Positions 1 to 64,000 of a stretch of 64,000 bases of DNA are shown one piece after another. The notes under the pieces were generated by a model, which was not told where the DNA came from, ran no database searches, and saw nothing but the letters and a program-made list of their open reading frames with translations. How positions within the stretch are numbered: the first letter of the stretch is position 1; every line of letters starts with the position of its first letter. The translations under genes were made by a program, and so were the position numbers. Origin of the DNA: Fibrobacteria bacterium (GTDB lineage Bacteria > Fibrobacterota > Fibrobacteria > UBA11236); assembly GCA_017881725.1 (NCBI GenBank), contig JADGQO010000073.1, positions 1 through 64,000 of the forward strand, given 5' to 3'.

Positions 1-2230
1 AGACCAAGAGGCCGGGCGTAATTCGGGTTTTCAACGCGATGGCCAGTTTCGCAGCCAAGACGACGGAGTCCTGTGTCCCTTTCGACAACCATTCCAGGAT
101 GCGCTCGTGTCCGGAGGCATCTTCCACCTTAAGTTGTTTGTCGCCCAATCCGGACAAGACCACCTTCCGTTCTTGGGGCAAGAGTTTGGCCAACATACCA
201 GTAAGTTCCTGCGCCAACCCGGACAGCAATAAATCCGTGCCTTCCCCGATGCCTCGAAATATATCGCGAGCCAAGGCCGCCGCGTCCTTGTCCAATTCCT
301 TGGCCGCCAAATCCGATTCCGCCCTCACCAGCCTTTCCTCGGCTGCAACAATGGACGGGGCTGTCTTCCCCATCGCTCCGCGAAGTTCCCCGGCTAAGCC
401 TTCCTTCCGGGTCAACGCCTCAGTATCACGCAAGTTCTGGACTTGTTCAATATCCCTTTGGGTCTTCAACGAATTCCGCAGGCGCTGTAAACCTGCTTCA
501 TCCAATCCATATGCGGGAACGCCTTCATCATCCAGGGTTTGCAATTTTCGTTGCAGTTCCTGGGCAAGGGCTGCGAGTTGCGCGGCATCCGGCACGGTTA
601 ACTCAGCGGAATCTCCGGCGCCGCGATTATGGGTTCCGGCGGCGCCGACGTTTTCACCGCTTGCGTGGGCAGCCCGATCGAATTCCCCTTCGGGTATTTC
701 CGCCAAGGACTGAATTTGCTTCGCTTTCAAAATTCTTTCCTGATGGGTCCTTTGGGCCTGCGCATACTTCACTAAGAAGTCTTCGCCATCACGCGCGCCC
801 AGAACGGCCAGCCAATCGGACTCATTTTTTTTGGCCACCGCTTCCGCGTCCTGGGAGATGGAAAATTCGCGCTCCAAGACCTCGTAATCGGACTCATAAC
901 GACGCATGCGATCGGCGGCATCTTGTTCCAACCGGGCTTGCATATCGCGTAGGCGGCTCTTTTCCTCCAAAGCCGACAAAATGCCTTCCGGCGTAGTCAA
1001 GGGGGCCAGGGAATGGTCCTCAACGCCGGTTGCCATCAACCATTGGTCCTTCCATGCGGCCATGGGTAACTCTCGTGTTACGGGTGGGGAAATGATTCGA
1101 CGATGTCCGAAAAAAAACAGCGCCGCCGCGGCCAGCACGCTCGAGGCGGCCAATCCCGCCCCCATCGCCATTCCCAAACCGTCTTGAGAGCGGATATGCA
1201 GGGCGGAATAGACGGCCAATCCGGCCAAGGTTCCGGCCAGAACCAGGCCCCCGGCCGCGACTGTAGGCCAAGTCCTTTTGGTTGCCGGGGCGGACGGAAT
1301 CGTTTCAGCCATCGCCAACCGCACCCTTTGCGCGATTTCCTCAGCTTTAGCGGACCACGCCATCGCGCGCGTCATGCCCGCTTGGGCCTCACGCAATTCA
1401 TCTTTCGCCCGGGATCGAGCCTCGGCCTGCAATTCCAGTTTGCCTCGTACGCTATGCGCATGCGCCGAAGCTTTTCGCGTCGCCCCTTGCAAGGATTCCC
1501 AGTCCGATTTCTTGGCCGCGCGTAAAGCCGCCGAAGAACGCCAGCCGGCATCGAGGCTTTCCCAGCTCCGCAGCATTTCCCATTGCGCCTGCAATTTTTG
1601 CCGCAATTGGATTTTCTCTTGCCAAATCAAATCCGATTCCAATTTCAAGGCGGTTAGGCGAGCCGCTTCCCGTAACCTGCGGGTTTCCTGGAGAGCTGCG
1701 TCCAATCCGACCAAGTCCTGCTCGCGCCGTAAATGCCCTTGCCGTTCCGTGAGCAACCCATTCAATTCACTGCGGGCTGTATCCGCTTGGAGACGCAAGG
1801 TTTCCAATTCCTTCATATGGGCGAAGTTACGCCGATCGGAACTTTTTTTTTCGAATTCCTCCGCCAAGGAACGCGGATCCACGCCGCCGTGGTACAGCCC
1901 GGCCTTCAACTTTTCCATCCACTCGGAATTGGGACTCCATTCCAATTTCAAGTCGCCGCTGCGGATGGCGTATAGACTGAGGAATTCGTCTTCCGGCCAA
2001 GGAGTTGCGGGAGTCGGCTCCACCGTGGCGCGGCGCTGGGACCCATAACGGTCGCGCAGGAGTTTCCCGGCCTTTTTGGTTTCGCTGGGCTTGCACAGGG
2101 CTTGGAACAGGCCGTCGAAAAACGTGGTTTTCCCGGCCTCATTGGGGCCGTATACCAAGGTCATGGCCGCTAAGTCGAAGCTGCGTTCCCGGAACTTGCC
2201 GAAGTCCTGAAGGATCAGTCGGGTGAGCAT
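1..2230 (-). CDS. SbcC/YhaN-like AAA ATPase (coiled-coil SMC-like), C-terminus truncated by window edge
   Basis: Not in the ORF track because it has no stop inside the window. Manual translation from CAT at 2228-2230: MLTRLILQDFGKFRERSFDLAAMTLVYGPNEAGKTTFFDGLFQALC (Walker A GPNEAGKTT). Near the left edge, in the same frame, it reads ...ILEWLSKGTQDSVVLAAKLAIAL, an SbcC/Rad50 signature-like motif. It sits 10 nt after an SbcD/YhaO-like gene. Confidence 0.85.
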   Translation of the reverse strand, partial: MLTRLILQDFGKFRERSFDLAAMTLVYGPNEAGKTTFFDGLFQALCKPSETKKAGKLLRDRYGSQRRATVEPTPATPWPEDEFLSLYAIRSGDLKLEWSPNSEWMEKLKAGLYHGGVDPRSLAEEFEKKSSDRRNFAHMKELETLRLQADTARSELNGLLTERQGHLRREQDLVGLDAALQETRRLREAARLTALKLESDLIWQEKIQLRQKLQAQWEMLRSWESLDAGWRSSAALRAAKKSDWESLQGATRKASAHAHSVRGKLELQAEARSRAKDELREAQAGMTRAMAWSAKAEEIAQRVRLAMAETIPSAPATKRTWPTVAAGGLVLAGTLAGLAVYSALHIRSQDGLGMAMGAGLAASSVLAAAALFFFGHRRIISPPVTRELPMAAWKDQWLMATGVEDHSLAPLTTPEGILSALEEKSRLRDMQARLEQDAADRMRRYESDYEVLEREFSISQDAEAVAKKNESDWLAVLGARDGEDFLVKYAQAQRTHQERILKAKQIQSLAEIPEGEFDRAAHASGENVGAAGTHNRGAGDSAELTVPDAAQLAALAQELQRKLQTLDDEGVPAYGLDEAGLQRLRNSLKTQRDIEQVQNLRDTEALTRKEGLAGELRGAMGKTAPSIVAAEERLVRAESDLAAKELDKDAAALARDIFRGIGEGTDLLLSGLAQELTGMLAKLLPQERKVVLSGLGDKQLKVEDASGHERILEWLSKGTQDSVVLAAKLAIALKTRITPGLLV

Positions 2231-2240
2231 CGACAGTCCA

Positions 2241-3350
2241 TTACTTGTGTTCCAACCGTGCCTTCAGAGCGTTGAGCGCCAGTTCACGGGCGCGAATCCA
2301 AACGTTCCGCTCCGATCCGGCTTGCGCGGGGCGGCGGGCCTTCCAGGCCTCGAGAAATTGTTTCGCCACGGGGTGAGAGGAGATTCCTGGCAGCGCCGAT
2401 ACGCCGTCGCGCCGGATTTCCATCCCGCGTACCCGCTTCGCGAACTGCGAGAGCAATTGATCGGACAAGCGCGCAACCGCCTTTTCGTCCTCGACCAAAC
2501 CGGAGAACACCAATTCAATCCAATCGTTACGGCCCCATCCCGCCGCCACGCGCTCCAAGTCAGGCGCTTCGCCTTCCAGGCTCAGGGGCATGGGATATTG
2601 CCGATATTCCCCCGCCGAGGACAAAGGCAAAAATTGCGGTTCCTGTAAGCCGCTTCGATCCTGGGAAGGCAACTCCAGCAAATAGGCCCCATGGAGTCCC
2701 GTCTCGCCCCGACGCCAAAGACGCGTGGATCCGGGATAGGCCGCCATTACAGTTTGACCAGAGATTGTCGAAAGCGTTTGGCAGCGACGGCCATGGATGT
2801 GCCCCAGGGCGGCATAGTCCACCTGGAAACGATGGAAAAGGTCTGGATCGAGAGCCGCCCCGCCGGATTCTTCATCGGGACCGCGATAGGCCATGCCGGC
2901 CACTATGCCGTGGGCCATCGCCACCCGCCACCGGGCGGACTTGGCGGGTACGGGCCATTGGCTGTACAGGGCGTAATGCTCCTGATGCGGCACCGCCAGT
3001 AACTCTAAAGTTACCCCACCGCGATCGCGACGGAGGCATTGGAAAGGTTTTGCATCCAACAGGGTCAGATTGCCCAAATCCAAACGGGCCAAATCCAGCG
3101 CGCCTCGCCCCAGGTCTTCGTGATTGCCGGGCAAATACAGGAACTCGAACTCCGGCGTCCCGATTAATTGCCGAAGGTCCGCCCGCAAGCCCTCGGCATC
3201 GGCGAAGGTGTTGAATAAATCCCCGCAGAAAACCAGGTAGTCGACCTTTTCACGACGGGCCGTCTCCAGCAATTCGGAAAATACCGATAGGCCATACTCC
3301 TTTTCGGTCAGGGAAAGGTGCAAATCGGCGGCGTGCAATAGGCGTGGCAT
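2241..3350 (-). CDS. Metallophosphoesterase, SbcD/YhaO-like DNA repair exonuclease subunit
   Basis: MPRLLHAADLHLS...VFCGDLFNT...LPGNHEDL...MAHGI...ALGHIHGR: metallophosphoesterase motifs; operon with the YhaN/SbcC-like gene. Confidence 0.87.
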   Translation of the reverse strand: MPRLLHAADLHLSLTEKEYGLSVFSELLETARREKVDYLVFCGDLFNTFADAEGLRADLRQLIGTPEFEFLYLPGNHEDLGRGALDLARLDLGNLTLLDAKPFQCLRRDRGGVTLELLAVPHQEHYALYSQWPVPAKSARWRVAMAHGIVAGMAYRGPDEESGGAALDPDLFHRFQVDYAALGHIHGRRCQTLSTISGQTVMAAYPGSTRLWRRGETGLHGAYLLELPSQDRSGLQEPQFLPLSSAGEYRQYPMPLSLEGEAPDLERVAAGWGRNDWIELVFSGLVEDEKAVARLSDQLLSQFAKRVRGMEIRRDGVSALPGISSHPVAKQFLEAWKARRPAQAGSERNVWIRARELALNALKARLEHK

Positions 3351-3489
3351 GTGTTTGGCTTTATAGGCTGCGGACCCGCGTTAAAAGGGAGCGGGAGCGC
3401 GCAGCAAAGATAACAAAGCGGAAATCAATACCGCCAGTAGAACCGTGACCAACCGGTGAAGTCGTCCCGGAGTCTGCCACTAACCTCGA

Positions 3490-5202
3490 CTAAGCGGACA
3501 AATCACTTAAGGCGGACCGAAACCGCACAACCCACTGGTTCAAGGTGGAATATTTTTCTTCCAATAACCCAGCCAATGCCGGATAGGGAGCATAATCCAT
3601 GTCCATCATTTCATACTTGAGGAAATTCCCGAACAACCCGCTCTGATTCGCCGCCGCCGCCATGGAAGCGCCGAGCGAGGCCAGTTCCTGGTGTTGGGCC
3701 ATTACCTTTTCGCGGCGCGGCAGGGCCTGGGAAAATTCAAGCTCCAGGCCTTCGGCCAAGTCCAGTCCACGCGCAAACAGGCCGCCCAGGGTCTCCAGCG
3801 CCGCCAACATGCTTAAACGCCGCGCCTCCCATTCCGGCATCCATCGCAGGCGGTGCCACTCCTCCCCGAGACGATGTTCGCGCGCCATCGCCAAGGATTC
3901 TTCCCACATTAATCGTCCCATCAACCCTCGCAAATACTGGGGCGACACTTCCGTATGCAAGGGCAAGTACATCAGGCTTCCGTTGTCCAAGAACAAACTG
4001 CGGTATGCAAAAAGGTTGGGACGATGGGATGGCAAAGGACCGCCCAAGCACCAGCGGGCCACCTCCAAAACCGCATCCGGCGCCAAATACGGACGGCATG
4101 CCTGTTCGGGACAACGCGACGAGGCGCTGCAAGGCGAGCAGGGCAATTCCACTTGGAGGATGACATGGTCGGGTCCGTAAGGCGCGGTTTCCGTATAGAA
4201 GGCCGTGGAAAAATACAGGCCCACCGTCCGGGTGCCTACCGCCGCCGCGATATGGATGGTGCCCGTATCATTGCTGATCAACAAATCGCATTCCGCCATC
4301 ACCGCAGGCAGCAACGACAAAGAGGTGAGGCCAGTGAGATTAATGACCGGCAAGCCGATCATTGCCTGCAATTCCTGGGCGCGCGCTTGTTCACGCCCGT
4401 CACCCACCAAAAGGATTTGCGCGTCGCCCTGGGTTAGGAATCCTCGCGCCACGGCGGCGAAATTTTCCAAGGACCAGGCACGGTGCAAATCGCTGGCGCC
4501 GGTTTGGAGCGCGACCAAGCGTTTCGCCCCCGCTGCCCCAACCCCGCAGGGCCGCAAGGAATCGGCGCGCATGGGAAAATCCCTGCTTGCATCACTGCGG
4601 ATTTCGGATCGGCCCTGAGACCGTAACAAACCGCGGGCCTCTTCGCGACGGTACTGTGGTACGGGCAAATATTTGGTTTGCGGTTTGGGGGCCAGGCCCG
4701 CGATGCCCACTTGAATGTCCACGATATTGAAAAGGTTTTCCGTCCGATTCGTCACCAGGGAAAACAGGTATTTCGACCAATCGCCCAACAAGCGCAGCTC
4801 GCCTTCCACCGTGTGGATGCGCCCCATTTTTTTTTCGGCCTCGACGTTTCGACAAATGTAGGCCGATTCGAAATCGCTGGTGACGTTGACGAGCAGATCA
4901 TATCGCTCGCGGAACTCGGGACAATCGTCGAAAGGCGCCCCGTGGGGAAAATCCTTTTGTTTTTCCGGATTCCCCAGGGCCGACACCGTATGCGGCCCCA
5001 AGGCCAGCAACCGGTCATGGAAGGTCACGGATTCCAACAAATCCTGTAAGCCCCGTAAACAGGCTAAGGTGATTTTCGCTTGGGGATATTCGTCGCGGAG
5101 TCGTTTCAGGAGCGGCAAGGTCTGCACCAAATCGCCCATTCGATTCAATTGCAGTACCAGGATGGAGTTCATGCCCGTGCGGGCCTCCGGGTTAGGACGC
5201 AA
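3490..5202 (-). CDS. Glycosyltransferase family 9 (ADP-heptose:LPS heptosyltransferase-like) with C-terminal extension; likely start at the internal ATG near 5172
   Basis: MNSILVLQLNRMGDLVQTLPLLKRLRDEYPQAKITL...LVALQTGAS...LLISNDTGTIHIAAAVGTRTVGLYFSTA: GT9 motifs. Confidence 0.85.
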   Translation of the reverse strand: MRPNPEARTGMNSILVLQLNRMGDLVQTLPLLKRLRDEYPQAKITLACLRGLQDLLESVTFHDRLLALGPHTVSALGNPEKQKDFPHGAPFDDCPEFRERYDLLVNVTSDFESAYICRNVEAEKKMGRIHTVEGELRLLGDWSKYLFSLVTNRTENLFNIVDIQVGIAGLAPKPQTKYLPVPQYRREEARGLLRSQGRSEIRSDASRDFPMRADSLRPCGVGAAGAKRLVALQTGASDLHRAWSLENFAAVARGFLTQGDAQILLVGDGREQARAQELQAMIGLPVINLTGLTSLSLLPAVMAECDLLISNDTGTIHIAAAVGTRTVGLYFSTAFYTETAPYGPDHVILQVELPCSPCSASSRCPEQACRPYLAPDAVLEVARWCLGGPLPSHRPNLFAYRSLFLDNGSLMYLPLHTEVSPQYLRGLMGRLMWEESLAMAREHRLGEEWHRLRWMPEWEARRLSMLAALETLGGLFARGLDLAEGLELEFSQALPRREKVMAQHQELASLGASMAAAANQSGLFGNFLKYEMMDMDYAPYPALAGLLEEKYSTLNQWVVRFRSALSDLSA

Positions 5203-5217
5203 GGATTTACGGTAAGA

Positions 5218-6534
5218 CTAAAAATGATATCCGAGGACCATATCGAAATGGTTCCCGCCGTGGCTTCCATTCCCGAAATAATCGATGCGCGCCCAGGACC
5301 ACATGGTTTCCAGGCCGATATTGAAATGCCGATCCAACTCCCAGTATACGCCGCCGTTCAACCAGACGCCGATTTTCCCGTCCCGGTAGGTTTCGTTGAT
5401 TTGCGCACCCGTAAGCTCCTCTTGCGTCGTGATGCGGTTGAAACCGCCTCCGAAAAAAGGACGCACGTTGTACAATTTGAAATCCACGATTTTGCGGACG
5501 CCGACGCTCATTTCGAAAGTGAAAAATTTCTGCGTATAATTCCCGACGGAGTCGCTGACGCGCATCACGTCGGGTGCCTGATCGAAAGTGAAGTCCAAGG
5601 CGATATTGATGGGCCAAGGCTTTTTACGGAAATCGAACATCAACCGGAACTCCGTCTCATCCGTAAATCCAAAATCACTCCACGCCGACTGATCCAAAAA
5701 CTTGATGCCCGCACCGGCATTCAGATTCGCCGTCCATCCGGAGTCTTGCTTATTCTCCTCCTTGATGGGAACGTATCCATAGCCGATACCGGCTTTGATA
5801 TCGCCCTTCACCTCGGAAAGCCCGTCCTTCACCACATCGGTAATCGGCGAAACCCAATTCCCGTTCTTCACCATCACGGTATCCTTGACCACCACGGTAT
5901 CATGCCGTCCCGGCTCTCCGCCCTGCACGTCCTTGGCCAATTTCAAATCGTTGATCCCGCGATAATTCCGGCGCGTGATGAATTCCGTCCGGACTTTTTC
6001 GAAATTCCCATTCACTTCTTCCCCAACGAACAAATCAACCAGGCTGGCCGTCGGTTGTTTTTCCAACATTTTGTACAACCAGTATTTGCCCTTTTCGCGG
6101 GTCGCGGGATTGGCCGCGTACACCACGCCCAGATATTTCGCCACCCAGAAGCTATCCACGGCGCGACATTGCGGATGCTTTTGTCGGAACTCTTCCAACA
6201 ATTGCACCACCGTCTCGAAATTTCCGTCGCCGTATTCGGCATGGATGCGGACAACGTCCAAGGTATCGCCGGACGATGCGCAGGCGGAAGCCGTGGAGTT
6301 GCCGTTGGAAACAGGGTTGCCTGGGGTAGCGGAAACCGGGGTGCTTGGGCCGGCGGCTGCGGGTGGTTCAGCCGAAGATGTCTTGCCTGTCGGCGCTGCG
6401 GGTGTTTGCCGTGGGAAAGCTCCCGCCATGAGAATGGTTACGAGAATATGCAAGCTGGAAAAAGAAACGCGCATGACAGCATGATTATCATCCTTCCTCC
6501 CTTCCAATTTCAAGGCCATGCCCATTCTTATCAT
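5218..6534 (-). CDS. Hypothetical exported protein, TPR-like N-terminal half and outer-membrane beta-barrel-like C-terminus
   Basis: Signal-like N-terminus (MRVSFSSLHILVTILMAGAFP), periplasmic helical segment, C-terminal alternating aromatic strands ending ...HFDMVLGYHF (C-terminal Phe typical of beta-barrels). Confidence 0.6.
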   Translation of the reverse strand: MIRMGMALKLEGRKDDNHAVMRVSFSSLHILVTILMAGAFPRQTPAAPTGKTSSAEPPAAAGPSTPVSATPGNPVSNGNSTASACASSGDTLDVVRIHAEYGDGNFETVVQLLEEFRQKHPQCRAVDSFWVAKYLGVVYAANPATREKGKYWLYKMLEKQPTASLVDLFVGEEVNGNFEKVRTEFITRRNYRGINDLKLAKDVQGGEPGRHDTVVVKDTVMVKNGNWVSPITDVVKDGLSEVKGDIKAGIGYGYVPIKEENKQDSGWTANLNAGAGIKFLDQSAWSDFGFTDETEFRLMFDFRKKPWPINIALDFTFDQAPDVMRVSDSVGNYTQKFFTFEMSVGVRKIVDFKLYNVRPFFGGGFNRITTQEELTGAQINETYRDGKIGVWLNGGVYWELDRHFNIGLETMWSWARIDYFGNGSHGGNHFDMVLGYHF

Positions 6535-6733
6535 TCACTCCCAAAAATGGGATATTCCCGGCACTGGAATTGCCAAGAAAGAGGTTGGGTTGGAAGCAGT
6601 TAGAGCTATTTTCTTTTTTGAATCCGGTTCCCAAACAAGACCTCACTTTGCCCACGACGGAATCCCCCATCCTGGTCAATGTGCGCCTGGATTCAAAATA
6701 CTCTTACCCCCGCACGGGGATCGTGCCGTGCGC

Positions 6734-6920
6734 CTAGTGTCTCGACTCCAAAATTTCGAAACGAAGGCGGCGAGGAATGGGGGTTCAGGGCAAGGCCCCA
6801 GCAAGGCTGGGGTACGCGCGCCGACGCCGGAATAGCGGGACTATTCCAAGGAGGCGCAACGCAGCCCTGGGCCCCCAGGCCCGGCGAAAGTGTTTCGAAA
6901 TTTTGGAGTCGAGACACTAG
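6734..6920. mobile_element. MITE-like element copy 1 (187 bp), 29-bp perfect terminal inverted repeats
   Basis: CTAGTGTCTCGACTCCAAAATTTCGAAAC at the left end and GTTTCGAAATTTTGGAGTCGAGACACTAG at the right end; near-identical interior to 24151-24316 in opposite orientation. Confidence 0.88.
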
Positions 6921-7804
6921 CCTTCATCCAAAAGGATTTTCATCCGGCTGGGATGGCGTAAGCGACCAAGGGCCATATCCTTGATTTGGCGCACGCGTTC
7001 TGGGCTGACTTGGAGCCGATGACTGATTTGCTCCAAGGATTCCGGCATATCCTGCTCCAGGCCGAAGTACAGGGTTAAGACCAGGCGCTCCAATTTTTTC
7101 AAGCCGTCCAATAATTGATGCAACCGTTTGCGGATTTGCTGCGAATCCAGATTTTCTTCGGGATTCGCGAGGGAGGGGTCCGATAAGAATTCCATGGGGG
7201 CGGGATCGCCATCCTGCCCCGAACTCTCCAAAGAGATTTGTGATTGGCCTAAACTCAGCAAATCTTCCACCTGCTTTTCCCTGCCGCCCACGGCCACGGC
7301 GATCTCCGCATTGGTGGGCCTGCGGCCCAGACGTTGTTCCAATACCATCCGCACAAAAGCAATCTTCCGAATGGCCGCGAATTTTCCCACGGGCATGGTG
7401 AAGCATTTCGATTGTTCCGCCAAGGCCGCGAGTATCCTTTGCCGAACCCACCACACCGCGTAACTCATGAAGCGGCAATTACGCGTCGGATCAAAGGTTT
7501 CCGCCGCGCGCAGCAAGCCCAGATTACCTTCGCTGATCAAATCCGATAAAGGCATGCCTTGGTTTTGGAATTGTCGGCATACCGAGACGACAAAACGCAA
7601 ATTCGCCATGATCAATTCATTCATGGCCCGCTTGTCCCCAACCGCCATCCGCTGCAGCAATTTCTTTTCTTCCGCAACGGATATCACATTTGTACGCGAG
7701 ATTTCCCGTAGGTACAGCGCAAGCGCGTCTTCGTCGCGGAAATGCCGTTTTTCTTTTTGCAATACCTTGGGATTTTCCATATGGGCTGTTCCTAGTTCCA
7801 TCAC
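6917..7804 (-). CDS. RNA polymerase sigma-70 family factor (RpoD/RpoS-like, regions 1.2-4, no region 1.1)
   Basis: DEDALALYLREISRTNVISVAEEKKLLQRM...NLRFVVSVCRQFQNQGMPLSDLISEGNLGLLRAAETFDPTRNCRFMSYAVWWVRQRI...LEQISHRLQVSPERVRQIKDMALGRLRHPSR. Confidence 0.93.
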   Translation of the reverse strand: MMELGTAHMENPKVLQKEKRHFRDEDALALYLREISRTNVISVAEEKKLLQRMAVGDKRAMNELIMANLRFVVSVCRQFQNQGMPLSDLISEGNLGLLRAAETFDPTRNCRFMSYAVWWVRQRILAALAEQSKCFTMPVGKFAAIRKIAFVRMVLEQRLGRRPTNAEIAVAVGGREKQVEDLLSLGQSQISLESSGQDGDPAPMEFLSDPSLANPEENLDSQQIRKRLHQLLDGLKKLERLVLTLYFGLEQDMPESLEQISHRLQVSPERVRQIKDMALGRLRHPSRMKILLDEG

Positions 7805-7922
7805 AAGCCTCCAATGGCGCGAGTGTTCGTTTGCTCACACTGATGGAAACTAATTTGTCCCATTGCCGGTGCAAATAGTGGCGAGCGATTAAACCCACTC
7901 CAGCACGCATTGTCTTTTATTG

Positions 7923-8660
7923 TCAGGTCCTGCGCGGCTTCACGCACAATCCACACGTATTTTTGAAACGGATTCGCAACGCCGATTCCGGGCTCGAAAT
8001 TAACACCCGCAGGGTTTCATCGCCATGGGAATCCAGCGCCGCTCCCCCGCCGTTTTCCGGTTGCCATTGCGCGCCCTCGGACTCCGCCAAGGGCGAGTAA
8101 ACCTTGAAGGCGGATCCTTTCCCAACCTCGCTCGTGACGGTGATATGTCCGCCGCTTTGCTTCAAGAAGCCATAGACCATGGACAGCCCCAGCCCCGTGC
8201 CGTTGTCGAACACCGACATTTCCGCATACCGGCCCGGCTTCACGGATAAATCCTTTTCCATCGTCAGCAAACCGGGCGAATCCACGTCCAGGTCGCGGAC
8301 GGCCGTTTGCACCGTGATGCGGTCGCCGTCGGACATGGAGTCCTTGGCATTGACCACCAGGTTCATCAACACCTGATCCAGTTGACCTGGATCCACCTTG
8401 ACCAGGCCCCCCCCTCGCCCAGGACGTTTTGCAATTCGATATTATCGCCGATAAGGCGTCGCAGCATATTGGCCATGTTTTCCAGCGGTACGATTTACGG
8501 CGAATCAGGGGAAATCGTGGACTCCACTACGCGGATTTTGCCAGGCGGCAACGGGAAAGGGAAGGCAGATCATATCCCCGCTTTCCAGAATGGATTCATA
8601 GGCCATGAGTTTGTGCGGCACATCATCCACGATCAAAATCTTAACCGGGGTCTCCCGAAT
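7923..8660 (-). pseudogene. Degenerate response-regulator / histidine-kinase remnant
   Basis: Minus strand carries a receiver start (RETPVKILIVDDVPHKLMAYESILE) at about 8600-8657, then ...MANMLRRLIGDNIELQNVLGEG, a frame change at a run of 8 C (8407-8414 region), then VDPGQLDQVLMNLVVNAKDSM (HK N-box). SVFDNGTGLGLSMVYGFLKQSGGHITVTSEVGKGS fuses the D-N of the G1 region directly to the G2 box. Confidence 0.75.
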
Positions 8661-8991
8661 CGAACATGGCGATGAAATCCAATCACAAGGGTTCTCGGGC
8701 TACTTAATTTTCTCGCCAGTCTGTCACAAGAAATTTTGGAATTTTTCGAATTTTTTCCCCTCAAAGCGTTTCCCCAACACCGTGTTGGCGACGCTTTCAT
8801 GGTCCAGTCAGGATCCTTTCACGGTCTGTCTTTTTTCCGCTTGAGTTTTTCACGGGGTTAAGTCGAAGAAAATGAAAATCCGGAATGTCGGATTTTTTGT
8901 CACAACAAAAATGAGGCAATGTAAAAAAAACGCTTGAGATTCAGGCTTGTGAGTGTAACTTCTCCACAGGTCGGCCGTCGTCAGGATTTTC

Positions 8992-9693
8992 GTGCAGAAC
9001 AACCGCATACTTGCCATTCTTATTGATGTGTTGAACCGTCTCGCTCGGGAGAATCCGTCTTTCCATACCCTACCGGAAAACCTGGAAGCCTCTACCACTC
9101 TGGATGAATCCCACATCTCTGACACCAATATCGGAGAACTGGCCCAAGCCCTGCGCCAGCGCTTCGGCGGCATCGCGCTGAATGTCGAACTCATGTACCG
9201 GCTGCAGAAAACTTTCGCCGGCACGTCCATGGACATGGGCTATTACAAAACCTTGGGCGATATCGCCCGGCATATCCAAACCAGCCTCCAACACGGCGTC
9301 AAGAACCCCGTCGTTGTCTATGTGGACGATGAAGAGGAAAACCTCTTTATCTTTCGCCGCCAATTCGGGAAGCGTTGCAACTTGCGCACCTTCACCGATC
9401 CGCGGGAAGCCCTGGCCTTCATTTCGGAAACCCCCGATGTCGTACTGGTCCTGACCGATGAATCGATGCCCGCGCTCTCCGGCAACGCGCTCTGCGACGC
9501 CGTGCATGAAAGCAAGCCTTTCCTGAAGTTCGTCCTCATCACGGGCAACCCCGGTGGGGATCAAAACCTTGTGCATAAGTCCCTGCGCCAAGGCCGATTC
9601 TACGATTTCATCAACAAGCCCTTGGACTTCGCGGGCAAAGGCGAAGAGTATTTCACGATCATCAACAAAGTACTGACCGGGGAGTTCTTCTAA
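8992..9693 (+). CDS. ACP-like domain + response-regulator receiver hybrid, copy A (GTG start)
   Basis: C-terminal REC: VVVYVDDEEENLFIFRRQFG...VVLVLTDESMPALSG...FVLITGNP...DFINKPLD (DD, phosphoacceptor D, T, K all present). N-terminal about 100 aa has an ACP-like helix pattern (TLDESHISDTNIGELAQALRQRFG...KTLGDIARHI). Confidence 0.8.
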   Translation: MQNNRILAILIDVLNRLARENPSFHTLPENLEASTTLDESHISDTNIGELAQALRQRFGGIALNVELMYRLQKTFAGTSMDMGYYKTLGDIARHIQTSLQHGVKNPVVVYVDDEEENLFIFRRQFGKRCNLRTFTDPREALAFISETPDVVLVLTDESMPALSGNALCDAVHESKPFLKFVLITGNPGGDQNLVHKSLRQGRFYDFINKPLDFAGKGEEYFTIINKVLTGEFF

Positions 9694-9764
9694 TCCATGG
9701 GGACGCGGGGAATTCTTAACCATGCTCCGGGTCCGTTACGGGCGGGCTCACGAAAGGCTGTTCC

Positions 9765-10973
9765 ATGACCGTAGTTATTCCAAAAAGCAATCCCAACCAC
9801 CCCGAGTGGTTCGAATCCTACAAGGAAGAGTACCTGAAGCGTTGGCGGGCCTATGAGCCTTTTCCCTTCGATCAGCCCTCGGATACGCACAATTACCTGA
9901 GCCTGCACCAGAACGATTATCTCCGCCTAAGCGACCATCCGGAGGTGATCAGGGCCAAGAACGAAGCCAACGAATCCACCGGGAGCGGCCCGATGGCGTC
10001 CATCATCTACGGCGGGGATACGGGACAACACCAGAAATATCGGAGCACCCTCCAGGAGGTCATGAAAACCGGGGACGTCATGCTGACAACCGCAGGATGG
10101 ACGGCAAATGTCGGCATCGTGGAATCGGTGGCGCTGCCCGACATGCCCATCTATCTCGACTACCAGGCGCACGCTTCGCTGTGGGACGGGGCGCGGCTTT
10201 CCGGAGGAAAAATCGTACCCGTGCGGCATAACGACGCGGACCACCTGGAGAAACGGATCAAGCGATCCGGCGCGGGTGTGGTCTGCATCGATGCATTCTA
10301 TAGTACCGATGGGAGCGTTCCGGATTTGGAACGTTATGTTCAGATCTGCGAGGAAAACGATTGCTTGCTGATCCTGGACGAAGCGCATTCTTTCGGCATG
10401 ATTGGCCCCAATGGAGGCGGCTTGGCCGTTCATCTCGGGCTGGAAAACCGGATCCCGCTGCGCACGGTTTCCATGAGCAAGGCCCTCGGTGGGAACGGCG
10501 GATTCATCGCCGCATCGGAAGAACTGGTTTGGTTTCTAAAGCACCGATCCAGACCAGTCATTTTCAGTTCCAGCCCCTCACCCGCCGGGTCGGCCGGCGC
10601 GAACGCCGCGATGAAGGTCGCCCTGCGCGAGCCCGAACGCGCCGAAAATTGCCTTCGCATGGCGGCTTTGCTCCGGACGCTGCTTCTCGAACGGGGCATC
10701 GATCCGGGAACCAGCAACAGCCAAATCATCTCGATTTATTTCGACCAGGATCCCTTGGCCGCCAAATTCTATGGCTTGATGAGAAAGCACGGCATCCTGG
10801 TCTCCGTATTCACGGCGCCGGCTGTGCCGCGGGATACCAGCTTGGCCCGGTATTCGATTCACTGCGAAGTGACCGCCGCAGACATGGAACGGGTAGCCAA
10901 TGCGACGGCTGAGGTGGTCGCTAAAATGGCCGTCCAGGTTAAACCGCCATTTTCTTTCGTTGAAAAAACATGA
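9765..10973 (+). CDS. CqsA/LqsA-like alpha-oxoamine synthase (PLP-dependent; candidate CAI-1/LAI-1-type autoinducer synthase)
   Basis: HNYLSLHQNDYLRLSDHPEVI, LTTAGWTANVGIVESVALPDMPIYLDYQAHASLWDGARLSGGKIVPVRHNDADHLEKRI, CIDAFYSTDGSVPDL, LDEAHSFGMIGPNGGGL, VSMSKALGG (PLP lysine). The pattern matches CqsA as remembered (QSNDYLALANHP..., SQSGWNANVGLLQ..., DFFAHMSLWEGAR..., DESHSLGTHGPNGAGL). Confidence 0.85.
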   Translation: MTVVIPKSNPNHPEWFESYKEEYLKRWRAYEPFPFDQPSDTHNYLSLHQNDYLRLSDHPEVIRAKNEANESTGSGPMASIIYGGDTGQHQKYRSTLQEVMKTGDVMLTTAGWTANVGIVESVALPDMPIYLDYQAHASLWDGARLSGGKIVPVRHNDADHLEKRIKRSGAGVVCIDAFYSTDGSVPDLERYVQICEENDCLLILDEAHSFGMIGPNGGGLAVHLGLENRIPLRTVSMSKALGGNGGFIAASEELVWFLKHRSRPVIFSSSPSPAGSAGANAAMKVALREPERAENCLRMAALLRTLLLERGIDPGTSNSQIISIYFDQDPLAAKFYGLMRKHGILVSVFTAPAVPRDTSLARYSIHCEVTAADMERVANATAEVVAKMAVQVKPPFSFVEKT

Positions 10974-11025
10974 GCATAACGATATCGTTAGAACCGAAAT
11001 TGAGCAGGGCCGGAGGAGCTCATTA

Positions 11026-11700
11026 ATGAACAGCATGCAAGCATATGAAATCCTGAAAGAAATAGTCCAATCTATGGCCCTGCGCGGGGAACACGTTGGA
11101 CCCTTGTCGCCAGAGCCAAACCCTGACTTACCTTTGGAAAGTTCCGGAATTGATCTCATCGCATTTTCCGATATTACCGAAGATCTCAAGCAAAGATTCC
11201 AAGGCAAAGACTTTCATTTGGACCAGTACCTGGTTCCCGATGAATTCCACTACTTGACGATGGGAAAGCTCCTTTCCCAACTTGCGAGCGCCCTTCGCAC
11301 AACGGTGCAGAATCCCCAAGTCGTCTATGTGGATGATGAAGAGGAAAACCTTTTCATCTTCAAACGCAAATTCGGGAATAAGCTGAACCTCAAGACTTTC
11401 GTGGATCCCCTCGCAGCTCTCGAGTACATCAAGGCCGAGGATTCGGTCACGCTTGTCATCACGGACGAGGTGATGCCGAAAATGGGCGGCAATGCGCTTT
11501 GCGATGCCGTCCACAAAGCCAAACCGATGCTCAAGTTCATCCTCATCACGGGCAACCCGAACAGTGATGGCGAGCTTTTACACCATACTCTCCGGCAAAA
11601 CAGGTTTTATGAATTCATCAATAAACCATTGGACTTGGCAGGCAAAGGTGAAGAGTATTTCGCACTCATAAACAAGGTATTAACCGGGGACTTTTTCTAA
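11026..11700 (+). CDS. ACP-like domain + response-regulator receiver hybrid, copy B
   Basis: ATG at 11026 preceded by GGAGGAG (11012-11018). N-terminal LPLESSGIDLIAFSDITEDLKQRFQG (ACP-like, Ser replaced by Leu); C-terminal VVYVDDEEENLFIFKRKFG...LVITDEVMPKMGG...ILITGNP...EFINKPLD. Confidence 0.82.
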   Translation: MNSMQAYEILKEIVQSMALRGEHVGPLSPEPNPDLPLESSGIDLIAFSDITEDLKQRFQGKDFHLDQYLVPDEFHYLTMGKLLSQLASALRTTVQNPQVVYVDDEEENLFIFKRKFGNKLNLKTFVDPLAALEYIKAEDSVTLVITDEVMPKMGGNALCDAVHKAKPMLKFILITGNPNSDGELLHHTLRQNRFYEFINKPLDLAGKGEEYFALINKVLTGDFF

Positions 11701-11726
11701 ACCATGAGGACGAGGGGGATATCTAA

Positions 11727-11950
11727 CCGGAGGATATTACCCATCAAATCAGCCGGTTCTAGGCGATGGGCAGGGAGGAACCCTTCACCTGAACCAGATC
11801 GATCCAACGGTAGTTCCCGAAGTCCGGCGGCAACTCCTTGATGACGTCCTCGGTGACCACCACCTCAACCGCTTTTTGTTTTTCCTCATCCGGTTTAGCC
11901 AGTGCGACCTTAGCTGCGGTAATCCGAATGTGGAAACTTTCGAGTACATG
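11727..11950 (-). pseudogene. Remnant of a second copy of the adjacent class III cyclase gene with internal deletions
   Basis: 11727-11771 matches 13231-13275 (2 mismatches by eye); 11773-11866 matches 13437-13530 (7 mismatches of 94 by eye). The minus-strand peptide ESFHIRITAAKVALAKPDEEKQKAVEVVVTEDVIKELPPDFGNYRWIDLVQVKGSS aligns to two separated segments of the 13132-14646 protein (EITHNKIIAVQMALSKSENEKTQAIE and VVVTEDVIKELPPDFGNYRWIDLVQVKGSS). Confidence 0.85.
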
Positions 11951-11951
11951 C

Positions 11952-12359
11952 ATGACTGAGGCGGAAACAATTCCCCCGGCCGACGCGGCCGCGACTTTGG
12001 CCGCCTTGGATGAAATCGGGACCCATCCGGAAGTCATGCAGGAACTCAAGAAGAAAACCGAATACTTCAGGAGAAAACTTCTCGATTTGGGATTTGATTT
12101 GGGCAATAGCAATAGCGCAATCGTTCCGGTTTATATTCTAAATTTTGAGACATTGCTGCAATTTCCCCGCGATCTCTACTTGGAAGGAATATTTTCCGTC
12201 TCCGTGGCCTTTCCGGCGGTTAAAATTGATGAGGGCCGATGCCGATTCACGGTGAACCAATCGCATACTTTCGCGCAAATCGAGACGACCGTTTCGGTCC
12301 TGGAAAAATTGGGGAAACAACACGGGCTTATCCATAATCGGGCTGGAGTAGAAAAATGA
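11952..12359 (+). pseudogene. C-terminal remnant of an alpha-oxoamine synthase (second synthase copy)
   Basis: MTEAETIPPADAAATLAALDEIGTHPEVMQELKKKTEYFRRKLLDLGFDLGNSNSAIVPVYILNFETLLQFPRDLYLEGIFSVSVAFPAVKIDEGRCRFTVNQSHTFAQIETTVSVLEKLGKQHGL resembles the AOS small domain; the PLP-binding domain and lysine are absent. Confidence 0.75.
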
Positions 12360-13027
12360 ATATTGAAAGAGTTTATGGAATATTGCGCGATATAACCTTA
12401 GCGATGTCTAAGGTTGACGCAACGATAAAACCGCTACCTGAAAAAATGGTGAGCGACACGCCGTTATCAACGCTGGGCTTGGACATCGTAACCCTTCCGA
12501 AAATAATCGCTAACCTGCAGAGTAGATTCCAAGGACGTGACTTGGGTACCCGGGAAATATTTTTGAACGAAACATTAAACAGGATGGCCATTGGCCAACT
12601 CGTGGAAATACTTGCAGGCTCGTTGCGTACGGAATCTCAAGATGCGATCGTGGTCTACGTGGATGACGAGGAGGAAAACCTTTTCGTGTTCAAGCGGAAG
12701 TTCGGGAAAAAATTGAATCTGGTTACTTTTAGCAAGCCCATCGAAGCGTTGGACTACATTCAAAAAACATCGAATGTCGGCTTGGTAATCACGGATGAAG
12801 TCATGCCGAAAATGACCGGGAACGTCCTTTGCGACGAGGTAAAAAAATCGAAGCCCAACCTGAAATTCATTTTGATTACCGGAAATCCTGATCAAGATGA
12901 CAACCTTCTCTACAATTCCCTCCGACAAAATCGCTTTTATGAATTTTTCCACAAACCCGTGGATTTTGATAAAGAGGGAGAACAGTATTTGAATATGATT
13001 CAAGGCCTATTGGATTTTGAATGGTAA
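12356..13027 (+). CDS. ACP-like domain + response-regulator receiver hybrid, copy C
   Basis: N-terminal DTPLSTLGLDIVTLPKIIANLQSRFQGRDL...AIGQLVEILAG (ACP-like, Ser replaced by Ile); C-terminal IVVYVDDEEENLFVFKRKFGKKLNL...LVITDEVMPKMTG...ILITGNP...EFFHKPVD. ATGA overlap with the synthase remnant. Confidence 0.82.
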   Translation: MNIERVYGILRDITLAMSKVDATIKPLPEKMVSDTPLSTLGLDIVTLPKIIANLQSRFQGRDLGTREIFLNETLNRMAIGQLVEILAGSLRTESQDAIVVYVDDEEENLFVFKRKFGKKLNLVTFSKPIEALDYIQKTSNVGLVITDEVMPKMTGNVLCDEVKKSKPNLKFILITGNPDQDDNLLYNSLRQNRFYEFFHKPVDFDKEGEQYLNMIQGLLDFEW

Positions 13028-13113
13028 CCGTGAATTAAATGGCTTAAACTGAATAAACCTCAAAGGAGGCGCGCGCGACTAAAATTATTCCGTCCCGGCC
13101 CTAATCAGCACCC

Positions 13114-13132
13114 AGCCGGAGGGTCTCCGGCT
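13114..13132. terminator. Hairpin between convergent genes, possible terminator
   Basis: AGCCGGAG GGT CTCCGGCT, perfect 8-bp stem between ACP-REC copy C and the cyclase; only a weak T-tract follows. Confidence 0.45.
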
Positions 13133-14646
13133 CACTTTTCATAGAAAATGTGCACGCCTTCCCAGCGCTCGATTTGTTCCCAAGCACCCGCAGAGTCGTT
13201 AATCCAGACGTCACAATGCCGGATATAGTACCGGAGGATATTGTCCATCAAATCAGCCGGTTCTAGGCGATGGGCCGGGACTTTTTCCAACATGGCCCGG
13301 AAAAGTCGGGACGCATCCTTGAAGCCCTTCTGGAAATAAATAGCCAAAGCCTTTTCCAGCAATTCGCGAGTTTCATTTTTATAACGTCGGACTTCCTCGG
13401 GCTGATGTCCGTAGATTTCATAGAGCTTAAGGTGTCGGGAGGAACCCTTCACCTGGACTAAATCAATCCAACGATAATTCCCGAAGTCCGGCGGCAACTC
13501 CTTGATGACGTCCTCAGTGACCACCACCTCCAGGTTGTACATCTTGGTCTTGGATTCCAGGCGCGCGGCGATGTTGACCGCCTCTCCGATTACGGTGCGG
13601 TCCAGCTTCTCGAAGGATCCGAAATTGCCGACCATCACCTCGCCCTTGGCGATGCCGATGCCGTTGCGGATCATGGTGGCCCCGCCCTTGTACATGACGT
13701 TGTTGAAACGCTGCAATTCCAGGCGCATCTCGATGGCCGCACGCACCGCGCCCGCTCCCGTGGGGAACACGCCCATCACGCAATCGCCCATGATCTTGTC
13801 CACCTCCCCGCCATGGCGCATGATGGGGTGGGTCATCAAGGTGAAATACTGGTTCAAAAAGGTTTGCTTTTCATACGGACTGAGCACCTCGGTCAGGTGC
13901 GTGAAATCGCGGATGTCGCAGAACATGATGGAAAGGTTCTGGATCACCGGCGGCGTGGCGGAAGGGTCGACGCCGGCATGGATTTCCTGGACCAGGGAGG
14001 GGCGGACATACACACGGAGCAAGTCGTCGCGCTTGCGCAGTTCGGCATAATTACGGGCCGTTTCGATGGCTTGGGTTTTTTCGTTTTCGGATTTGGAAAG
14101 CGCCATCTGGACGGCGATGATTTTGTTGTGTGTGATTTCCATCGTCAACTTCAACACGCTTGCGACAAACCCACCGAAAAATGAGACTACATGGGCCTTG
14201 ATGGATTCTTCGATCAAAGGAAGTCCATGCGGGTGGGACCGGAGAAAGGCAAAAGACGCGAGACAGACCGCGCCGGGATAAAGAAAAATCAAAAAAACCG
14301 GTTTGGCGGTGAATCCGTATCCAAACCCGGCAAACACCATGGACGCCCACCAATAAAGGTTTCCGCCGTTCATTAGGAAGTAATAGGTGAAGAAGGCGGG
14401 AAAGGTAAGATTTACCAGCTCGTAGTAAAATTTCTGGTAGCCATTGAGTTCTTTTTCCCGAGGGAAAAAAATCAAGGCGAGGTACAACAATGCCACGCCG
14501 CCGCGAATATACACGGACTCCCAATAGCCCAGGCCGAACTTTAGGAAAAGGAAATATACCGGATGGGCGAGGCAACCGATGAATCCGAGAACCCGAATCG
14601 ATTTTTGGACGAATCGATAATCAAGGTTGAAAATTATTTTAAACAA
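13132..14646 (-). CDS. Membrane class III adenylate/guanylate cyclase with CqsS-like six-helix N-terminal anchor
   Basis: Catalytic motifs: SIMFCDIRDFTHLTE, DKIMGDCVMGVFP, GIGIAKGEVMVGNFGS, LDRTVIGEAVNIAARLESKT. N-terminus GFIGCLAHPVYFLFLKFGLGYWESVYIRGGVALLYLALIFF...YQKFYYELVNLTFPAFFTYYFLMNGGNLYWWASMV is similar to the CqsS sensor domain as remembered. Confidence 0.88.
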   Translation of the reverse strand: MFKIIFNLDYRFVQKSIRVLGFIGCLAHPVYFLFLKFGLGYWESVYIRGGVALLYLALIFFPREKELNGYQKFYYELVNLTFPAFFTYYFLMNGGNLYWWASMVFAGFGYGFTAKPVFLIFLYPGAVCLASFAFLRSHPHGLPLIEESIKAHVVSFFGGFVASVLKLTMEITHNKIIAVQMALSKSENEKTQAIETARNYAELRKRDDLLRVYVRPSLVQEIHAGVDPSATPPVIQNLSIMFCDIRDFTHLTEVLSPYEKQTFLNQYFTLMTHPIMRHGGEVDKIMGDCVMGVFPTGAGAVRAAIEMRLELQRFNNVMYKGGATMIRNGIGIAKGEVMVGNFGSFEKLDRTVIGEAVNIAARLESKTKMYNLEVVVTEDVIKELPPDFGNYRWIDLVQVKGSSRHLKLYEIYGHQPEEVRRYKNETRELLEKALAIYFQKGFKDASRLFRAMLEKVPAHRLEPADLMDNILRYYIRHCDVWINDSAGAWEQIERWEGVHIFYEK

Positions 14647-14922
14647 TATGGAAGCCCTCTATCCAATCCGAACCAATCATAGGACGTGGCTATCTTTAGA
14701 TGCAATTTTGATTTTATCGGATTTTCGGGCCTCTTGGAATCTTGGATAGTTGTTACTGTTTTTCATCGCAACGGCCATCACACATTGGCAAAATAGGCCA
14801 ACCGATTCATCCTTGCCGAAAACCCCATCCTACCCCTAGAATCTTCAGGCATCACTTGAGATTAAGCGCCGGCTGACGTCACGCAAGAAGCCGGGCATTG
14901 GGTATTTGGGAATTCGTTTGCC

Positions 14923-16743
14923 ATGAAACAAAAAATCATCCTTCCCGCGGAAACGACGACCGGTGATTGGAAACCGATCCTTCCAAACAAGGAGGCCGGC
15001 TTCACACTCTCTCCGGACGGAGCTTCGAAATCCGATCCTAAAAAGTTCGAGGTCGGGAAATTCAAATTCCATGGGCTCTTTGAGAATCGGACGCAAGAAC
15101 GCATTTCGCAACGCGAGTTGGGACTGGTCCAAATGTCAATGCGCCAGCCCGGGCGGGAGGAATGGATCGCCGTCCGGCTCTGGGATTTCACGTCCATCTC
15201 TTTCGGCGTACAGTTTTTGCCGCCACAATCCATCCAGGATCCCGCCGGTTTCCAACGCCCGGAAGCCGGCTCCCCAACCGAGCCGGCCGACGAACGTGAC
15301 CGATTGGAATTAGGTTCCCTCCCCGCCGATTCCGGCAAGGTACAGGTACAATGCGGCGACCAAGTCGAAATCCGCATCCGGATTACCCATCACGCGGAAT
15401 TCCAGATTTGGTGCGAAGTCAAGAATACCGTGGCCTGGAAAGACGGCGTCAAAATCGGTTTGCGACGGCTGGATATCGCCTTCCCGCAAAGCGTGAACAA
15501 GGAAAGGCGCGAAAATTTCCGACTGCCCGTGGCGCCGGCTCTGGCCTTGAACGCCCGCTTAAGTCATCCTTTCCTGTTCGGCCAATGGAGTCTCATGCAG
15601 GTTTCCGACGTGAACCACAGCATGGGACTCAGTTTCGACTGTCGCGATCCGTCCATCCTGGTTTTCGAGGATATGGAGTTGGACATCCATTTCGAGTTGC
15701 CCAACCTGCGTCAAGTCGCAATGTCCGCGCGCGTGGCCTGGGTGCACGCGACGGAGGCTAATCACGTGAAGTTCGGCGTGGCTTGCCTCGATATGCCCTG
15801 GGCGTTACATAACGGCATCTGTGACTTTTTGTTGTTCTCGCGCCATTGGACTCCCCTGCGCCTGCGCGAGGCGGGTTTCCGCGCGCGACGAGTAAAAAAC
15901 CGCCTGCGTTTCCGCACGGTTAAAAACATGGGCGATTACGCCGAAGTTCTTTATCTCCGCCGCGACGCTTACGTTGGCGCCGGCAAGAAATCCGCCGATA
16001 CCAAACCCGAGGAAATGGCCGGCTCGCTGGACGGCTGCAGCCGAATCCTCATGGCCCATCACCATAACGACTTAGTCGGCAGTCTGACGTTTACCTTTCC
16101 GCCCACGGAAGATACGGTGTTGGACAGCCAGGCCGGTTTTCCCGGAAAAAAATATCCCGTCGCTTTGCCGCCCAAAGCCAATCTCATCGAAGTATCGCGC
16201 CTTTGCATCCATGGCGAATACCGGAATACCGACTTGTTGCAAGGCCTGTTCGAGCACGGCATCAAGCATTTCCTCATGTCGGATCGCCATTGGCTCCTGA
16301 CCTCGGCGGTGGAAGGATTGCTGCCCGCGTATTTGCGAATAGGGTTCGTACGGCTCAAGGCCAGTTACAGGCATCCGGGCCTGAATCACCAGGAACATCA
16401 TTTGATCCTGGCCCACAGGAACACGTTCCTATGGGGACAGGGCATGAACCTTATGGTTTGGAATACGTTATTCTCCGACGTGATCGCCTATATGCTGGAC
16501 CGGAAATTAATCGAGGTGAATGGTTTGGAGCGCGCAATCATCAGATCCAAGTTGCTGCTCAGGCCGGTCTCTCGCTTGTTCGTGGAACGCCGCGCGCAAT
16601 CCGCTTTCCAAGCGCATTTGAAGTCGCTGAGGGAATCGTTCCGACATCGTCCCGGGAAAGAAACCGTTCCCGAAGCGGAGATGTTACCCACTCCGCTGCG
16701 CGCCCCCTCAACCCCCGAGTCCCCGCGCGATTCCTCCGACTAG
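14923..16743 (+). CDS. PilZ-domain protein fused to FeeM-like (GNAT-fold) N-acyltransferase domain
   Basis: RRENFRLPV plus SDVNHSMGLSF fit PilZ-type RxxxR and D/NxSxxG motifs; C-terminal LRFRTVKNMGDYAEVLYLRRDAYV...LVGSLTF...NLIEVSRLCIHGEYRNTDLLQGLFEHGIKHFL...YLRIGFVRL resembles FeeM/exosortase-associated acyltransferases. Confidence 0.6.
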   Translation: MKQKIILPAETTTGDWKPILPNKEAGFTLSPDGASKSDPKKFEVGKFKFHGLFENRTQERISQRELGLVQMSMRQPGREEWIAVRLWDFTSISFGVQFLPPQSIQDPAGFQRPEAGSPTEPADERDRLELGSLPADSGKVQVQCGDQVEIRIRITHHAEFQIWCEVKNTVAWKDGVKIGLRRLDIAFPQSVNKERRENFRLPVAPALALNARLSHPFLFGQWSLMQVSDVNHSMGLSFDCRDPSILVFEDMELDIHFELPNLRQVAMSARVAWVHATEANHVKFGVACLDMPWALHNGICDFLLFSRHWTPLRLREAGFRARRVKNRLRFRTVKNMGDYAEVLYLRRDAYVGAGKKSADTKPEEMAGSLDGCSRILMAHHHNDLVGSLTFTFPPTEDTVLDSQAGFPGKKYPVALPPKANLIEVSRLCIHGEYRNTDLLQGLFEHGIKHFLMSDRHWLLTSAVEGLLPAYLRIGFVRLKASYRHPGLNHQEHHLILAHRNTFLWGQGMNLMVWNTLFSDVIAYMLDRKLIEVNGLERAIIRSKLLLRPVSRLFVERRAQSAFQAHLKSLRESFRHRPGKETVPEAEMLPTPLRAPSTPESPRDSSD

Positions 16744-16778
16744 TCCCCGCCCGGCCATTTTATTAACTTGCCCGGCAT

Positions 16779-18818
16779 TTGCGACCCGTGGCCATCAGGC
16801 CACGGCCTCGACGCGGAGGATTTACTTTGGCCGATAACGTGCTTACCGTCCAAAACCTGCATAAAGCGTGGGGAGAAAAAGTCCTCTTCGGAGGGCTGTC
16901 GTTCGGCATAGACCAAGGCCGCAAGGTGGCCTTACTCGGATTAAACGGCAGCGGTAAAACCACCTTATTGCGCATCCTGGCGGGAGTAGAATCGGATTTC
17001 GAAGGCTCCATCGCGCGTCGCAAGGATCTTACCCACCGTTACCTGGATCAAGACGTAAAAGTAGTGGAACCCGGTGACAAGAACGCCGTCGTAGGTGATT
17101 TGCGCGCCGGCCTGCGCATAGCGGACGAAGTGTTCGCTCCGCACGGCAAGTTAGGAAAACTGTTAGCCCAATACGTGCATACTCCGGACGGGGATCTTTC
17201 GGACGCCATCGATAAGGACCATGGTTGGGATCTTTATGGACAGGCCCAGGCGCTGGCGGGACAATTGGACATCGAACTCGATTGGATCATCGACCCGGCT
17301 TTATCCGGCGGGCAAATCAAGAAAATCCAAATCATACGCGCCTTAATCGGAGAACCGGATTTGGTGCTGATGGACGAACCGACCAATCATCTGGATGAGG
17401 CCGCCATCCGTTGGCTGGAAGGGAAGCTCGCCGGTTACCGCGGCACCTTGATTGTCGTCACTCACGATCGCTATTTCCTGGAAAACGCCGTGGATCATAT
17501 CCTGGAATTGTGGAACGGCGATATACGCTCGTTCCCGGGGAATTACGGCCGCTACCTGGAAAAGAAAGCGGAACTGGAGGCCACGCTGGCCAAGGAAGAC
17601 GCCAAGCGCCTGTCCTTCCTGCGCACCGAAATCGATTGGATCCGGCGCGGTCCTAAAGCCCGGGGCACCAAGGCCAAGGCCCGCATCCAGCGCTACGAGT
17701 CCGCGCGCGACACGCAGGGCTTTTCGGCCGACAAATCCATGGAATTAGAGTTGGACTCGGCGGCGCGCCTGGGCAAAACCATTCTGGAAATCGAAGGCCT
17801 GTCGAAAGCCTACGGCGATAAAAAGCTGTTCCAAGGATTGGACCTGAGTCTTCTGGCCGGGGACCGGGTCGGCGTATTGGGGCCTAACGGATCCGGAAAA
17901 ACCACTTTCCTGAAAATCCTGCTCGGACAAATCCAACCCGACGCCGGCAAGTTGCAGTTGGGAATCAACACCTCCATGGCCTATTTCGATCAGAAGCGCG
18001 AATCGCTGGATCCGGAAAAAACCGTCTGGGCCACGCTGGGCGGGGATGCCGAGGTCGTGGAATTCGGAGGCAGCAAGGTTCCCAAGCGCCGCTTCCTGGA
18101 AAATTTCCTCTTCCCCAGCCGCATGCATTATTCCAAAGTAAGCCGGTTGAGCGGCGGCGAGCAAAACCGCTTGCAACTGGCCATGGCCTTGGTATCACGG
18201 CCGGCCAACCTTTTGATTCTCGATGAACCGACCAACGATTTGGACATCGCCACTTTGCAGGTCTTGGAACGCGCGCTGGCGGAATTCCCCGGATGCGCCA
18301 TCGTGGTCAGCCATGATCGATTCTTTCTGGATCAAGTCGCCACCTCCATGCTCTTGTTCAGCAAGAATGGCAGCGTGAAACAAATCGCCGGTAACTATTC
18401 GGATTATCTGGAGTGGGAGGAATCCGATAAAGGCGGCTCCGACTCGCGCAAGGTCAAGGACGGCAAGGAGGGTAAAGACGCCAAGCCGGATGTGGGTAAC
18501 GCCACCGGGGAACGGAAAGGTTTGGACAGTAACGCATCGGCTACCGGTAACTCGAGCGTGACTTCGGGTGATGGCACCAGGCGCAAAGCCGGCCTTTCCT
18601 ATATGGAAAAAAAGGAGTGGGAAACCATCGAATCCGCCCTTGCCGACAAGGAACGGGGAGCGGTCCAGGCGGAGCAGGCGTTAGCCGAAGCTTCAGCTGC
18701 CGGGGATTTTCCCGCTGTGCAGGCGGCCAATCTGCGGTATGAAACCGTGAAATCCGAAGTCGAAAAACTATTCGCCCGCTGGGAATGGTTGGACGCTAAA
18801 TTGAACGGACAGGAATGA
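16779..18818 (+). CDS. ABC-F family ATPase (Uup/EttA-like); true start possibly downstream, near 16826
   Basis: Two ATPase domains (GLNGSGKTTLL...LSGGQIKKIQ...LVLMDEPTNHLD; GPNGSGKTTFLK...LSGGEQNRLQ...LLILDEPTNDLD), no membrane domain, C-terminal coiled coil. Confidence 0.9.
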   Translation: MRPVAIRPRPRRGGFTLADNVLTVQNLHKAWGEKVLFGGLSFGIDQGRKVALLGLNGSGKTTLLRILAGVESDFEGSIARRKDLTHRYLDQDVKVVEPGDKNAVVGDLRAGLRIADEVFAPHGKLGKLLAQYVHTPDGDLSDAIDKDHGWDLYGQAQALAGQLDIELDWIIDPALSGGQIKKIQIIRALIGEPDLVLMDEPTNHLDEAAIRWLEGKLAGYRGTLIVVTHDRYFLENAVDHILELWNGDIRSFPGNYGRYLEKKAELEATLAKEDAKRLSFLRTEIDWIRRGPKARGTKAKARIQRYESARDTQGFSADKSMELELDSAARLGKTILEIEGLSKAYGDKKLFQGLDLSLLAGDRVGVLGPNGSGKTTFLKILLGQIQPDAGKLQLGINTSMAYFDQKRESLDPEKTVWATLGGDAEVVEFGGSKVPKRRFLENFLFPSRMHYSKVSRLSGGEQNRLQLAMALVSRPANLLILDEPTNDLDIATLQVLERALAEFPGCAIVVSHDRFFLDQVATSMLLFSKNGSVKQIAGNYSDYLEWEESDKGGSDSRKVKDGKEGKDAKPDVGNATGERKGLDSNASATGNSSVTSGDGTRRKAGLSYMEKKEWETIESALADKERGAVQAEQALAEASAAGDFPAVQAANLRYETVKSEVEKLFARWEWLDAKLNGQE

Positions 18819-18819
18819 C

Positions 18820-18849
18820 AAAGCCCCGCTAAAGGTGCGGGGCTTTTTT
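18820..18849 (+). terminator. Rho-independent terminator of the ABC-F gene
   Basis: AAAGCCCCGC TAAAGGT GCGGGGCTTTTTT, perfect 10-bp stem plus T-run directly after the stop codon. Confidence 0.93.
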
Positions 18850-18910
18850 CCGATTTTCGGTCTCGCGATGCCGGCGATCCGAGGACCAGGGTGACGGATT
18901 GCGGGTAAAG

Positions 18911-19312
18911 CTAAAGTTGTTCCTTCTGTCCATGATAAACTTCCTTGCCCACCAGATTATCGATCTCACGGCGAAGCCGGAATTCAAAACCGTATTCGGC
19001 GGCTCCCACCACGGTGTCGAAGGGTTCGGCGATATCGTTGCCGCGCATGATGCTGCGGACTACCATTCCGGTACGTCCAAGAATCGATAACTTCTCCCGA
19101 TCCGGGATACTCGGCTTGCGATTTTTACGCAAGTTACGGATGGCGCTTTTCGTTTCATAAAGACTCGCCTCCCGCACCGTGAGCCAAGCCATTACCGATA
19201 AACCCAACAAGAATACGGCCAGCAACCAAATCCCCGTTTGTCCCGTCATACTATTGTTCCGAACGACATCCGCGACGACCATGAGCGCACCCTCCACTTC
19301 AGATTCTATCAC
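18911..19312 (-). CDS. Hypothetical protein with a single transmembrane segment
   Basis: MTGQTGIWLLAVFLLGLSVMAWLTV followed by a charged cytosolic region; no family recognised. Confidence 0.5.
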   Translation of the reverse strand: MIESEVEGALMVVADVVRNNSMTGQTGIWLLAVFLLGLSVMAWLTVREASLYETKSAIRNLRKNRKPSIPDREKLSILGRTGMVVRSIMRGNDIAEPFDTVVGAAEYGFEFRLRREIDNLVGKEVYHGQKEQL

Positions 19313-19765
19313 GGGGCGCTCTGCCTGCCTAGACCTAAGTGGATGGGTTTGGCAGGAGTACAGAATAATCCAATTCGGTTTGTGGAGATGCCCAAAGGGT
19401 CTTAACGAGCTGGGGCTGATGGTCTAAATCCCGGCAAGTGATGAAAATAACGATTGATTTTTTATCGCAATTCCAGGGTTTCTGTTTTGAAGTCTGCATG
19501 ACAAAATCACCGTAAGTGACTTTTATTTCAAGAAGTTATAGCACAACCCGAGCACTTGGAAATCTCCCCCCTTCCAGGCTCACTGGCCCCCGGCATATAG
19601 GCGACTCGGGGATACCCCATGTTTTAAAGGGTGTCGGCCGTGAGAGCGAAGCGGAGCCACCGGTTTCCGAAGGATATGGCATCGATTTTTTCTACCTTCC
19701 AGCCGCCTGAAATCGAAATCACCCTCGATCCCCGGCGAAGCCGGAAATAATTACTAGGAGTGGAA

Positions 19766-20602
19766 ATGAATACTTTGAAAAAAGCCTGGACCATTTGTTT
19801 GTCCGGCATCGCCTTAGCTGCCTGCGATAAAATCGACACCAAAGGTTCGCGTGAATTGAAAACCCAAAAAGACAAGGTGAGCTACGGCATCGGCTTGGAT
19901 ATCGGCCGCAGCTTCAAGCAACAAAATCTGGAAACCAACGACATCGATTTGGAAAAACTGCGCGCCGGCATTCAAGACGCCTTGAGCGGCTCCAAACCCG
20001 TCATGTCGGACTCCCAGCTGACGGAAACCATGATGGGCTTCCAGAAGTCCATGATGGCCCGCCAAGACAGCACTAACCGCAAAAAAGGCGAGAACAATAA
20101 AAAGACCGGCGAGGAATTCCTGGCCAAGAACGGCAAAGAAGCCGGCGTGGTCACCATGCCCGATGGATTGCAGTACAAAATCCTCACCGCCGGAACCGGC
20201 AAGAAACCCGATTCGACTTCCACCGTTTCCGTGAACTATGTCGGCACCTTGCTCGATGGAACGGAATTCGACTCGTCCATCAAGCGCGGCCAACCCGTCA
20301 CCTTCCCGGTTAACGGCGTTATCAAAGGCTGGACCGAAGCCTTGCAGATGATGCCCGCCGGTTCCAAATGGAAGATCTTCGTCCCGTCCAACCTCGCTTA
20401 CGGCGAACGCGGCGCGGGCGCCAAAATCGGTCCGAACTCGACCTTGATTTTCGAGGTGGAATTGATTTCCATCACGGAAGCGCCCAAGACCGAACCGGCA
20501 AAACCCGAAGCGGCCCCGAAGGCTTCCAAGGCTGAAAAGCCCGCGAAAGCCGAAGCGGCTCCGAAAGCCGCCAAGGCCGTTGCCGCTCCCGCCGCTAAGT
20601 AG
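19766..20602 (+). CDS. FKBP-type peptidyl-prolyl isomerase lipoprotein (FkpA/Mip-like) with Ala/Lys-rich tail
   Basis: MNTLKKAWTICLSGIALAAC lipobox; KVSYGIGLDIGRSFKQQ; VSVNYVGTLLDGTEFDSSIKRGQPVTFPVNGVIKGWTEALQMMPAGSKWKIFVPSNLAYGERGAG. Confidence 0.92.
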   Translation: MNTLKKAWTICLSGIALAACDKIDTKGSRELKTQKDKVSYGIGLDIGRSFKQQNLETNDIDLEKLRAGIQDALSGSKPVMSDSQLTETMMGFQKSMMARQDSTNRKKGENNKKTGEEFLAKNGKEAGVVTMPDGLQYKILTAGTGKKPDSTSTVSVNYVGTLLDGTEFDSSIKRGQPVTFPVNGVIKGWTEALQMMPAGSKWKIFVPSNLAYGERGAGAKIGPNSTLIFEVELISITEAPKTEPAKPEAAPKASKAEKPAKAEAAPKAAKAVAAPAAK

Positions 20603-20646
20603 TGGCCAAATAGGGATTGGACATCACCTCATCCGGAGCGTGAAGC

Positions 20647-23600
20647 ATGGCTGAGGTTTCCAGCAAACCTTTCCGAAAAATCATGGTGGCGAACCGCGGG
20701 GAAATCGCCATCCGAATCTTTCGCGCGGCGGCGGAGATGGGAATTCAAACCGTCGCCATCTACTCCCAGGAAGATCGGCTTCATCTGCACCGTTACAAGG
20801 CGGATGAGGCCTACCTGATTGGCGCCGGAAAAACCCCGGTAGGCGCCTACCTCAATATCGAAGAAATCGTTGAACTGGCCGTGGACAAGGGCGTGGATGC
20901 CATCCATCCCGGCTATGGTTTTCTGTCCGAGAATGCCGACTTTGCGCGCGCCTGCGTTAAGGCGGGTATCACCTTCATCGGACCTCCTCCCGAAGTTTTA
21001 GATGCAATGGGCGACAAAACTGCGGCGCGTCTTATCGCCGAGCGAGCCAAGGTGCCGGTTATCCCGGGCACGCGCGAGGGCGTGGAGACCGAGCAGGATG
21101 CTCTTCTGTTCGCCAAGGAATTCGGCTACCCGCTGATTATCAAAGCCGCCATGGGCGGCGGCGGCCGTGGCATGAGCGTGGTTAAGGACCGCAGCGAATT
21201 GCTCAATGCCATCAATCGGTCCCGCGCCGAAGCTGAAGCCTCTTTCGGGAATCCCAAGGTTTTCATCGAACGATACCTCGACGGGCCCAAGCATATTGAA
21301 GTCCAGATCCTGGCCGATCAACACGGAAATAGGGTCCACCTTTTTGAGCGCGATTGCTCCATCCAACGCCGCCACCAGAAGGTGGTCGAGGTGGCTCCGG
21401 CCTTGAAGTTGAGTCCCAAGCAAAAGGAAGCGCTGTACGCCGACGCCTTGGCCATCGCTGCGGAAGTCGGTTATGTCAATGCCGGCACGGTGGAATTCCT
21501 GGTCGACAATAAGGGACAGCATTATTTCATCGAGGTGAATCCGCGCATTCAGGTGGAGCATACCATCACGGAAGTCATCACCGGCCGCGACATCGTGCAG
21601 AACCAAATCCGCATCGCCGAAGGCTATCCGCTTTCCCACGACTTCATCCGCATCGGCTCGCAAAAGGACATTAAGAAAAGCGGCTATTGCATCCAGCTTC
21701 GCCTGACCACGGAGGATCCGGAAAATAATTTCGCCCCCGACCATGGAAAGATCACTGCCTTTCGGGCCGGCGAGGGTTTCGGTATTCGCTTGGACGCGGG
21801 CTCCGGCTTCGATGGCGCGGTGATAACGCCGCATTACGATTCCCTGCTCATCAAGGTTTGTTCCTGGGCCCTGAGCTTCGATCAAGCCGCCAGTAAAGCC
21901 CTTCGCTGCATCCGCGAGTTCCGTATCCGGGGCGTTAAAACCAATATCCCGTTTTTGGAAAACGTCCTCAAGCACCCGGATTTTTTAAACGGCGAGTGCA
22001 CCACCACATTCATCGAAACGCATCCGGAACTGTTCGATTTCAAACCGAAACTGGACCGTGCCAATAAGATTTTAAACTACTTGTCCAACTTGGCCGTCAA
22101 CGGGTTTCCGGATGTGGATCCCAGGCTTAAACCGGCTCGCATCCAAACGCCGCAAGTGCCGAAAATACCAAAGGTTGCGCCACCCGTCTCACCGGCTTTT
22201 AGGATATTCCAGGAACAGGGTCCCAAGGGTCTCGCGACTTGGATTACGCAACAAAAACCACTGCTTGTAACCGACACGACATTCCGCGATGCGCATCAAA
22301 GTTTACTCGCGACGCGCATGCGCAGCGATGACTTGTTCCGTATCTCCCACGCTACCGCCCATCTCGCCGCACCGCTCTTCTCCCAGGAAATGTGGGGAGG
22401 CGCGACCTTCGACGTGGCCCTGCGCTTTCTGCATGAAGACCCTTGGGAGCGGTTGCGCCGTATCCGCAAGCTCATGCCTGGCACCTTGCTGCAAATGCTC
22501 CTCCGGTCCGGCAACGCGGTGGGCTACACGAATTATCCGGACAATGTGGTCAACCGCTTCATCGACGCGTCCGCCAAAAACGGCATCGACGTGTTCCGGA
22601 TTTTCGACTGTCTGAACTGGGTGGAAGGCTTGAAGCCCTGTATCGCCGCCGTGCTGAAAACCGGTAAAATCGCCGAAGCGGCCATCTGTTATTCCGGTGA
22701 CATCACGGACGGCAAACGCGTCAAATACACTTTGCAGTATTACGTGAAACTGGCCAAGGAATTGGAAAAGGCCGGAACGCATATTCTAGCCATCAAGGAT
22801 ATGGCGGGATTGCTCAAGCCCCAGGCCGCGCGTATCCTCATCACGGAGCTGAAGAACGCGGTAACGGTTCCCATTCATTTGCATACGCATGATACCAGCG
22901 GCAACCAAGTCGCAGCGCTTTTGGAAGCCTCCAAAGCCGGCGTTGATATCGTCGACGCGGCGTTGTCGTCCATGTCCGGCATCACGTCCCAGCCTTCTTT
23001 AAATGCCCTAGTCTGCTCTCTGCAAGGCACGGACCGAGACACGGGTTTAGACGAGGATGGGTTGCAAAAGTTGGCTGACTATTGGGAGGTGGCCCGCGAG
23101 CCTTACGCCCCCTTCGAGTGCGGCCTCAAAGCCGGCACCGCCGATGTCTATCGTCACGAAATGCCGGGCGGCCAATATTCCAATTTCCGCGCTCAGGCGA
23201 TTTCGCTCGGGCTGGGCGAGCGTTGGGACGAGGTCAAGAACATGTACCGCACGGTCAACGACATGTGCGGCGACATCATCAAGGTGACGCCGTCTTCCAA
23301 AGCTGTGGGCGACATGGCCTTGTTCATGACGCAAAATAATCTGGCTCCGGAAACCGTCCTAAGTCGTTCCCGGGACTTGGCTTTCCCCGATTCCTTCGTA
23401 AGCATGATGAAGGGCATGATGGGACAGCCCCCGGGTGGTTTCCCACCCGAATTGCAAAAGGCAGTTCTCAAAGGCGAAGAGCCCATCACTTGTCGTCCCG
23501 GCGAGTTGTTGGAAAACTTCGACTTCGACTCCGCGCGCGCCTCCCTGAAGGCCAAGTTCGGCGTGCATTTCGAGGAAGAGGATTTGCTCAGTTATGCGCA

Positions 23601-24108
23601 ATACCCCAAAGTATTTGTTGATTACCTGCGCTTCAATGCCGAGTTCGGCGACGTGTCCGTACTGGAAACCCCCACTTTCTTGTACGGCCTCAAAGTTGGT
23701 CAGGAGCAGGCCATCACCATCCAAGAAGGCAAGACCCTAATCATCAAGCTCCTGGCCATCGGCGAGCTGCAAAGCGACGGGACGCGGAGCATTTTCTGGG
23801 AGCTGAACGGTCGGCGCAGAAATACCGTGGTGGTGGACCAAGCGTCGGGCGTCGAAGTGAAACGCCGCGAGAAGGTCGATCCGGACAATCCCGGGCATAT
23901 CCCCGCTCCCATGGCTGGCAAAATCGTGGAGCTTGCCGTCGGATCCGGCGACCAGGTCGTTGAGGGCCAGAAGCTCGTTTCCACCGAAGCCATGAAAATG
24001 TTGAACGTGGTTAAGTCACCGTGCGCCGGCGTGGTCAAGCGCGTGCTGGTGCAGAAGGGGGACGATGTCGCCCCCGGTGATTTGATTTTCGAGATTCAAC
24101 CGGACTGA
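20647..24108 (+). CDS. pyc: Pyruvate carboxylase
   Basis: Biotin carboxylase (MVANRGEIAIRIFRAAAEMG...GGGGRGMSVV), carboxyltransferase (TDTTFRDAHQSLLATRMR...FRIFDCLNW), and biotin-carrier AMKM (STEAMKMLNVV) in one 1153-aa chain. Confidence 0.97.
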   Translation: MAEVSSKPFRKIMVANRGEIAIRIFRAAAEMGIQTVAIYSQEDRLHLHRYKADEAYLIGAGKTPVGAYLNIEEIVELAVDKGVDAIHPGYGFLSENADFARACVKAGITFIGPPPEVLDAMGDKTAARLIAERAKVPVIPGTREGVETEQDALLFAKEFGYPLIIKAAMGGGGRGMSVVKDRSELLNAINRSRAEAEASFGNPKVFIERYLDGPKHIEVQILADQHGNRVHLFERDCSIQRRHQKVVEVAPALKLSPKQKEALYADALAIAAEVGYVNAGTVEFLVDNKGQHYFIEVNPRIQVEHTITEVITGRDIVQNQIRIAEGYPLSHDFIRIGSQKDIKKSGYCIQLRLTTEDPENNFAPDHGKITAFRAGEGFGIRLDAGSGFDGAVITPHYDSLLIKVCSWALSFDQAASKALRCIREFRIRGVKTNIPFLENVLKHPDFLNGECTTTFIETHPELFDFKPKLDRANKILNYLSNLAVNGFPDVDPRLKPARIQTPQVPKIPKVAPPVSPAFRIFQEQGPKGLATWITQQKPLLVTDTTFRDAHQSLLATRMRSDDLFRISHATAHLAAPLFSQEMWGGATFDVALRFLHEDPWERLRRIRKLMPGTLLQMLLRSGNAVGYTNYPDNVVNRFIDASAKNGIDVFRIFDCLNWVEGLKPCIAAVLKTGKIAEAAICYSGDITDGKRVKYTLQYYVKLAKELEKAGTHILAIKDMAGLLKPQAARILITELKNAVTVPIHLHTHDTSGNQVAALLEASKAGVDIVDAALSSMSGITSQPSLNALVCSLQGTDRDTGLDEDGLQKLADYWEVAREPYAPFECGLKAGTADVYRHEMPGGQYSNFRAQAISLGLGERWDEVKNMYRTVNDMCGDIIKVTPSSKAVGDMALFMTQNNLAPETVLSRSRDLAFPDSFVSMMKGMMGQPPGGFPPELQKAVLKGEEPITCRPGELLENFDFDSARASLKAKFGVHFEEEDLLSYAQYPKVFVDYLRFNAEFGDVSVLETPTFLYGLKVGQEQAITIQEGKTLIIKLLAIGELQSDGTRSIFWELNGRRRNTVVVDQASGVEVKRREKVDPDNPGHIPAPMAGKIVELAVGSGDQVVEGQKLVSTEAMKMLNVVKSPCAGVVKRVLVQKGDDVAPGDLIFEIQPD

Positions 24109-24150
24109 ACTTCCATTGAACCTTGTCACCGGCCAACCCACTTCGTTGGC

Positions 24151-24316
24151 CTAGTGTCTCGACTCCAAAATTTCGAAACACTTTCGCCGGGCCTGGGGGC
24201 CCAGAGCTGCGTTGCGCCTCCTTGGAATAGTCCCGCTATTCCGGCGTCGGCGCGCCTTGCTCTGAACCCCCATTCCTCGCCGCCTTCGTTTCGAAATTTT
24301 GGAGTCGAGACACTAG
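24151..24316. mobile_element. MITE-like element copy 2 (166 bp), inverted relative to copy 1
   Basis: Same 29-bp terminal inverted repeats; interior matches copy 1 except for a 21-nt indel and a few substitutions; lies between convergent pyc and the GH5 gene. Confidence 0.88.
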
Positions 24317-24321
24317 CGTAA

Positions 24322-26412
24322 TTATTGGGAGAGGAAAACACCTTCCCTGAACGCAGAAACGCCATCCAAACCTTTTACGCGCGCCAAGATTAATCCCTGC
24401 GGCAGTTCGGCGTGAATGACGCCGTGGAATGCCCCCGCGGCCAAAGGATAACGGGCTAATTCCCGTCCGTGCAAATCCACCAAAGACAAAACCGCCGGCG
24501 TCACCAAAGGCGATTCCACCGACCACAAGAGCAATCCGGCCTTGGCCTCCATGCGTAGCGCCTGTGCCGGGCGCGAAATATCGCGGTGTAAAACCGGTGC
24601 GGCCCCTTTCGCAACCAGGATCACATTGTCGATATGCAAGGTGGAAACCACTTCGCCGATATTGAATTGGATGACCCCGATGGTCCCGTCCGCCAAGGTT
24701 TTCAGGGCCTTGAGCTCGACTTGGTAATTGGCCTTGGCGGTCGTGACGGTGACGCTGTCTCCGCTCTGCCAATTCCAATCCGAGGTGGTCAGCCCGATAT
24801 TGACGTAACGGGGCGCGTTTGCCCAGGCGTCAAAGGAAAGGGCGTAAGTCGCTCCGGCTTGCAAGGCAAAGCCGCCCTGCATCAATTGCATATGCCAATT
24901 CTGAGTGCCCGCGGCCGTCACGTTGATGTCGGCCTGTCCCGCCGCGTAGGAAATCGTACCGGCGGAAGTGCCCGTGGTGCTGATATTGAATTGCCAGGCT
25001 GCATCGGAAGCGAAGTCCCCGTTCTTGAGCAGGTTGGTGCCCGCGGCCGGACGGAAGTTGGCGAGAATGTTTCGATCCTTCATGGCCTTCACTTTGATCG
25101 GATTGACGGTGGCGGCTGCCGTCGTGTCGCCGGCCCAGCCGACGAACTCGTAGCCCGCGTCCGGCGTGGCCTGGATGGAAACCGTCGTGCCCGTATCGAC
25201 CCGTCCCACCGGAGTCGCGATGAGCTTGCCGCCTACCGTAGCGGAGGCAACCACGGAAAGTTTGCCGTCCGATATTCCGTCAAACTTCACGTCTGGCACA
25301 TGCGCGCGGGCGAGTTTGGCCAGGGAGGGCGAAGCGGTCGGGAAGCCCTTCATCCAGGCATCTCCGGCATCGGGCTGATATTGCCAAAAGAGACCGCCGG
25401 CATATCCGTTCTTGAACAGGTTTTCCAGCAAAGTATCGACGGACTCGGCGTCCTGCATGGCGCTGGTGGAAGCCGTGGTCGGTCCCCAACTGGAGGAAGC
25501 GAATTCTCCCACTACGAGGGGTTTGTCCACGCTCCAAGCCGCGGCGCCCTTGTGGAAAGGACTGTTGCTGGTGCCGTTCCAACCGTAATAATGGACCATG
25601 TAGAAGTCCAGCGCGCCGTTGGAGTCCGCTCCGGCAGCCTTGAGGGCGGCATCGGTATACCAACCCAAATAGCCGGCTTGCACGACTCCCGTGGAAACGA
25701 GCACGCCCGGCACAGCGCGGTGAATGGCTCCGGCCATCCGATTGGTGAATTTCTGGACGTCGGTTTTGGCGATCCGTTGGGAGGTCCACCCTATCGATTC
25801 AACCATGCCTTCGGGTTCATTGGCGATTTCCCAACAGAGTAAATTCGGATCCTTTCCGATGGCGGTCACCAGGGGAACCACGGCTTTATCGATATATGCC
25901 TTGAGGCCGTTATCCGTGGTCAGCAGGGTTTTGTTGTTGGTAAGATTCACGCCCGACTGGCTTTGCAGGAAATTATGCGTCAGCAAGGTCAAGACCAGCA
26001 GCATCTTGTTTTCCTTGGCGATGGACAACATTTGCTGCACATTGGCGACCGTCTTGGAGCCCAAGCCGCTCACCAAACCATCGGTTCCGAAAACCGGGTC
26101 TTTGGATCCATTGGTCGAAAGCCAAACGCGCATGGTATTGCCGCCGGAATCCGAGACGGCTTTCAGAGCCGCTTGGAAGGCCGTGGCATTCAACGGGGTA
26201 TCGCCCACATCGCCGGCAAAGTTTATCCACGCGAGGTTAAAACCCGCCACGAAAATTTTTTCTCCCGAGGGTAAGGTCACGCGATCGGAAAAGGCCATGG
26301 CGCCGGTCCGGGGGGCTAGGAAAATTGATACAGCCAAACAAACTGCAAGAATTCCGATTTTGGTTTTTAAAAATTTGCATGCGCATCGAAGGGGAAAATT
26401 TTTGGCCAGCAT
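24322..26412 (-). CDS. Secreted glycoside hydrolase family 5-like (endo-beta-mannanase-like) with CBM-like module and C-terminal sorting-like domain
   Basis: FVAGFNLAWINFAGD...MRVWLSTNG...LLCWEIANEPEG (acid/base NEP)...PLVVGEFASSSWG (nucleophile E); beta-rich LLKNGDFASDAAWQFNIS module; tail LSLVDLHGRELARYPL...GLILARVKG. Confidence 0.82.
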   Translation of the reverse strand: MLAKNFPLRCACKFLKTKIGILAVCLAVSIFLAPRTGAMAFSDRVTLPSGEKIFVAGFNLAWINFAGDVGDTPLNATAFQAALKAVSDSGGNTMRVWLSTNGSKDPVFGTDGLVSGLGSKTVANVQQMLSIAKENKMLLVLTLLTHNFLQSQSGVNLTNNKTLLTTDNGLKAYIDKAVVPLVTAIGKDPNLLCWEIANEPEGMVESIGWTSQRIAKTDVQKFTNRMAGAIHRAVPGVLVSTGVVQAGYLGWYTDAALKAAGADSNGALDFYMVHYYGWNGTSNSPFHKGAAAWSVDKPLVVGEFASSSWGPTTASTSAMQDAESVDTLLENLFKNGYAGGLFWQYQPDAGDAWMKGFPTASPSLAKLARAHVPDVKFDGISDGKLSVVASATVGGKLIATPVGRVDTGTTVSIQATPDAGYEFVGWAGDTTAAATVNPIKVKAMKDRNILANFRPAAGTNLLKNGDFASDAAWQFNISTTGTSAGTISYAAGQADINVTAAGTQNWHMQLMQGGFALQAGATYALSFDAWANAPRYVNIGLTTSDWNWQSGDSVTVTTAKANYQVELKALKTLADGTIGVIQFNIGEVVSTLHIDNVILVAKGAAPVLHRDISRPAQALRMEAKAGLLLWSVESPLVTPAVLSLVDLHGRELARYPLAAGAFHGVIHAELPQGLILARVKGLDGVSAFREGVFLSQ

Positions 26413-26717
26413 TTAGTCTCCAGGAGAAAAAATTGGATTACGGGCGGAGGCTGCCGGATACGTTTCCAATCGCAGCGACCTAGCGTTCAGTCTCACTCAC
26501 CCATGTCATGGATTCAGGGATAATTTTTTACCCAAAGGTTCACATTTGGGAGAATTTAGCGACGAGGAACCGGGTTGAGGCGTAGTCCGACTTTACGGAG
26601 TTTTGTCCACCTTGGCGGTCTGGACTCCGATTCGGAGCATTTCCGGGTTGAGACCGGTGATTTCGATGCAGGAAAGATTCAGCGGACCGAAGCCCGCGCA
26701 GACCTCTCAACTACCCG

Positions 26718-28895
26718 TTAATTCGAGGCTTGGCCTGGCGTCGCGCCGGCGCCTTTAGGCGTCATGTCCGCGAGCACATTGACCGCTTCGCGGAGATAGA
26801 AATCACGTCCCAACTGCTCGTGCCATTTTTTTTCTTTTTCCCCTTCCAGGGAATCAGCTGGCGGCTTGGCATGACCGAGCGCCAATACCGAAATATTCAC
26901 GTTTTCCTTTTGCAGGGCTTCGTATTTTTCGGTTTCCTTGCGGGCGGATTCCTGCTCCAGGACATATTTGTTTTTTTGCACGCTGACCCATTGGCGCTCC
27001 CGTTGCTTCTGCATCTTTTCCGCCAACTCGGCCAATTGACGAGCTACGGGATCGGATTTCAACCTCGCCTGTTCCCGCTTGCGAAGCGCGCCCATATCCA
27101 GGTGCTGGCGCGTCCACTTGGGATAGGACAATGAGCTGACCGTATCCCAGGGCAGCGGATATTCCAAATTCTTTTCGCCCACCTCGAGGTTGCTGTAGCC
27201 GTCCGGGATCAAGAGGTCGGGAACGACGCCTTTATATTGCGTGGTGCCGCCGTTGATGCGGTAGAACTTCTGGATGGTCAGCTTGAGGGATCCCATGGGA
27301 CGCATGGACGAAAAGGCGGGAGGCAAATAGGCATCGAGGTCCAACATGGACTGTACGGTGCCCTTTCCGAATGAAGTATCCGTTCCCAGAATGACCGCGC
27401 GGCCGTAATCCTGCAAAGCCGCGGCCACGATTTCCGAGGCGGAGGCGCTGAAGGTATTGGTCATGACCACCAGGGGACCGTCGTAGGTGATGTCGGTATC
27501 CTGATCATTTAGGACGGTGACATTGCCTTTTTGATCCTTAATTTGCACCACCGGGCCGCTCTTGAAAAACAGGCCCGCCATTTTTACGGCATCATCCAAG
27601 GCTCCGCCGCCATTGTTGCGCAAGTCGAGGACTATGCCCTCGCCGTTTTCGGCTTTCAATTTTTCCAGCTCGTCCATCACGTCGGATGAGGCGGTCCGGC
27701 CCTTGCTGTTATTGAAGTCATGATAGAACGCCGGCAAGTTGATATACCCGAACTTGCGTTTGTTCGCGTTAGGCGACATGACCGCGGATTTCGCGTAGGT
27801 TTCCTCCACCACCACTACGTCGCGGACGATGGAAATGACCTGGATGTGTCCGGACGGCTTTTGCACCGTGAGGCGCACTTCCGTCCCCTTGCGGCCGCGA
27901 ATGAGCCGCACGGCTTCGTTCACGCTGGCTTCCACCAGATCCACAGGCTCGTCAGACCCTTGAGCGACCTTCAGGATTTTGTCCTCGGCCTTCAATTCCT
28001 TTTGCCGCCACGATGCGCTTCCCGGCACGATGCTGACGACCTTGATATATCCGTCCTCTTCCCGCAGGACGGCGCCGATGCCTTCCAAGGTTCCCGTCAT
28101 GGACAGGTCGAAATCTTCCTTGGCTTCCGGCTTGAAGTACTCGGTATGAGGATCATACGCATTACCCACTTCGTTCAGGTAAGCCGATACCCGCTCCAGG
28201 CGATCTTCCTTCAACATCCGCTCAAACAAGCGTTTGGTGCTACGCGCGACGTAGGCTTTGGCGTCTTTTTCCTGTTCCGGCGTGGCGGGAGTCAGCTTCA
28301 CCGATTTGGGTTTTTCCCCGGACTTGGGTTTTTCCTTCGGGTCGTCTTTTCCCTTGTCTTTTTCCTTGTCCTTCTCTTTGGTTTCCTTCGCGTCCTGCAC
28401 ATGCGTAAGGACTTGGTATTTCAACGTGCGCAGCCAACGCTGCCGCAGCTCGTCCTTCGATTTGGCATACGGCTGTTTCTCGGGATCGAGCGGAAGGGAA
28501 TCCTCCACCGACAGATCGATGGGACCCTGCAACAACGCCGCCGTGACCGCTTCCGCCTCGGCGATGCGCCGGCGCAACAGCGTATAGGACGCGTCGAAAA
28601 ACGTGGCTGTGCCTTGATTCAACTCATTATCGATATCGGTTTCGAAATGCGATAGGCTGTCGACATCATCCTGGAGAAGAAAACGCTTTTGCGGATCCAT
28701 GCGCTTTAAATGCAGGGTGTAGACCTTTTTGGAAAAGGCGTCGTCCAGTTTCGGCGGGCTATAATGCCAGGAGCTCAGACTCTTAATGATGATTTTTGTT
28801 AGGAATTCCTCCTTGGTCGGCTGCGCGCAGGCGACGGCCCCCAGAAAGGTGATGAGGCTTGCGACCGAACCGACTCTCCCGATCATCACTTTCAT
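26718..28895 (-). CDS. Tail-specific C-terminal processing protease (Prc-like, S41 with PDZ)
   Basis: DPHTEYFKPEAKEDFDLSMTGTLEGIGAVLREEDGYIKVVSIVPGSA...RGRKGTEVRLTVQKP...LDLRNNGGGALDDAVKMAGLF...NTFSASASEIVAAALQDYGRAVILGTDTSFGKGTVQ. Confidence 0.93.
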   Translation of the reverse strand: MKVMIGRVGSVASLITFLGAVACAQPTKEEFLTKIIIKSLSSWHYSPPKLDDAFSKKVYTLHLKRMDPQKRFLLQDDVDSLSHFETDIDNELNQGTATFFDASYTLLRRRIAEAEAVTAALLQGPIDLSVEDSLPLDPEKQPYAKSKDELRQRWLRTLKYQVLTHVQDAKETKEKDKEKDKGKDDPKEKPKSGEKPKSVKLTPATPEQEKDAKAYVARSTKRLFERMLKEDRLERVSAYLNEVGNAYDPHTEYFKPEAKEDFDLSMTGTLEGIGAVLREEDGYIKVVSIVPGSASWRQKELKAEDKILKVAQGSDEPVDLVEASVNEAVRLIRGRKGTEVRLTVQKPSGHIQVISIVRDVVVVEETYAKSAVMSPNANKRKFGYINLPAFYHDFNNSKGRTASSDVMDELEKLKAENGEGIVLDLRNNGGGALDDAVKMAGLFFKSGPVVQIKDQKGNVTVLNDQDTDITYDGPLVVMTNTFSASASEIVAAALQDYGRAVILGTDTSFGKGTVQSMLDLDAYLPPAFSSMRPMGSLKLTIQKFYRINGGTTQYKGVVPDLLIPDGYSNLEVGEKNLEYPLPWDTVSSLSYPKWTRQHLDMGALRKREQARLKSDPVARQLAELAEKMQKQRERQWVSVQKNKYVLEQESARKETEKYEALQKENVNISVLALGHAKPPADSLEGEKEKKWHEQLGRDFYLREAVNVLADMTPKGAGATPGQASN

Positions 28896-29411
28896 TCCCG
28901 CTCCATGGATTGGATTCGGCGTGAACCCAATGGGGGTTATTATAGCAATTTACCCCTTTGGAAGCATGATTAATGGGCCATTGCCCGCGGTTTTATGATC
29001 CGGATTCCAACCGCCCGCCAGGACCGAATTCGCCTCCGGAATCCGCTCCGCGAGGCCGCAGCGTAACATACACGTTACCCTAGAAACCTCGCGATGCGAA
29101 ATCTTCCCTCCGGGCCGTAACCGGTTCCCAAACGCGATCCGGCCTGCACGGATCCGCTTGAACCGCTCGCCTGTAAGGTTATTGTCAAGACTCCCGGTAA
29201 TAATTTGGGCCCTCCCAACCGATTCAGCGGGGTGGCGCGGTCGCCGAACGAAGATGTGTATGGGTCCCGGCGGCACTTTGGGAATTCGAGGCCGGTCCGG
29301 CTTCCGCTTATTGGCCAGGGCCCGGAAAAATTCCCGGTCCAGCATGAAGGAGTACCGGCGCGGAAAGGAATGGCGAGTTATATTTCGGATTCCCCCTGGA
29401 CGGAGGCTTTA

Positions 29412-30581
29412 ATGGCCAAACATGACCAACGTATCCTGAAATTCCTGAACCAAAACGCCGATCGCGCGCCGACCATCACGGAGATGATGACACGGCTCAA
29501 TATCAGCATTTCCGATATCAGCGATTCCTTGACCTCGCTGCAATCACAAGGGCTGGTGGCGAAGAAAACCAATAGTCAAGGCATCGAATGCTGGTTTCCC
29601 GCCAATAGCAGCCAGATCCAATCGATGGGCCAGCGCGAGGCGACGGCGGAAATGCGCGTTCCCACCGACGCGTATCCGATGGAATCCCGCAGGCAGGAAT
29701 TCCGGGCCATGGACACGCGCCCAATCGAGCCGCGTCAAGCTGCCGTAGTGCCGGAGCGTTCGGCTCCAATTCCATCCATGCGCGCGGAGGCGCCTAAACC
29801 CGGTCCCGTCCCGGTCCAGCATTTGCCGGTTTCGGAACCGTCCACCGGTCAAATCCCGAGTTTCCAGAATTCCACTCCGGCCTTTCAATCCGCTCCGATG
29901 TTCGCGACCCAACCCGCTGCCAAGGGCGTCGGGATGGTCACGTTTATCGCCGGTCTGGCCGTCGCCGTGGTGTTTTCGACCTGGATGGCGGGCCGAATGG
30001 CTTCCCGAGAAGTCCAAAAAGCCTCCCGGAATTTCGTGGAGCAAAAAGCCTTGAGCGACGCTAATGCCGCCATGGCGGATTTTCAAGCCAAAACCAAGGC
30101 GCATGTCACATCACTGGAAGATCAGATTAAAAAAATTTCTGATCAACTTGCCGCCGCAAAGTCTGCGGCCGACTCCATGAAAGTTGCTGCCGCGCCGACG
30201 CCAACGCCAACGCCAACGCCCGCCAAAGTGAAAGGGAAGGCCTCCAAAGCGGAAGTTGCCAAGGCTGAGGAACCCGCACCGAAGGCTAAAGCCGGAAAGG
30301 CCAAAACCAAGGTCAAGCCCTCACGGAAAACCATGGCGGCGAAACCGGCGCGTGATCCTGTAGCCCTGGCGCGCGCAGCGGCCTTGCGCAAGCGCGCGGC
30401 TTCCCAGCCCGCCGCCCATTCGGAAACGCAGACCGAAACCCCGCCGCCCGCCGCTCCCTCGGATGACGCTGCGTCCTCAACGCCCTCCTCTGCAGCCACT
30501 TCCGCTGCGGCGGAACCGGCCCCCAGCGTTCCGGAGCCCCCGGGCGCAAACCCGGATCTTCCTCCTCCCCCGAACGAATAA
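29412..30581 (+). CDS. Winged-helix domain + single TM + Ala/Pro/Lys-rich C-terminus (membrane-tethered putative regulator)
   Basis: MAKHDQRILKFLNQNADRAPTITEMMTRLNISISDISDSLTSLQSQGLVAKKT (wHTH); TM GVGMVTFIAGLAVAVVFSTWMAG; coiled coil; PTPTPTPTP and Ala/Pro-rich tail. Confidence 0.65.
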   Translation: MAKHDQRILKFLNQNADRAPTITEMMTRLNISISDISDSLTSLQSQGLVAKKTNSQGIECWFPANSSQIQSMGQREATAEMRVPTDAYPMESRRQEFRAMDTRPIEPRQAAVVPERSAPIPSMRAEAPKPGPVPVQHLPVSEPSTGQIPSFQNSTPAFQSAPMFATQPAAKGVGMVTFIAGLAVAVVFSTWMAGRMASREVQKASRNFVEQKALSDANAAMADFQAKTKAHVTSLEDQIKKISDQLAAAKSAADSMKVAAAPTPTPTPTPAKVKGKASKAEVAKAEEPAPKAKAGKAKTKVKPSRKTMAAKPARDPVALARAAALRKRAASQPAAHSETQTETPPPAAPSDDAASSTPSSAATSAAAEPAPSVPEPPGANPDLPPPPNE

Positions 30582-30636
30582 TTGCACGACACGTAGGCGG
30601 CCGGTTATAAGGCCGGCTTCAAGTTCGAGTTGCCCT

Positions 30637-30670
30637 GGCGATTGGAAGTCCTTCCAATCGCCTTTTTATT
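30637..30670 (+). terminator. Rho-independent terminator
   Basis: GGCGATTGGAAG TC CTTCCAATCGCC TTTTTATT, perfect inverted repeat followed by a T-run. Confidence 0.9.
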
Positions 30671-30678
30671 ACTTGGTT

Positions 30679-31572
30679 TTACTTCGCTTCCTGAATGCTC
30701 AGGGAACGGAAATCGTGCGCCACCTTCTCAACTTCGGCGATGAAGCGCTTGCGTTGGTCGGGCGTGAGGAAATTATGAATGACCAAAATCATGGATTTCA
30801 TGCGAACGTCGTATTCCTTCAGACGGGTTCGGTATTCCGGGGACCGGAAAATATCCGGATCCAAATAGTAAGCCGAGACGTATTCCCTGAGTTCATTCTC
30901 AGGAGCATGGCGGCGCAGCTTCTCAAGCAAAATTTGCACGCCCTTCTGTCGGGTCTCCAACCAAAGCTGCCCATTCCAGGGCAAGGTTCGGCTTAATACC
31001 TTAATCTTTTCTTTCTGTACGGGAGCCAACCTGCCCGTCCAATCCTCCAACTCGTCGATGATTTTCTCCGCGCGCCGATCGTATTTCTCATCATCGCCGC
31101 CGCTGAAATCCCGGGCAATTTTCTGATTCTTCTTGTTTTGCTTTTCCAGCCAGGCATCCATTTCCTCAGGCGTCAGGGAACGCAACAGGCCCACCGCCTT
31201 GTCGACGACCGGCGCCAACGTGCGTTTGCGCAAATCGAGATAACGGGCATATCCGGTATCAATCTCCCCCATCCTGAGGCCGGTTTTCAAACTGTCGGCG
31301 ACCCATTCCAGCATGGTAGCGTAAACCGGGAGCATGTCCTTGCGATGCCACCGGAAATAATCCGCGACGTCCTCCTTTAAATGCGCCCGTTGCGCTTTGT
31401 CCAAATCGAAATTATCCTCGACGGAATAAATCACCAGCCAATCCGCGTATTCATAACCGAGTTTGAGTTTGTTGCAGCCAACCATACTCAACGCCGCGAA
31501 TAAGACGACGGGCGCGAGCCACCGCATGGATTTCAAGAAGGTGCGAATCGGATTCAAACGGAGATCCTCCAT
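30679..31572 (-). CDS. DUF6279-type lipoprotein
   Basis: VVLFAALSMVGCNKLKLGYEYADWLVIYSVEDNFDLDKAQRAHLKEDVADYFRWHRKDMLPVYA resembles the DUF6279 N-terminal pattern. Confidence 0.65.
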   Translation of the reverse strand: MEDLRLNPIRTFLKSMRWLAPVVLFAALSMVGCNKLKLGYEYADWLVIYSVEDNFDLDKAQRAHLKEDVADYFRWHRKDMLPVYATMLEWVADSLKTGLRMGEIDTGYARYLDLRKRTLAPVVDKAVGLLRSLTPEEMDAWLEKQNKKNQKIARDFSGGDDEKYDRRAEKIIDELEDWTGRLAPVQKEKIKVLSRTLPWNGQLWLETRQKGVQILLEKLRRHAPENELREYVSAYYLDPDIFRSPEYRTRLKEYDVRMKSMILVIHNFLTPDQRKRFIAEVEKVAHDFRSLSIQEAK

Positions 31573-31612
31573 GTCGGCCGACTCAACCGGAAAGCCTCAG
31601 AAAATCGGAAAG

Positions 31613-32455
31613 TCAGAACGTCAGGTTCAGAGCTTGCACGACCAATTTGTCCCCGGAGGCATTGCGTCCCGGCATAAATCCGAAGCGCGGCGGAAGAAGA
31701 TGCACTGCGGCTTGATGGCCAACCACCTTTTCGCGCGCATGGTCGCGAAATAGCCGGGAAATATTGTACCCGAGGACGCTGCCGGTAGTCGGAATCGCCA
31801 GCAAGGGGATGAACGGAAGCCAATGGATGTCGTCATTCACCCCCAGCAAGTGGGCCGCATAAAGCCCGCCGGCGGTCGTCAAGGCGCCGCCAACCAAGGT
31901 TAGGAATAAGCCGCCCTCCTCCTCGTCGGTTTCGCCCACGAAGAAAGCGGTCAGGCTTGAACCCAATAGAATTCCGGTCGCGCCCCCGTAAAATGCGCCG
32001 TAGAAATTATCATACCTGATCCCAGTAAACGTCAGGGTTCCTTGGTGCGCCTGGGACTCGCCTTTGATTGCCGTTTCGATGCCGCTGCCGATGTAAAAGC
32101 CCAAAGCTCCCGATACGATGGAGCCCAAAATGCCGAAGCCGTATTCCCGCGCAGCCAAAGGCGGGTCGTTGAATATCCGGTAGTCTTGGATGGGACGCTT
32201 AAATTCAGATGGTCCTATGCTTGAAGTCGAATCGGTAGCAGTCAAAGCGGTTGCACGGGTAGTCACCTTCACTGAACCGGAATCATGGGCAGGCTTGGCA
32301 ACGGCCTCGGAGGCCGGTTGCGCCTTCACGGCGCCGGTGGCGACAGCTTCGGCCGAAACGGCCAAGGATTGGCTTAGCGCCATGCCGGCAACCACAAAAA
32401 AGGCGGAATACAATTTGCCCATGAGTCCTTCCCGGCTCGCAAGCCCCGGATGCAA
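31613..32455 (-). CDS. Hypothetical exported membrane/glycine-zipper-like protein
   Basis: Signal peptide-like MGKLYSAFFVVAGMALSQSLAVSA; hydrophobic Gly-rich segments. Confidence 0.5.
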   Translation of the reverse strand: MHPGLASREGLMGKLYSAFFVVAGMALSQSLAVSAEAVATGAVKAQPASEAVAKPAHDSGSVKVTTRATALTATDSTSSIGPSEFKRPIQDYRIFNDPPLAAREYGFGILGSIVSGALGFYIGSGIETAIKGESQAHQGTLTFTGIRYDNFYGAFYGGATGILLGSSLTAFFVGETDEEEGGLFLTLVGGALTTAGGLYAAHLLGVNDDIHWLPFIPLLAIPTTGSVLGYNISRLFRDHAREKVVGHQAAVHLLPPRFGFMPGRNASGDKLVVQALNLTF

Positions 32456-32688
32456 TTAAGATGGAACCGTAAAATACACGGATTATGACGGCGTAAAGAT
32501 AGTAAACGCTGATTTTCCGACCTATTATCGAACACGGGCGTCTTATCCTGGAACGCGATTCCCGATGGGTAACTGATTTAAACGGCGCGTCGACTTCTTT
32601 CCAAGGCGGAAATGATGCGTTTCCGTATGCATGAAATCTTGGCACGGTCGTTGCCATTAACGTTGCCATTAAGGAACCGAATGGGCAT

Positions 32689-33219
32689 ATGCCCACGACA
32701 AAAGAATCCAAGCCCAGCTTTATGGGTGGAAAGGCGAATATGGTTATCAAGCGACTGACTTGGCCGGCTGAACTGACTCTTACCTTGATCGGCGGGAAAT
32801 GGAAGGGGTTGATATTGCACCGCCTACTGGAGGGCGAGTCCAGGCGTTTCGGTGAACTCAAGCGGTTGTTGCCCGGAATCTCGGCCAAAATGCTGGCAAA
32901 ACATCTGAAGGAGCTGGAGTCCGATGGCTTGGTGATCCGATTGGAAACCGGAGGCCTGCATCCGCGCATCCTGTACACGCCAACCGCGCGGACGCGCAGT
33001 CTCGCGCCCATTCTAGCGGCCGTGCGCCAATGGGGCGAAGAAAATTTGTCGGCATATGGGAATGGGAATGGCAATGACAATGGCGCCGAGAGTTCCGCCA
33101 CCGAGGAAATTATTGCGCTTCCGGAGAATCCTGCGGAACGTGCCTGGGCGCCGAGCTTAATTCGTAACGCTGTTCCTTCAGAGCACTCAGTAGCCCATCC
33201 TGCGACAAGGATTGCGTAA
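32689..33219 (+). CDS. HxlR-family winged-helix transcriptional regulator
   Basis: WPAELTLTLIGGKWKGLILHRLLEGESRRFGELKRLLPGISAKMLAKHLKELESDGLVIRLETGGLHPRILYTPTARTRSL. Confidence 0.9.
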   Translation: MPTTKESKPSFMGGKANMVIKRLTWPAELTLTLIGGKWKGLILHRLLEGESRRFGELKRLLPGISAKMLAKHLKELESDGLVIRLETGGLHPRILYTPTARTRSLAPILAAVRQWGEENLSAYGNGNGNDNGAESSATEEIIALPENPAERAWAPSLIRNAVPSEHSVAHPATRIA

Positions 33220-33610
33220 CGCACAAGCTGAGGTAATACTCCTGCTGAACGGGATCCTTGCACCGGTCGAGGATTACCGCGTGGCATTCCCATGGGATGA
33301 CACGGAGCATCGGCAGCAGATCCGGCCTTTCGAAATAAGCGAGGTAGAACAACCGCATCATTTGGAAATCGGCCGGCATCAGGCCTTTGGCGCCTAAAAA
33401 CTCCAGCCGCAACTTCGCGGAAACGGCCTCAATCACCGGCTGGGCGGAAATTCCATGCGCCTGCATCATGGTGAGGCTGTGCCCCACGTCCCAGCAAAGC
33501 CCTACCCACTCCGAGGAAATCAAAGGCAGGTTGCCTTCCCTACGCGCGCGCAAATGGACTCTGATGGTGTCTTGAAGCCATTGGATGGCGGTATCTTCGT
33601 AAGGCTGCAT
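33110..33610 (-). CDS. Stand-alone DUF1016 N-terminal-like (YhcG-N-like) protein without the nuclease domain
   Basis: AIQWLQDTIRVHLRARREGNLPLISSEWVGLCWDVGHSL...VSAKLRLEFLGAKGLMPADFQMMRLFYLAYFERPDLLPMLRVIPWECHAVILDRCKDPVQQEYYLSLCVTQSLSQDGLLSAL; pattern recalled for DUF1016_N. Confidence 0.65.
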   Translation of the reverse strand: MQPYEDTAIQWLQDTIRVHLRARREGNLPLISSEWVGLCWDVGHSLTMMQAHGISAQPVIEAVSAKLRLEFLGAKGLMPADFQMMRLFYLAYFERPDLLPMLRVIPWECHAVILDRCKDPVQQEYYLSLCVTQSLSQDGLLSALKEQRYELSSAPRHVPQDSPEAQ

Positions 33611-33969
33611 GTAAATTTACCGGGGATTCGTGTTAGTGATCACAAATGCATAAACATAAAGTGCGCCGCTTCCATCCAGCAGGCATAGTACTATAACCTT
33701 TTCCCGGATTCAAACCGGAACCCAACCGCCTGCGCGGAGGAAATACGAAAATCAAAAAATTCATCAAATGGCCCACAGGGCTAAAATAATCGGACCTCCG
33801 GGCAATACCTTGGGAAGGCCTTGAAACACATCAAGTTACAAATCGATGAAAGTTCGAATTCGGATTGGCTTCGGGAAAAGCGTGAAAACCGGTGCAAAAC
33901 GGCGATAAGTCAGGACTGCCGGCAGGAAAAATGGTAGACTCAAGTTGAGTTTCAGCCGCGGAGGTGCCG

Positions 33970-34101
33970 ATGCAAATGAACCCCGAGCAAATGCAAATGG
34001 GCGTCGCAGTTTTCAGCGTAATGATTTTTCTGGTTTGGATATTGCCCGGCGTCGTGTGCCGAAAAGGAAAATTTCCGGAAGATTTAGCCCGGAGGAAGTA
34101 A
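33970..34101 (+). CDS. Candidate 43-aa single-pass membrane protein
   Basis: Below the ORF-track cutoff: MQMNPEQMQMGVAVFSVMIFLVWILPGVVCRKGKFPEDLARRK*, N-terminal polar segment, one TM helix, basic tail. Confidence 0.4.
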   Translation: MQMNPEQMQMGVAVFSVMIFLVWILPGVVCRKGKFPEDLARRK

Positions 34102-34188
34102 AGCACGGGCGATACTTGCGTCCTGGCCGCCGGTCTTGAATGGCCAACGTCCCTTAACGGCAGGAGATCACCTGATGCGCCGATGCGG

Positions 34189-37100
34189 CTAATTTTCCGG
34201 CAGTAATTTCTTATTCCCGCCCAATTTTTGGTACGACTTGAAAAACGGTTTGGCGTCTTTAGCCCCTTTTATCGAATGGGTCGCGACTCCGGCATAAAAG
34301 TAGCCCATGGGTTCCTCGGGGCAAATCCGAATGGCATTGCTGCCCGACGCGAAGGTCGAATCCATGCGGCCCTCCTGATAGGAAATTTTCGCGGACTGAA
34401 CCATAAGATCACAGGAGAGTGGCTTCTCGCGTAATCCTTTGCGCGCCAGCGCCATGGCCTCCTCCCGGCGTTTTCCCGCCACCAACGCCTCGGACAGGGC
34501 CACTGTAGCTTCCTCGCAGGCCGGATCGATCGTCAATGCCTTTCGCGCCCATTCCTCCGCTTCGGAAACCTTGCCGGCCTTTCCCATTATCCTGGACATA
34601 TACGCCATGGCCTCCGGTAACGGGTCGGCGGCGATGCTCAATTGCAAATGATGCGCGATAGCCTCGAATTTCCCCTCCGATTCGAAAGCTAAGGCCAGCC
34701 CGTAATATCCACGGGCTTTCCATAGCGGCTCGGCATGCATGGACAAGTCTCCAAAGGTGTTTTCCGCGTCCTTGCCATCCTCGAGTTTGATTTGGCAAAA
34801 CCCTTTTCGAAATTGCGCCTCGGGGTATTCAACGCGATAGGTCAAGGCATCGGAGAATTCATTCCGGGCCTTTTTCCATTGGCCTTGATCGTAGTATCCC
34901 AAACCCAGGTAATAATGATATTCAGGCTTATGCGAGTCAGCGTCAATGACCTTTTTCATCACGTCGATGGCTAAATCAACATCGCCTTTTAAGATATGCG
35001 CTTCCGAAAGCGCCAATTGGGCCTTGGCCCCCGAAAACATAACCTCGTTGTCTTTTTGCAGATCGCCGCTGCCCGCTGCCAAATCCACGGCTTCTTGTCC
35101 GCGCCCCAAGCGCACCAATAAATCCATGCGCCGGGCAAGTAAACGTGACGAAGGGTTTTGTCGGGACAGTTGTGAGTAAAGCGCCAATGCCGTCGCGCCA
35201 TCGCCGGAATTGGCCAAACAATCGGCATACAACAATTGGCCGGAAGGGCTCAAATTCGACTCCGCGGCTTTCAGCGCCGAAATCGCAGCCGTGAACTCAT
35301 CCTTGTCCTTTTTCAAGGATGCGAAAGCTTCGGCATATTTTCCCGAGTTCGGCTGACGATGATTGGCCTTGAGAAAATATTCTTCCGCTACCGGCGTTTG
35401 CTGTCGCTTCAAGGCGATGAGCCCCAGCCAATACAGGGGTTCGGGGTCGGACGTGGAATTTTTACCCAACTCCTTGACCAGGTTTTCGGCCCCATCCAAA
35501 TCGCCTTTTTCCATGCGCACGCGGGCCAATTCATATTTTAAATGGGGATCGGAATTCCCAAGACTTATGGCCTTTTGGAAAGCCGCGGCGGCCTCATCGA
35601 CCTTTTTATTCTCCATCAACGCGCGGCCCATTTCCGCCCAGTCGCCGGCATCGCCGCAATGCGGCAGCGCCAGTTTAAACTCCTTTTCGGCGGCAGGGTA
35701 GTTTTCCTGGCCGAACCGGAGCCGGGCCAGTCCCAAGCGCGCCTCCTGGTCCTCGGGCGAAAGGCGCACCTCGTCTTCCAAGGCTTTCGCAAGATCGGCC
35801 CGTCCGGCGGAGACCGCGATTTCCAGGCGCGCGCGCGCGATATCCCGATCAGTCGGCGCCAAGGTAAAGGCTTTCGCGTAGGCGTCCCACGCTTTTTCCT
35901 TGCGGCCAAGCCGCCACTCCGACCCGCCCAGAAGTTTCCACAAATCCCCGCGTTGCGGAAGGGCCGCCGTCGCCTTTTCCAGCAGAGGCGCGGCGCGTGA
36001 AAAATCACCCCGGTGCGCCGCTTCCATGCCCAGATAAATATTGGCCTCCAACTGGTTTGGATTGCAGATTAGAACCCGCGAAAATTGCTCCGACGCGCGC
36101 AACGTATCTCCGCGGTTACGGTAGAATTGCGCCAAACGCAAATGAAGATTTTCCTGCTCCGGACGCCTGTCGGAAAGGATCTGCAGAAACCCCATGGCTC
36201 CGGGTTCGTCTCCGGTTTTTTGCTTGGCCTCGATTATCGGCTCAAGGAAGGAATCATTTTTGGTTTTGGCGTATTGGCTTTCCAGGAGCGGAAGTCCTTC
36301 CATATATTTTCCCAGGCCTACGCATGCCTTGCCTTTCAGTCCGGCGAGATCGGGTATGTCTTGCGGTCCTTGGTTCAAATAAGTGAGGGCCTTTCCGAAA
36401 TCGGAGCGCGCCAACATAAGACAACCCGCAGAATAATACGCCTGGACGACGGGAGAATCCTCCAGCACGGCTTTAAACACTATCGCAGCCGAATCCAAGT
36501 GGCCCGTTTGATACAACCCCAGGGCATGCCCATACCGCTCCTTGCGATCGCGAGCCACCTTTTCCTGCTTCTCGGCATCCTCTTTTAATTTTCTTGCCTT
36601 CTCCTCCGCAATGCGCTGCTTGTCCGCATTCTCGCGCGCCAGTAAATCTTGCTTTGCCTTCTCCTCCGCGGCGGCCTTTGCTTGCCTGGCCTTTTCCTCC
36701 CGGGCCGCATTGTCCTGTTTTTCCTTCTCTGCACGGGCTTGCCGTTCCTGTTTTTCCTTTTCCTTTTCCTTTTCCTTTTGGGCCTGTAATTCTTCCTTGG
36801 ATTTTCTTTCCGCAGCCAATTTTTCCTGTTCGGCCTTCTCTTCAAGGACTCGCTGGGCTTCGCGGGCAATGCGCTGCGCCTCGGCCTGGGCTTTCGATTT
36901 TTCTTCCGCCGCAATCCTGGCCGCATCTATTTTGGCGGCCTGAGGTTTTACGGAATCCATCGCTGCCGCCGAATTTTTTTTGACTACTACCGGAGTAGAA
37001 GATGCCGGCAGCGAGGGTGATGCCGATGGTGATGTCAATGGCGATCCCGGTTTGGACAACGCGAGAGCCTGAGCCTGATACGTTTTCCGCTGTTCAGCCT

Positions 37101-37836
37101 GATCGGAATACAACGCCGCCTTGCCGTAACTTTCCGCGGCTTGCGCGGGATGTGCTTGCGATTGCGACGATGCCAGGCCCGCCCAATACTCACCGCTCTC
37201 CGGACTCCGCTTCAACAAATCCCGGAAAATTTTTTCGGCTGGGGCGGACTTGCCCGCTCGGAGATATGCCTGGGCGAGCTTTGCCGAATGAACCGGATTC
37301 GCAGCGGGCTTGTCGGACAGGGTTTCCAGAGCGGACATGTATTCATCCAAGCGGCCCGGTATCCCGACGGTTTCCACCGCCGTCAAAAGCCTTTCGGCGA
37401 TGTGGATGTCTTTAGGCCTATGGGCATTGAGTGTGGCAAGGACGGGGATTTGTTCCGCAATATTCCCGGAGCCTTCAAGCGCGGAAAGGAAGTGTTCCAA
37501 CTGCGCGTCATCCAAGGGTTTCAGGGCGCGCGCTTTGGCATACGCCTCTACTGATCCGCTAAACTGCCCTGCTTCCAGGTAAGCGCCCCCCAAAGCTACG
37601 GTAGCGTCCCAGTTACCTGGTTCGCGTTCGACGCAAAGCGCAAGCATCCGGATGGCCTTAAGGACATCTCCCGAAGCGGCCACGGACTTGCCCTGTTGGC
37701 AAGCTTCCGATTCTTGGCCGATCCGCATCGGCTTCTTCGCCGGGGCCGGAACCACGTAAATCATTCCCACGGCGATCGCGAGCGGAACTGTGGCGGAAAA
37801 ACCAACTAAACCGGAAAGACTGGAATGAATGGCCAT
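34189..37836 (-). CDS. Large TPR-repeat protein with N-terminal TM and central charged coiled coil
   Basis: Multiple TPR signatures (e.g. WDATVALGGAYLEAGQFSGSVEAYAKARALKP, PEYHYYLGLGYYDQGQWKKARNEFSDALTYR); KEKEKEKQERQARAEKEKQDNAAREEKARQAKAAAEEKAKQ centre. Confidence 0.85.
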   Translation of the reverse strand: MAIHSSLSGLVGFSATVPLAIAVGMIYVVPAPAKKPMRIGQESEACQQGKSVAASGDVLKAIRMLALCVEREPGNWDATVALGGAYLEAGQFSGSVEAYAKARALKPLDDAQLEHFLSALEGSGNIAEQIPVLATLNAHRPKDIHIAERLLTAVETVGIPGRLDEYMSALETLSDKPAANPVHSAKLAQAYLRAGKSAPAEKIFRDLLKRSPESGEYWAGLASSQSQAHPAQAAESYGKAALYSDQAEQRKTYQAQALALSKPGSPLTSPSASPSLPASSTPVVVKKNSAAAMDSVKPQAAKIDAARIAAEEKSKAQAEAQRIAREAQRVLEEKAEQEKLAAERKSKEELQAQKEKEKEKEKQERQARAEKEKQDNAAREEKARQAKAAAEEKAKQDLLARENADKQRIAEEKARKLKEDAEKQEKVARDRKERYGHALGLYQTGHLDSAAIVFKAVLEDSPVVQAYYSAGCLMLARSDFGKALTYLNQGPQDIPDLAGLKGKACVGLGKYMEGLPLLESQYAKTKNDSFLEPIIEAKQKTGDEPGAMGFLQILSDRRPEQENLHLRLAQFYRNRGDTLRASEQFSRVLICNPNQLEANIYLGMEAAHRGDFSRAAPLLEKATAALPQRGDLWKLLGGSEWRLGRKEKAWDAYAKAFTLAPTDRDIARARLEIAVSAGRADLAKALEDEVRLSPEDQEARLGLARLRFGQENYPAAEKEFKLALPHCGDAGDWAEMGRALMENKKVDEAAAAFQKAISLGNSDPHLKYELARVRMEKGDLDGAENLVKELGKNSTSDPEPLYWLGLIALKRQQTPVAEEYFLKANHRQPNSGKYAEAFASLKKDKDEFTAAISALKAAESNLSPSGQLLYADCLANSGDGATALALYSQLSRQNPSSRLLARRMDLLVRLGRGQEAVDLAAGSGDLQKDNEVMFSGAKAQLALSEAHILKGDVDLAIDVMKKVIDADSHKPEYHYYLGLGYYDQGQWKKARNEFSDALTYRVEYPEAQFRKGFCQIKLEDGKDAENTFGDLSMHAEPLWKARGYYGLALAFESEGKFEAIAHHLQLSIAADPLPEAMAYMSRIMGKAGKVSEAEEWARKALTIDPACEEATVALSEALVAGKRREEAMALARKGLREKPLSCDLMVQSAKISYQEGRMDSTFASGSNAIRICPEEPMGYFYAGVATHSIKGAKDAKPFFKSYQKLGGNKKLLPEN
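36751..36779. repeat. Hexanucleotide microsatellite (TTTTCC)n within the TPR gene
   Basis: tttttccttttccttttccttttcctttt, encoding KEKEKEK on the minus strand. Confidence 0.75.
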
Positions 37837-38349
37837 TGCGACCCCCTGGGGTTAGCGAAGCATGTCTGCAATCAGTTTTGGAGAGCCATTCCGCCGTAAG
37901 GCTCAAATGGATGCGTAAATCTAAGCTGGACTGCGATAATCGACGCGCAAGCCCTGCGGAAAAGGCTTGGGACTCCGGTACGGATCCTCCCAGCTAATCC
38001 TGCGGAAAATTTTTTGGGAACTCGAAAATGCGCGAATCCAAGAAATTCGGAAGGATCTCTTTTTTTCCACCGATTTTTCTGGATATCCGTGCTTTGGAAA
38101 AATATCCTAACTACCGATAAAAGAGTTACCCCGGTTACAACGATCACATTTCGGGAAGGAATTTTCGAATGACCCCAAATCCAGCAAACCGAATTTCGCC
38201 AGAAATTCCCGTCCTCATCAAACTCCGCACGCAATATTCACAAACAACCGGATGGGGCGTGGAATTAACAGCGCGCCGCCATTTTGAAAAGGTTACTTTC
38301 CCCGCAGAGTAGCCGTCCAATCGCGGCGGAAAACGCGTCAAGAATAATT

Positions 38350-39918
38350 ATGACTGAAACTAACGCCCTCTCAAAATTCGCACAAGAAAGCAGCCCCATG
38401 CCTGCCAGCTCTTGCGTTGGATTTGAGACGTTTCCCCATGACCGCGATGTTCTGGTTAAAGGGGAAATCGAATCCGTTTCCAGGCCGTGCTCCAAAAGGC
38501 CTGGATTGGCGATTTGGCTGGCGCTGGGAATGGCCGGAACCCAACCGATTACATCCGTTGCCGGCTCCTTGGAGGCCAATCGCGCGCTGATCAAAACGGA
38601 CGCAGCGTTTACGGCCGATAAGTTCATCCTGGATCAAGCCGCCATCATGGTCGAACTGTATTATCGGATGGACGAGGATGAGGCTTTGTTTTTTGACCCG
38701 CTGGAGCCTCAGGTGGTTTTCGGAAAAACCTCGCTGCGGAATCTGGACGAAGACCAGGCTTCGGACAGTCTAAATCTTGCCCTCAAGGCGATGCGCAATC
38801 ATGTCCATATGGTGATCGCGGCGGGCGCCGAAGCATGGCGCGCCGTACCGGAAATCCAGTCCTGGGAAATTCCCGAGGATTGGGACGCCGAAGAAGTCCT
38901 GGCATCGGCGGATCGCATGGCCTATCGGCGCGGAATGCGTAGGACTTTCCGCCGCAGTCTGGAAAATTCCTTTGCCTTCGCGCCCCAGTTGGACAGCGTG
39001 CTTAAAGCGCATGGCCTTCCAACGCGGTTGAAATACCTCCCCCACGTCGAATCCCGGTTCCAGTCGGATGCCCAGTCCCCGGCCGGAGCCGTCGGCCTTT
39101 GGCAGTTGATGAAATCGTTCGCGGGACCGGATTTGGTGATTGATAACCGCATGGATCAGCGCCTGGATCCCAAGGCATCGACAATCGCGGCGGCTCGCTT
39201 TCTGAAACGTTGCCAGAGGGATCTCGGTTCTTGGCCGCTGGCCTTAATGGCCTACAATAACGGTTTGGGGAAAATCCAAAATGCGATCGACGCCACCGGT
39301 AGCGACGAGCCCGTGGACATCATCCGGAATTTCAGCGAGGCACGGTTCGGTTCGGTATCCCGGAATTATTACGCCATGTTCCTCGCCGCCTCCAGCCTGG
39401 CCATGCAAGCGGAAAAGCTCTACCCGGGTTTGCGGAAACACGCGCCGGCCCCGTATCGGACCCTCACCTTAAACCATGCCTGGACGCCGCGACAATTGCG
39501 TCTGCTTTCGGGATACAGCCTTGCCGTGATTCGCGCATGCAACCCCGAATTATTGACCATCGTATTCAACCGCAATCTTCCGGTTCCGGCGGGCTTCGCC
39601 CTCAAGCTTCCTCCCGGTAAGCCCAGCCGCCAGGATTTGGAATTTGCGGACATCCGCACCGGCAAGCGCGAGGTGCAGGAAGGATCCGCACCGTTCACGC
39701 TCAAGGGCTTCCCCATCCCGAAGTTCGCGGAAAAATTGGTGGGGCGCCTGCGCGAAGTGATTTTTCGAAATACGGATACGTCCGTGGGAAATGAGTTGGC
39801 CTACCTGAATTCCCAAGGTGTTTTAAGCGCCCGATGCCTGGCCCAAGCGCAGCAGGATCAAATCCTCATCGAGCCTCACCCCGTGGTACACGCGGCGCTA
39901 ATCGCGCAAGGCGGCTGA
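38350..39918 (+). CDS. Membrane-associated lytic murein transglycosylase (MltD-like, SLT domain)
   Basis: LKAHGLPTRLKYLPHVESRFQSDAQSPAGAVGLWQLMKSFAG...DPKASTIAAARFLKRCQRDLGSWPLALMAYNNGLGKI; in-frame ATG at 38350. Confidence 0.87.
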   Translation: MTETNALSKFAQESSPMPASSCVGFETFPHDRDVLVKGEIESVSRPCSKRPGLAIWLALGMAGTQPITSVAGSLEANRALIKTDAAFTADKFILDQAAIMVELYYRMDEDEALFFDPLEPQVVFGKTSLRNLDEDQASDSLNLALKAMRNHVHMVIAAGAEAWRAVPEIQSWEIPEDWDAEEVLASADRMAYRRGMRRTFRRSLENSFAFAPQLDSVLKAHGLPTRLKYLPHVESRFQSDAQSPAGAVGLWQLMKSFAGPDLVIDNRMDQRLDPKASTIAAARFLKRCQRDLGSWPLALMAYNNGLGKIQNAIDATGSDEPVDIIRNFSEARFGSVSRNYYAMFLAASSLAMQAEKLYPGLRKHAPAPYRTLTLNHAWTPRQLRLLSGYSLAVIRACNPELLTIVFNRNLPVPAGFALKLPPGKPSRQDLEFADIRTGKREVQEGSAPFTLKGFPIPKFAEKLVGRLREVIFRNTDTSVGNELAYLNSQGVLSARCLAQAQQDQILIEPHPVVHAALIAQGG

Positions 39919-39976
39919 CAAACGACTGAAGCAGGACTGAAAACTGCCGCAAAAATTTCGCGCTTAAGCCACCATT

Positions 39977-42208
39977 TCAAGCTGCGTCGCCGACTCTAAG
40001 CGGCCCCAAGCCCAAAACCCCTTCCACGCGGCCAGCGGTCAACGCCAATCGGCCCATGATGCGGAAATACAGCGCATAGCAGCGGCCCAAGGCCTCCTCT
40101 GCGGCCGCGTAGTGGCCGGCGAAATCATTTTCGGATGGCAAAGGATCCAACGCATATTCGCCCAGCGTGCCCGTGGGGCCGGAGAATCCGAAGGGATACG
40201 CCGTAGCCGCGAAGACAACCGCCAGCGCCTCAAGATCCAGACGGATGGCCAGCCCGTGGGCGCGTAGCTGCGCGTGCAACTCCCGCGCGTGGGCATTGCC
40301 TTCCAAATTTTCCAACAAAATGCCCATGCCGTGCAGACTACGGCGCATGGAAACCAGGCGGGGATAGGCTTTCGCAAGCACCTCCAGGCAAGGTAGCATA
40401 CGCGTTACCTCGGTGGCGGAAGCCTGCGCGTCGGGCAGGCTTAGTCCCACTTCGGCGTCGCCGACCAGCCGCAACGCCGTTGCCAAACGAGTGCGCACAT
40501 CCGATTCAAAGGGATCCAAAAACTTCGCCAACCGGCGTTGATCGGCCTCGGCGCCTAGGAATGCCTGAGCCGCCTGGTTCACTCCTCCGCGTTCTAACTG
40601 GAAATCTCCGGGTTCGATCCAAAAATTGGCGCGTATCAAGGCCTGCGCCTGGACGGCATCCAGCAACCGGAAATCCGCTTGGGCGAATGCCTGGTAACGC
40701 TCCGACATTCCGGCCGCAACGGATTCCAAACGCCCGCGCGCCGACTGGAGTCGCTTGGTTAAAGCCCGGCGATCAGGCTCGCCGCGAAAATCCTCTTCCC
40801 CCACCCATATCGGCCGAAGATTGGTGAGGTAACCCAGAAAGTACCCGGTTACCGCCGCTTCCCCTACTTGCACCTCGCTTTGACCCGTAACGAGATCCGA
40901 GGTTGAAACCATCCGTGACGGGTTGAAATCCTCTCCCAAATCCATGCGATAAAAAGCCATGGAAGCGGCTCGGGACAGGGACGCGAAATCCGTGAAAAGT
41001 GAGGAAGCCGGATCGCCGGAACGGAACAATCCCCTCCCGGGCATGCCCCGGGCGCGGCGCACCCGTTCGGAAAGGCTGGGATGGGTATCGAACCAAGCCG
41101 TAGGCTCGCGCATCAGGCTGCGTTCCATTTTGCGGCGGACTTCGGGTATGAAGACGCGCGTGTGCGCCGCGACCAGCGCGGGCAAATCATCCGCCAAGCG
41201 CCCTTCGCGCAGGGCCATCCCCAGGCTCCGGTTGGCCAAGGCCCAGGCCGATTCCAAGATTTTCGCCTCGAGGACCATTCCCGCGAAACATTCGCCTCCC
41301 ACGGTACGCACGGCGCAGCGATCGGCCTCGAATTCCATTTGGCGCAACAGCAGGCAACTGGCCGCCTGGCCGACGCGCAGGTGGCCTTTTAATACCAGCC
41401 TAATCACGGAGGCACATACCTTCGCGGCCGCTAAAGGCACATACACAAGCGGATCCAATCGATGGCCTTGGTTGGACCATCCGGGCTCCCATGCGTCTTC
41501 GCGGACCGCGGCCGTCGCGAACCATTGATTGACGGAGCGAATGCCATGTACCATGCGCATGCCCGCCCCCTGGCGGAAGTGCCCCAGCTCATGCGCCAAT
41601 ACGCCGGCGAATTGCCCCAAATCCATGCAGCGCACCAAGGGCAGGCCAATCATCAACTCCAAACGGCCGCGGAGCACATTGCCCGGTCCGGGCATGAATC
41701 TGGCGCTGGCGTTCACTTCCATGTTGGCCAGGATCCGAACCGGCACCGGCGCGCCCAAGGAAATACACACGTCGCGCACGAACGCATGGAGCCGCGGCTC
41801 GGCGTCATCCGGCATGATGATATCGCCTTTGCCTTTCCGGCGGCGGGGAAGGCAGGGACGCAGGAGGAAAAACAGGGTCATGGCCAGAATCATTCCCAAG
41901 GTCAAGTAAAGTAAGCCCAGGCCCAGGCTTGCCGACGAGCCCGCTATCCAACCTGCGTGCGCCATAAGATGCCGGTACAGACCGTAGGCGATGAGCGCGA
42001 CCAGGGCGGCGTAATGCGCGGGAATCACAATCGCGGCGAGGGCCACGGAAACCAGGCCGGCGGCGTAAGCCGGAGGGGGCGCCAGGTTTTCCACCCGGCG
42101 ACGCACGGATTCCGGAAATCTGGTTTTGGGCAGCAGGGAAACGGACCACATGGGATCATTGTAGGGGCAAACCCGGCCGTGCGCAATCAATCCAGGGCGA
42201 GGCAGCAC
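39977..42208 (-). CDS. M48-family membrane metallopeptidase
   Basis: GQFAGVLAHELGHFRQGAGMRMVH (HExxH), QMEFEADRCAVRTVGGE, N-terminal TM helices; likely start at the internal ATG near 42151 (MWSVSLLP). Confidence 0.85.
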   Translation of the reverse strand: MLPRPGLIAHGRVCPYNDPMWSVSLLPKTRFPESVRRRVENLAPPPAYAAGLVSVALAAIVIPAHYAALVALIAYGLYRHLMAHAGWIAGSSASLGLGLLYLTLGMILAMTLFFLLRPCLPRRRKGKGDIIMPDDAEPRLHAFVRDVCISLGAPVPVRILANMEVNASARFMPGPGNVLRGRLELMIGLPLVRCMDLGQFAGVLAHELGHFRQGAGMRMVHGIRSVNQWFATAAVREDAWEPGWSNQGHRLDPLVYVPLAAAKVCASVIRLVLKGHLRVGQAASCLLLRQMEFEADRCAVRTVGGECFAGMVLEAKILESAWALANRSLGMALREGRLADDLPALVAAHTRVFIPEVRRKMERSLMREPTAWFDTHPSLSERVRRARGMPGRGLFRSGDPASSLFTDFASLSRAASMAFYRMDLGEDFNPSRMVSTSDLVTGQSEVQVGEAAVTGYFLGYLTNLRPIWVGEEDFRGEPDRRALTKRLQSARGRLESVAAGMSERYQAFAQADFRLLDAVQAQALIRANFWIEPGDFQLERGGVNQAAQAFLGAEADQRRLAKFLDPFESDVRTRLATALRLVGDAEVGLSLPDAQASATEVTRMLPCLEVLAKAYPRLVSMRRSLHGMGILLENLEGNAHARELHAQLRAHGLAIRLDLEALAVVFAATAYPFGFSGPTGTLGEYALDPLPSENDFAGHYAAAEEALGRCYALYFRIMGRLALTAGRVEGVLGLGPLRVGDAA

Positions 42209-42578
42209 AATCGTTCGGGCGGAAGCCCGAGCGGCGCGCTCAGAAATTCGATTCCGGTTCTTTCGGTGAACACGGTCGTAGATAAAATTCCGATAAATGC
42301 CTGGAAGACCCCATATTTATTGAGTTATATCACAGGAATCATGGATGTTACGGTTCCTTGAAAGTTACCTTAGGCCACGCTCCGGAACCTATGGAAATTA
42401 TTGGGAAATTAGGCTTTTTCAGCTGTCGGACCCAAAAGGCCCAAACACCGCGAAATTTCGAAATGAGGGCCTAAGTGCGGGATTGCCCTAAGGTTGCGCC
42501 TGGCATAAAATTATCCTGGACGCGATAAATCGTATTCCCACGGTTTTCCCATCCTGTCCATTTAGGAGTCGTCATTCC

Positions 42579-44420
42579 ATGACCGAAGGCCGCGATTTTC
42601 CTTCCCCAAGCACAGGCGTGATTCGCCAAGTCGCAATCGTCGGTTTGAACCGCGAGACCGCCCACTTGCTCCCCAACCTTCTCGACGCGGAAGGCATCCA
42701 TGTCATCAAGGTCCTGAACCCGGAGTTGGAGGACGTAAGCCGACTGACGCAATACCCGCATCTGGATATCATCATCGATACGACGCACAACCCGACCATC
42801 TCGGCGCGGCTCCGCAAATTGTCCATGAAGCGCGTGGACGTAATCAGCGGACTGGGAGCGCGCATACTTTTCTGCGGAGTGAAGAAAAGCGGTGGCGAGG
42901 GCAAGGATGCCGTGCTGCAAAGCCTGGAGGAGCTCCGGGAAGCGGTGGGCTTGGCCAAGAACAAAGACGAAATCCTGAAAGTCATTCTGAACACCGCCGT
43001 AAAAACCACGGGTGCCGATTGCGGATCGCTCATGCTCCTGGATCCTTCCAAGCGCCAATTGACGATCGAGGCTTCCGTAGGCCTGGACCCGAACGTAGTC
43101 CTATCCGCCATCCAGCGCGTGGGCAAGGGCGTCTCCGGCATGGCCGTGCGCCGCGGCGAAGCCGTTTTGATCCAGGGACGCGCCGACAAGGACCTCCACG
43201 CGGCCGAATACCAAAATGGCGATTTGACCTCGGCGATTTGCTGTCCGCTCAAGGATGGCGATGAGCCCGTAGGCGTCATCAACATATCCAGCAAGAATCC
43301 GGCGCGGATATTCGGGCGCGAGGACGTGGAGTTCCTGCAGGAGTTGGCCGGGTTGACCGCGGAGATGATCAAATCCACGCGCGACCCCGATACCAACCAA
43401 ACCACGGCCCATTCCCTGGGAATCATCAACGCCGTGCGCGAAATCCTATCCATGAAATACCGCATGGAAGAACGGCTCAATCTCATGCTGATGAAGCTCG
43501 TCAATGCCTTCGGCGCGACGGCTTGCACTTATTATGAGATAAATCCGACGGATAAAAGCTTCGTCGCCAAAGCTTCGAGTTCCGTCGGCGTAACCTCCTT
43601 GAAGGAAAAGCCCATGCTGTTGGACGACTTGTTCACGCAGCGCATCCTCAAATGCGGGCATCCGTTTTGCGTCAACGCCACCGGGAAGTTTCCGCGCACC
43701 AAGAAGTGGTCGTTGGTCCAGCCCATCCGCGTCGGCGTGTCCCAGGAAATCGTCGGCGCGTTATTTCTTTTCATGAATTCCGAAAAAAACAATCTGAAGG
43801 AAGAAACCGGGCTTTTGAAAAAAATCGGGGAAATGCTCGGCCGGGAGTTTTCCAAGTCGCGCGAACTGGAAAGCATGAAGGTTCAATCCTTAAAGTATTC
43901 CGCGATCTCCCAATTCTCCTTCGACGTATCCAACACCGCTTCCCTGTCGGAATTGAACAGGATGATTTTATCCAATCTCGGACTCATTCTGGAAGCCGAA
44001 ACCTGCGTCCTGCGCTTGCGAAACTCGCACTTGGAAGACCTGGAAGTCCGCCAAACCGTGTCGAGCCGCGACGCGGGCTGGCTGGAATCGGTTTTGGCCG
44101 TGGACGAATTCGTAGTCGCGGATTTGTCGCCGGGAAAAGGGCCTTTGCGCTGCGACGATTTATCACGTTCGCCCTATGCGGACTTGGGGTTAGGCAAGGA
44201 TTCCATGCTGGCCGCGGCCATCGACATTGGCGGTGAAATCATGGGAAGCCTCACCGTTTACAATCGCAAGGCCCCTGATCAAGGCCATGCGAAGCCGTTC
44301 ACCAATACGGACCAGGACGTGCTTTTAAATTTCGTTTTGCAAGCGGCGAAGGGATTGAAGCGTTATTTCCCGTTCCCCTCGCCTAAGCAAGCGACTCCGG
44401 ATCCGGTACTGGCCGACTAA
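42579..44420 (+). CDS. Multi-GAF-domain protein with Rossmann-like N-terminus, no recognisable output domain
   Basis: N-term VIRQVAIVGLNRETAHLLPNLLDAEGIHVIKVLNPELED...LDIIIDTTHN; GAF blocks (GADCGSLMLLDPSKRQLTIEASVGLDPNV...GDEPVGVINISSK; two further GAF-like segments). Confidence 0.8.
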   Translation: MTEGRDFPSPSTGVIRQVAIVGLNRETAHLLPNLLDAEGIHVIKVLNPELEDVSRLTQYPHLDIIIDTTHNPTISARLRKLSMKRVDVISGLGARILFCGVKKSGGEGKDAVLQSLEELREAVGLAKNKDEILKVILNTAVKTTGADCGSLMLLDPSKRQLTIEASVGLDPNVVLSAIQRVGKGVSGMAVRRGEAVLIQGRADKDLHAAEYQNGDLTSAICCPLKDGDEPVGVINISSKNPARIFGREDVEFLQELAGLTAEMIKSTRDPDTNQTTAHSLGIINAVREILSMKYRMEERLNLMLMKLVNAFGATACTYYEINPTDKSFVAKASSSVGVTSLKEKPMLLDDLFTQRILKCGHPFCVNATGKFPRTKKWSLVQPIRVGVSQEIVGALFLFMNSEKNNLKEETGLLKKIGEMLGREFSKSRELESMKVQSLKYSAISQFSFDVSNTASLSELNRMILSNLGLILEAETCVLRLRNSHLEDLEVRQTVSSRDAGWLESVLAVDEFVVADLSPGKGPLRCDDLSRSPYADLGLGKDSMLAAAIDIGGEIMGSLTVYNRKAPDQGHAKPFTNTDQDVLLNFVLQAAKGLKRYFPFPSPKQATPDPVLAD

Positions 44421-44451
44421 CGGCCCGTTAAGAAATCGGAAAAATCCGTCG

Positions 44452-44483
44452 AAAAAAAAGAGGAGGCCGTTAAGCCTCCTCCG
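44452..44483 (-). terminator. Rho-independent terminator of rpsA (minus strand)
   Basis: Plus strand aaaaaaaagAGGAGGCcgttaaGCCTCCTC; on the minus strand, hairpin followed by T-run. Confidence 0.87.
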
Positions 44484-44539
44484 CGTAATTTCCGGGGTTC
44501 GTACCCCGAAGTTGGATGGCGCTGAGATTGCCTGGAGCC

Positions 44540-46267
44540 TTATTCGCCTTCCAGCTTCATGACGTCGCCGAGCGTGGCCGGCTGCGGCTTATGGGCCGAC
44601 AGGTAGGACTTCCACTCCGCGTCTTCCTTGTTCTTGAAATAGTCGGTCACGCTCAAGGTCAACTTGCGCGCGGGTCCGTCCACTTCAATCACGGCCGCCG
44701 GAACCGTGTCACCGGGCTTGAAGGCCTCGGCTGGGTTCCGGATATTGTCGGAAGTCAGTTTGGATGTCGGGATGAATCCTTCGAGTCCTCCCTCCACTTC
44801 CACGATCACACCGCGCTCCAAAAGACGGGCGATTTTGCCTTGGACTTCCTTCCCGAGCGGGAAATTGGTCGCGACATTGTCCCACGGGTCATCTTCCAGA
44901 TGCTTCATGGAGAGGCTGATGCGGCGCTTTTCCTTGTCGATGGCCATGACGATGCACTCGACCTTGTCGCCCTTCTTGAGCACTTCGGACGGGTGGTTGA
45001 TCTTCTTGGTCCAGGACATGTCGGACACATGGATGAGGCCATCCACGCCTTCCTTGATCTCGATGAACGCGCCGAAGGCTGCGAGGTTGCGGATTTCTCC
45101 GGTAACCTTGGAGCCGACGGGAATTTCATCTTCGATATGCTGCCACGGATCCGGGGTCGCCTGCTTCAAGCCCAACGAGATTTTCTCGTTCTCGGCGTCG
45201 AGCTTCAAGACCACGGCTTCCACTTCGTCGCCCTGGTTCAGGAGCTGCGAGGGATGCTTGACATGCTGCGTCCAGGACATTTCGGAGATGTGGATGAGGC
45301 CTTCCACGCCTTGATCCAATTCCACGAACACGCCGTAATCCGTGATGGATACGACCTTGCCCTTGACCTTGGTGCCTTCCGGATACTTCGCGGCCACATC
45401 TTCCCACGGATGTTTGGTGAGCTGCTTCATGCCGAGGCTGATGCGCTCCTTCTTCTCGTTGAAGTCGAGGACCACAACCTTCACGCGATCTCCGAGGGAG
45501 ACGACCTCCGAAGGATGGTTCACGCGGCCCCAGCTCATGTCGGTGATATGGAGCAAGCCGTCCACGCCGCCCAAATCGATGAAGGCGCCGAAGTCGGTGA
45601 TGTTCTTGACCACGCCCTCGCGGACCTGGCCCTTTTCCAACGTGTCGATGATTTCGTCGCGCATCTTGCTGCGCTCTTGTTCCAAGACCACGCGGCGCGA
45701 AACCACGATGTTGCGGCGGATCTTGTTGACCTTGATGACCTTGAAGTCCATCTTCTGGTTGATGAGGGCGTCGAGATCGGGCACTTGGCGCAGATCGATT
45801 TGCGATCCGGGCAAGAAGGCTTCGATGCCGAACAGGTCGACCACAACGCCACCCTTGATGCGGCGGGTGATGGTACCGGTGACGATTTCTTCTTTTTCGA
45901 ACGCTTCACGGATGCGCTCCCAGACGCGCATGAAGTCCGCGCGCTGCTTGGACAAAATGATTTGGCCGTCGGCGTTTTCCACCTGTTCCAAATACACGTC
46001 GATGACCTTGCCCGGGGCCAGGTCGAGGTCGTCCTTGAACTCCTGCTTGGAGATGATGCCTTCCGACTTGAAGCGGATGTCGACGAACACGTCCGTGTCC
46101 GTCACGCGCACCACGGTGCCCTTGACGATGCTGCCTTCGGTGTAACCGGTGAGGGAGGATTCGTATTGGGCGAGAACTTCTTTTTTAACCTGGAAGTGAT
46201 TTTTGGCTTCCGACTCGTCGCCGAAATCCTTCAAATCCTCTTCGGTTCCATACAACAACTTTGCCAT
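44540..46267 (-). CDS. rpsA: 30S ribosomal protein S1
   Basis: Six S1 repeats (e.g. GVVKNITDFGAFIDLGGVDGLLHITDMSWGRVNHPSEVVSLGDRVKVVVLDFNEKKERISLGMKQL); adjacent to cmk. Confidence 0.97.
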   Translation of the reverse strand: MAKLLYGTEEDLKDFGDESEAKNHFQVKKEVLAQYESSLTGYTEGSIVKGTVVRVTDTDVFVDIRFKSEGIISKQEFKDDLDLAPGKVIDVYLEQVENADGQIILSKQRADFMRVWERIREAFEKEEIVTGTITRRIKGGVVVDLFGIEAFLPGSQIDLRQVPDLDALINQKMDFKVIKVNKIRRNIVVSRRVVLEQERSKMRDEIIDTLEKGQVREGVVKNITDFGAFIDLGGVDGLLHITDMSWGRVNHPSEVVSLGDRVKVVVLDFNEKKERISLGMKQLTKHPWEDVAAKYPEGTKVKGKVVSITDYGVFVELDQGVEGLIHISEMSWTQHVKHPSQLLNQGDEVEAVVLKLDAENEKISLGLKQATPDPWQHIEDEIPVGSKVTGEIRNLAAFGAFIEIKEGVDGLIHVSDMSWTKKINHPSEVLKKGDKVECIVMAIDKEKRRISLSMKHLEDDPWDNVATNFPLGKEVQGKIARLLERGVIVEVEGGLEGFIPTSKLTSDNIRNPAEAFKPGDTVPAAVIEVDGPARKLTLSVTDYFKNKEDAEWKSYLSAHKPQPATLGDVMKLEGE

Positions 46268-46458
46268 GTGATTGATGCTCCTGATCGTCCGCGGGGATGA
46301 GGTTTATCACTAGGTGAAGCGCCTCGCGCGGGATCTGTCCGGCGAAGAAGGGTTAATTTCCGAACTCCGGAAAAGGGTCTTCGTCGCCGCTGTCCGGTTC
46401 CAAAATGAAAACCGGTAACCGTCCGAAAACCACCGTGAGCGGGCCGCTGGGGCCGCCT

Positions 46459-47154
46459 TCAGCGGTTGTTCAAAACGTGGCTGACAATGATAGCAACTTG
46501 GTCGGCGAATGTTAACCCTGAGGTATCGATTTCCACGGCGTCCGGCGCCTTTGCCAAGGGGCTGTGCTGGCGGCTGGAATCGATGTGATCCCGTTCGATG
46601 AGATTAGCCAGGACGTGTTGGAAATCCGGCTCTTGACCCATGGTTTTAAGTTCCATAACCCGCCGTTTAGCGCGGACTTCCGGGCTGGCGTACATGAAAA
46701 ACTTGAAGCGTGCATTCGGGAAAACCACCGTGGCCATATCGCGGCCTTCCACCACGGCGGGATTGCGCAGGCCAATCTCCCGCTGGATGGGAACCAGGGC
46801 CTCCCGCACCATGGGGATGCGGGCAAAATCCGAGACGGCCGCAGTCACGCCATCGGTTCGAATCTCCCGGCTTAAATCGCGGCCGTTCACGCGCAAATGC
46901 CCGCGCGCATCGACTTCCCATTTCAAATCCGACAACAGGTTTTTCAGGCCTTCGGCATCGACCGGAACAATGCCTTTTTCCTGAGCTAGAAAAGTCACCG
47001 CCCGATACATCGCCCCGGTATCCAAGTGCAGAATACCCAATTCCTTGGCCACGATGCGGGCCGTGCTGCTTTTACCCGAGCCGCTGGTGCCGTCAATGGC
47101 GACGACGTAATGCTTTTCCTTCGAGCTGTTCATGTTCATAATCGTTGCAAACAA
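46459..47154 (-). CDS. cmk: Cytidylate kinase
   Basis: YVVAIDGTSGSGKSSTARIVAKELGILHLDTGAMYRAVTF...VVEGRDMATVVFPNARFKFFMYASPEVRAKRR. Confidence 0.96.
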   Translation of the reverse strand: MFATIMNMNSSKEKHYVVAIDGTSGSGKSSTARIVAKELGILHLDTGAMYRAVTFLAQEKGIVPVDAEGLKNLLSDLKWEVDARGHLRVNGRDLSREIRTDGVTAAVSDFARIPMVREALVPIQREIGLRNPAVVEGRDMATVVFPNARFKFFMYASPEVRAKRRVMELKTMGQEPDFQHVLANLIERDHIDSSRQHSPLAKAPDAVEIDTSGLTFADQVAIIVSHVLNNR

Positions 47155-47254
47155 AGCTAGGAATTAGCCTGAAGGGTGGCATTCGACGCGAACGGCTTGA
47201 TATAATTCTGCAAAACCTCAATCGAGGGTAAAGGTCCCGTTTGCTCAATCACGC

Positions 47255-48058
47255 GTGAAAACCAATCTCCCTCCCACAGCCCCAAAGGCGGGTCCGCTAC
47301 TCCATTGGTTCGCCCTGTTTTTGGGAGTAGTCGCCTGCCAAGGCATGTACTGTTCCGACAAGCCAGCGGCGCCGGCCTTACCGACGGTTTATCTTACCGA
47401 TATCCATCTGGAAATGGCCGATCCGGAAACGGGTAACCCCGGCATTTATCTCGCTTGGAAGCCCGATTCCCAAGGCCATGCGACTTACTACGAGATTTAC
47501 CAAGGGGTGCAGCGCGACTCGCTGAAGAGCGCCCTGTTGACCGTGCCCGCTTCCAAAAACGCCGGGGATACTCCTCATGTGGTTTTGAATTTGCCGGATA
47601 CATCCCTGCCCTTAACCGTGTACTACGCGATCAGAGCCGTTTGGGTCGAGGCTACCGGGCAGAAGCGCCAGAGCGATAGCCTGGCCGTGGATTCCATCAC
47701 GATATTGCCCTCCTTCTCCATCCTGCAACCGTCACCGGGAAGTTACCTGTCCGGCCGTGTGCTGAAAATTGAGGTGGAGACCCAGAGCGGCTCCGGTATT
47801 CTCTTGCGAAGCAAGTTGTGGGAAAAAAGAGCCGGAGTTTGGTCCGTTAAACAAGATACCTGCATGCCTTTGAACGCGTGCTTTACCCCCATTTTCGGCA
47901 ATACCCAGCAGGTGGATTCGCTGGTTCTCGAAGGCCTGACCCCGGGAGACACGATATCCGATTTCCTTTGCCTGCAAGGCGCGGAAAGTTTTCAGGGCCA
48001 TCAGACCGGGTTAAACCAAAGCTTGGGATGCTCTCGGTTTCATCGGATAGGCCTATGA
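47255..48058 (+). CDS. Hypothetical fibronectin-III-like lipoprotein upstream of porU
   Basis: Lipobox-like LHWFALFLGVVACQG; IYLAWKPDSQGHATYYEIYQG FnIII-like; stop overlaps the porU ATG (ATGA). Confidence 0.55.
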   Translation: MKTNLPPTAPKAGPLLHWFALFLGVVACQGMYCSDKPAAPALPTVYLTDIHLEMADPETGNPGIYLAWKPDSQGHATYYEIYQGVQRDSLKSALLTVPASKNAGDTPHVVLNLPDTSLPLTVYYAIRAVWVEATGQKRQSDSLAVDSITILPSFSILQPSPGSYLSGRVLKIEVETQSGSGILLRSKLWEKRAGVWSVKQDTCMPLNACFTPIFGNTQQVDSLVLEGLTPGDTISDFLCLQGAESFQGHQTGLNQSLGCSRFHRIGL

Positions 48059-51000
48059 AACCATTTCTATCCCGGTGGCGAATCGCGCTCGCATTGGGCG
48101 CCTTGATGGGGTCTTCAGGATTGCCGGCGGCTTGGTCCTTGACGGGAATTCAAAAACCGTTTTCTCAGGCCACGACCAGGACGGCCTCGATGAGCCCGCA
48201 AATGCCTTCGTCGCCGGCCAAGGGTGAATGGACGCTCCTCGCCACGGATTCCAAGGGGTTTCGGGCAGCGTGGCAATCGTCATTTCCTTCCTCCAACCCG
48301 ACGGCATCGCGGGCGCGGAAGCTTGGCGAACGCACGCTCAGTTTCGCCGTACCACCGGGAACCGTCCCCGTCGTGACGGTGGAAAGCCAGCAAAGCGATT
48401 CGGGGGCCGGATCGTTTACGGTAACGCCCACGTCACGGTTCCGTGACGTTACCCTGGCGGCGATGGTCTGGAATCCGGGAGGCTTCTCCGGGCTCTCGCG
48501 GGTTCGGATCGCATCCTTCCGGATCGATTTCAAAACCGTTTCCGGTCGGAATTTCCGGTCGGCCTTCGCCCCGCCGGCCAACAGCCCGGCCGAACAAGCC
48601 CTGTCCTCCTGGCTCATCAATTACGTCCAATCGAGGAATTTTCGCAGCGCTCCGGTTACGGTTCTCGCCAAATCTTCCGCTGCGGGGCCTGGGCCGAGCG
48701 CATTTCTTCCCAGGCAGCGGCTGTTAATAAAAACCCGAGGACAAAACATCGAAGTAGTCGAATTCGCCGCGCTGGATAAGGCGGGACTGCCTCTGTCCTC
48801 TATCGATCCCAGGTACATGCGCTTGTATCAGGATGGCGTGGAAAAGCCCATGTACATTCAGGGTCAAGACGACGGACATTGGGATCCCGGAGACTTCATC
48901 GAGTTCATCGGCAACCGGCCGGTAGGCGTCAACTCCTACAACTCTTTCTACTCCGCGACGGCGGATTTCATGTTAACCTGGGGAGGGGGAACTTTGGGGT
49001 TACGGGCCCCGTTCGTTCCGGTGGCGCCGCGACAAATGTCCGCCGGGATATTCGATTCGGCGACGGTTAAACGGGCCCAGCCCTTTCATGTGCACGACCA
49101 CCAAGAACAAGATTTGGAAATTTTACGCATCGGTTCCACGTCGGCGGACGATATTGTCGACCTGGGTTCGCGCGTGGAAGAAAACGAACTGACGGATTTT
49201 TGGTTTTGGACGAAAGTGGGCACCCAAAAAGATTCGCGTGACGTGGAGTTTAATTTGGGCTACAACGCCGCGACGCAGGCCTTTGGAACCGACGCAGGCT
49301 CCTCGCAAGCCTCTGGTGCAGGCGACTTACGCATCGTGGTCAATCTCAAAGGCGTGACTAATAATTCCAATGCGGATCCGGACCATCATGTCAAATTCCT
49401 TTTGAATGGGACGGATATTTCCCTGGTCGGCGGCGCCCGCAACGACGCCGTGTGGGAAGGTCAGAATAGTTTTACCTGGAAATCATCCCCGCTCAAACCC
49501 GGGATTTTACTTCCAGGAAAAAACGTACTGACGATGCAAAAGGTGAACGACCTTTTCACTTCGAATGGAACGTTAGTCGAAAATCAGGATGCCTATTTGA
49601 ACTATTTCGAATTGGATTTTCCCGCGAGTTATAAAGTACAGGGCGATATGCTGAGATTTTCCAACAGCTTTCCGGACAGCGTGGGCAATGTCGGATTCAG
49701 TTTGGATGGGTTCTCTACGGCGGCGGTCTCGATATGGGATCTGGCGGGACGGAAGCTTGCGAACTTCGGGATTACCAATCAAGGTTCCCGCATCCAAATC
49801 AACCTGGTGGACAGCCTGTCCGGGGCCACTTCGTATTTGGCGTGCGGCCTGGACAAGCGTGAAAAACCTGACCTACACTTGGATACCTTGCCGGATTTGT
49901 TGAACCCTTCGGAAGGGGCGGACGATATCTTCATCACCCAAAAATACCTGCGCGGACCGGCGCTGGATTCCTTGGTGGCTTTTCACCGCAAGCAGGGCTT
50001 GCGCTGCGCAATAGTCATGGCGGACCATATCTACCAAACCTTCGGGGACGGCAGCATGGATCCGGCGGCCATCCGGCGCTTCACGCAATACGCCTATGCC
50101 AATTGGCCTCGCCCCGCGCCGACCTACCTGACCTTGGTAGGCGATGCATCCACCTGGTTCGACAAGCAAAGCGGCTCCTTCCAGGTCACGACTGTGCCCA
50201 CCCATTTGGTGAATATCAGCGGCTGGGGCGTCGCGGCCGACGACGATTATTTCGCCAAAGTTAACGGCGAAGATGATTTGGCGGACCTGTTCATCGGACG
50301 CATTCCCGTGACCACCCCAGCGGAATTGTCGGGCGTGGTGCATAAAACCATCCTGCTGGAAACCGCGCGGCCCGCCGGCCATTGGCAGAACAAGGCACTT
50401 TTGATTTCCGGATATGAATCGTCCTTCATGGATCAAAATTCTGTTCTGGAAAGTATCGCCGCGGCCAACGATCGGCAAATATCCCGGGTCGATTTATATC
50501 CTGGGTCACCGTACTACGAAGACCGGATACGGTTGGGAAATTTCCTCAATCAATTGGACTCGGGATTCAACCTGGTGACTTTCGTCGGTCATGGCGGGGG
50601 CGCCGTATGGTCGGACGCCGGCGTGTTGACGCTGAAGGAAATCGACGCAGGCAAAGTCAACGGAGATTTTCCCATACCCCTGGTGGCCTCCATCACCTGC
50701 CTCACCGGTTATTTCGAAGACGTCGCGGCCCGATCTTTGGGAGAGGAAATGGTGCGTCTGGAAAAAGGCGGCGCGGCGAGCTTCTATGGCGCAGCCGGAT
50801 ATATTTCCAACGCAGCCGGAACACCCTTGTCCTCCGAACTGGTTTCCGCCGCCACCGGCAACGTTTACGGTACAGTGGGAGCCTTGATCACCCAATCGGA
50901 AAATCTGGTCCGCCTTAAAACCGGCGACGCGTTCCTTCCGATTCTTGCTGAATTCAATCTGCTGGGCGACCCGGCTTTGCATCTGTCGTTCGCCTCTGCA

Positions 51001-53037
51001 GAGGGAATATTGACACTGCAACCCCAATCCTTGGGGGGAACCTTAACGTTACGGGCCCACGGTGAGGGTCTGGCCATGGACAAGGCCGATGGAATCGCGA
51101 CCATCTATTTCGGAGATTCGGTGGAAAGCGAGACGCCCATTTCCGTGACGCAAGGGGCATTCGATCTGACGCATCATTTTACCGCCTTGCCCACCACCTT
51201 GGCCGCAGCCATGAAAAACGGAAAGGTCATCGTGGATTATTGGGATGATGGGAAGTCCCGCGAGGTTTCCGCGCCCTTTTCGTCCTTGGACTGGCTGATC
51301 GATTCAGTAGGCATTTCTCCCGCCGATGCGGCTCCGGGGGATTCCGTTTCCATACAAATGCGGCTGGCGACGGTTTATCCGAAAACATCCTTTCAATCCG
51401 GTGTGGCGTTATTCGCGGTCGGCCCGAGTGATGCTGCCCCGGCCTTCCCGGATGAAAGCCAGCAAGTATTGCAAAGCGCCGACGGAGTGCATTTCCAATC
51501 GGCGCATAAAGTCAAGTTATTGGTGCCGCCTGGAAATTTCGTACATCCTCGGGCCTACCTGGCCTTCCGAATATTTCTTCAGGTCATGAATGATTTAGGC
51601 CAGCCCATGCAAACGCTTTCCAATCTGAATTCGCGGACTTACTCCGTCCCCCTGTCCGAGCTGGCGCGCCTGGAAATTCCCACTCCGGCCTTCCGCCTCC
51701 CCATCCAGGATAAGCTCGGCGTTTGGATTCCCATTCACAACCGGGGATTGGGCACGGCCAAATTGTTCAGCCTGGCATTGACGGAAGATCCGCAAGGCGC
51801 GCAACCGATTTTCGATACCCTGCGATTTAGCGGCGAGTTGGGGACTGGTAAAATTGATTCCCTGTTTTTCAACCTGGCGGACAGCATGGTGAACGGAAAA
51901 ACCCTGCGCGTCGAATTGCTCCCAGCCCGGCCCGGAGAGGTCGCTGCGGTCGGCGCAGCCCGAGATTCCGTGCTTCACGTACAAACCATCTTATTAGGTG
52001 CGGGAGATGATTTCACCCTCGATCCGCAAGGAACAAAAGTATCCCTGTCGAAATCCGGTAAGCCAGCGCGTATTTTCGTGGAACGCTCTCCTCTCGACTC
52101 CTTACCCGGATATTTGCGGCCCGCATCTATGCGGCCCGTACCGACGGGAGGCCCCGATGGTCGCATGCATATATCCCTATCCTCCAACGCGAATTCCGCA
52201 AATGAATGGATCGTTTCGGCCGTAAAAAAACCGCCGGGGATTTCCGCTGGAGTAAAAACCACGGCGAACTCCGAGCCCATTCCGCCGGGGCCCGCATGGC
52301 ATTATCGGGACGACCAGGGATTGGTTTGGCTCAAGTTGGATTCACTGTCCGATGCGAACATGTTTTTCAATTCGCGCTTGCTTGGAAATGGTTATTACGC
52401 CCTGTTGCAAAATTCGGATCTGGACGCCCCGTTGATCCAGATGAGCAGCCGAGGCCAAACGCTTCTGCCCGATGATTTTGTTCCGTTGCATACGGCCATC
52501 GATATCGTAATCCGCGACGGACAAGGCGTGGACCTGGTTTCCCACCCTCCGGTCGTTACCCTGAACGGCGCGTCCCCGGACTCCACTGCGCTGAGCCGTG
52601 ATGCGTCACGGTTCCCGACCCTGGCCCGCCTGAATTTTTTACCGAAGCGGACTTCCGGGCTCGATTCCCTGCGCGTCGTGGCTCGGGATATTTCCGGAAA
52701 CATCGCCGCGAAAACCTTGGTGTACCGCATGGGCGAAAGCCTGTCCATCAAGGATTTGGGAGCCTATCCGAATCCCTTCGCGGACACCACCACCTTCGTT
52801 TTTAGTTTGACGGATTATTGCGATCGGGTCGATTTAAAGGTCTATTCGCGCGCGGGCCGCCTGGTGCGGGGCCTGGAAGAGCGCAACGTGGTCGGATACC
52901 AGGAAGTGCCGTGGGATGGACGCGGGGAACGCGGGGGCGAAATCGCCAATGGATTGTATTTCCTTAAGGTGACCGCAACGGCAGGGTCTTCGCAGTCCAC
53001 GCGCATCTTCAAGTTGTTCAAGAAGCGTCGCAAATAA
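48055..53037 (+). CDS. porU: Type IX secretion sortase PorU-like (peptidase family C25, gingipain-like) with FlgD-like C-terminal domain
   Basis: LVTFVGHGGGAVWSD...VASITCLTGYFEDVAARSLGEEMVRLEKGGAASFYGAAGY (C25 His/Cys dyad); tail SLSIKDLGAYPNPFADTTTFVFSLTDYCDRVDLKVYSRAGRLVRGL...VPWDGRGERGGEIANGLYFLKVTA. Confidence 0.85.
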   Translation: MKPFLSRWRIALALGALMGSSGLPAAWSLTGIQKPFSQATTRTASMSPQMPSSPAKGEWTLLATDSKGFRAAWQSSFPSSNPTASRARKLGERTLSFAVPPGTVPVVTVESQQSDSGAGSFTVTPTSRFRDVTLAAMVWNPGGFSGLSRVRIASFRIDFKTVSGRNFRSAFAPPANSPAEQALSSWLINYVQSRNFRSAPVTVLAKSSAAGPGPSAFLPRQRLLIKTRGQNIEVVEFAALDKAGLPLSSIDPRYMRLYQDGVEKPMYIQGQDDGHWDPGDFIEFIGNRPVGVNSYNSFYSATADFMLTWGGGTLGLRAPFVPVAPRQMSAGIFDSATVKRAQPFHVHDHQEQDLEILRIGSTSADDIVDLGSRVEENELTDFWFWTKVGTQKDSRDVEFNLGYNAATQAFGTDAGSSQASGAGDLRIVVNLKGVTNNSNADPDHHVKFLLNGTDISLVGGARNDAVWEGQNSFTWKSSPLKPGILLPGKNVLTMQKVNDLFTSNGTLVENQDAYLNYFELDFPASYKVQGDMLRFSNSFPDSVGNVGFSLDGFSTAAVSIWDLAGRKLANFGITNQGSRIQINLVDSLSGATSYLACGLDKREKPDLHLDTLPDLLNPSEGADDIFITQKYLRGPALDSLVAFHRKQGLRCAIVMADHIYQTFGDGSMDPAAIRRFTQYAYANWPRPAPTYLTLVGDASTWFDKQSGSFQVTTVPTHLVNISGWGVAADDDYFAKVNGEDDLADLFIGRIPVTTPAELSGVVHKTILLETARPAGHWQNKALLISGYESSFMDQNSVLESIAAANDRQISRVDLYPGSPYYEDRIRLGNFLNQLDSGFNLVTFVGHGGGAVWSDAGVLTLKEIDAGKVNGDFPIPLVASITCLTGYFEDVAARSLGEEMVRLEKGGAASFYGAAGYISNAAGTPLSSELVSAATGNVYGTVGALITQSENLVRLKTGDAFLPILAEFNLLGDPALHLSFASAEGILTLQPQSLGGTLTLRAHGEGLAMDKADGIATIYFGDSVESETPISVTQGAFDLTHHFTALPTTLAAAMKNGKVIVDYWDDGKSREVSAPFSSLDWLIDSVGISPADAAPGDSVSIQMRLATVYPKTSFQSGVALFAVGPSDAAPAFPDESQQVLQSADGVHFQSAHKVKLLVPPGNFVHPRAYLAFRIFLQVMNDLGQPMQTLSNLNSRTYSVPLSELARLEIPTPAFRLPIQDKLGVWIPIHNRGLGTAKLFSLALTEDPQGAQPIFDTLRFSGELGTGKIDSLFFNLADSMVNGKTLRVELLPARPGEVAAVGAARDSVLHVQTILLGAGDDFTLDPQGTKVSLSKSGKPARIFVERSPLDSLPGYLRPASMRPVPTGGPDGRMHISLSSNANSANEWIVSAVKKPPGISAGVKTTANSEPIPPGPAWHYRDDQGLVWLKLDSLSDANMFFNSRLLGNGYYALLQNSDLDAPLIQMSSRGQTLLPDDFVPLHTAIDIVIRDGQGVDLVSHPPVVTLNGASPDSTALSRDASRFPTLARLNFLPKRTSGLDSLRVVARDISGNIAAKTLVYRMGESLSIKDLGAYPNPFADTTTFVFSLTDYCDRVDLKVYSRAGRLVRGLEERNVVGYQEVPWDGRGERGGEIANGLYFLKVTATAGSSQSTRIFKLFKKRRK

Positions 53038-53064
53038 TTTGGCGAAGGAGTATCTTTCGCTAGC

Positions 53065-53901
53065 ATGATGCGCGATGCCGAACCGGAAGCCGAAGACGAC
53101 GGAAATGACGGAGATAATGGAAAAGGCCCCGAGGCCGAGCAGGAAAATCCGGAAGAGATTTTCTCCCCTCCCGAAATCCACGACCCCTTGTCTCCTTTGG
53201 CTCCCGGCCTTTATCTCGTGGCCACGCCCATCGGGAATTTGGAAGACATCACCTTTCGCGCCGTAAGAATCCTGAAGTCCGCTGATTTGATTTTGGCAGA
53301 GGACACGCGGCACTCACGGGTTTTGTTGAGCCACTACGGCATCGGCCGTCCCAGCGAGAGCTACAATGATTTCAATAAGGAAAAACGCACGCCGGGTTAC
53401 ATCGACAGGTTGAAACAAGGCCAACGTCTGGCCTTGATCTGTGATGCAGGGACTCCCGGCATCGCGGATCCGGCCTTCAATTTGGTAAAGGCGGCGCTGG
53501 CGGAAAACGTGAAGGTTTTCCCGATTCCCGGCCCGTGCGCGTTGATTACGGCATTGACCGGTTCGGGAATGCCCACCGACCGGTTCGCTTTCGAAAATTT
53601 TCCGCCCAAGAAATCCGCCCAACGTCTTCGCAAACTGGAAACCTTGAAAGCCCGCTGGGGCGAAGACGAACAGCATGCTCCGACGCTGGCTTTTTATGTT
53701 TCGCCGCACCAGGTGCGTCAATTCCTGGAGGAAATCGGAGAAGTATTCGGGCCGGAGCATCATGTCGTATTGGCCCGGGAGCTTACCAAGAAATTCGAAG
53801 AGTTCCTGGCCGGTCCGGTTTCCAAGCTGCGCGAACATTATCGCGAGCGCACGCCGAAGGGGGAATTCGTCCTGCTTCTCCACCCGCAAAATAAACGCTG
53901 A
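53065..53901 (+). CDS. rsmI: 16S rRNA (cytidine(1402)-2'-O)-methyltransferase
   Basis: LYLVATPIGNLEDITFRAVRILKSADLILAEDTRHSRVLLSHYGI...LALICDAGTPGIADPAFNLVKAALAENVKVFPIPGPCALITALTGSGMPTDRFAFENFPP. Confidence 0.96.
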   Translation: MMRDAEPEAEDDGNDGDNGKGPEAEQENPEEIFSPPEIHDPLSPLAPGLYLVATPIGNLEDITFRAVRILKSADLILAEDTRHSRVLLSHYGIGRPSESYNDFNKEKRTPGYIDRLKQGQRLALICDAGTPGIADPAFNLVKAALAENVKVFPIPGPCALITALTGSGMPTDRFAFENFPPKKSAQRLRKLETLKARWGEDEQHAPTLAFYVSPHQVRQFLEEIGEVFGPEHHVVLARELTKKFEEFLAGPVSKLREHYRERTPKGEFVLLLHPQNKR

Positions 53902-55478
53902 TGCTCAAAGCGATTTTACTTCGCCTGCGCCCGAGCCGTCCTATCTGGCCTTTATTAGGCTGGATCATTTTCTCATCCGCCGCCTGGGCCTTATGCTACC
54001 CGCCCTTTCCGCTGGGGCCATTAGCCTTCGTCGTCCTCATCCCTGCCATGCTGGCGACCTTACGGCTTAACCTGAAACAAGCCTTCGCCTATCATTTCGC
54101 CAGTGGCATCGTTTACAACATCATCATGTACTGGTGGATTTACAATGTGATGAAAGTCGGTCCGGCGCTGGTGATTGGGTTCGGCCTCATCCTGCTCATT
54201 CTGTTCTTGTCTCTTTTTAACGCGCTCCTGGGTTGGCTGTTCGGGGTATTGGCGCGTCTCCCCTATGGGCTGTTGGCCTATCCGTTTTTATGGTCAGGAT
54301 TGGAGGTTCTGCGCACGCGCGGGGAAATGTCCTTTCCCTGGAACGACATGGGTTATGCCCTGGGAAACTGGCCCGTAATGATCCAAAGCGCGTCCTGGCT
54401 GGGAGTATTCGGATTAACCTTTGTTATTGTCGTCACGAATGTCGGTTGGCTTTCTGCATTTCGCGCATGGCGCGGCGGGAGATGGGCGTTGGGTTTTGCT
54501 TCGGCGGCGGTTTCCTTACTGATACCGTTATTGATCTGCGCCCAAGGATTGGTATCCCTGGACGCGCCCGACGTTGCGCCGATCGCGACCATGGACATAT
54601 CCTTGATTCAACCGGCCATTCCGCAAACCAAGAAATGGGATGAGCATTATTTCCAGGAGGTGATGCAAAAAACTTGGGACACCATGGATAGTTCAGCCAC
54701 CTCGATTGACGGCACGGACTTGATGGTCTTGGCGGAAACGGCCGTTCCGGATTTCCTGAAAAGCCGCGACGAGGTGATTGCGCATTTCCGCGCGAAGGCC
54801 CGTAAAACCGGCGCTGATATCGTCGTCGGCGCTTTGGATGCGATTCCCGACCCCAAGCCCTATCACGCTTATCTCTTTTTCAATTCCGCTTTCCTGTTCC
54901 GGGGCCATGCCCCCGAAGATACTTTGGAACAGTACTCCAAAATCAGGTTGGTGCCCTTCAGCGAGCGCCTGCCCTTCGACGACGTCTTTCCCATCATCAA
55001 CTATGTCAATCTCGGGGAGGGCGACTTTTCTCCCGGAACCGACATTAAGATCTGGCGGAACCGGGTCCCGTACGCGCCTTCGATTTGTTATGAAATCATT
55101 TATCCCGACCTGGCTCGGGAAATGCGCCGCCGGGGAGCGCAATTGTTCGTCAATATCACTAATGATGGATGGTTCGGTTACAGCAATGCGCCCTACCAAC
55201 ACGCCAACATCGCCCGATTCCGCGCCGTGGAAACCGGCGTCCCAATCGCGCGCTGCGCCAACGCCGGCATCAGCGTGTTCTATGATTATAAAGGACGCGT
55301 GGTGTCGAAAACAAAGTTGTTCCAGCAGAGCGTTTTGCGCTGCAAATTACCGATCAAGGTTCGCGATACTTGGTACTTGCAGCATGGGGATGCCGTGGAA
55401 AATCTCTTAGCGTGGATTTTCCCATTCGGGTTTTTAGCTTGCTGCGTTCTAGCCATAAAAGGAAAATTATTCGGCTGA
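53901..55478 (+). CDS. lnt: Apolipoprotein N-acyltransferase
   Basis: Eight-TM N-terminus and nitrilase domain (DLMVLAETAVPDFL, KIRLVPFSERLPF, APSICYEIIYPDLAREMRRRGAQLFVNITNDGWFG); TGATG overlap with rsmI. Confidence 0.95.
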   Translation: MLKAILLRLRPSRPIWPLLGWIIFSSAAWALCYPPFPLGPLAFVVLIPAMLATLRLNLKQAFAYHFASGIVYNIIMYWWIYNVMKVGPALVIGFGLILLILFLSLFNALLGWLFGVLARLPYGLLAYPFLWSGLEVLRTRGEMSFPWNDMGYALGNWPVMIQSASWLGVFGLTFVIVVTNVGWLSAFRAWRGGRWALGFASAAVSLLIPLLICAQGLVSLDAPDVAPIATMDISLIQPAIPQTKKWDEHYFQEVMQKTWDTMDSSATSIDGTDLMVLAETAVPDFLKSRDEVIAHFRAKARKTGADIVVGALDAIPDPKPYHAYLFFNSAFLFRGHAPEDTLEQYSKIRLVPFSERLPFDDVFPIINYVNLGEGDFSPGTDIKIWRNRVPYAPSICYEIIYPDLAREMRRRGAQLFVNITNDGWFGYSNAPYQHANIARFRAVETGVPIARCANAGISVFYDYKGRVVSKTKLFQQSVLRCKLPIKVRDTWYLQHGDAVENLLAWIFPFGFLACCVLAIKGKLFG

Positions 55479-55814
55479 CGATTGTGAGGGCTCTAGGTTC
55501 AATCCAATCCGAACTTCTTTCCAATACCGGAGCATCTTCTCACGGATTACGCTAGGCTCTAGGTCCTGCAACGCTTCCAGCAAAGGCCCCACCTCCACGA
55601 GTTGATTTTTACCGCCTCCACATTCAACCAGGCCCACCGGCCCTCCGGAATAAATCAGGTTGCAGAAATTGAAGGAACAACGAATGAAGTGCCGACCGGA
55701 TATGGAAACGTTTTCGGACAGGAACTCCCTGCCTTGAACGATTTCCAATCCAGGCGCGGGCCGCAGGGCTTCATCCTGGGAACCCTGATTAGCCGCTGGT
55801 GTTTTTTCTTCCAT
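55467..55814 (-). CDS. Hypothetical protein
   Basis: In-frame ATG at 55814: MEEKTPAANQGSQDEALRPAPGLEIVQGREFLSENVSISGRHFIRCSFNFCNLIYSGGPVGLVECGGG; convergent 12-bp overlap with lnt. Confidence 0.55.
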   Translation of the reverse strand: MEEKTPAANQGSQDEALRPAPGLEIVQGREFLSENVSISGRHFIRCSFNFCNLIYSGGPVGLVECGGGKNQLVEVGPLLEALQDLEPSVIREKMLRYWKEVRIGLNLEPSQSSAE

Positions 55815-55842
55815 GAATGAATCTTCCGCTGCTATGGGATTT

Positions 55843-56613
55843 CTAAACCGGGGGAAAAGCATGCTTGCGCACGGCATCGCAATAGCCCCGTGCGCCCCGC
55901 AACGCTTCTTGGCGGACATCGGAAAAGGCTTTGGCGAAGGGCGGCAAATGGCCTCCGCGAATTCCGAGAAAGTCATGCAAGACCAAGACTTGGCCATTCA
56001 CTCCGGGCCCCGCGCCGATGCCGATAGTGGGTATGGGGATGCGAGCGGTGATTTGCGCGGCCAGGTCGAATGCCATATGTTCCAGGACCAAGGCGACGGC
56101 TCCGGCTTGCGCCAATCCTTCTGCGGCGCTTAAAACCTCATCACGCTCCCGATCGGAATGCCCGACCTGCTTGAACGATTTGGCTGTCTGGGGAAGCAAG
56201 CCCAAATGGCCAATCACGGCGATTCCTTCGGACGTAATCGCCCTCACGGCGTCGAACTTGGGACCCTCCAGTTTCACCGAATGCGCTCCGCAGTCCCTAA
56301 AGCGTTTGGCGTTCATGGCCGCTAAGGCAGGTTGCGCATCGGAGCCATAAGGCATATCCGCGACGATATGCGTTAGCGGCGCGCCCCGCGACGCCGCACC
56401 TACGAACAGGCACATCGCGTCCATGCCGACTTCCCGTGTGGACGAAAGACCCAATACCACATTGGCCAAGGAATCGCCGACCAGGATGAGATCCACTCCC
56501 GCTTCCTCTAAAATGGCCGCGAAGGGGAAATCATATGCCGTGGCCATCACCAAGGGTTCACGTTTAAAACGGGGGAAATCGCCGGCAAGAATCATAAGTG
56601 AAAAATAGTTCAA
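55843..56613 (-). CDS. panB: 3-methyl-2-oxobutanoate hydroxymethyltransferase
   Basis: MATAYDFPFAAILEEAGVDLILVGDSLANVVLGLSSTREV...IVADMPYGS...VKLEG...IAVIGHLGLLPQTAK...IPTIGIGAGPGVNGQVLVLHDFLGI. Confidence 0.96.
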   Translation of the reverse strand: MNYFSLMILAGDFPRFKREPLVMATAYDFPFAAILEEAGVDLILVGDSLANVVLGLSSTREVGMDAMCLFVGAASRGAPLTHIVADMPYGSDAQPALAAMNAKRFRDCGAHSVKLEGPKFDAVRAITSEGIAVIGHLGLLPQTAKSFKQVGHSDRERDEVLSAAEGLAQAGAVALVLEHMAFDLAAQITARIPIPTIGIGAGPGVNGQVLVLHDFLGIRGGHLPPFAKAFSDVRQEALRGARGYCDAVRKHAFPPV

Positions 56614-57686
56614 CCGGGCCGGGAAAATGGCCCGTTCCAGTCCGGATATTCGCGCAGGAAATCATCGCCTTGGAAATCCGTCCTCGGAATGCTCAGGGGC
56701 GAAAACTTTTCCAACAACGCAGGCAACCCTAAAGTCCATGGCTCACCCATCCGGCCCAAACCCAGTTTCGCGCCGAAGAACCCCAGTAAACAAGATAATC
56801 CGCCAGAGGAGTCGCTCAGTACCTTCAAAGCAAATCTTCCTGGTTCGCGCGCGGAACCGGGTTCGCGCGCGAAACAAGGTTCGCGGGCGGAATGTACGGA
56901 CTTGGAAATTTTTTCCCTCGCACCGTCCAGGAACAGGCCATGATGAAAAAAGCGGGCTTGGGTCAGGTTCACTCCCAAGCATTGGGCCAAGTACAATTGT
57001 GCCCCCGTCGACCGCAACAAGTCGCGCCCGCGCACCACGAGATTAACGCCCAACTCGTCATCATCCACAACTGACGCCAATTGATACGCAGGCAAGCCAT
57101 CCTTTTTCCAAACGAGGAAATCTCCCATTTCCAAATCGGGACGGGCCATTGATTCATCGCCGAAAATATCCCGGATGAAGACCGCGGTACCTGTCGGCAC
57201 CAGAATGCGCACTGCGGTAGGAGCGGACGAACCACCAATATTTATGGTCAAATTCCGATTCCGGCACGTGCCTGGATAAATTCCCGGTCGACCCAAAGCC
57301 TCCGCGGCGCGCCGGGCGGTTTCCCGGCTGCAATCACAGGCATACAGCAGCGGTGCCGAGGGGTTATCGTTTTTTAGCGGACGCAAAAATCCGGCATAAT
57401 GATCCACGCGAGACCGCTGCCCGCCTTGCGCGAAAAATTCGGCCGCCGTCCGCGGCCCGGAGTCCCAGTCCAATCCCAACCAGCGTAAGGAACGGAAAAT
57501 ATCCTCCACGTATTCGGGCCGGTACCGGTCGGAATCCAAATCATCGATCCGTAAATGGAGTCGTCCGTCGGCGTTGCGGGCCAAAAGCCAGGTCAAGACA
57601 AACGACCAAGCGTTGCCTATATGCAGGTAACCGCTAGGAGTTGGAGCGATGCGGGTGATCCATTGCGACGGCATGTCACGTTCCAT
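56610..57686 (-). CDS. gluQ: Glutamyl-Q tRNA(Asp) synthetase-like (GluRS paralog)
   Basis: WITRIAPTPSGYLHIGNAWSFVLTWLLARNADGRLHLRIDDLDSDRYRPEYVEDIFRSLRWLGLDWDSGP; DGAREKISKS (KMSKS-like). Confidence 0.88.
   Translation of the reverse strand: MERDMPSQWITRIAPTPSGYLHIGNAWSFVLTWLLARNADGRLHLRIDDLDSDRYRPEYVEDIFRSLRWLGLDWDSGPRTAAEFFAQGGQRSRVDHYAGFLRPLKNDNPSAPLLYACDCSRETARRAAEALGRPGIYPGTCRNRNLTINIGGSSAPTAVRILVPTGTAVFIRDIFGDESMARPDLEMGDFLVWKKDGLPAYQLASVVDDDELGVNLVVRGRDLLRSTGAQLYLAQCLGVNLTQARFFHHGLFLDGAREKISKSVHSAREPCFAREPGSAREPGRFALKVLSDSSGGLSCLLGFFGAKLGLGRMGEPWTLGLPALLEKFSPLSIPRTDFQGDDFLREYPDWNGPFSRPG
56842..56893. repeat. 18-bp in-frame tandem repeat (about 3 units) inside gluQ
   Basis: ggttcgcgcgcggaaccg / ggttcgcgcgcgaaacaa / ggttcgcgggcggaat; encodes the AREP(G/C)(S/F) repeat SAREPCFAREPGSAREPGRF. 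Confidence 0.88.
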
Positions 57687-58446
57687 CCGTCATTTGACGG
57701 TAAAAGGCCATCGATTTCACCGGACGCTCTCCCCCGGCATGCTTACCTAAAAATCCAAGCAAAAAGTTTTCCGCCTGAATTTCCTCCTTGCGCGGAATGC
57801 GCCCCGCGCGTAGTCCCATCGTCTGCACTCGATCCAACCAAATCAAAAGCCGGCGGGAAAAGGAAAGTTCACCTCCACCGATCGGACCGGAACAGTCCAG
57901 GCATACAGGCCCGCCCGATTCAGGATCCAGCCGTAACCGCAAACCCACGGCCTCGGAACCGCATTGCACGCATCGGGAAAACTGCGGACTGAATCCGGAT
58001 ATGGAACACAAGCTGAGCAGAAAATCGCAGGCATGGAGAACAGGATCGAATCCTTTGGAATCGGCTTCATCCAATCGTTCCAGACTTTCCAGCAATAAAT
58101 GGTAATGCGGCGGCGACGGATGCGGCTCATGCATGTACTTCAAATACACTTCCAAAAACACATTGGCCAAGGCCTGACGCGCAGGTTCGGACTTCAACCG
58201 GGGGAAATCCCGCACCAGTCCCACATCGGTCAGGGTGTGGATTTCGGTTTTGGATTTTTCGGGATACACCAGTTGTACCACTGTAAAGGCGTCCAGCAAG
58301 CCGTGGAACTTGGATTTTTGACGCTTGGCGCCCTTGGCCATTAAGGTGATTAAACCCGAGTAGCGCGTGAACGCTTTAAGGATGAGGCTCGTCTCTGAGA
58401 ACGGCGTCCGACGCAAGATGAGGCCATGAGATTTTACGGCCGGCAT
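57676..58446 (-). CDS. recO: DNA repair protein RecO
   Basis: MPAVKSHGLILRRTPFSETSLILKAFTRYSGLITLMAKGAKRQKSKFHGLLDAFTVVQLVYPEKSKTEIHTLTD; CxxC...CxxC zinc-like motif (CVQCGS...CLDCSG). Confidence 0.92.
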   Translation of the reverse strand: MPAVKSHGLILRRTPFSETSLILKAFTRYSGLITLMAKGAKRQKSKFHGLLDAFTVVQLVYPEKSKTEIHTLTDVGLVRDFPRLKSEPARQALANVFLEVYLKYMHEPHPSPPHYHLLLESLERLDEADSKGFDPVLHACDFLLSLCSISGFSPQFSRCVQCGSEAVGLRLRLDPESGGPVCLDCSGPIGGGELSFSRRLLIWLDRVQTMGLRAGRIPRKEEIQAENFLLGFLGKHAGGERPVKSMAFYRQMTDGT

Positions 58447-58461
58447 GCCTGGTCCAGGGGC

Positions 58462-59322
58462 TTAAAAATGATAGGCCATCGCCCATTCCGCGGTACCGAA
58501 ACTCGGCAAGGCGGAGTGATAATAGGGTTCGAATGAAACCGTATTCGCATTGGCCCAAATCGGCATCCACGCTACCGGAAACCGGCATTCGACTTTGACT
58601 TCCCCCAAGGCCGGATGCTTTTGGAAAGCTTCCAGCGGATAACCAAAAGGCAAGTTCAACAATTGGAAGCAGCCTGCCTTCCAGTCGAATTCCGGGGAGC
58701 GGGAAATTTGCCCTGCGGAATCGATTGTAAATCCACCCGACAACGGCAAGTACCTGATCAAATCACAATCCACGTTAAAGCGCGTACAAGGCCATCCGGC
58801 ATGGGGAAAAAACGGATGCGCGAACCATCGCAACGGCACCGGGGTATCATTCAGGTTACGTAGGGAGGTCTTGGAGGTGACCGTGCGGCCGGACAGGCGG
58901 ATCTGGCGCGTCAATTCAAAATCCCAGCCCTGGAATTTCTGCCTGGAAACCATGGTGCAGACGGCCAGTTCGATGTGGACGTCCCATGGGCAAAACTCGG
59001 TGACGACAAAGTTATTGCGCACGTGGAAAGGTTTCACCGGGCTGGTGCGTTTCACGCGACCGACGCCGATAACCCAAACATCCTCCCCGACCGGAGCTGA
59101 ATCTTGGCCCAACGCGATTTCAAACGCCTCGGGTATGCCTTGTCCGTCGAAAGGGGAAGGATTGGGATTCGGGTACTGCGGTCCGGATAACAAAGCTCCA
59201 TGCACATCATCCGTGATTTGCCAGATATATCCGCCCACGCAATAACGCGATCCGCAGCGTTCCAAATCGGCGCGCGGATCCAGCAAGGTTACGCGCAGCC
59301 CGGAAGATTGGAGGTCGATCAT
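58462..59322 (-). CDS. Aldose-1-epimerase-like (galactose mutarotase fold) hypothetical protein
   Basis: Overall beta-rich pattern with LTRQIRLSGRTVTSKTSLRNLNDTPVPLRWFAHPFFPH, an epimerase-like 'N.....P..... HP.F' segment. Confidence 0.5.
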   Translation of the reverse strand: MIDLQSSGLRVTLLDPRADLERCGSRYCVGGYIWQITDDVHGALLSGPQYPNPNPSPFDGQGIPEAFEIALGQDSAPVGEDVWVIGVGRVKRTSPVKPFHVRNNFVVTEFCPWDVHIELAVCTMVSRQKFQGWDFELTRQIRLSGRTVTSKTSLRNLNDTPVPLRWFAHPFFPHAGWPCTRFNVDCDLIRYLPLSGGFTIDSAGQISRSPEFDWKAGCFQLLNLPFGYPLEAFQKHPALGEVKVECRFPVAWMPIWANANTVSFEPYYHSALPSFGTAEWAMAYHF

Positions 59323-59335
59323 ACTGTGGAAAAAG

Positions 59336-60253
59336 CTAGGAAATTGGCTGGCTGCCCAAAGCCTTCAGCAAACCGACCAGGAAATCCAATTCCCTTTGGT
59401 CGGGCCGCAGCCTTTGCCAAAGCAAGCGAACCGCATCTTTTTGCGCAGCAGCCTTGGCTCCACGGAAAAACCGACGCTGTTCCAATGCGTTGAGGATGGA
59501 AAGCAACGCCACCTCGCTATCAGCCCGGGCCGGCAATGCAGACTCGCGATCCGTGACGTTGGCCGCACCTTGTCCTTGCTTTGCCGCATGAAGCCCTTGC
59601 GTGACCGATGCGGTAGCGAAGGCATAAAGGACGATGGAGACAGCGTGGGACAAATTGAGGCTAAGGGTTGGGCTTGCCATCGGAATGGTGACCAGATGCG
59701 TCATCGCCAGGGATTCGGAACGTGATAATCCTTGCGATTCCCTCCCAAAAACCAGAGCCGTCGGCAGTATGCGAGAGCTTACACTTGCGTGATCCTGATC
59801 CTCAAGGACCGAACTGTCCCAACCCGAACTCTTACGGTCGGTCTGCAGATTCGTCCACTCCGACGCGGCAGCGTCCAAATCCTGACAAGTCTGGGCCGGA
59901 TCGCGTAAGCGGCGCGTAAATCCGTATGCGGCTCCGCAATCCGCGAGAGCGTGAGACAACTCCAAATAATCGCGTGTGCTATCCAGAATTTCCAACGCGC
60001 CCGCCCCGGTCATGCGCGCGGATTTTTCGTTTTGAATTCCCGCGTTGCCGACGATGCGCAAATCCACGATTCCGTAACACGCAAGGGTACGCGCGATGAA
60101 ACCGACATTCGCGCCTTGTTCCGGCGCGACCAGGACTACGGCTATCGGCGCGGGAAAGTTCAGGCGCCGGGCTCGATCCAACGCCCGTGCTCCCGGATCA
60201 ATGCCACCAGAGCTTCCGGAGCCTCTTCTTCGGGGATGTTTTTCCGCACGCAA
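59336..60253 (-). CDS. trmJ: RNA methyltransferase, TrmJ/SpoU (TrmH) family; true start probably downstream of 60253
   Basis: FPAPIAVVLVAPEQGANVGFIARTLACYGIVDLRIVG...ALVFGRESQGLSRSESLAMTHLVTIPMASPTLSLNLSHAVSIVLYAF. Confidence 0.87.
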   Translation of the reverse strand: MRAEKHPRRRGSGSSGGIDPGARALDRARRLNFPAPIAVVLVAPEQGANVGFIARTLACYGIVDLRIVGNAGIQNEKSARMTGAGALEILDSTRDYLELSHALADCGAAYGFTRRLRDPAQTCQDLDAAASEWTNLQTDRKSSGWDSSVLEDQDHASVSSRILPTALVFGRESQGLSRSESLAMTHLVTIPMASPTLSLNLSHAVSIVLYAFATASVTQGLHAAKQGQGAANVTDRESALPARADSEVALLSILNALEQRRFFRGAKAAAQKDAVRLLWQRLRPDQRELDFLVGLLKALGSQPIS

Positions 60254-62028
60254 TCCCGACCCACATAAAGGTTCACCTTATTCGGCGCGCCGCCGACATA
60301 ACCGAAATCGGCGTCGGCCATTTCTCCGGGACCGTTCACGATGCAGCCCATGATGGCGATGGAGATGTTTTTCAGATGCGACGTGCGCTGGCGGATTTTT
60401 TGGGTCGTCGTTTGCAAGTCGAACAGCGTCCGGCCGCAACTTGGGCAGGCGACATATTCCGGCTTCGTCTTGCGAACGCCAGCTGCCTGCAAGATGTCGT
60501 AGCCCAATTGCATGCACGCCTTAGGGCCCGCAGGCCCGTCGATGTGCAACATGTCGCCGATGCCGTCGACGAGCAAAGAACCGAATTGGGCCGCGAGCAA
60601 CATATTCGCCTCCGGCGAGCCGTCGCCGCGTCCCCGGAGGATGATGGGATCGGGTCGACCCTTGGCGGCCAACCAGGCCGCAAGATGGCGATACCGCAGT
60701 ACGGCATTGAGACTGGGTGTACAGGACCAAAAAAGGTGAGGCAAAGCCAAAACATCGGGAGAAATTTTTTCCAGATGCGCAAGATCTTCGACTTGGATTT
60801 CCAACGCGGCAGGTAAGTCGCTGAGACCGGCCAATAATTTGCCACTGCTCAAGGCGACGGCGGAATGCCGGGTCGAGATGGCGAACTCGACGTTTTTCGG
60901 TTCCCACACGGTAGGCACGTCGACGCGAAACGCATGCGAATCGGGAGTGGAGATCCATTCCAAACGGCGCTCGCCTTTAGGCAATGCCTCGGCCCCCGGA
61001 TCCGCGGATCCGACCGCGATTTTTTCCCGTCCGCCCACGAGCAAACCGCCCAGGGCCGTAACGGGAACGTTACGTCTTTGGAATTCGAAAAAACTGACCG
61101 ACTCCGGTATGGCTCCGACCGGCGGCGCGAGATGGGTGTCGCACATTTTCACCAGAGCCTTGGCGACCGGAATTTCAAAAATGGGATCTTCCGTCAAGGA
61201 CACGCGGACGGTATCCCCGAGTCCGTCCAGCAAAAGGGCGCCGATGCCCACGGATGATTTCAGTCGTCCATCCTCCCCGTCGCCCGCTTCGGTCACGCCG
61301 ATGTGGAAGGGATAAGGCTTATGATCCCTGTCCAGCCGCGCCGCCAAAAGCCGGTAGGCTTCCACCACCACGCGGGGATTGGAGGACTTCATGCTGAACA
61401 CAATTTGATCGAAATTTTCCGCCTCGCAAACGCGCACGTACTCCAGCGCCGACTCCACCATGCCTTCAATGGTGTCGCCGTACTTCCACATGATGCGGTC
61501 CGATAGGGAACCATGATTGGTGCCGATGCGCAGGCAAACCCCGCGATCCTTCGCCAAGCGCACCAAGGGCGCGAAAGCATCGTAAACCCGTTGCTCACCG
61601 ACCGCGAAGCTCGCCTCGTCATAATCACGCGCCGTAGGCGATTTCGAATCCACGAAATTCCCGGGATTGATGCGCACCTTTTCCACCCATTTCACGGCCT
61701 CCAGGGCCGCTCGGGGCTGGAAATGGATGTCCGCCGAGATCGGGACGTCGCAACCGGCGGCGCGCACCTTGGCCACAATTTCCTTGAGGCACTCGGAATC
61801 CTTTTGCGTGGGAGCCGTGATGCGGACCAATTCGCAGCCGGCCTTGGCCATTTCCAGGGTCTGAAAAACGGTGGCGTCCACGTCCTTGGTATTCGTGGTA
61901 GTCATGGATTGCACGAGGATGGGCGCATCGCCGCCGATGTATCGGTTTCCGACGCGAACCTTTAAGGTGGGCCTGCGGGTCGGAGCGAACCGGTCGGGCA
62001 TGTAGGTCAAGACGTTTGGTTGGGCCAT
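60160..62028 (-). CDS. ispG: 4-hydroxy-3-methylbut-2-enyl diphosphate synthase, long (insertion-containing) form
   Basis: TLKVRVGNRYIGGDAPILVQSMTTTNTKDVDATVFQTLEMAKAGCELVRITAPTQKD...INPGNFVDSK...EYVACPSCGRTLFDL...ISIAIMGCIVNGPGEMADADFGYVGG; 622 aa. Confidence 0.95.
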   Translation of the reverse strand: MAQPNVLTYMPDRFAPTRRPTLKVRVGNRYIGGDAPILVQSMTTTNTKDVDATVFQTLEMAKAGCELVRITAPTQKDSECLKEIVAKVRAAGCDVPISADIHFQPRAALEAVKWVEKVRINPGNFVDSKSPTARDYDEASFAVGEQRVYDAFAPLVRLAKDRGVCLRIGTNHGSLSDRIMWKYGDTIEGMVESALEYVRVCEAENFDQIVFSMKSSNPRVVVEAYRLLAARLDRDHKPYPFHIGVTEAGDGEDGRLKSSVGIGALLLDGLGDTVRVSLTEDPIFEIPVAKALVKMCDTHLAPPVGAIPESVSFFEFQRRNVPVTALGGLLVGGREKIAVGSADPGAEALPKGERRLEWISTPDSHAFRVDVPTVWEPKNVEFAISTRHSAVALSSGKLLAGLSDLPAALEIQVEDLAHLEKISPDVLALPHLFWSCTPSLNAVLRYRHLAAWLAAKGRPDPIILRGRGDGSPEANMLLAAQFGSLLVDGIGDMLHIDGPAGPKACMQLGYDILQAAGVRKTKPEYVACPSCGRTLFDLQTTTQKIRQRTSHLKNISIAIMGCIVNGPGEMADADFGYVGGAPNKVNLYVGRDCVRKNIPEEEAPEALVALIREHGRWIEPGA

Positions 62029-62140
62029 GGGTTAAAAATAGATAATCACGGCCGTTCCTTCCCAAGCAGGGCCCGGCAATGACTCAAATAACCTGGAACC
62101 GTGTAAATTGGCTCGGATAGGATGCATGGGAGGTAAGGGG

Positions 62141-62887
62141 ATGAAACGCACGGGAAGCATTCGCATCATACGGCTTACACTTTTCTTTTTTTTAACCCTG
62201 ACCGCAGTTTTGTCGGCCGCGTGGTTGGCGCTGCAATGCTTCCCCCAGCCCCTCTTTCGATATCAGGAAAGCTGGTCGAATGTCCGCGTTTATTCGGATC
62301 GTCCCATACCGCCGCAAGCGAAGTTATTCGTGGACACCGCGCGTGCGCGCTTAACGCGTTGCCCGTGGAACGATACCTCCGTGGTCCATCATATCTTCCT
62401 ATGTCAAAGCCGCTGGCGATTCGCCTTGTTAACCGGGCCATCCTACAAGGTGAGCGGCCAGAACTCCATTTATTTGAAACGCAACATTTGGATCCGCACG
62501 GTGAATTGGCAAACCGGCAGAATCATTAATTATGCCGGAAAGGAAGTTCCCGGCGATCGGACCCTACCCTATTACTTGGCCCATGAAATGACCCATGGGA
62601 TCACGATTCCCCATACCGGACGGTTGGTTTATTACCGCTTGCCCCCCTGGATACGCGAAGGTTACGCCGATTACGTGGCCCGGCCGGATTTCCAATTCGA
62701 GGCGATGCGCGACGCTTTCGTGCGTGGCGACCTCCGGGTGGATCCGTTCACCTCCGGTTTCTATTGGCGTTACCAACTCAAGGTCCAATATCTCCTGGAA
62801 ATCCGAAAAATCTCCGTCGACTCCCTATTCAAGAACGCGATTGACCCGACCCAACTCGAAACCCAAATCCGAGAAGGCGCTCGCTAA
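62141..62887 (+). CDS. Membrane-anchored gluzincin-like metalloprotease (HEMTH)
   Basis: N-terminal TM IRLTLFFFLTLTAVLSAAWLAL; YYLAHEMTHGITIPHTGRLVYYRLPPWIREGYADYVAR (HExxH...EGxAxY). Confidence 0.65.
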   Translation: MKRTGSIRIIRLTLFFFLTLTAVLSAAWLALQCFPQPLFRYQESWSNVRVYSDRPIPPQAKLFVDTARARLTRCPWNDTSVVHHIFLCQSRWRFALLTGPSYKVSGQNSIYLKRNIWIRTVNWQTGRIINYAGKEVPGDRTLPYYLAHEMTHGITIPHTGRLVYYRLPPWIREGYADYVARPDFQFEAMRDAFVRGDLRVDPFTSGFYWRYQLKVQYLLEIRKISVDSLFKNAIDPTQLETQIREGAR

Positions 62888-63022
62888 CAACCATCCTACC
62901 GCAGGCTCCGGCCCCGCCGGCAACGCAAGGCCCGCGCCCTCCGCGACCCACGGCCCAGTCCTTTTCCGCAAAAAAAACCGACAAGCATCCCGCAAAAAAC
63001 CTTGCCAATCCCCCGCTCCGCA

Positions 63023-63046
63023 TATAATTTTAACCATATGGTTAAA
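63023..63046 (+). promoter_or_regulatory. Consensus -10 box and 18-bp perfect palindromic operator overlapping the TetR start codon
   Basis: TATAAT at 63023-63028 immediately followed by TTTAACCAT|ATGGTTAAA at 63029-63046; ATG 63038-63040 is in frame with the TetR ORF. Confidence 0.78.
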
Positions 63047-63844
63047 CCAAATAGTTTATCCAAAAGTTCAAAAACCAAGCCTCCCCTACCCAAGCCCAAG
63101 CCAAGGCTGCGGCGCGCCCCATCCCAGCCGAGGGGCATCCAAACTGTGCCATCGCGGGCAGCCTCCAAAAGGCCGGCGGCCAAACTGAAGCCAGGCGAAC
63201 CGGAGGTTGACGCGGAAAAACGCATTCTTTCCGCCGCACGCCGGGAATTCGCCTTTAAAGGCCTGGAAGGTGCGCGCATGCAAACCATCGCGACGGCGGC
63301 GGGAGTGAACAAGGCCTTGCTGCACTATTATTACCGGAATAAAAACCGGCTCCACGAGAAGGTGAGGGAAGATACGGTGGGTACGGTCTGGGGCCGGTTA
63401 CAATTGGAGTTCCGGCGCCAGGAAGGCGGCCAGAAAGGCGAACAACGTCTGGAGCCATTGGTGCGCGCGGCCGTTTCCACTTACGTGCATACTATCTCGG
63501 AAAATCCGGATTTCCCTCTATTCATGGTGCGGGAAATCGCCGGCGGCGGGGACTCACTGCCGGCCGCCCTGCCCGGTCTGATTCGCAGGTTCAGCGAAGT
63601 CCCGAACACGTTGACCCGCAGTTTGCACGCCGAGATCAAGGCGCGGAAAATCAAACCCATCCTCCCCGTGCATTTTTTCCTGAACATGATGGGGATGACG
63701 GTTGCCACTTTTTTAGCCTTGCCCATGCTGCGCAAGATGGGACCGGCCTTGGGATTCAAGCTGGAACTCGAAGACGCATTCCTGGAGGCGCGCATCCAAT
63801 CCATCACCGACACCTTGCTTAACGGCATCCGCATTAAGAGGTAG
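63038..63844 (+). CDS. TetR/AcrR-family transcriptional regulator
   Basis: EKRILSAARREFAFKGLEGARMQTIATAAGVNKALLHYYYRNKNRLHEKV (TetR HTH); followed 1 nt later by a TolC-like gene. Confidence 0.93.
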   Translation: MVKPNSLSKSSKTKPPLPKPKPRLRRAPSQPRGIQTVPSRAASKRPAAKLKPGEPEVDAEKRILSAARREFAFKGLEGARMQTIATAAGVNKALLHYYYRNKNRLHEKVREDTVGTVWGRLQLEFRRQEGGQKGEQRLEPLVRAAVSTYVHTISENPDFPLFMVREIAGGGDSLPAALPGLIRRFSEVPNTLTRSLHAEIKARKIKPILPVHFFLNMMGMTVATFLALPMLRKMGPALGFKLELEDAFLEARIQSITDTLLNGIRIKR

Positions 63845-63845
63845 C

Positions 63846-64000
63846 ATGCCCCTGACTCGTAGCCTCACGCTTTACTTCGTTCTGGCAACCCTAACCTTCG
63901 GAACGGCGTCCGCCCTGGATCTGCATCAAGCCCAGGAAGTTCTTTTCCGTGACAATCCGGATCTCTCCATCCTCCGCTTGGAAATCGAACGCGCTCAGGA
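63846..64000 (+). CDS. TolC-family outer membrane efflux protein, N-terminal fragment (runs off window)
   Basis: MPLTRSLTLYFVLATLTFGTASALDLHQAQEVLFRDNPDLSILRLEIERAQ: signal peptide plus 'L...A...NPDL....E...A' TolC pattern. Absent from the ORF track because no stop is in the window. Confidence 0.8.
   Translation, partial: MPLTRSLTLYFVLATLTFGTASALDLHQAQEVLFRDNPDLSILRLEIERAQ

Follow-up and report, generated by a model that had tools for sequence, protein, structure and literature searches.

A probable natural CqsS-type receptor-adenylate cyclase encoded near a CqsA-clade synthase in an uncultured Fibrobacterota bacterium

It has long been asked whether the membrane adenylate cyclases use their six-helix anchors as receptors, and the key support for the idea has so far been synthetic. 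In the synthetic CqsS-Rv1625c chimera of Beltz, Bassler and Schultz (2016; PMC4821796), which is a dimer, CAI-1 activates the cyclase with an EC50 of 400 nM; CAI-1-responsive CqsS-cyclase chimeras (PMC4821796) have since been reviewed (PMC12414865). A 2016 eLife analysis found that natural CqsS-type domains cluster exclusively with histidine kinases and separately from every cyclase anchor, and a 2025 review mentions CqsS-cyclases as synthetic constructs only. A search of open-licence papers likewise found no natural CqsS-cyclase. The gene described here lies in a 64,000-nucleotide stretch of DNA from an uncultured Fibrobacterota bacterium (the window), and raises the question of whether the laboratory design also exists in nature. 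The answer given below is that the gene probably encodes a natural CqsS-type receptor-cyclase, a kind of protein previously described, in the literature searched, as a laboratory construct only.

The cyclase gene occupies exactly the coordinates given by the first-pass annotation, which did not state that it lies on the minus strand (14646 to 13132), and the open reading frame listing gives a product of 504 aa. The start codon is TTG, with the sequence GAGGG eight bases 5' of it, and two homologues (L005 and L007) have ATG at the matching position. The gene and the parts of its product are:

13132..14646, minus strand: CqsS-type receptor / class III adenylate cyclase, 504 aa, TTG start (ORF; Pfam Guanylate_cyc; homologues within the genus)
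14122..14646, minus strand: six-TM anchor, aa 1-175, homologous to the CqsS receptor domain (BLASTP, hhalign, reciprocal profile, joint alignment, AlphaFold2)
14011..14226, minus strand: TM6 continuous with the signalling helix, aa 141-212 (AlphaFold2 secondary structure)
13426..13944, minus strand: catalytic domain, aa 235-407, with class IIIb-type ATP site, K284 and T351 (Pfam, OaPAC alignment, 8-homologue alignment, Foldseek)
13132..13407, minus strand: conserved helical C-terminal tail, aa 414-504 (homologue alignment A2)

Pfam recognizes a single family in the protein, Guanylate_cyc (E=5.7e-17, residues 235-407), and none in residues 1-230. Because Guanylate_cyc is found alone, with neither a histidine kinase nor a receiver output, the protein is not a CqsS kinase, and the cyclase does stand in for the kinase as output, as the first-pass annotation had proposed. 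The motifs that it had read as a complete catalytic set (FCDIRDF, VDKIMGDCVMGVF and LDRTVIGEAVNIAARLE) are all present. The metal residues D244 and D288, the substrate residues K284 and T351, and the transition-state residues N358 and R362 are invariant in an alignment of eight Fibrobacterota homologues (full-protein numbering; alignment A2, which counts from residue 2, numbers them one lower), and they agree position by position with OaPAC, a solved photoactivated adenylate cyclase. Among solved structures, the protein is closest to two photoactivated adenylate cyclases, OaPAC and bPAC, with E down to 1.5e-32. As read from these alignments, the residue set of a class III adenylate cyclase is complete, and ATP is the likely substrate, a prediction based on the Lys/Thr pair that the cyclase has in common with the aligned OaPAC.

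The first-pass annotation had also pointed to two motifs in the anchor, FIGCLAHPVYF and YYELVNLTFPAFFTYYFLMN, both of which are there, and had associated them with CqsS, a relationship that sequence searches now substantiate. The CqsS-type kinases compared were taken from public replicons of Vibrio, Cupriavidus, Paraburkholderia, Tistrella, Rhodanobacter and Polaromonas; the V. campbellii CqsS used adjoins CqsA, and the Cupriavidus kinase adjoins a CqsA homologue. A single BLASTP comparison pairs 102 aa of the anchor with Vibrio campbellii CqsS at 27% identity (E=3e-9). When 14 cyclase anchors were aligned by hhalign with 11 CqsS-type kinase anchors, one of the cyclase rows being cropped out of register and one of the kinases coming from Fibrobacterota (G109), the match spanned 130 columns corresponding to TM1-5, with a probability of 99.1%, E=7e-19 and a score of 121. 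The reversed control scored 13.8, the best of 100 column shuffles 18.7, and the best of 100 block shuffles, which preserve the hydrophobic pattern by shuffling within ten-column blocks, 34.8. A reciprocal search of 168 Fibrobacterota genomes with a profile built from the anchors of eight proteobacterial CqsS-type kinases is independent of both the misregistered row and the G109 kinase, and so supports the homology without either. Its nine matches (E 2e-14 to 5e-9) all fall at cyclases related to the window cyclase, the next-best matches having E=0.0017 and weaker; the window cyclase is matched over residues 10-174 (E=1.2e-10) and is the sole match in its own genome. By these comparisons, the six-helix membrane domain is genuinely related to the CqsS receptor.

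An AlphaFold2 model based on a seven-sequence alignment has six predicted anchor helices, the sixth extending to residue 212, and a helical linker is present between the anchor and the catalytic domain, where the first-pass annotation had placed one. Confidence in the full-length model is low (pLDDT 63, pTM 0.37), although the anchor is mostly at 73-87. Against the PDB, the profile of the cyclase anchors found only two designed helical proteins (E=2 and 3) and no CqsS-like chain; nor was an Rv1625c/Cya chain among its matches at E<=10, even though 7yzk is in the PDB, and so the anchor is not recognizably of the Rv1625c type. The Foldseek matches listed for the full-length model are cyclases, aligned mainly via the catalytic domain because the PDB has no CqsS-like chain and the model is weak. 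The contrary outcomes named by the first-pass annotation did not materialize: the anchor has no match to a MASE or 7TM family, and the catalytic residues are intact. The protein resembles the Rv1625c/Cya-type adenylate cyclases in having a six-TM anchor and a class III catalytic domain, presumably as a homodimer, but differs from them in its anchor and in being of class IIIb type, Rv1625c being class IIIa (PMC4821796). It has the same design as the CqsS-Rv1625c chimera, with a class III cyclase attached to a 6TM receptor of CqsS type, but is natural, and it differs further in its class IIIb-type catalytic domain, long helical linker and conserved C-terminal tail.

Mutagenesis of V. cholerae CqsS (reviewed in PMC3376566) has assigned W104 and S107 to the C3 head group of the ligand and F160, F162 and F166 to a gatekeeper function, F162 being essential for the head group, while C170 determines tail length. 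These residues were placed on V. campbellii CqsS via the published equivalence of V. cholerae C170 and V. campbellii F166 (PMC4821796), and in the joint alignment W104, S107 and F162 correspond to the following residues of the cyclase anchor:

14350-14352, minus strand: W99, equivalent of V. cholerae CqsS W104
14341-14343, minus strand: S102, equivalent of V. cholerae CqsS S107
14176-14178, minus strand: F157, equivalent of V. cholerae CqsS F162

Across the 14 cyclase anchors the Trp is conserved in 11, the Ser in 13 and the Phe in 12, the alignment of F157 with F162 being less certain since it lies in TM6, outside the hhalign block. CqsS residues F160, F166 and C170 are replaced by S155, V161 and L165. 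These three positions are variable among the compared CqsS-type kinases as well, and LqsS retains, of the gatekeeper set, only the equivalent of F162 (PMC3376566). The window protein therefore shares with CqsS and LqsS, the alpha-hydroxyketone receptor histidine kinases of Vibrio and Legionella, a homologous six-TM receptor domain with W104, S107 and F162 kept, but it comes from another phylum, Fibrobacterota, lacks F160, F166 and C170, and has a class III cyclase as output where theirs is a histidine kinase (with a receiver in CqsS).

A further likeness to the CqsS and LqsS systems is a CqsA-clade synthase encoded nearby, which is the strongest piece of genomic context and was absent from the first-pass annotation:

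9765..10973, plus strand: CqsA-clade PLP-dependent alpha-oxoamine synthase, candidate autoinducer synthase (NCBIfam, PDB match, tree)

The gene lies about 2.2 kb past the end of the cyclase gene, on the opposite strand, and the two do not share an operon. The best NCBIfam match of the enzyme is PRK07179 (alpha-hydroxyketone autoinducer synthase) at 299.9 bits, below the 428-bit equivalog cut-off of NF005526 (Vibrio campbellii CqsA scores 696.7), and for this reason it is filed here as CqsA-clade and not as CqsA. Its best PDB match is the CAI-1 synthase CqsA (E=3e-52), ahead of serine palmitoyltransferase (SPT), and a maximum-likelihood tree places it with the CqsA clade at 100/100 support, apart from BioF and Kbl. 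The tree makes the enzyme a member of the CqsA clade, and it keeps the PLP lysine, but it differs from CqsA in belonging to a separate Fibrobacterota sister clade and in its acyl-pocket residues: only four of the nine described for V. cholerae CqsA (H30, V32, F79, F257, I263, F264, C346, P348 and A349; PMC3285556) are identical.

CqsA-clade enzymes were found in four of the 150 genomes sampled (G000, G028, G038 and G109) at E<=1e-60, a threshold at which weaker members could be missed. Another 36 alpha-oxoamine synthase stretches considered as CqsA were rejected, since each was closer to an enzyme other than CqsA, in most cases BioF or Kbl. CqsS-type anchors occur in 10 of 168 Fibrobacterota genomes, including all four with a CqsA-clade enzyme. 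Anchors and CqsA-clade enzymes occupy the identical four of 41 genera, a coincidence of 1/C(41,4)=1e-5 if genera were independent; this figure ignores kinship, as two of the four genera belong to one family. The anchor sits on a cyclase in G028, G038 and G048, and in G028 this cyclase is about 10 kb from the CqsA-clade gene. In G109 a histidine kinase with a receiver and a CqsS-like anchor (locus L025, G109:C268, 291-1982) adjoins two tandem CqsA-clade genes. The two need not go together, however: same-genus relatives that carry the cyclase gave no CqsA-clade match at E<=1e-60. Among 388 genomes of 249 genera there was no further genome with this anchor at E<=1e-6, which leaves room for its presence elsewhere.

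Two other arrangements came to light in this survey. At one locus each in G028 and G038 (L023 and L024), CqsA-clade and receiver genes adjoin two paired histidine kinases, relatives of the one at L008:2600-4756, which suggests a second output branch. Plasmids of Rhodanobacter, Dyella and Polaromonas (L061-L065) carry kinases with CqsS-type anchors, some of them beside helicase or BREX genes, and have no annotated CqsA within about 3 kb on either side.

Comparison of the window with sister genomes has revealed a recurrent gene module around the cyclase. In its standard form it consists of a receiver gene, the cyclase gene, an alpha-oxoamine synthase gene head to head with the cyclase, and a second receiver gene. 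The corresponding features of the window are:

8992..9693, plus strand: receiver protein RR1, with an N-terminal helical domain of about 100 aa, of the type flanking the cyclase in sister loci (Pfam, neighbourhood comparison, AlphaFold2)
11026..11700, plus strand: receiver protein RR2, directly 3' of the CqsA-like gene (Pfam, neighbourhood comparison)
11717..11992, minus strand: duplicate-cyclase remnant (two stretches, 90-93% DNA identity to the intact gene)
11838..12359, plus strand: ORF with the remnant of an SPT-like alpha-oxoamine synthase, to whose C-terminal part it is homologous from about 11860 onwards (Pfam, NCBIfam)
12356..13027, plus strand: receiver protein RR3, its gene converging on that of the intact cyclase (Pfam, neighbourhood comparison)

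The synthase remnant is head to head with the cyclase remnant, and the window thus holds a decayed standard module between RR2 and RR3, with the CqsA-like and receiver genes before it and the intact cyclase gene after it. The synthase partner in the sister genomes is SPT-like (L005/L046, L048 and L050) or of the PRK07505 type (L047). Five of 14 intact cyclase genes, in four sister genomes, are in clusters where an alpha-oxoamine synthase gene adjoins one of them, and the window is a sixth, looser case. Cyclase copies with no adjoining synthase are those at L009, L049, L051 and L052 and those of G028, G038 and G048; the cyclase paralogue on contig C85 stands alone. SPT-type enzymes make long-chain alpha-aminoketones, which are chemically close to amino-CAI-1.

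Receiver proteins with no recognized output domain flank the cyclase in most copies of the module. The N-terminal domain shared by RR1, RR2 and RR3 (about 100 aa, helical, of no known family) also occurs in proteins encoded beside the CqsA-clade genes in G028 and G038. Its AlphaFold2 model is helical, and the Foldseek matches listed are receiver proteins, among which LqsR (6sy9) did not stand out as a relative. A reading of the domain as a carrier protein (ACP) has in its favour the helical model and one weak Pfam PP-binding match (E=0.11) in one of 11 members, but in view of the Foldseek matches it is doubtful. On the other side of the cyclase, and divergent from it, is a gene for a FeeM-like acyltransferase (14923-16743, plus strand; Pfam FeeM E=3.7e-6), a candidate for a second signal synthase; FeeM-like genes are present in multiple copies near related cyclases at L047 and L049. 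Upstream of RR1 there is a C-terminal histidine kinase fragment, apparently a remnant (7923-8396, minus strand). A MITE-like element at 6734-6920 has 29-nt perfect terminal inverted repeats; the genome contains about 10 more copies of it, complete or partial, of which one lies in the window at about 24152-24315.

The comparisons above establish the anchor homology, the intact catalytic residues, the CqsA-clade membership, the gene linkage and the shared genera; the ligand, the direction of regulation and the output of this protein are inferred. The six-helix CqsS-type domain would bind, between its helices and within the membrane, a lipophilic autoinducer of the alpha-hydroxyketone or alpha-aminoketone type, and the continuous TM6-signalling helix would relay the change to a dimeric class III cyclase; these steps are proposed by analogy with the synthetic CqsS-Rv1625c chimera. 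The production of cAMP would then be set directly, with no phosphorelay, and the cAMP would act through some of the cNMP-binding proteins of the genome, in which nine cNMP-binding domain matches were found. The signal in the window genome would most likely be made by the CqsA-clade enzyme at 9765-10973, and in the sister genomes the related cyclases are paired with SPT-like or PRK07505-type alpha-oxoamine synthases. We consider it reasonably probable that this single protein is a natural quorum sensor, controlling cAMP directly in response to an autoinducer that is an alpha-hydroxy- or alpha-aminoketone. The narrower proposal, that the autoinducer is that of the CqsA-clade enzyme and that the locus is a natural one-protein circuit whose anchor has an identifiable ligand and a cognate synthase, is given an even chance. 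Weighing against the quorum-sensor reading are the absence of F160, F166 and C170, the low family score and divergent acyl pocket of the CqsA-like enzyme, the same-genus relatives with a cyclase but no CqsA-clade match, the cyclase copies that stand alone, and the lack of a common operon for the cyclase and the CqsA-like gene.

Alternatively, the anchor might be a CqsS-type receptor that senses another lipophile, such as the product of an SPT-like or FeeM-like enzyme or a membrane lipid, the CqsA-like gene being incidental. The sister loci do have SPT-like or PRK07505-type synthases where the window has the CqsA-like one, FeeM-like genes adjoin the window cyclase and another cyclase, and the tail-length and gatekeeper residues differ from those of CqsS. 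However, the anchor retains W104, S107 and F162 for the head group, and the CqsA clade and the anchors share exactly the same four genera; we judge this explanation unlikely, and it overlaps the autoinducer model, because SPT-type enzymes also make alpha-aminoketones.

That the CqsS-type domain is a membrane anchor and nothing else, with the cyclase constitutive or regulated by the flanking receiver proteins, is a view encouraged by the regular presence of those output-less receivers. It is distinctly improbable, since the polar and aromatic positions held in common with CqsS across two phyla, ligand determinants included, would be unneeded for mere anchoring. Finally, membrane helices are compositionally biased, and a 2016 eLife study of other cyclase anchors was unable to tell remote homology and convergence apart, so that the resemblance to CqsS might be ascribed to chance or to convergence of hydrophobic helices. 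The reversed and shuffled controls fall far under the real hhalign score, and the genome-wide reciprocal search is specific, making this explanation barely credible.

We therefore return to the model in which an autoinducer sets cAMP through the CqsS-type anchor. A natural gene family with the design of the chimera, and with a candidate ligand-making enzyme encoded nearby, makes the receptor question for membrane adenylate cyclases directly testable. A literature search found no report of quorum sensing in Fibrobacterota; the model would extend signalling of the alpha-hydroxyketone type from phosphorelays to cAMP, and to this phylum.
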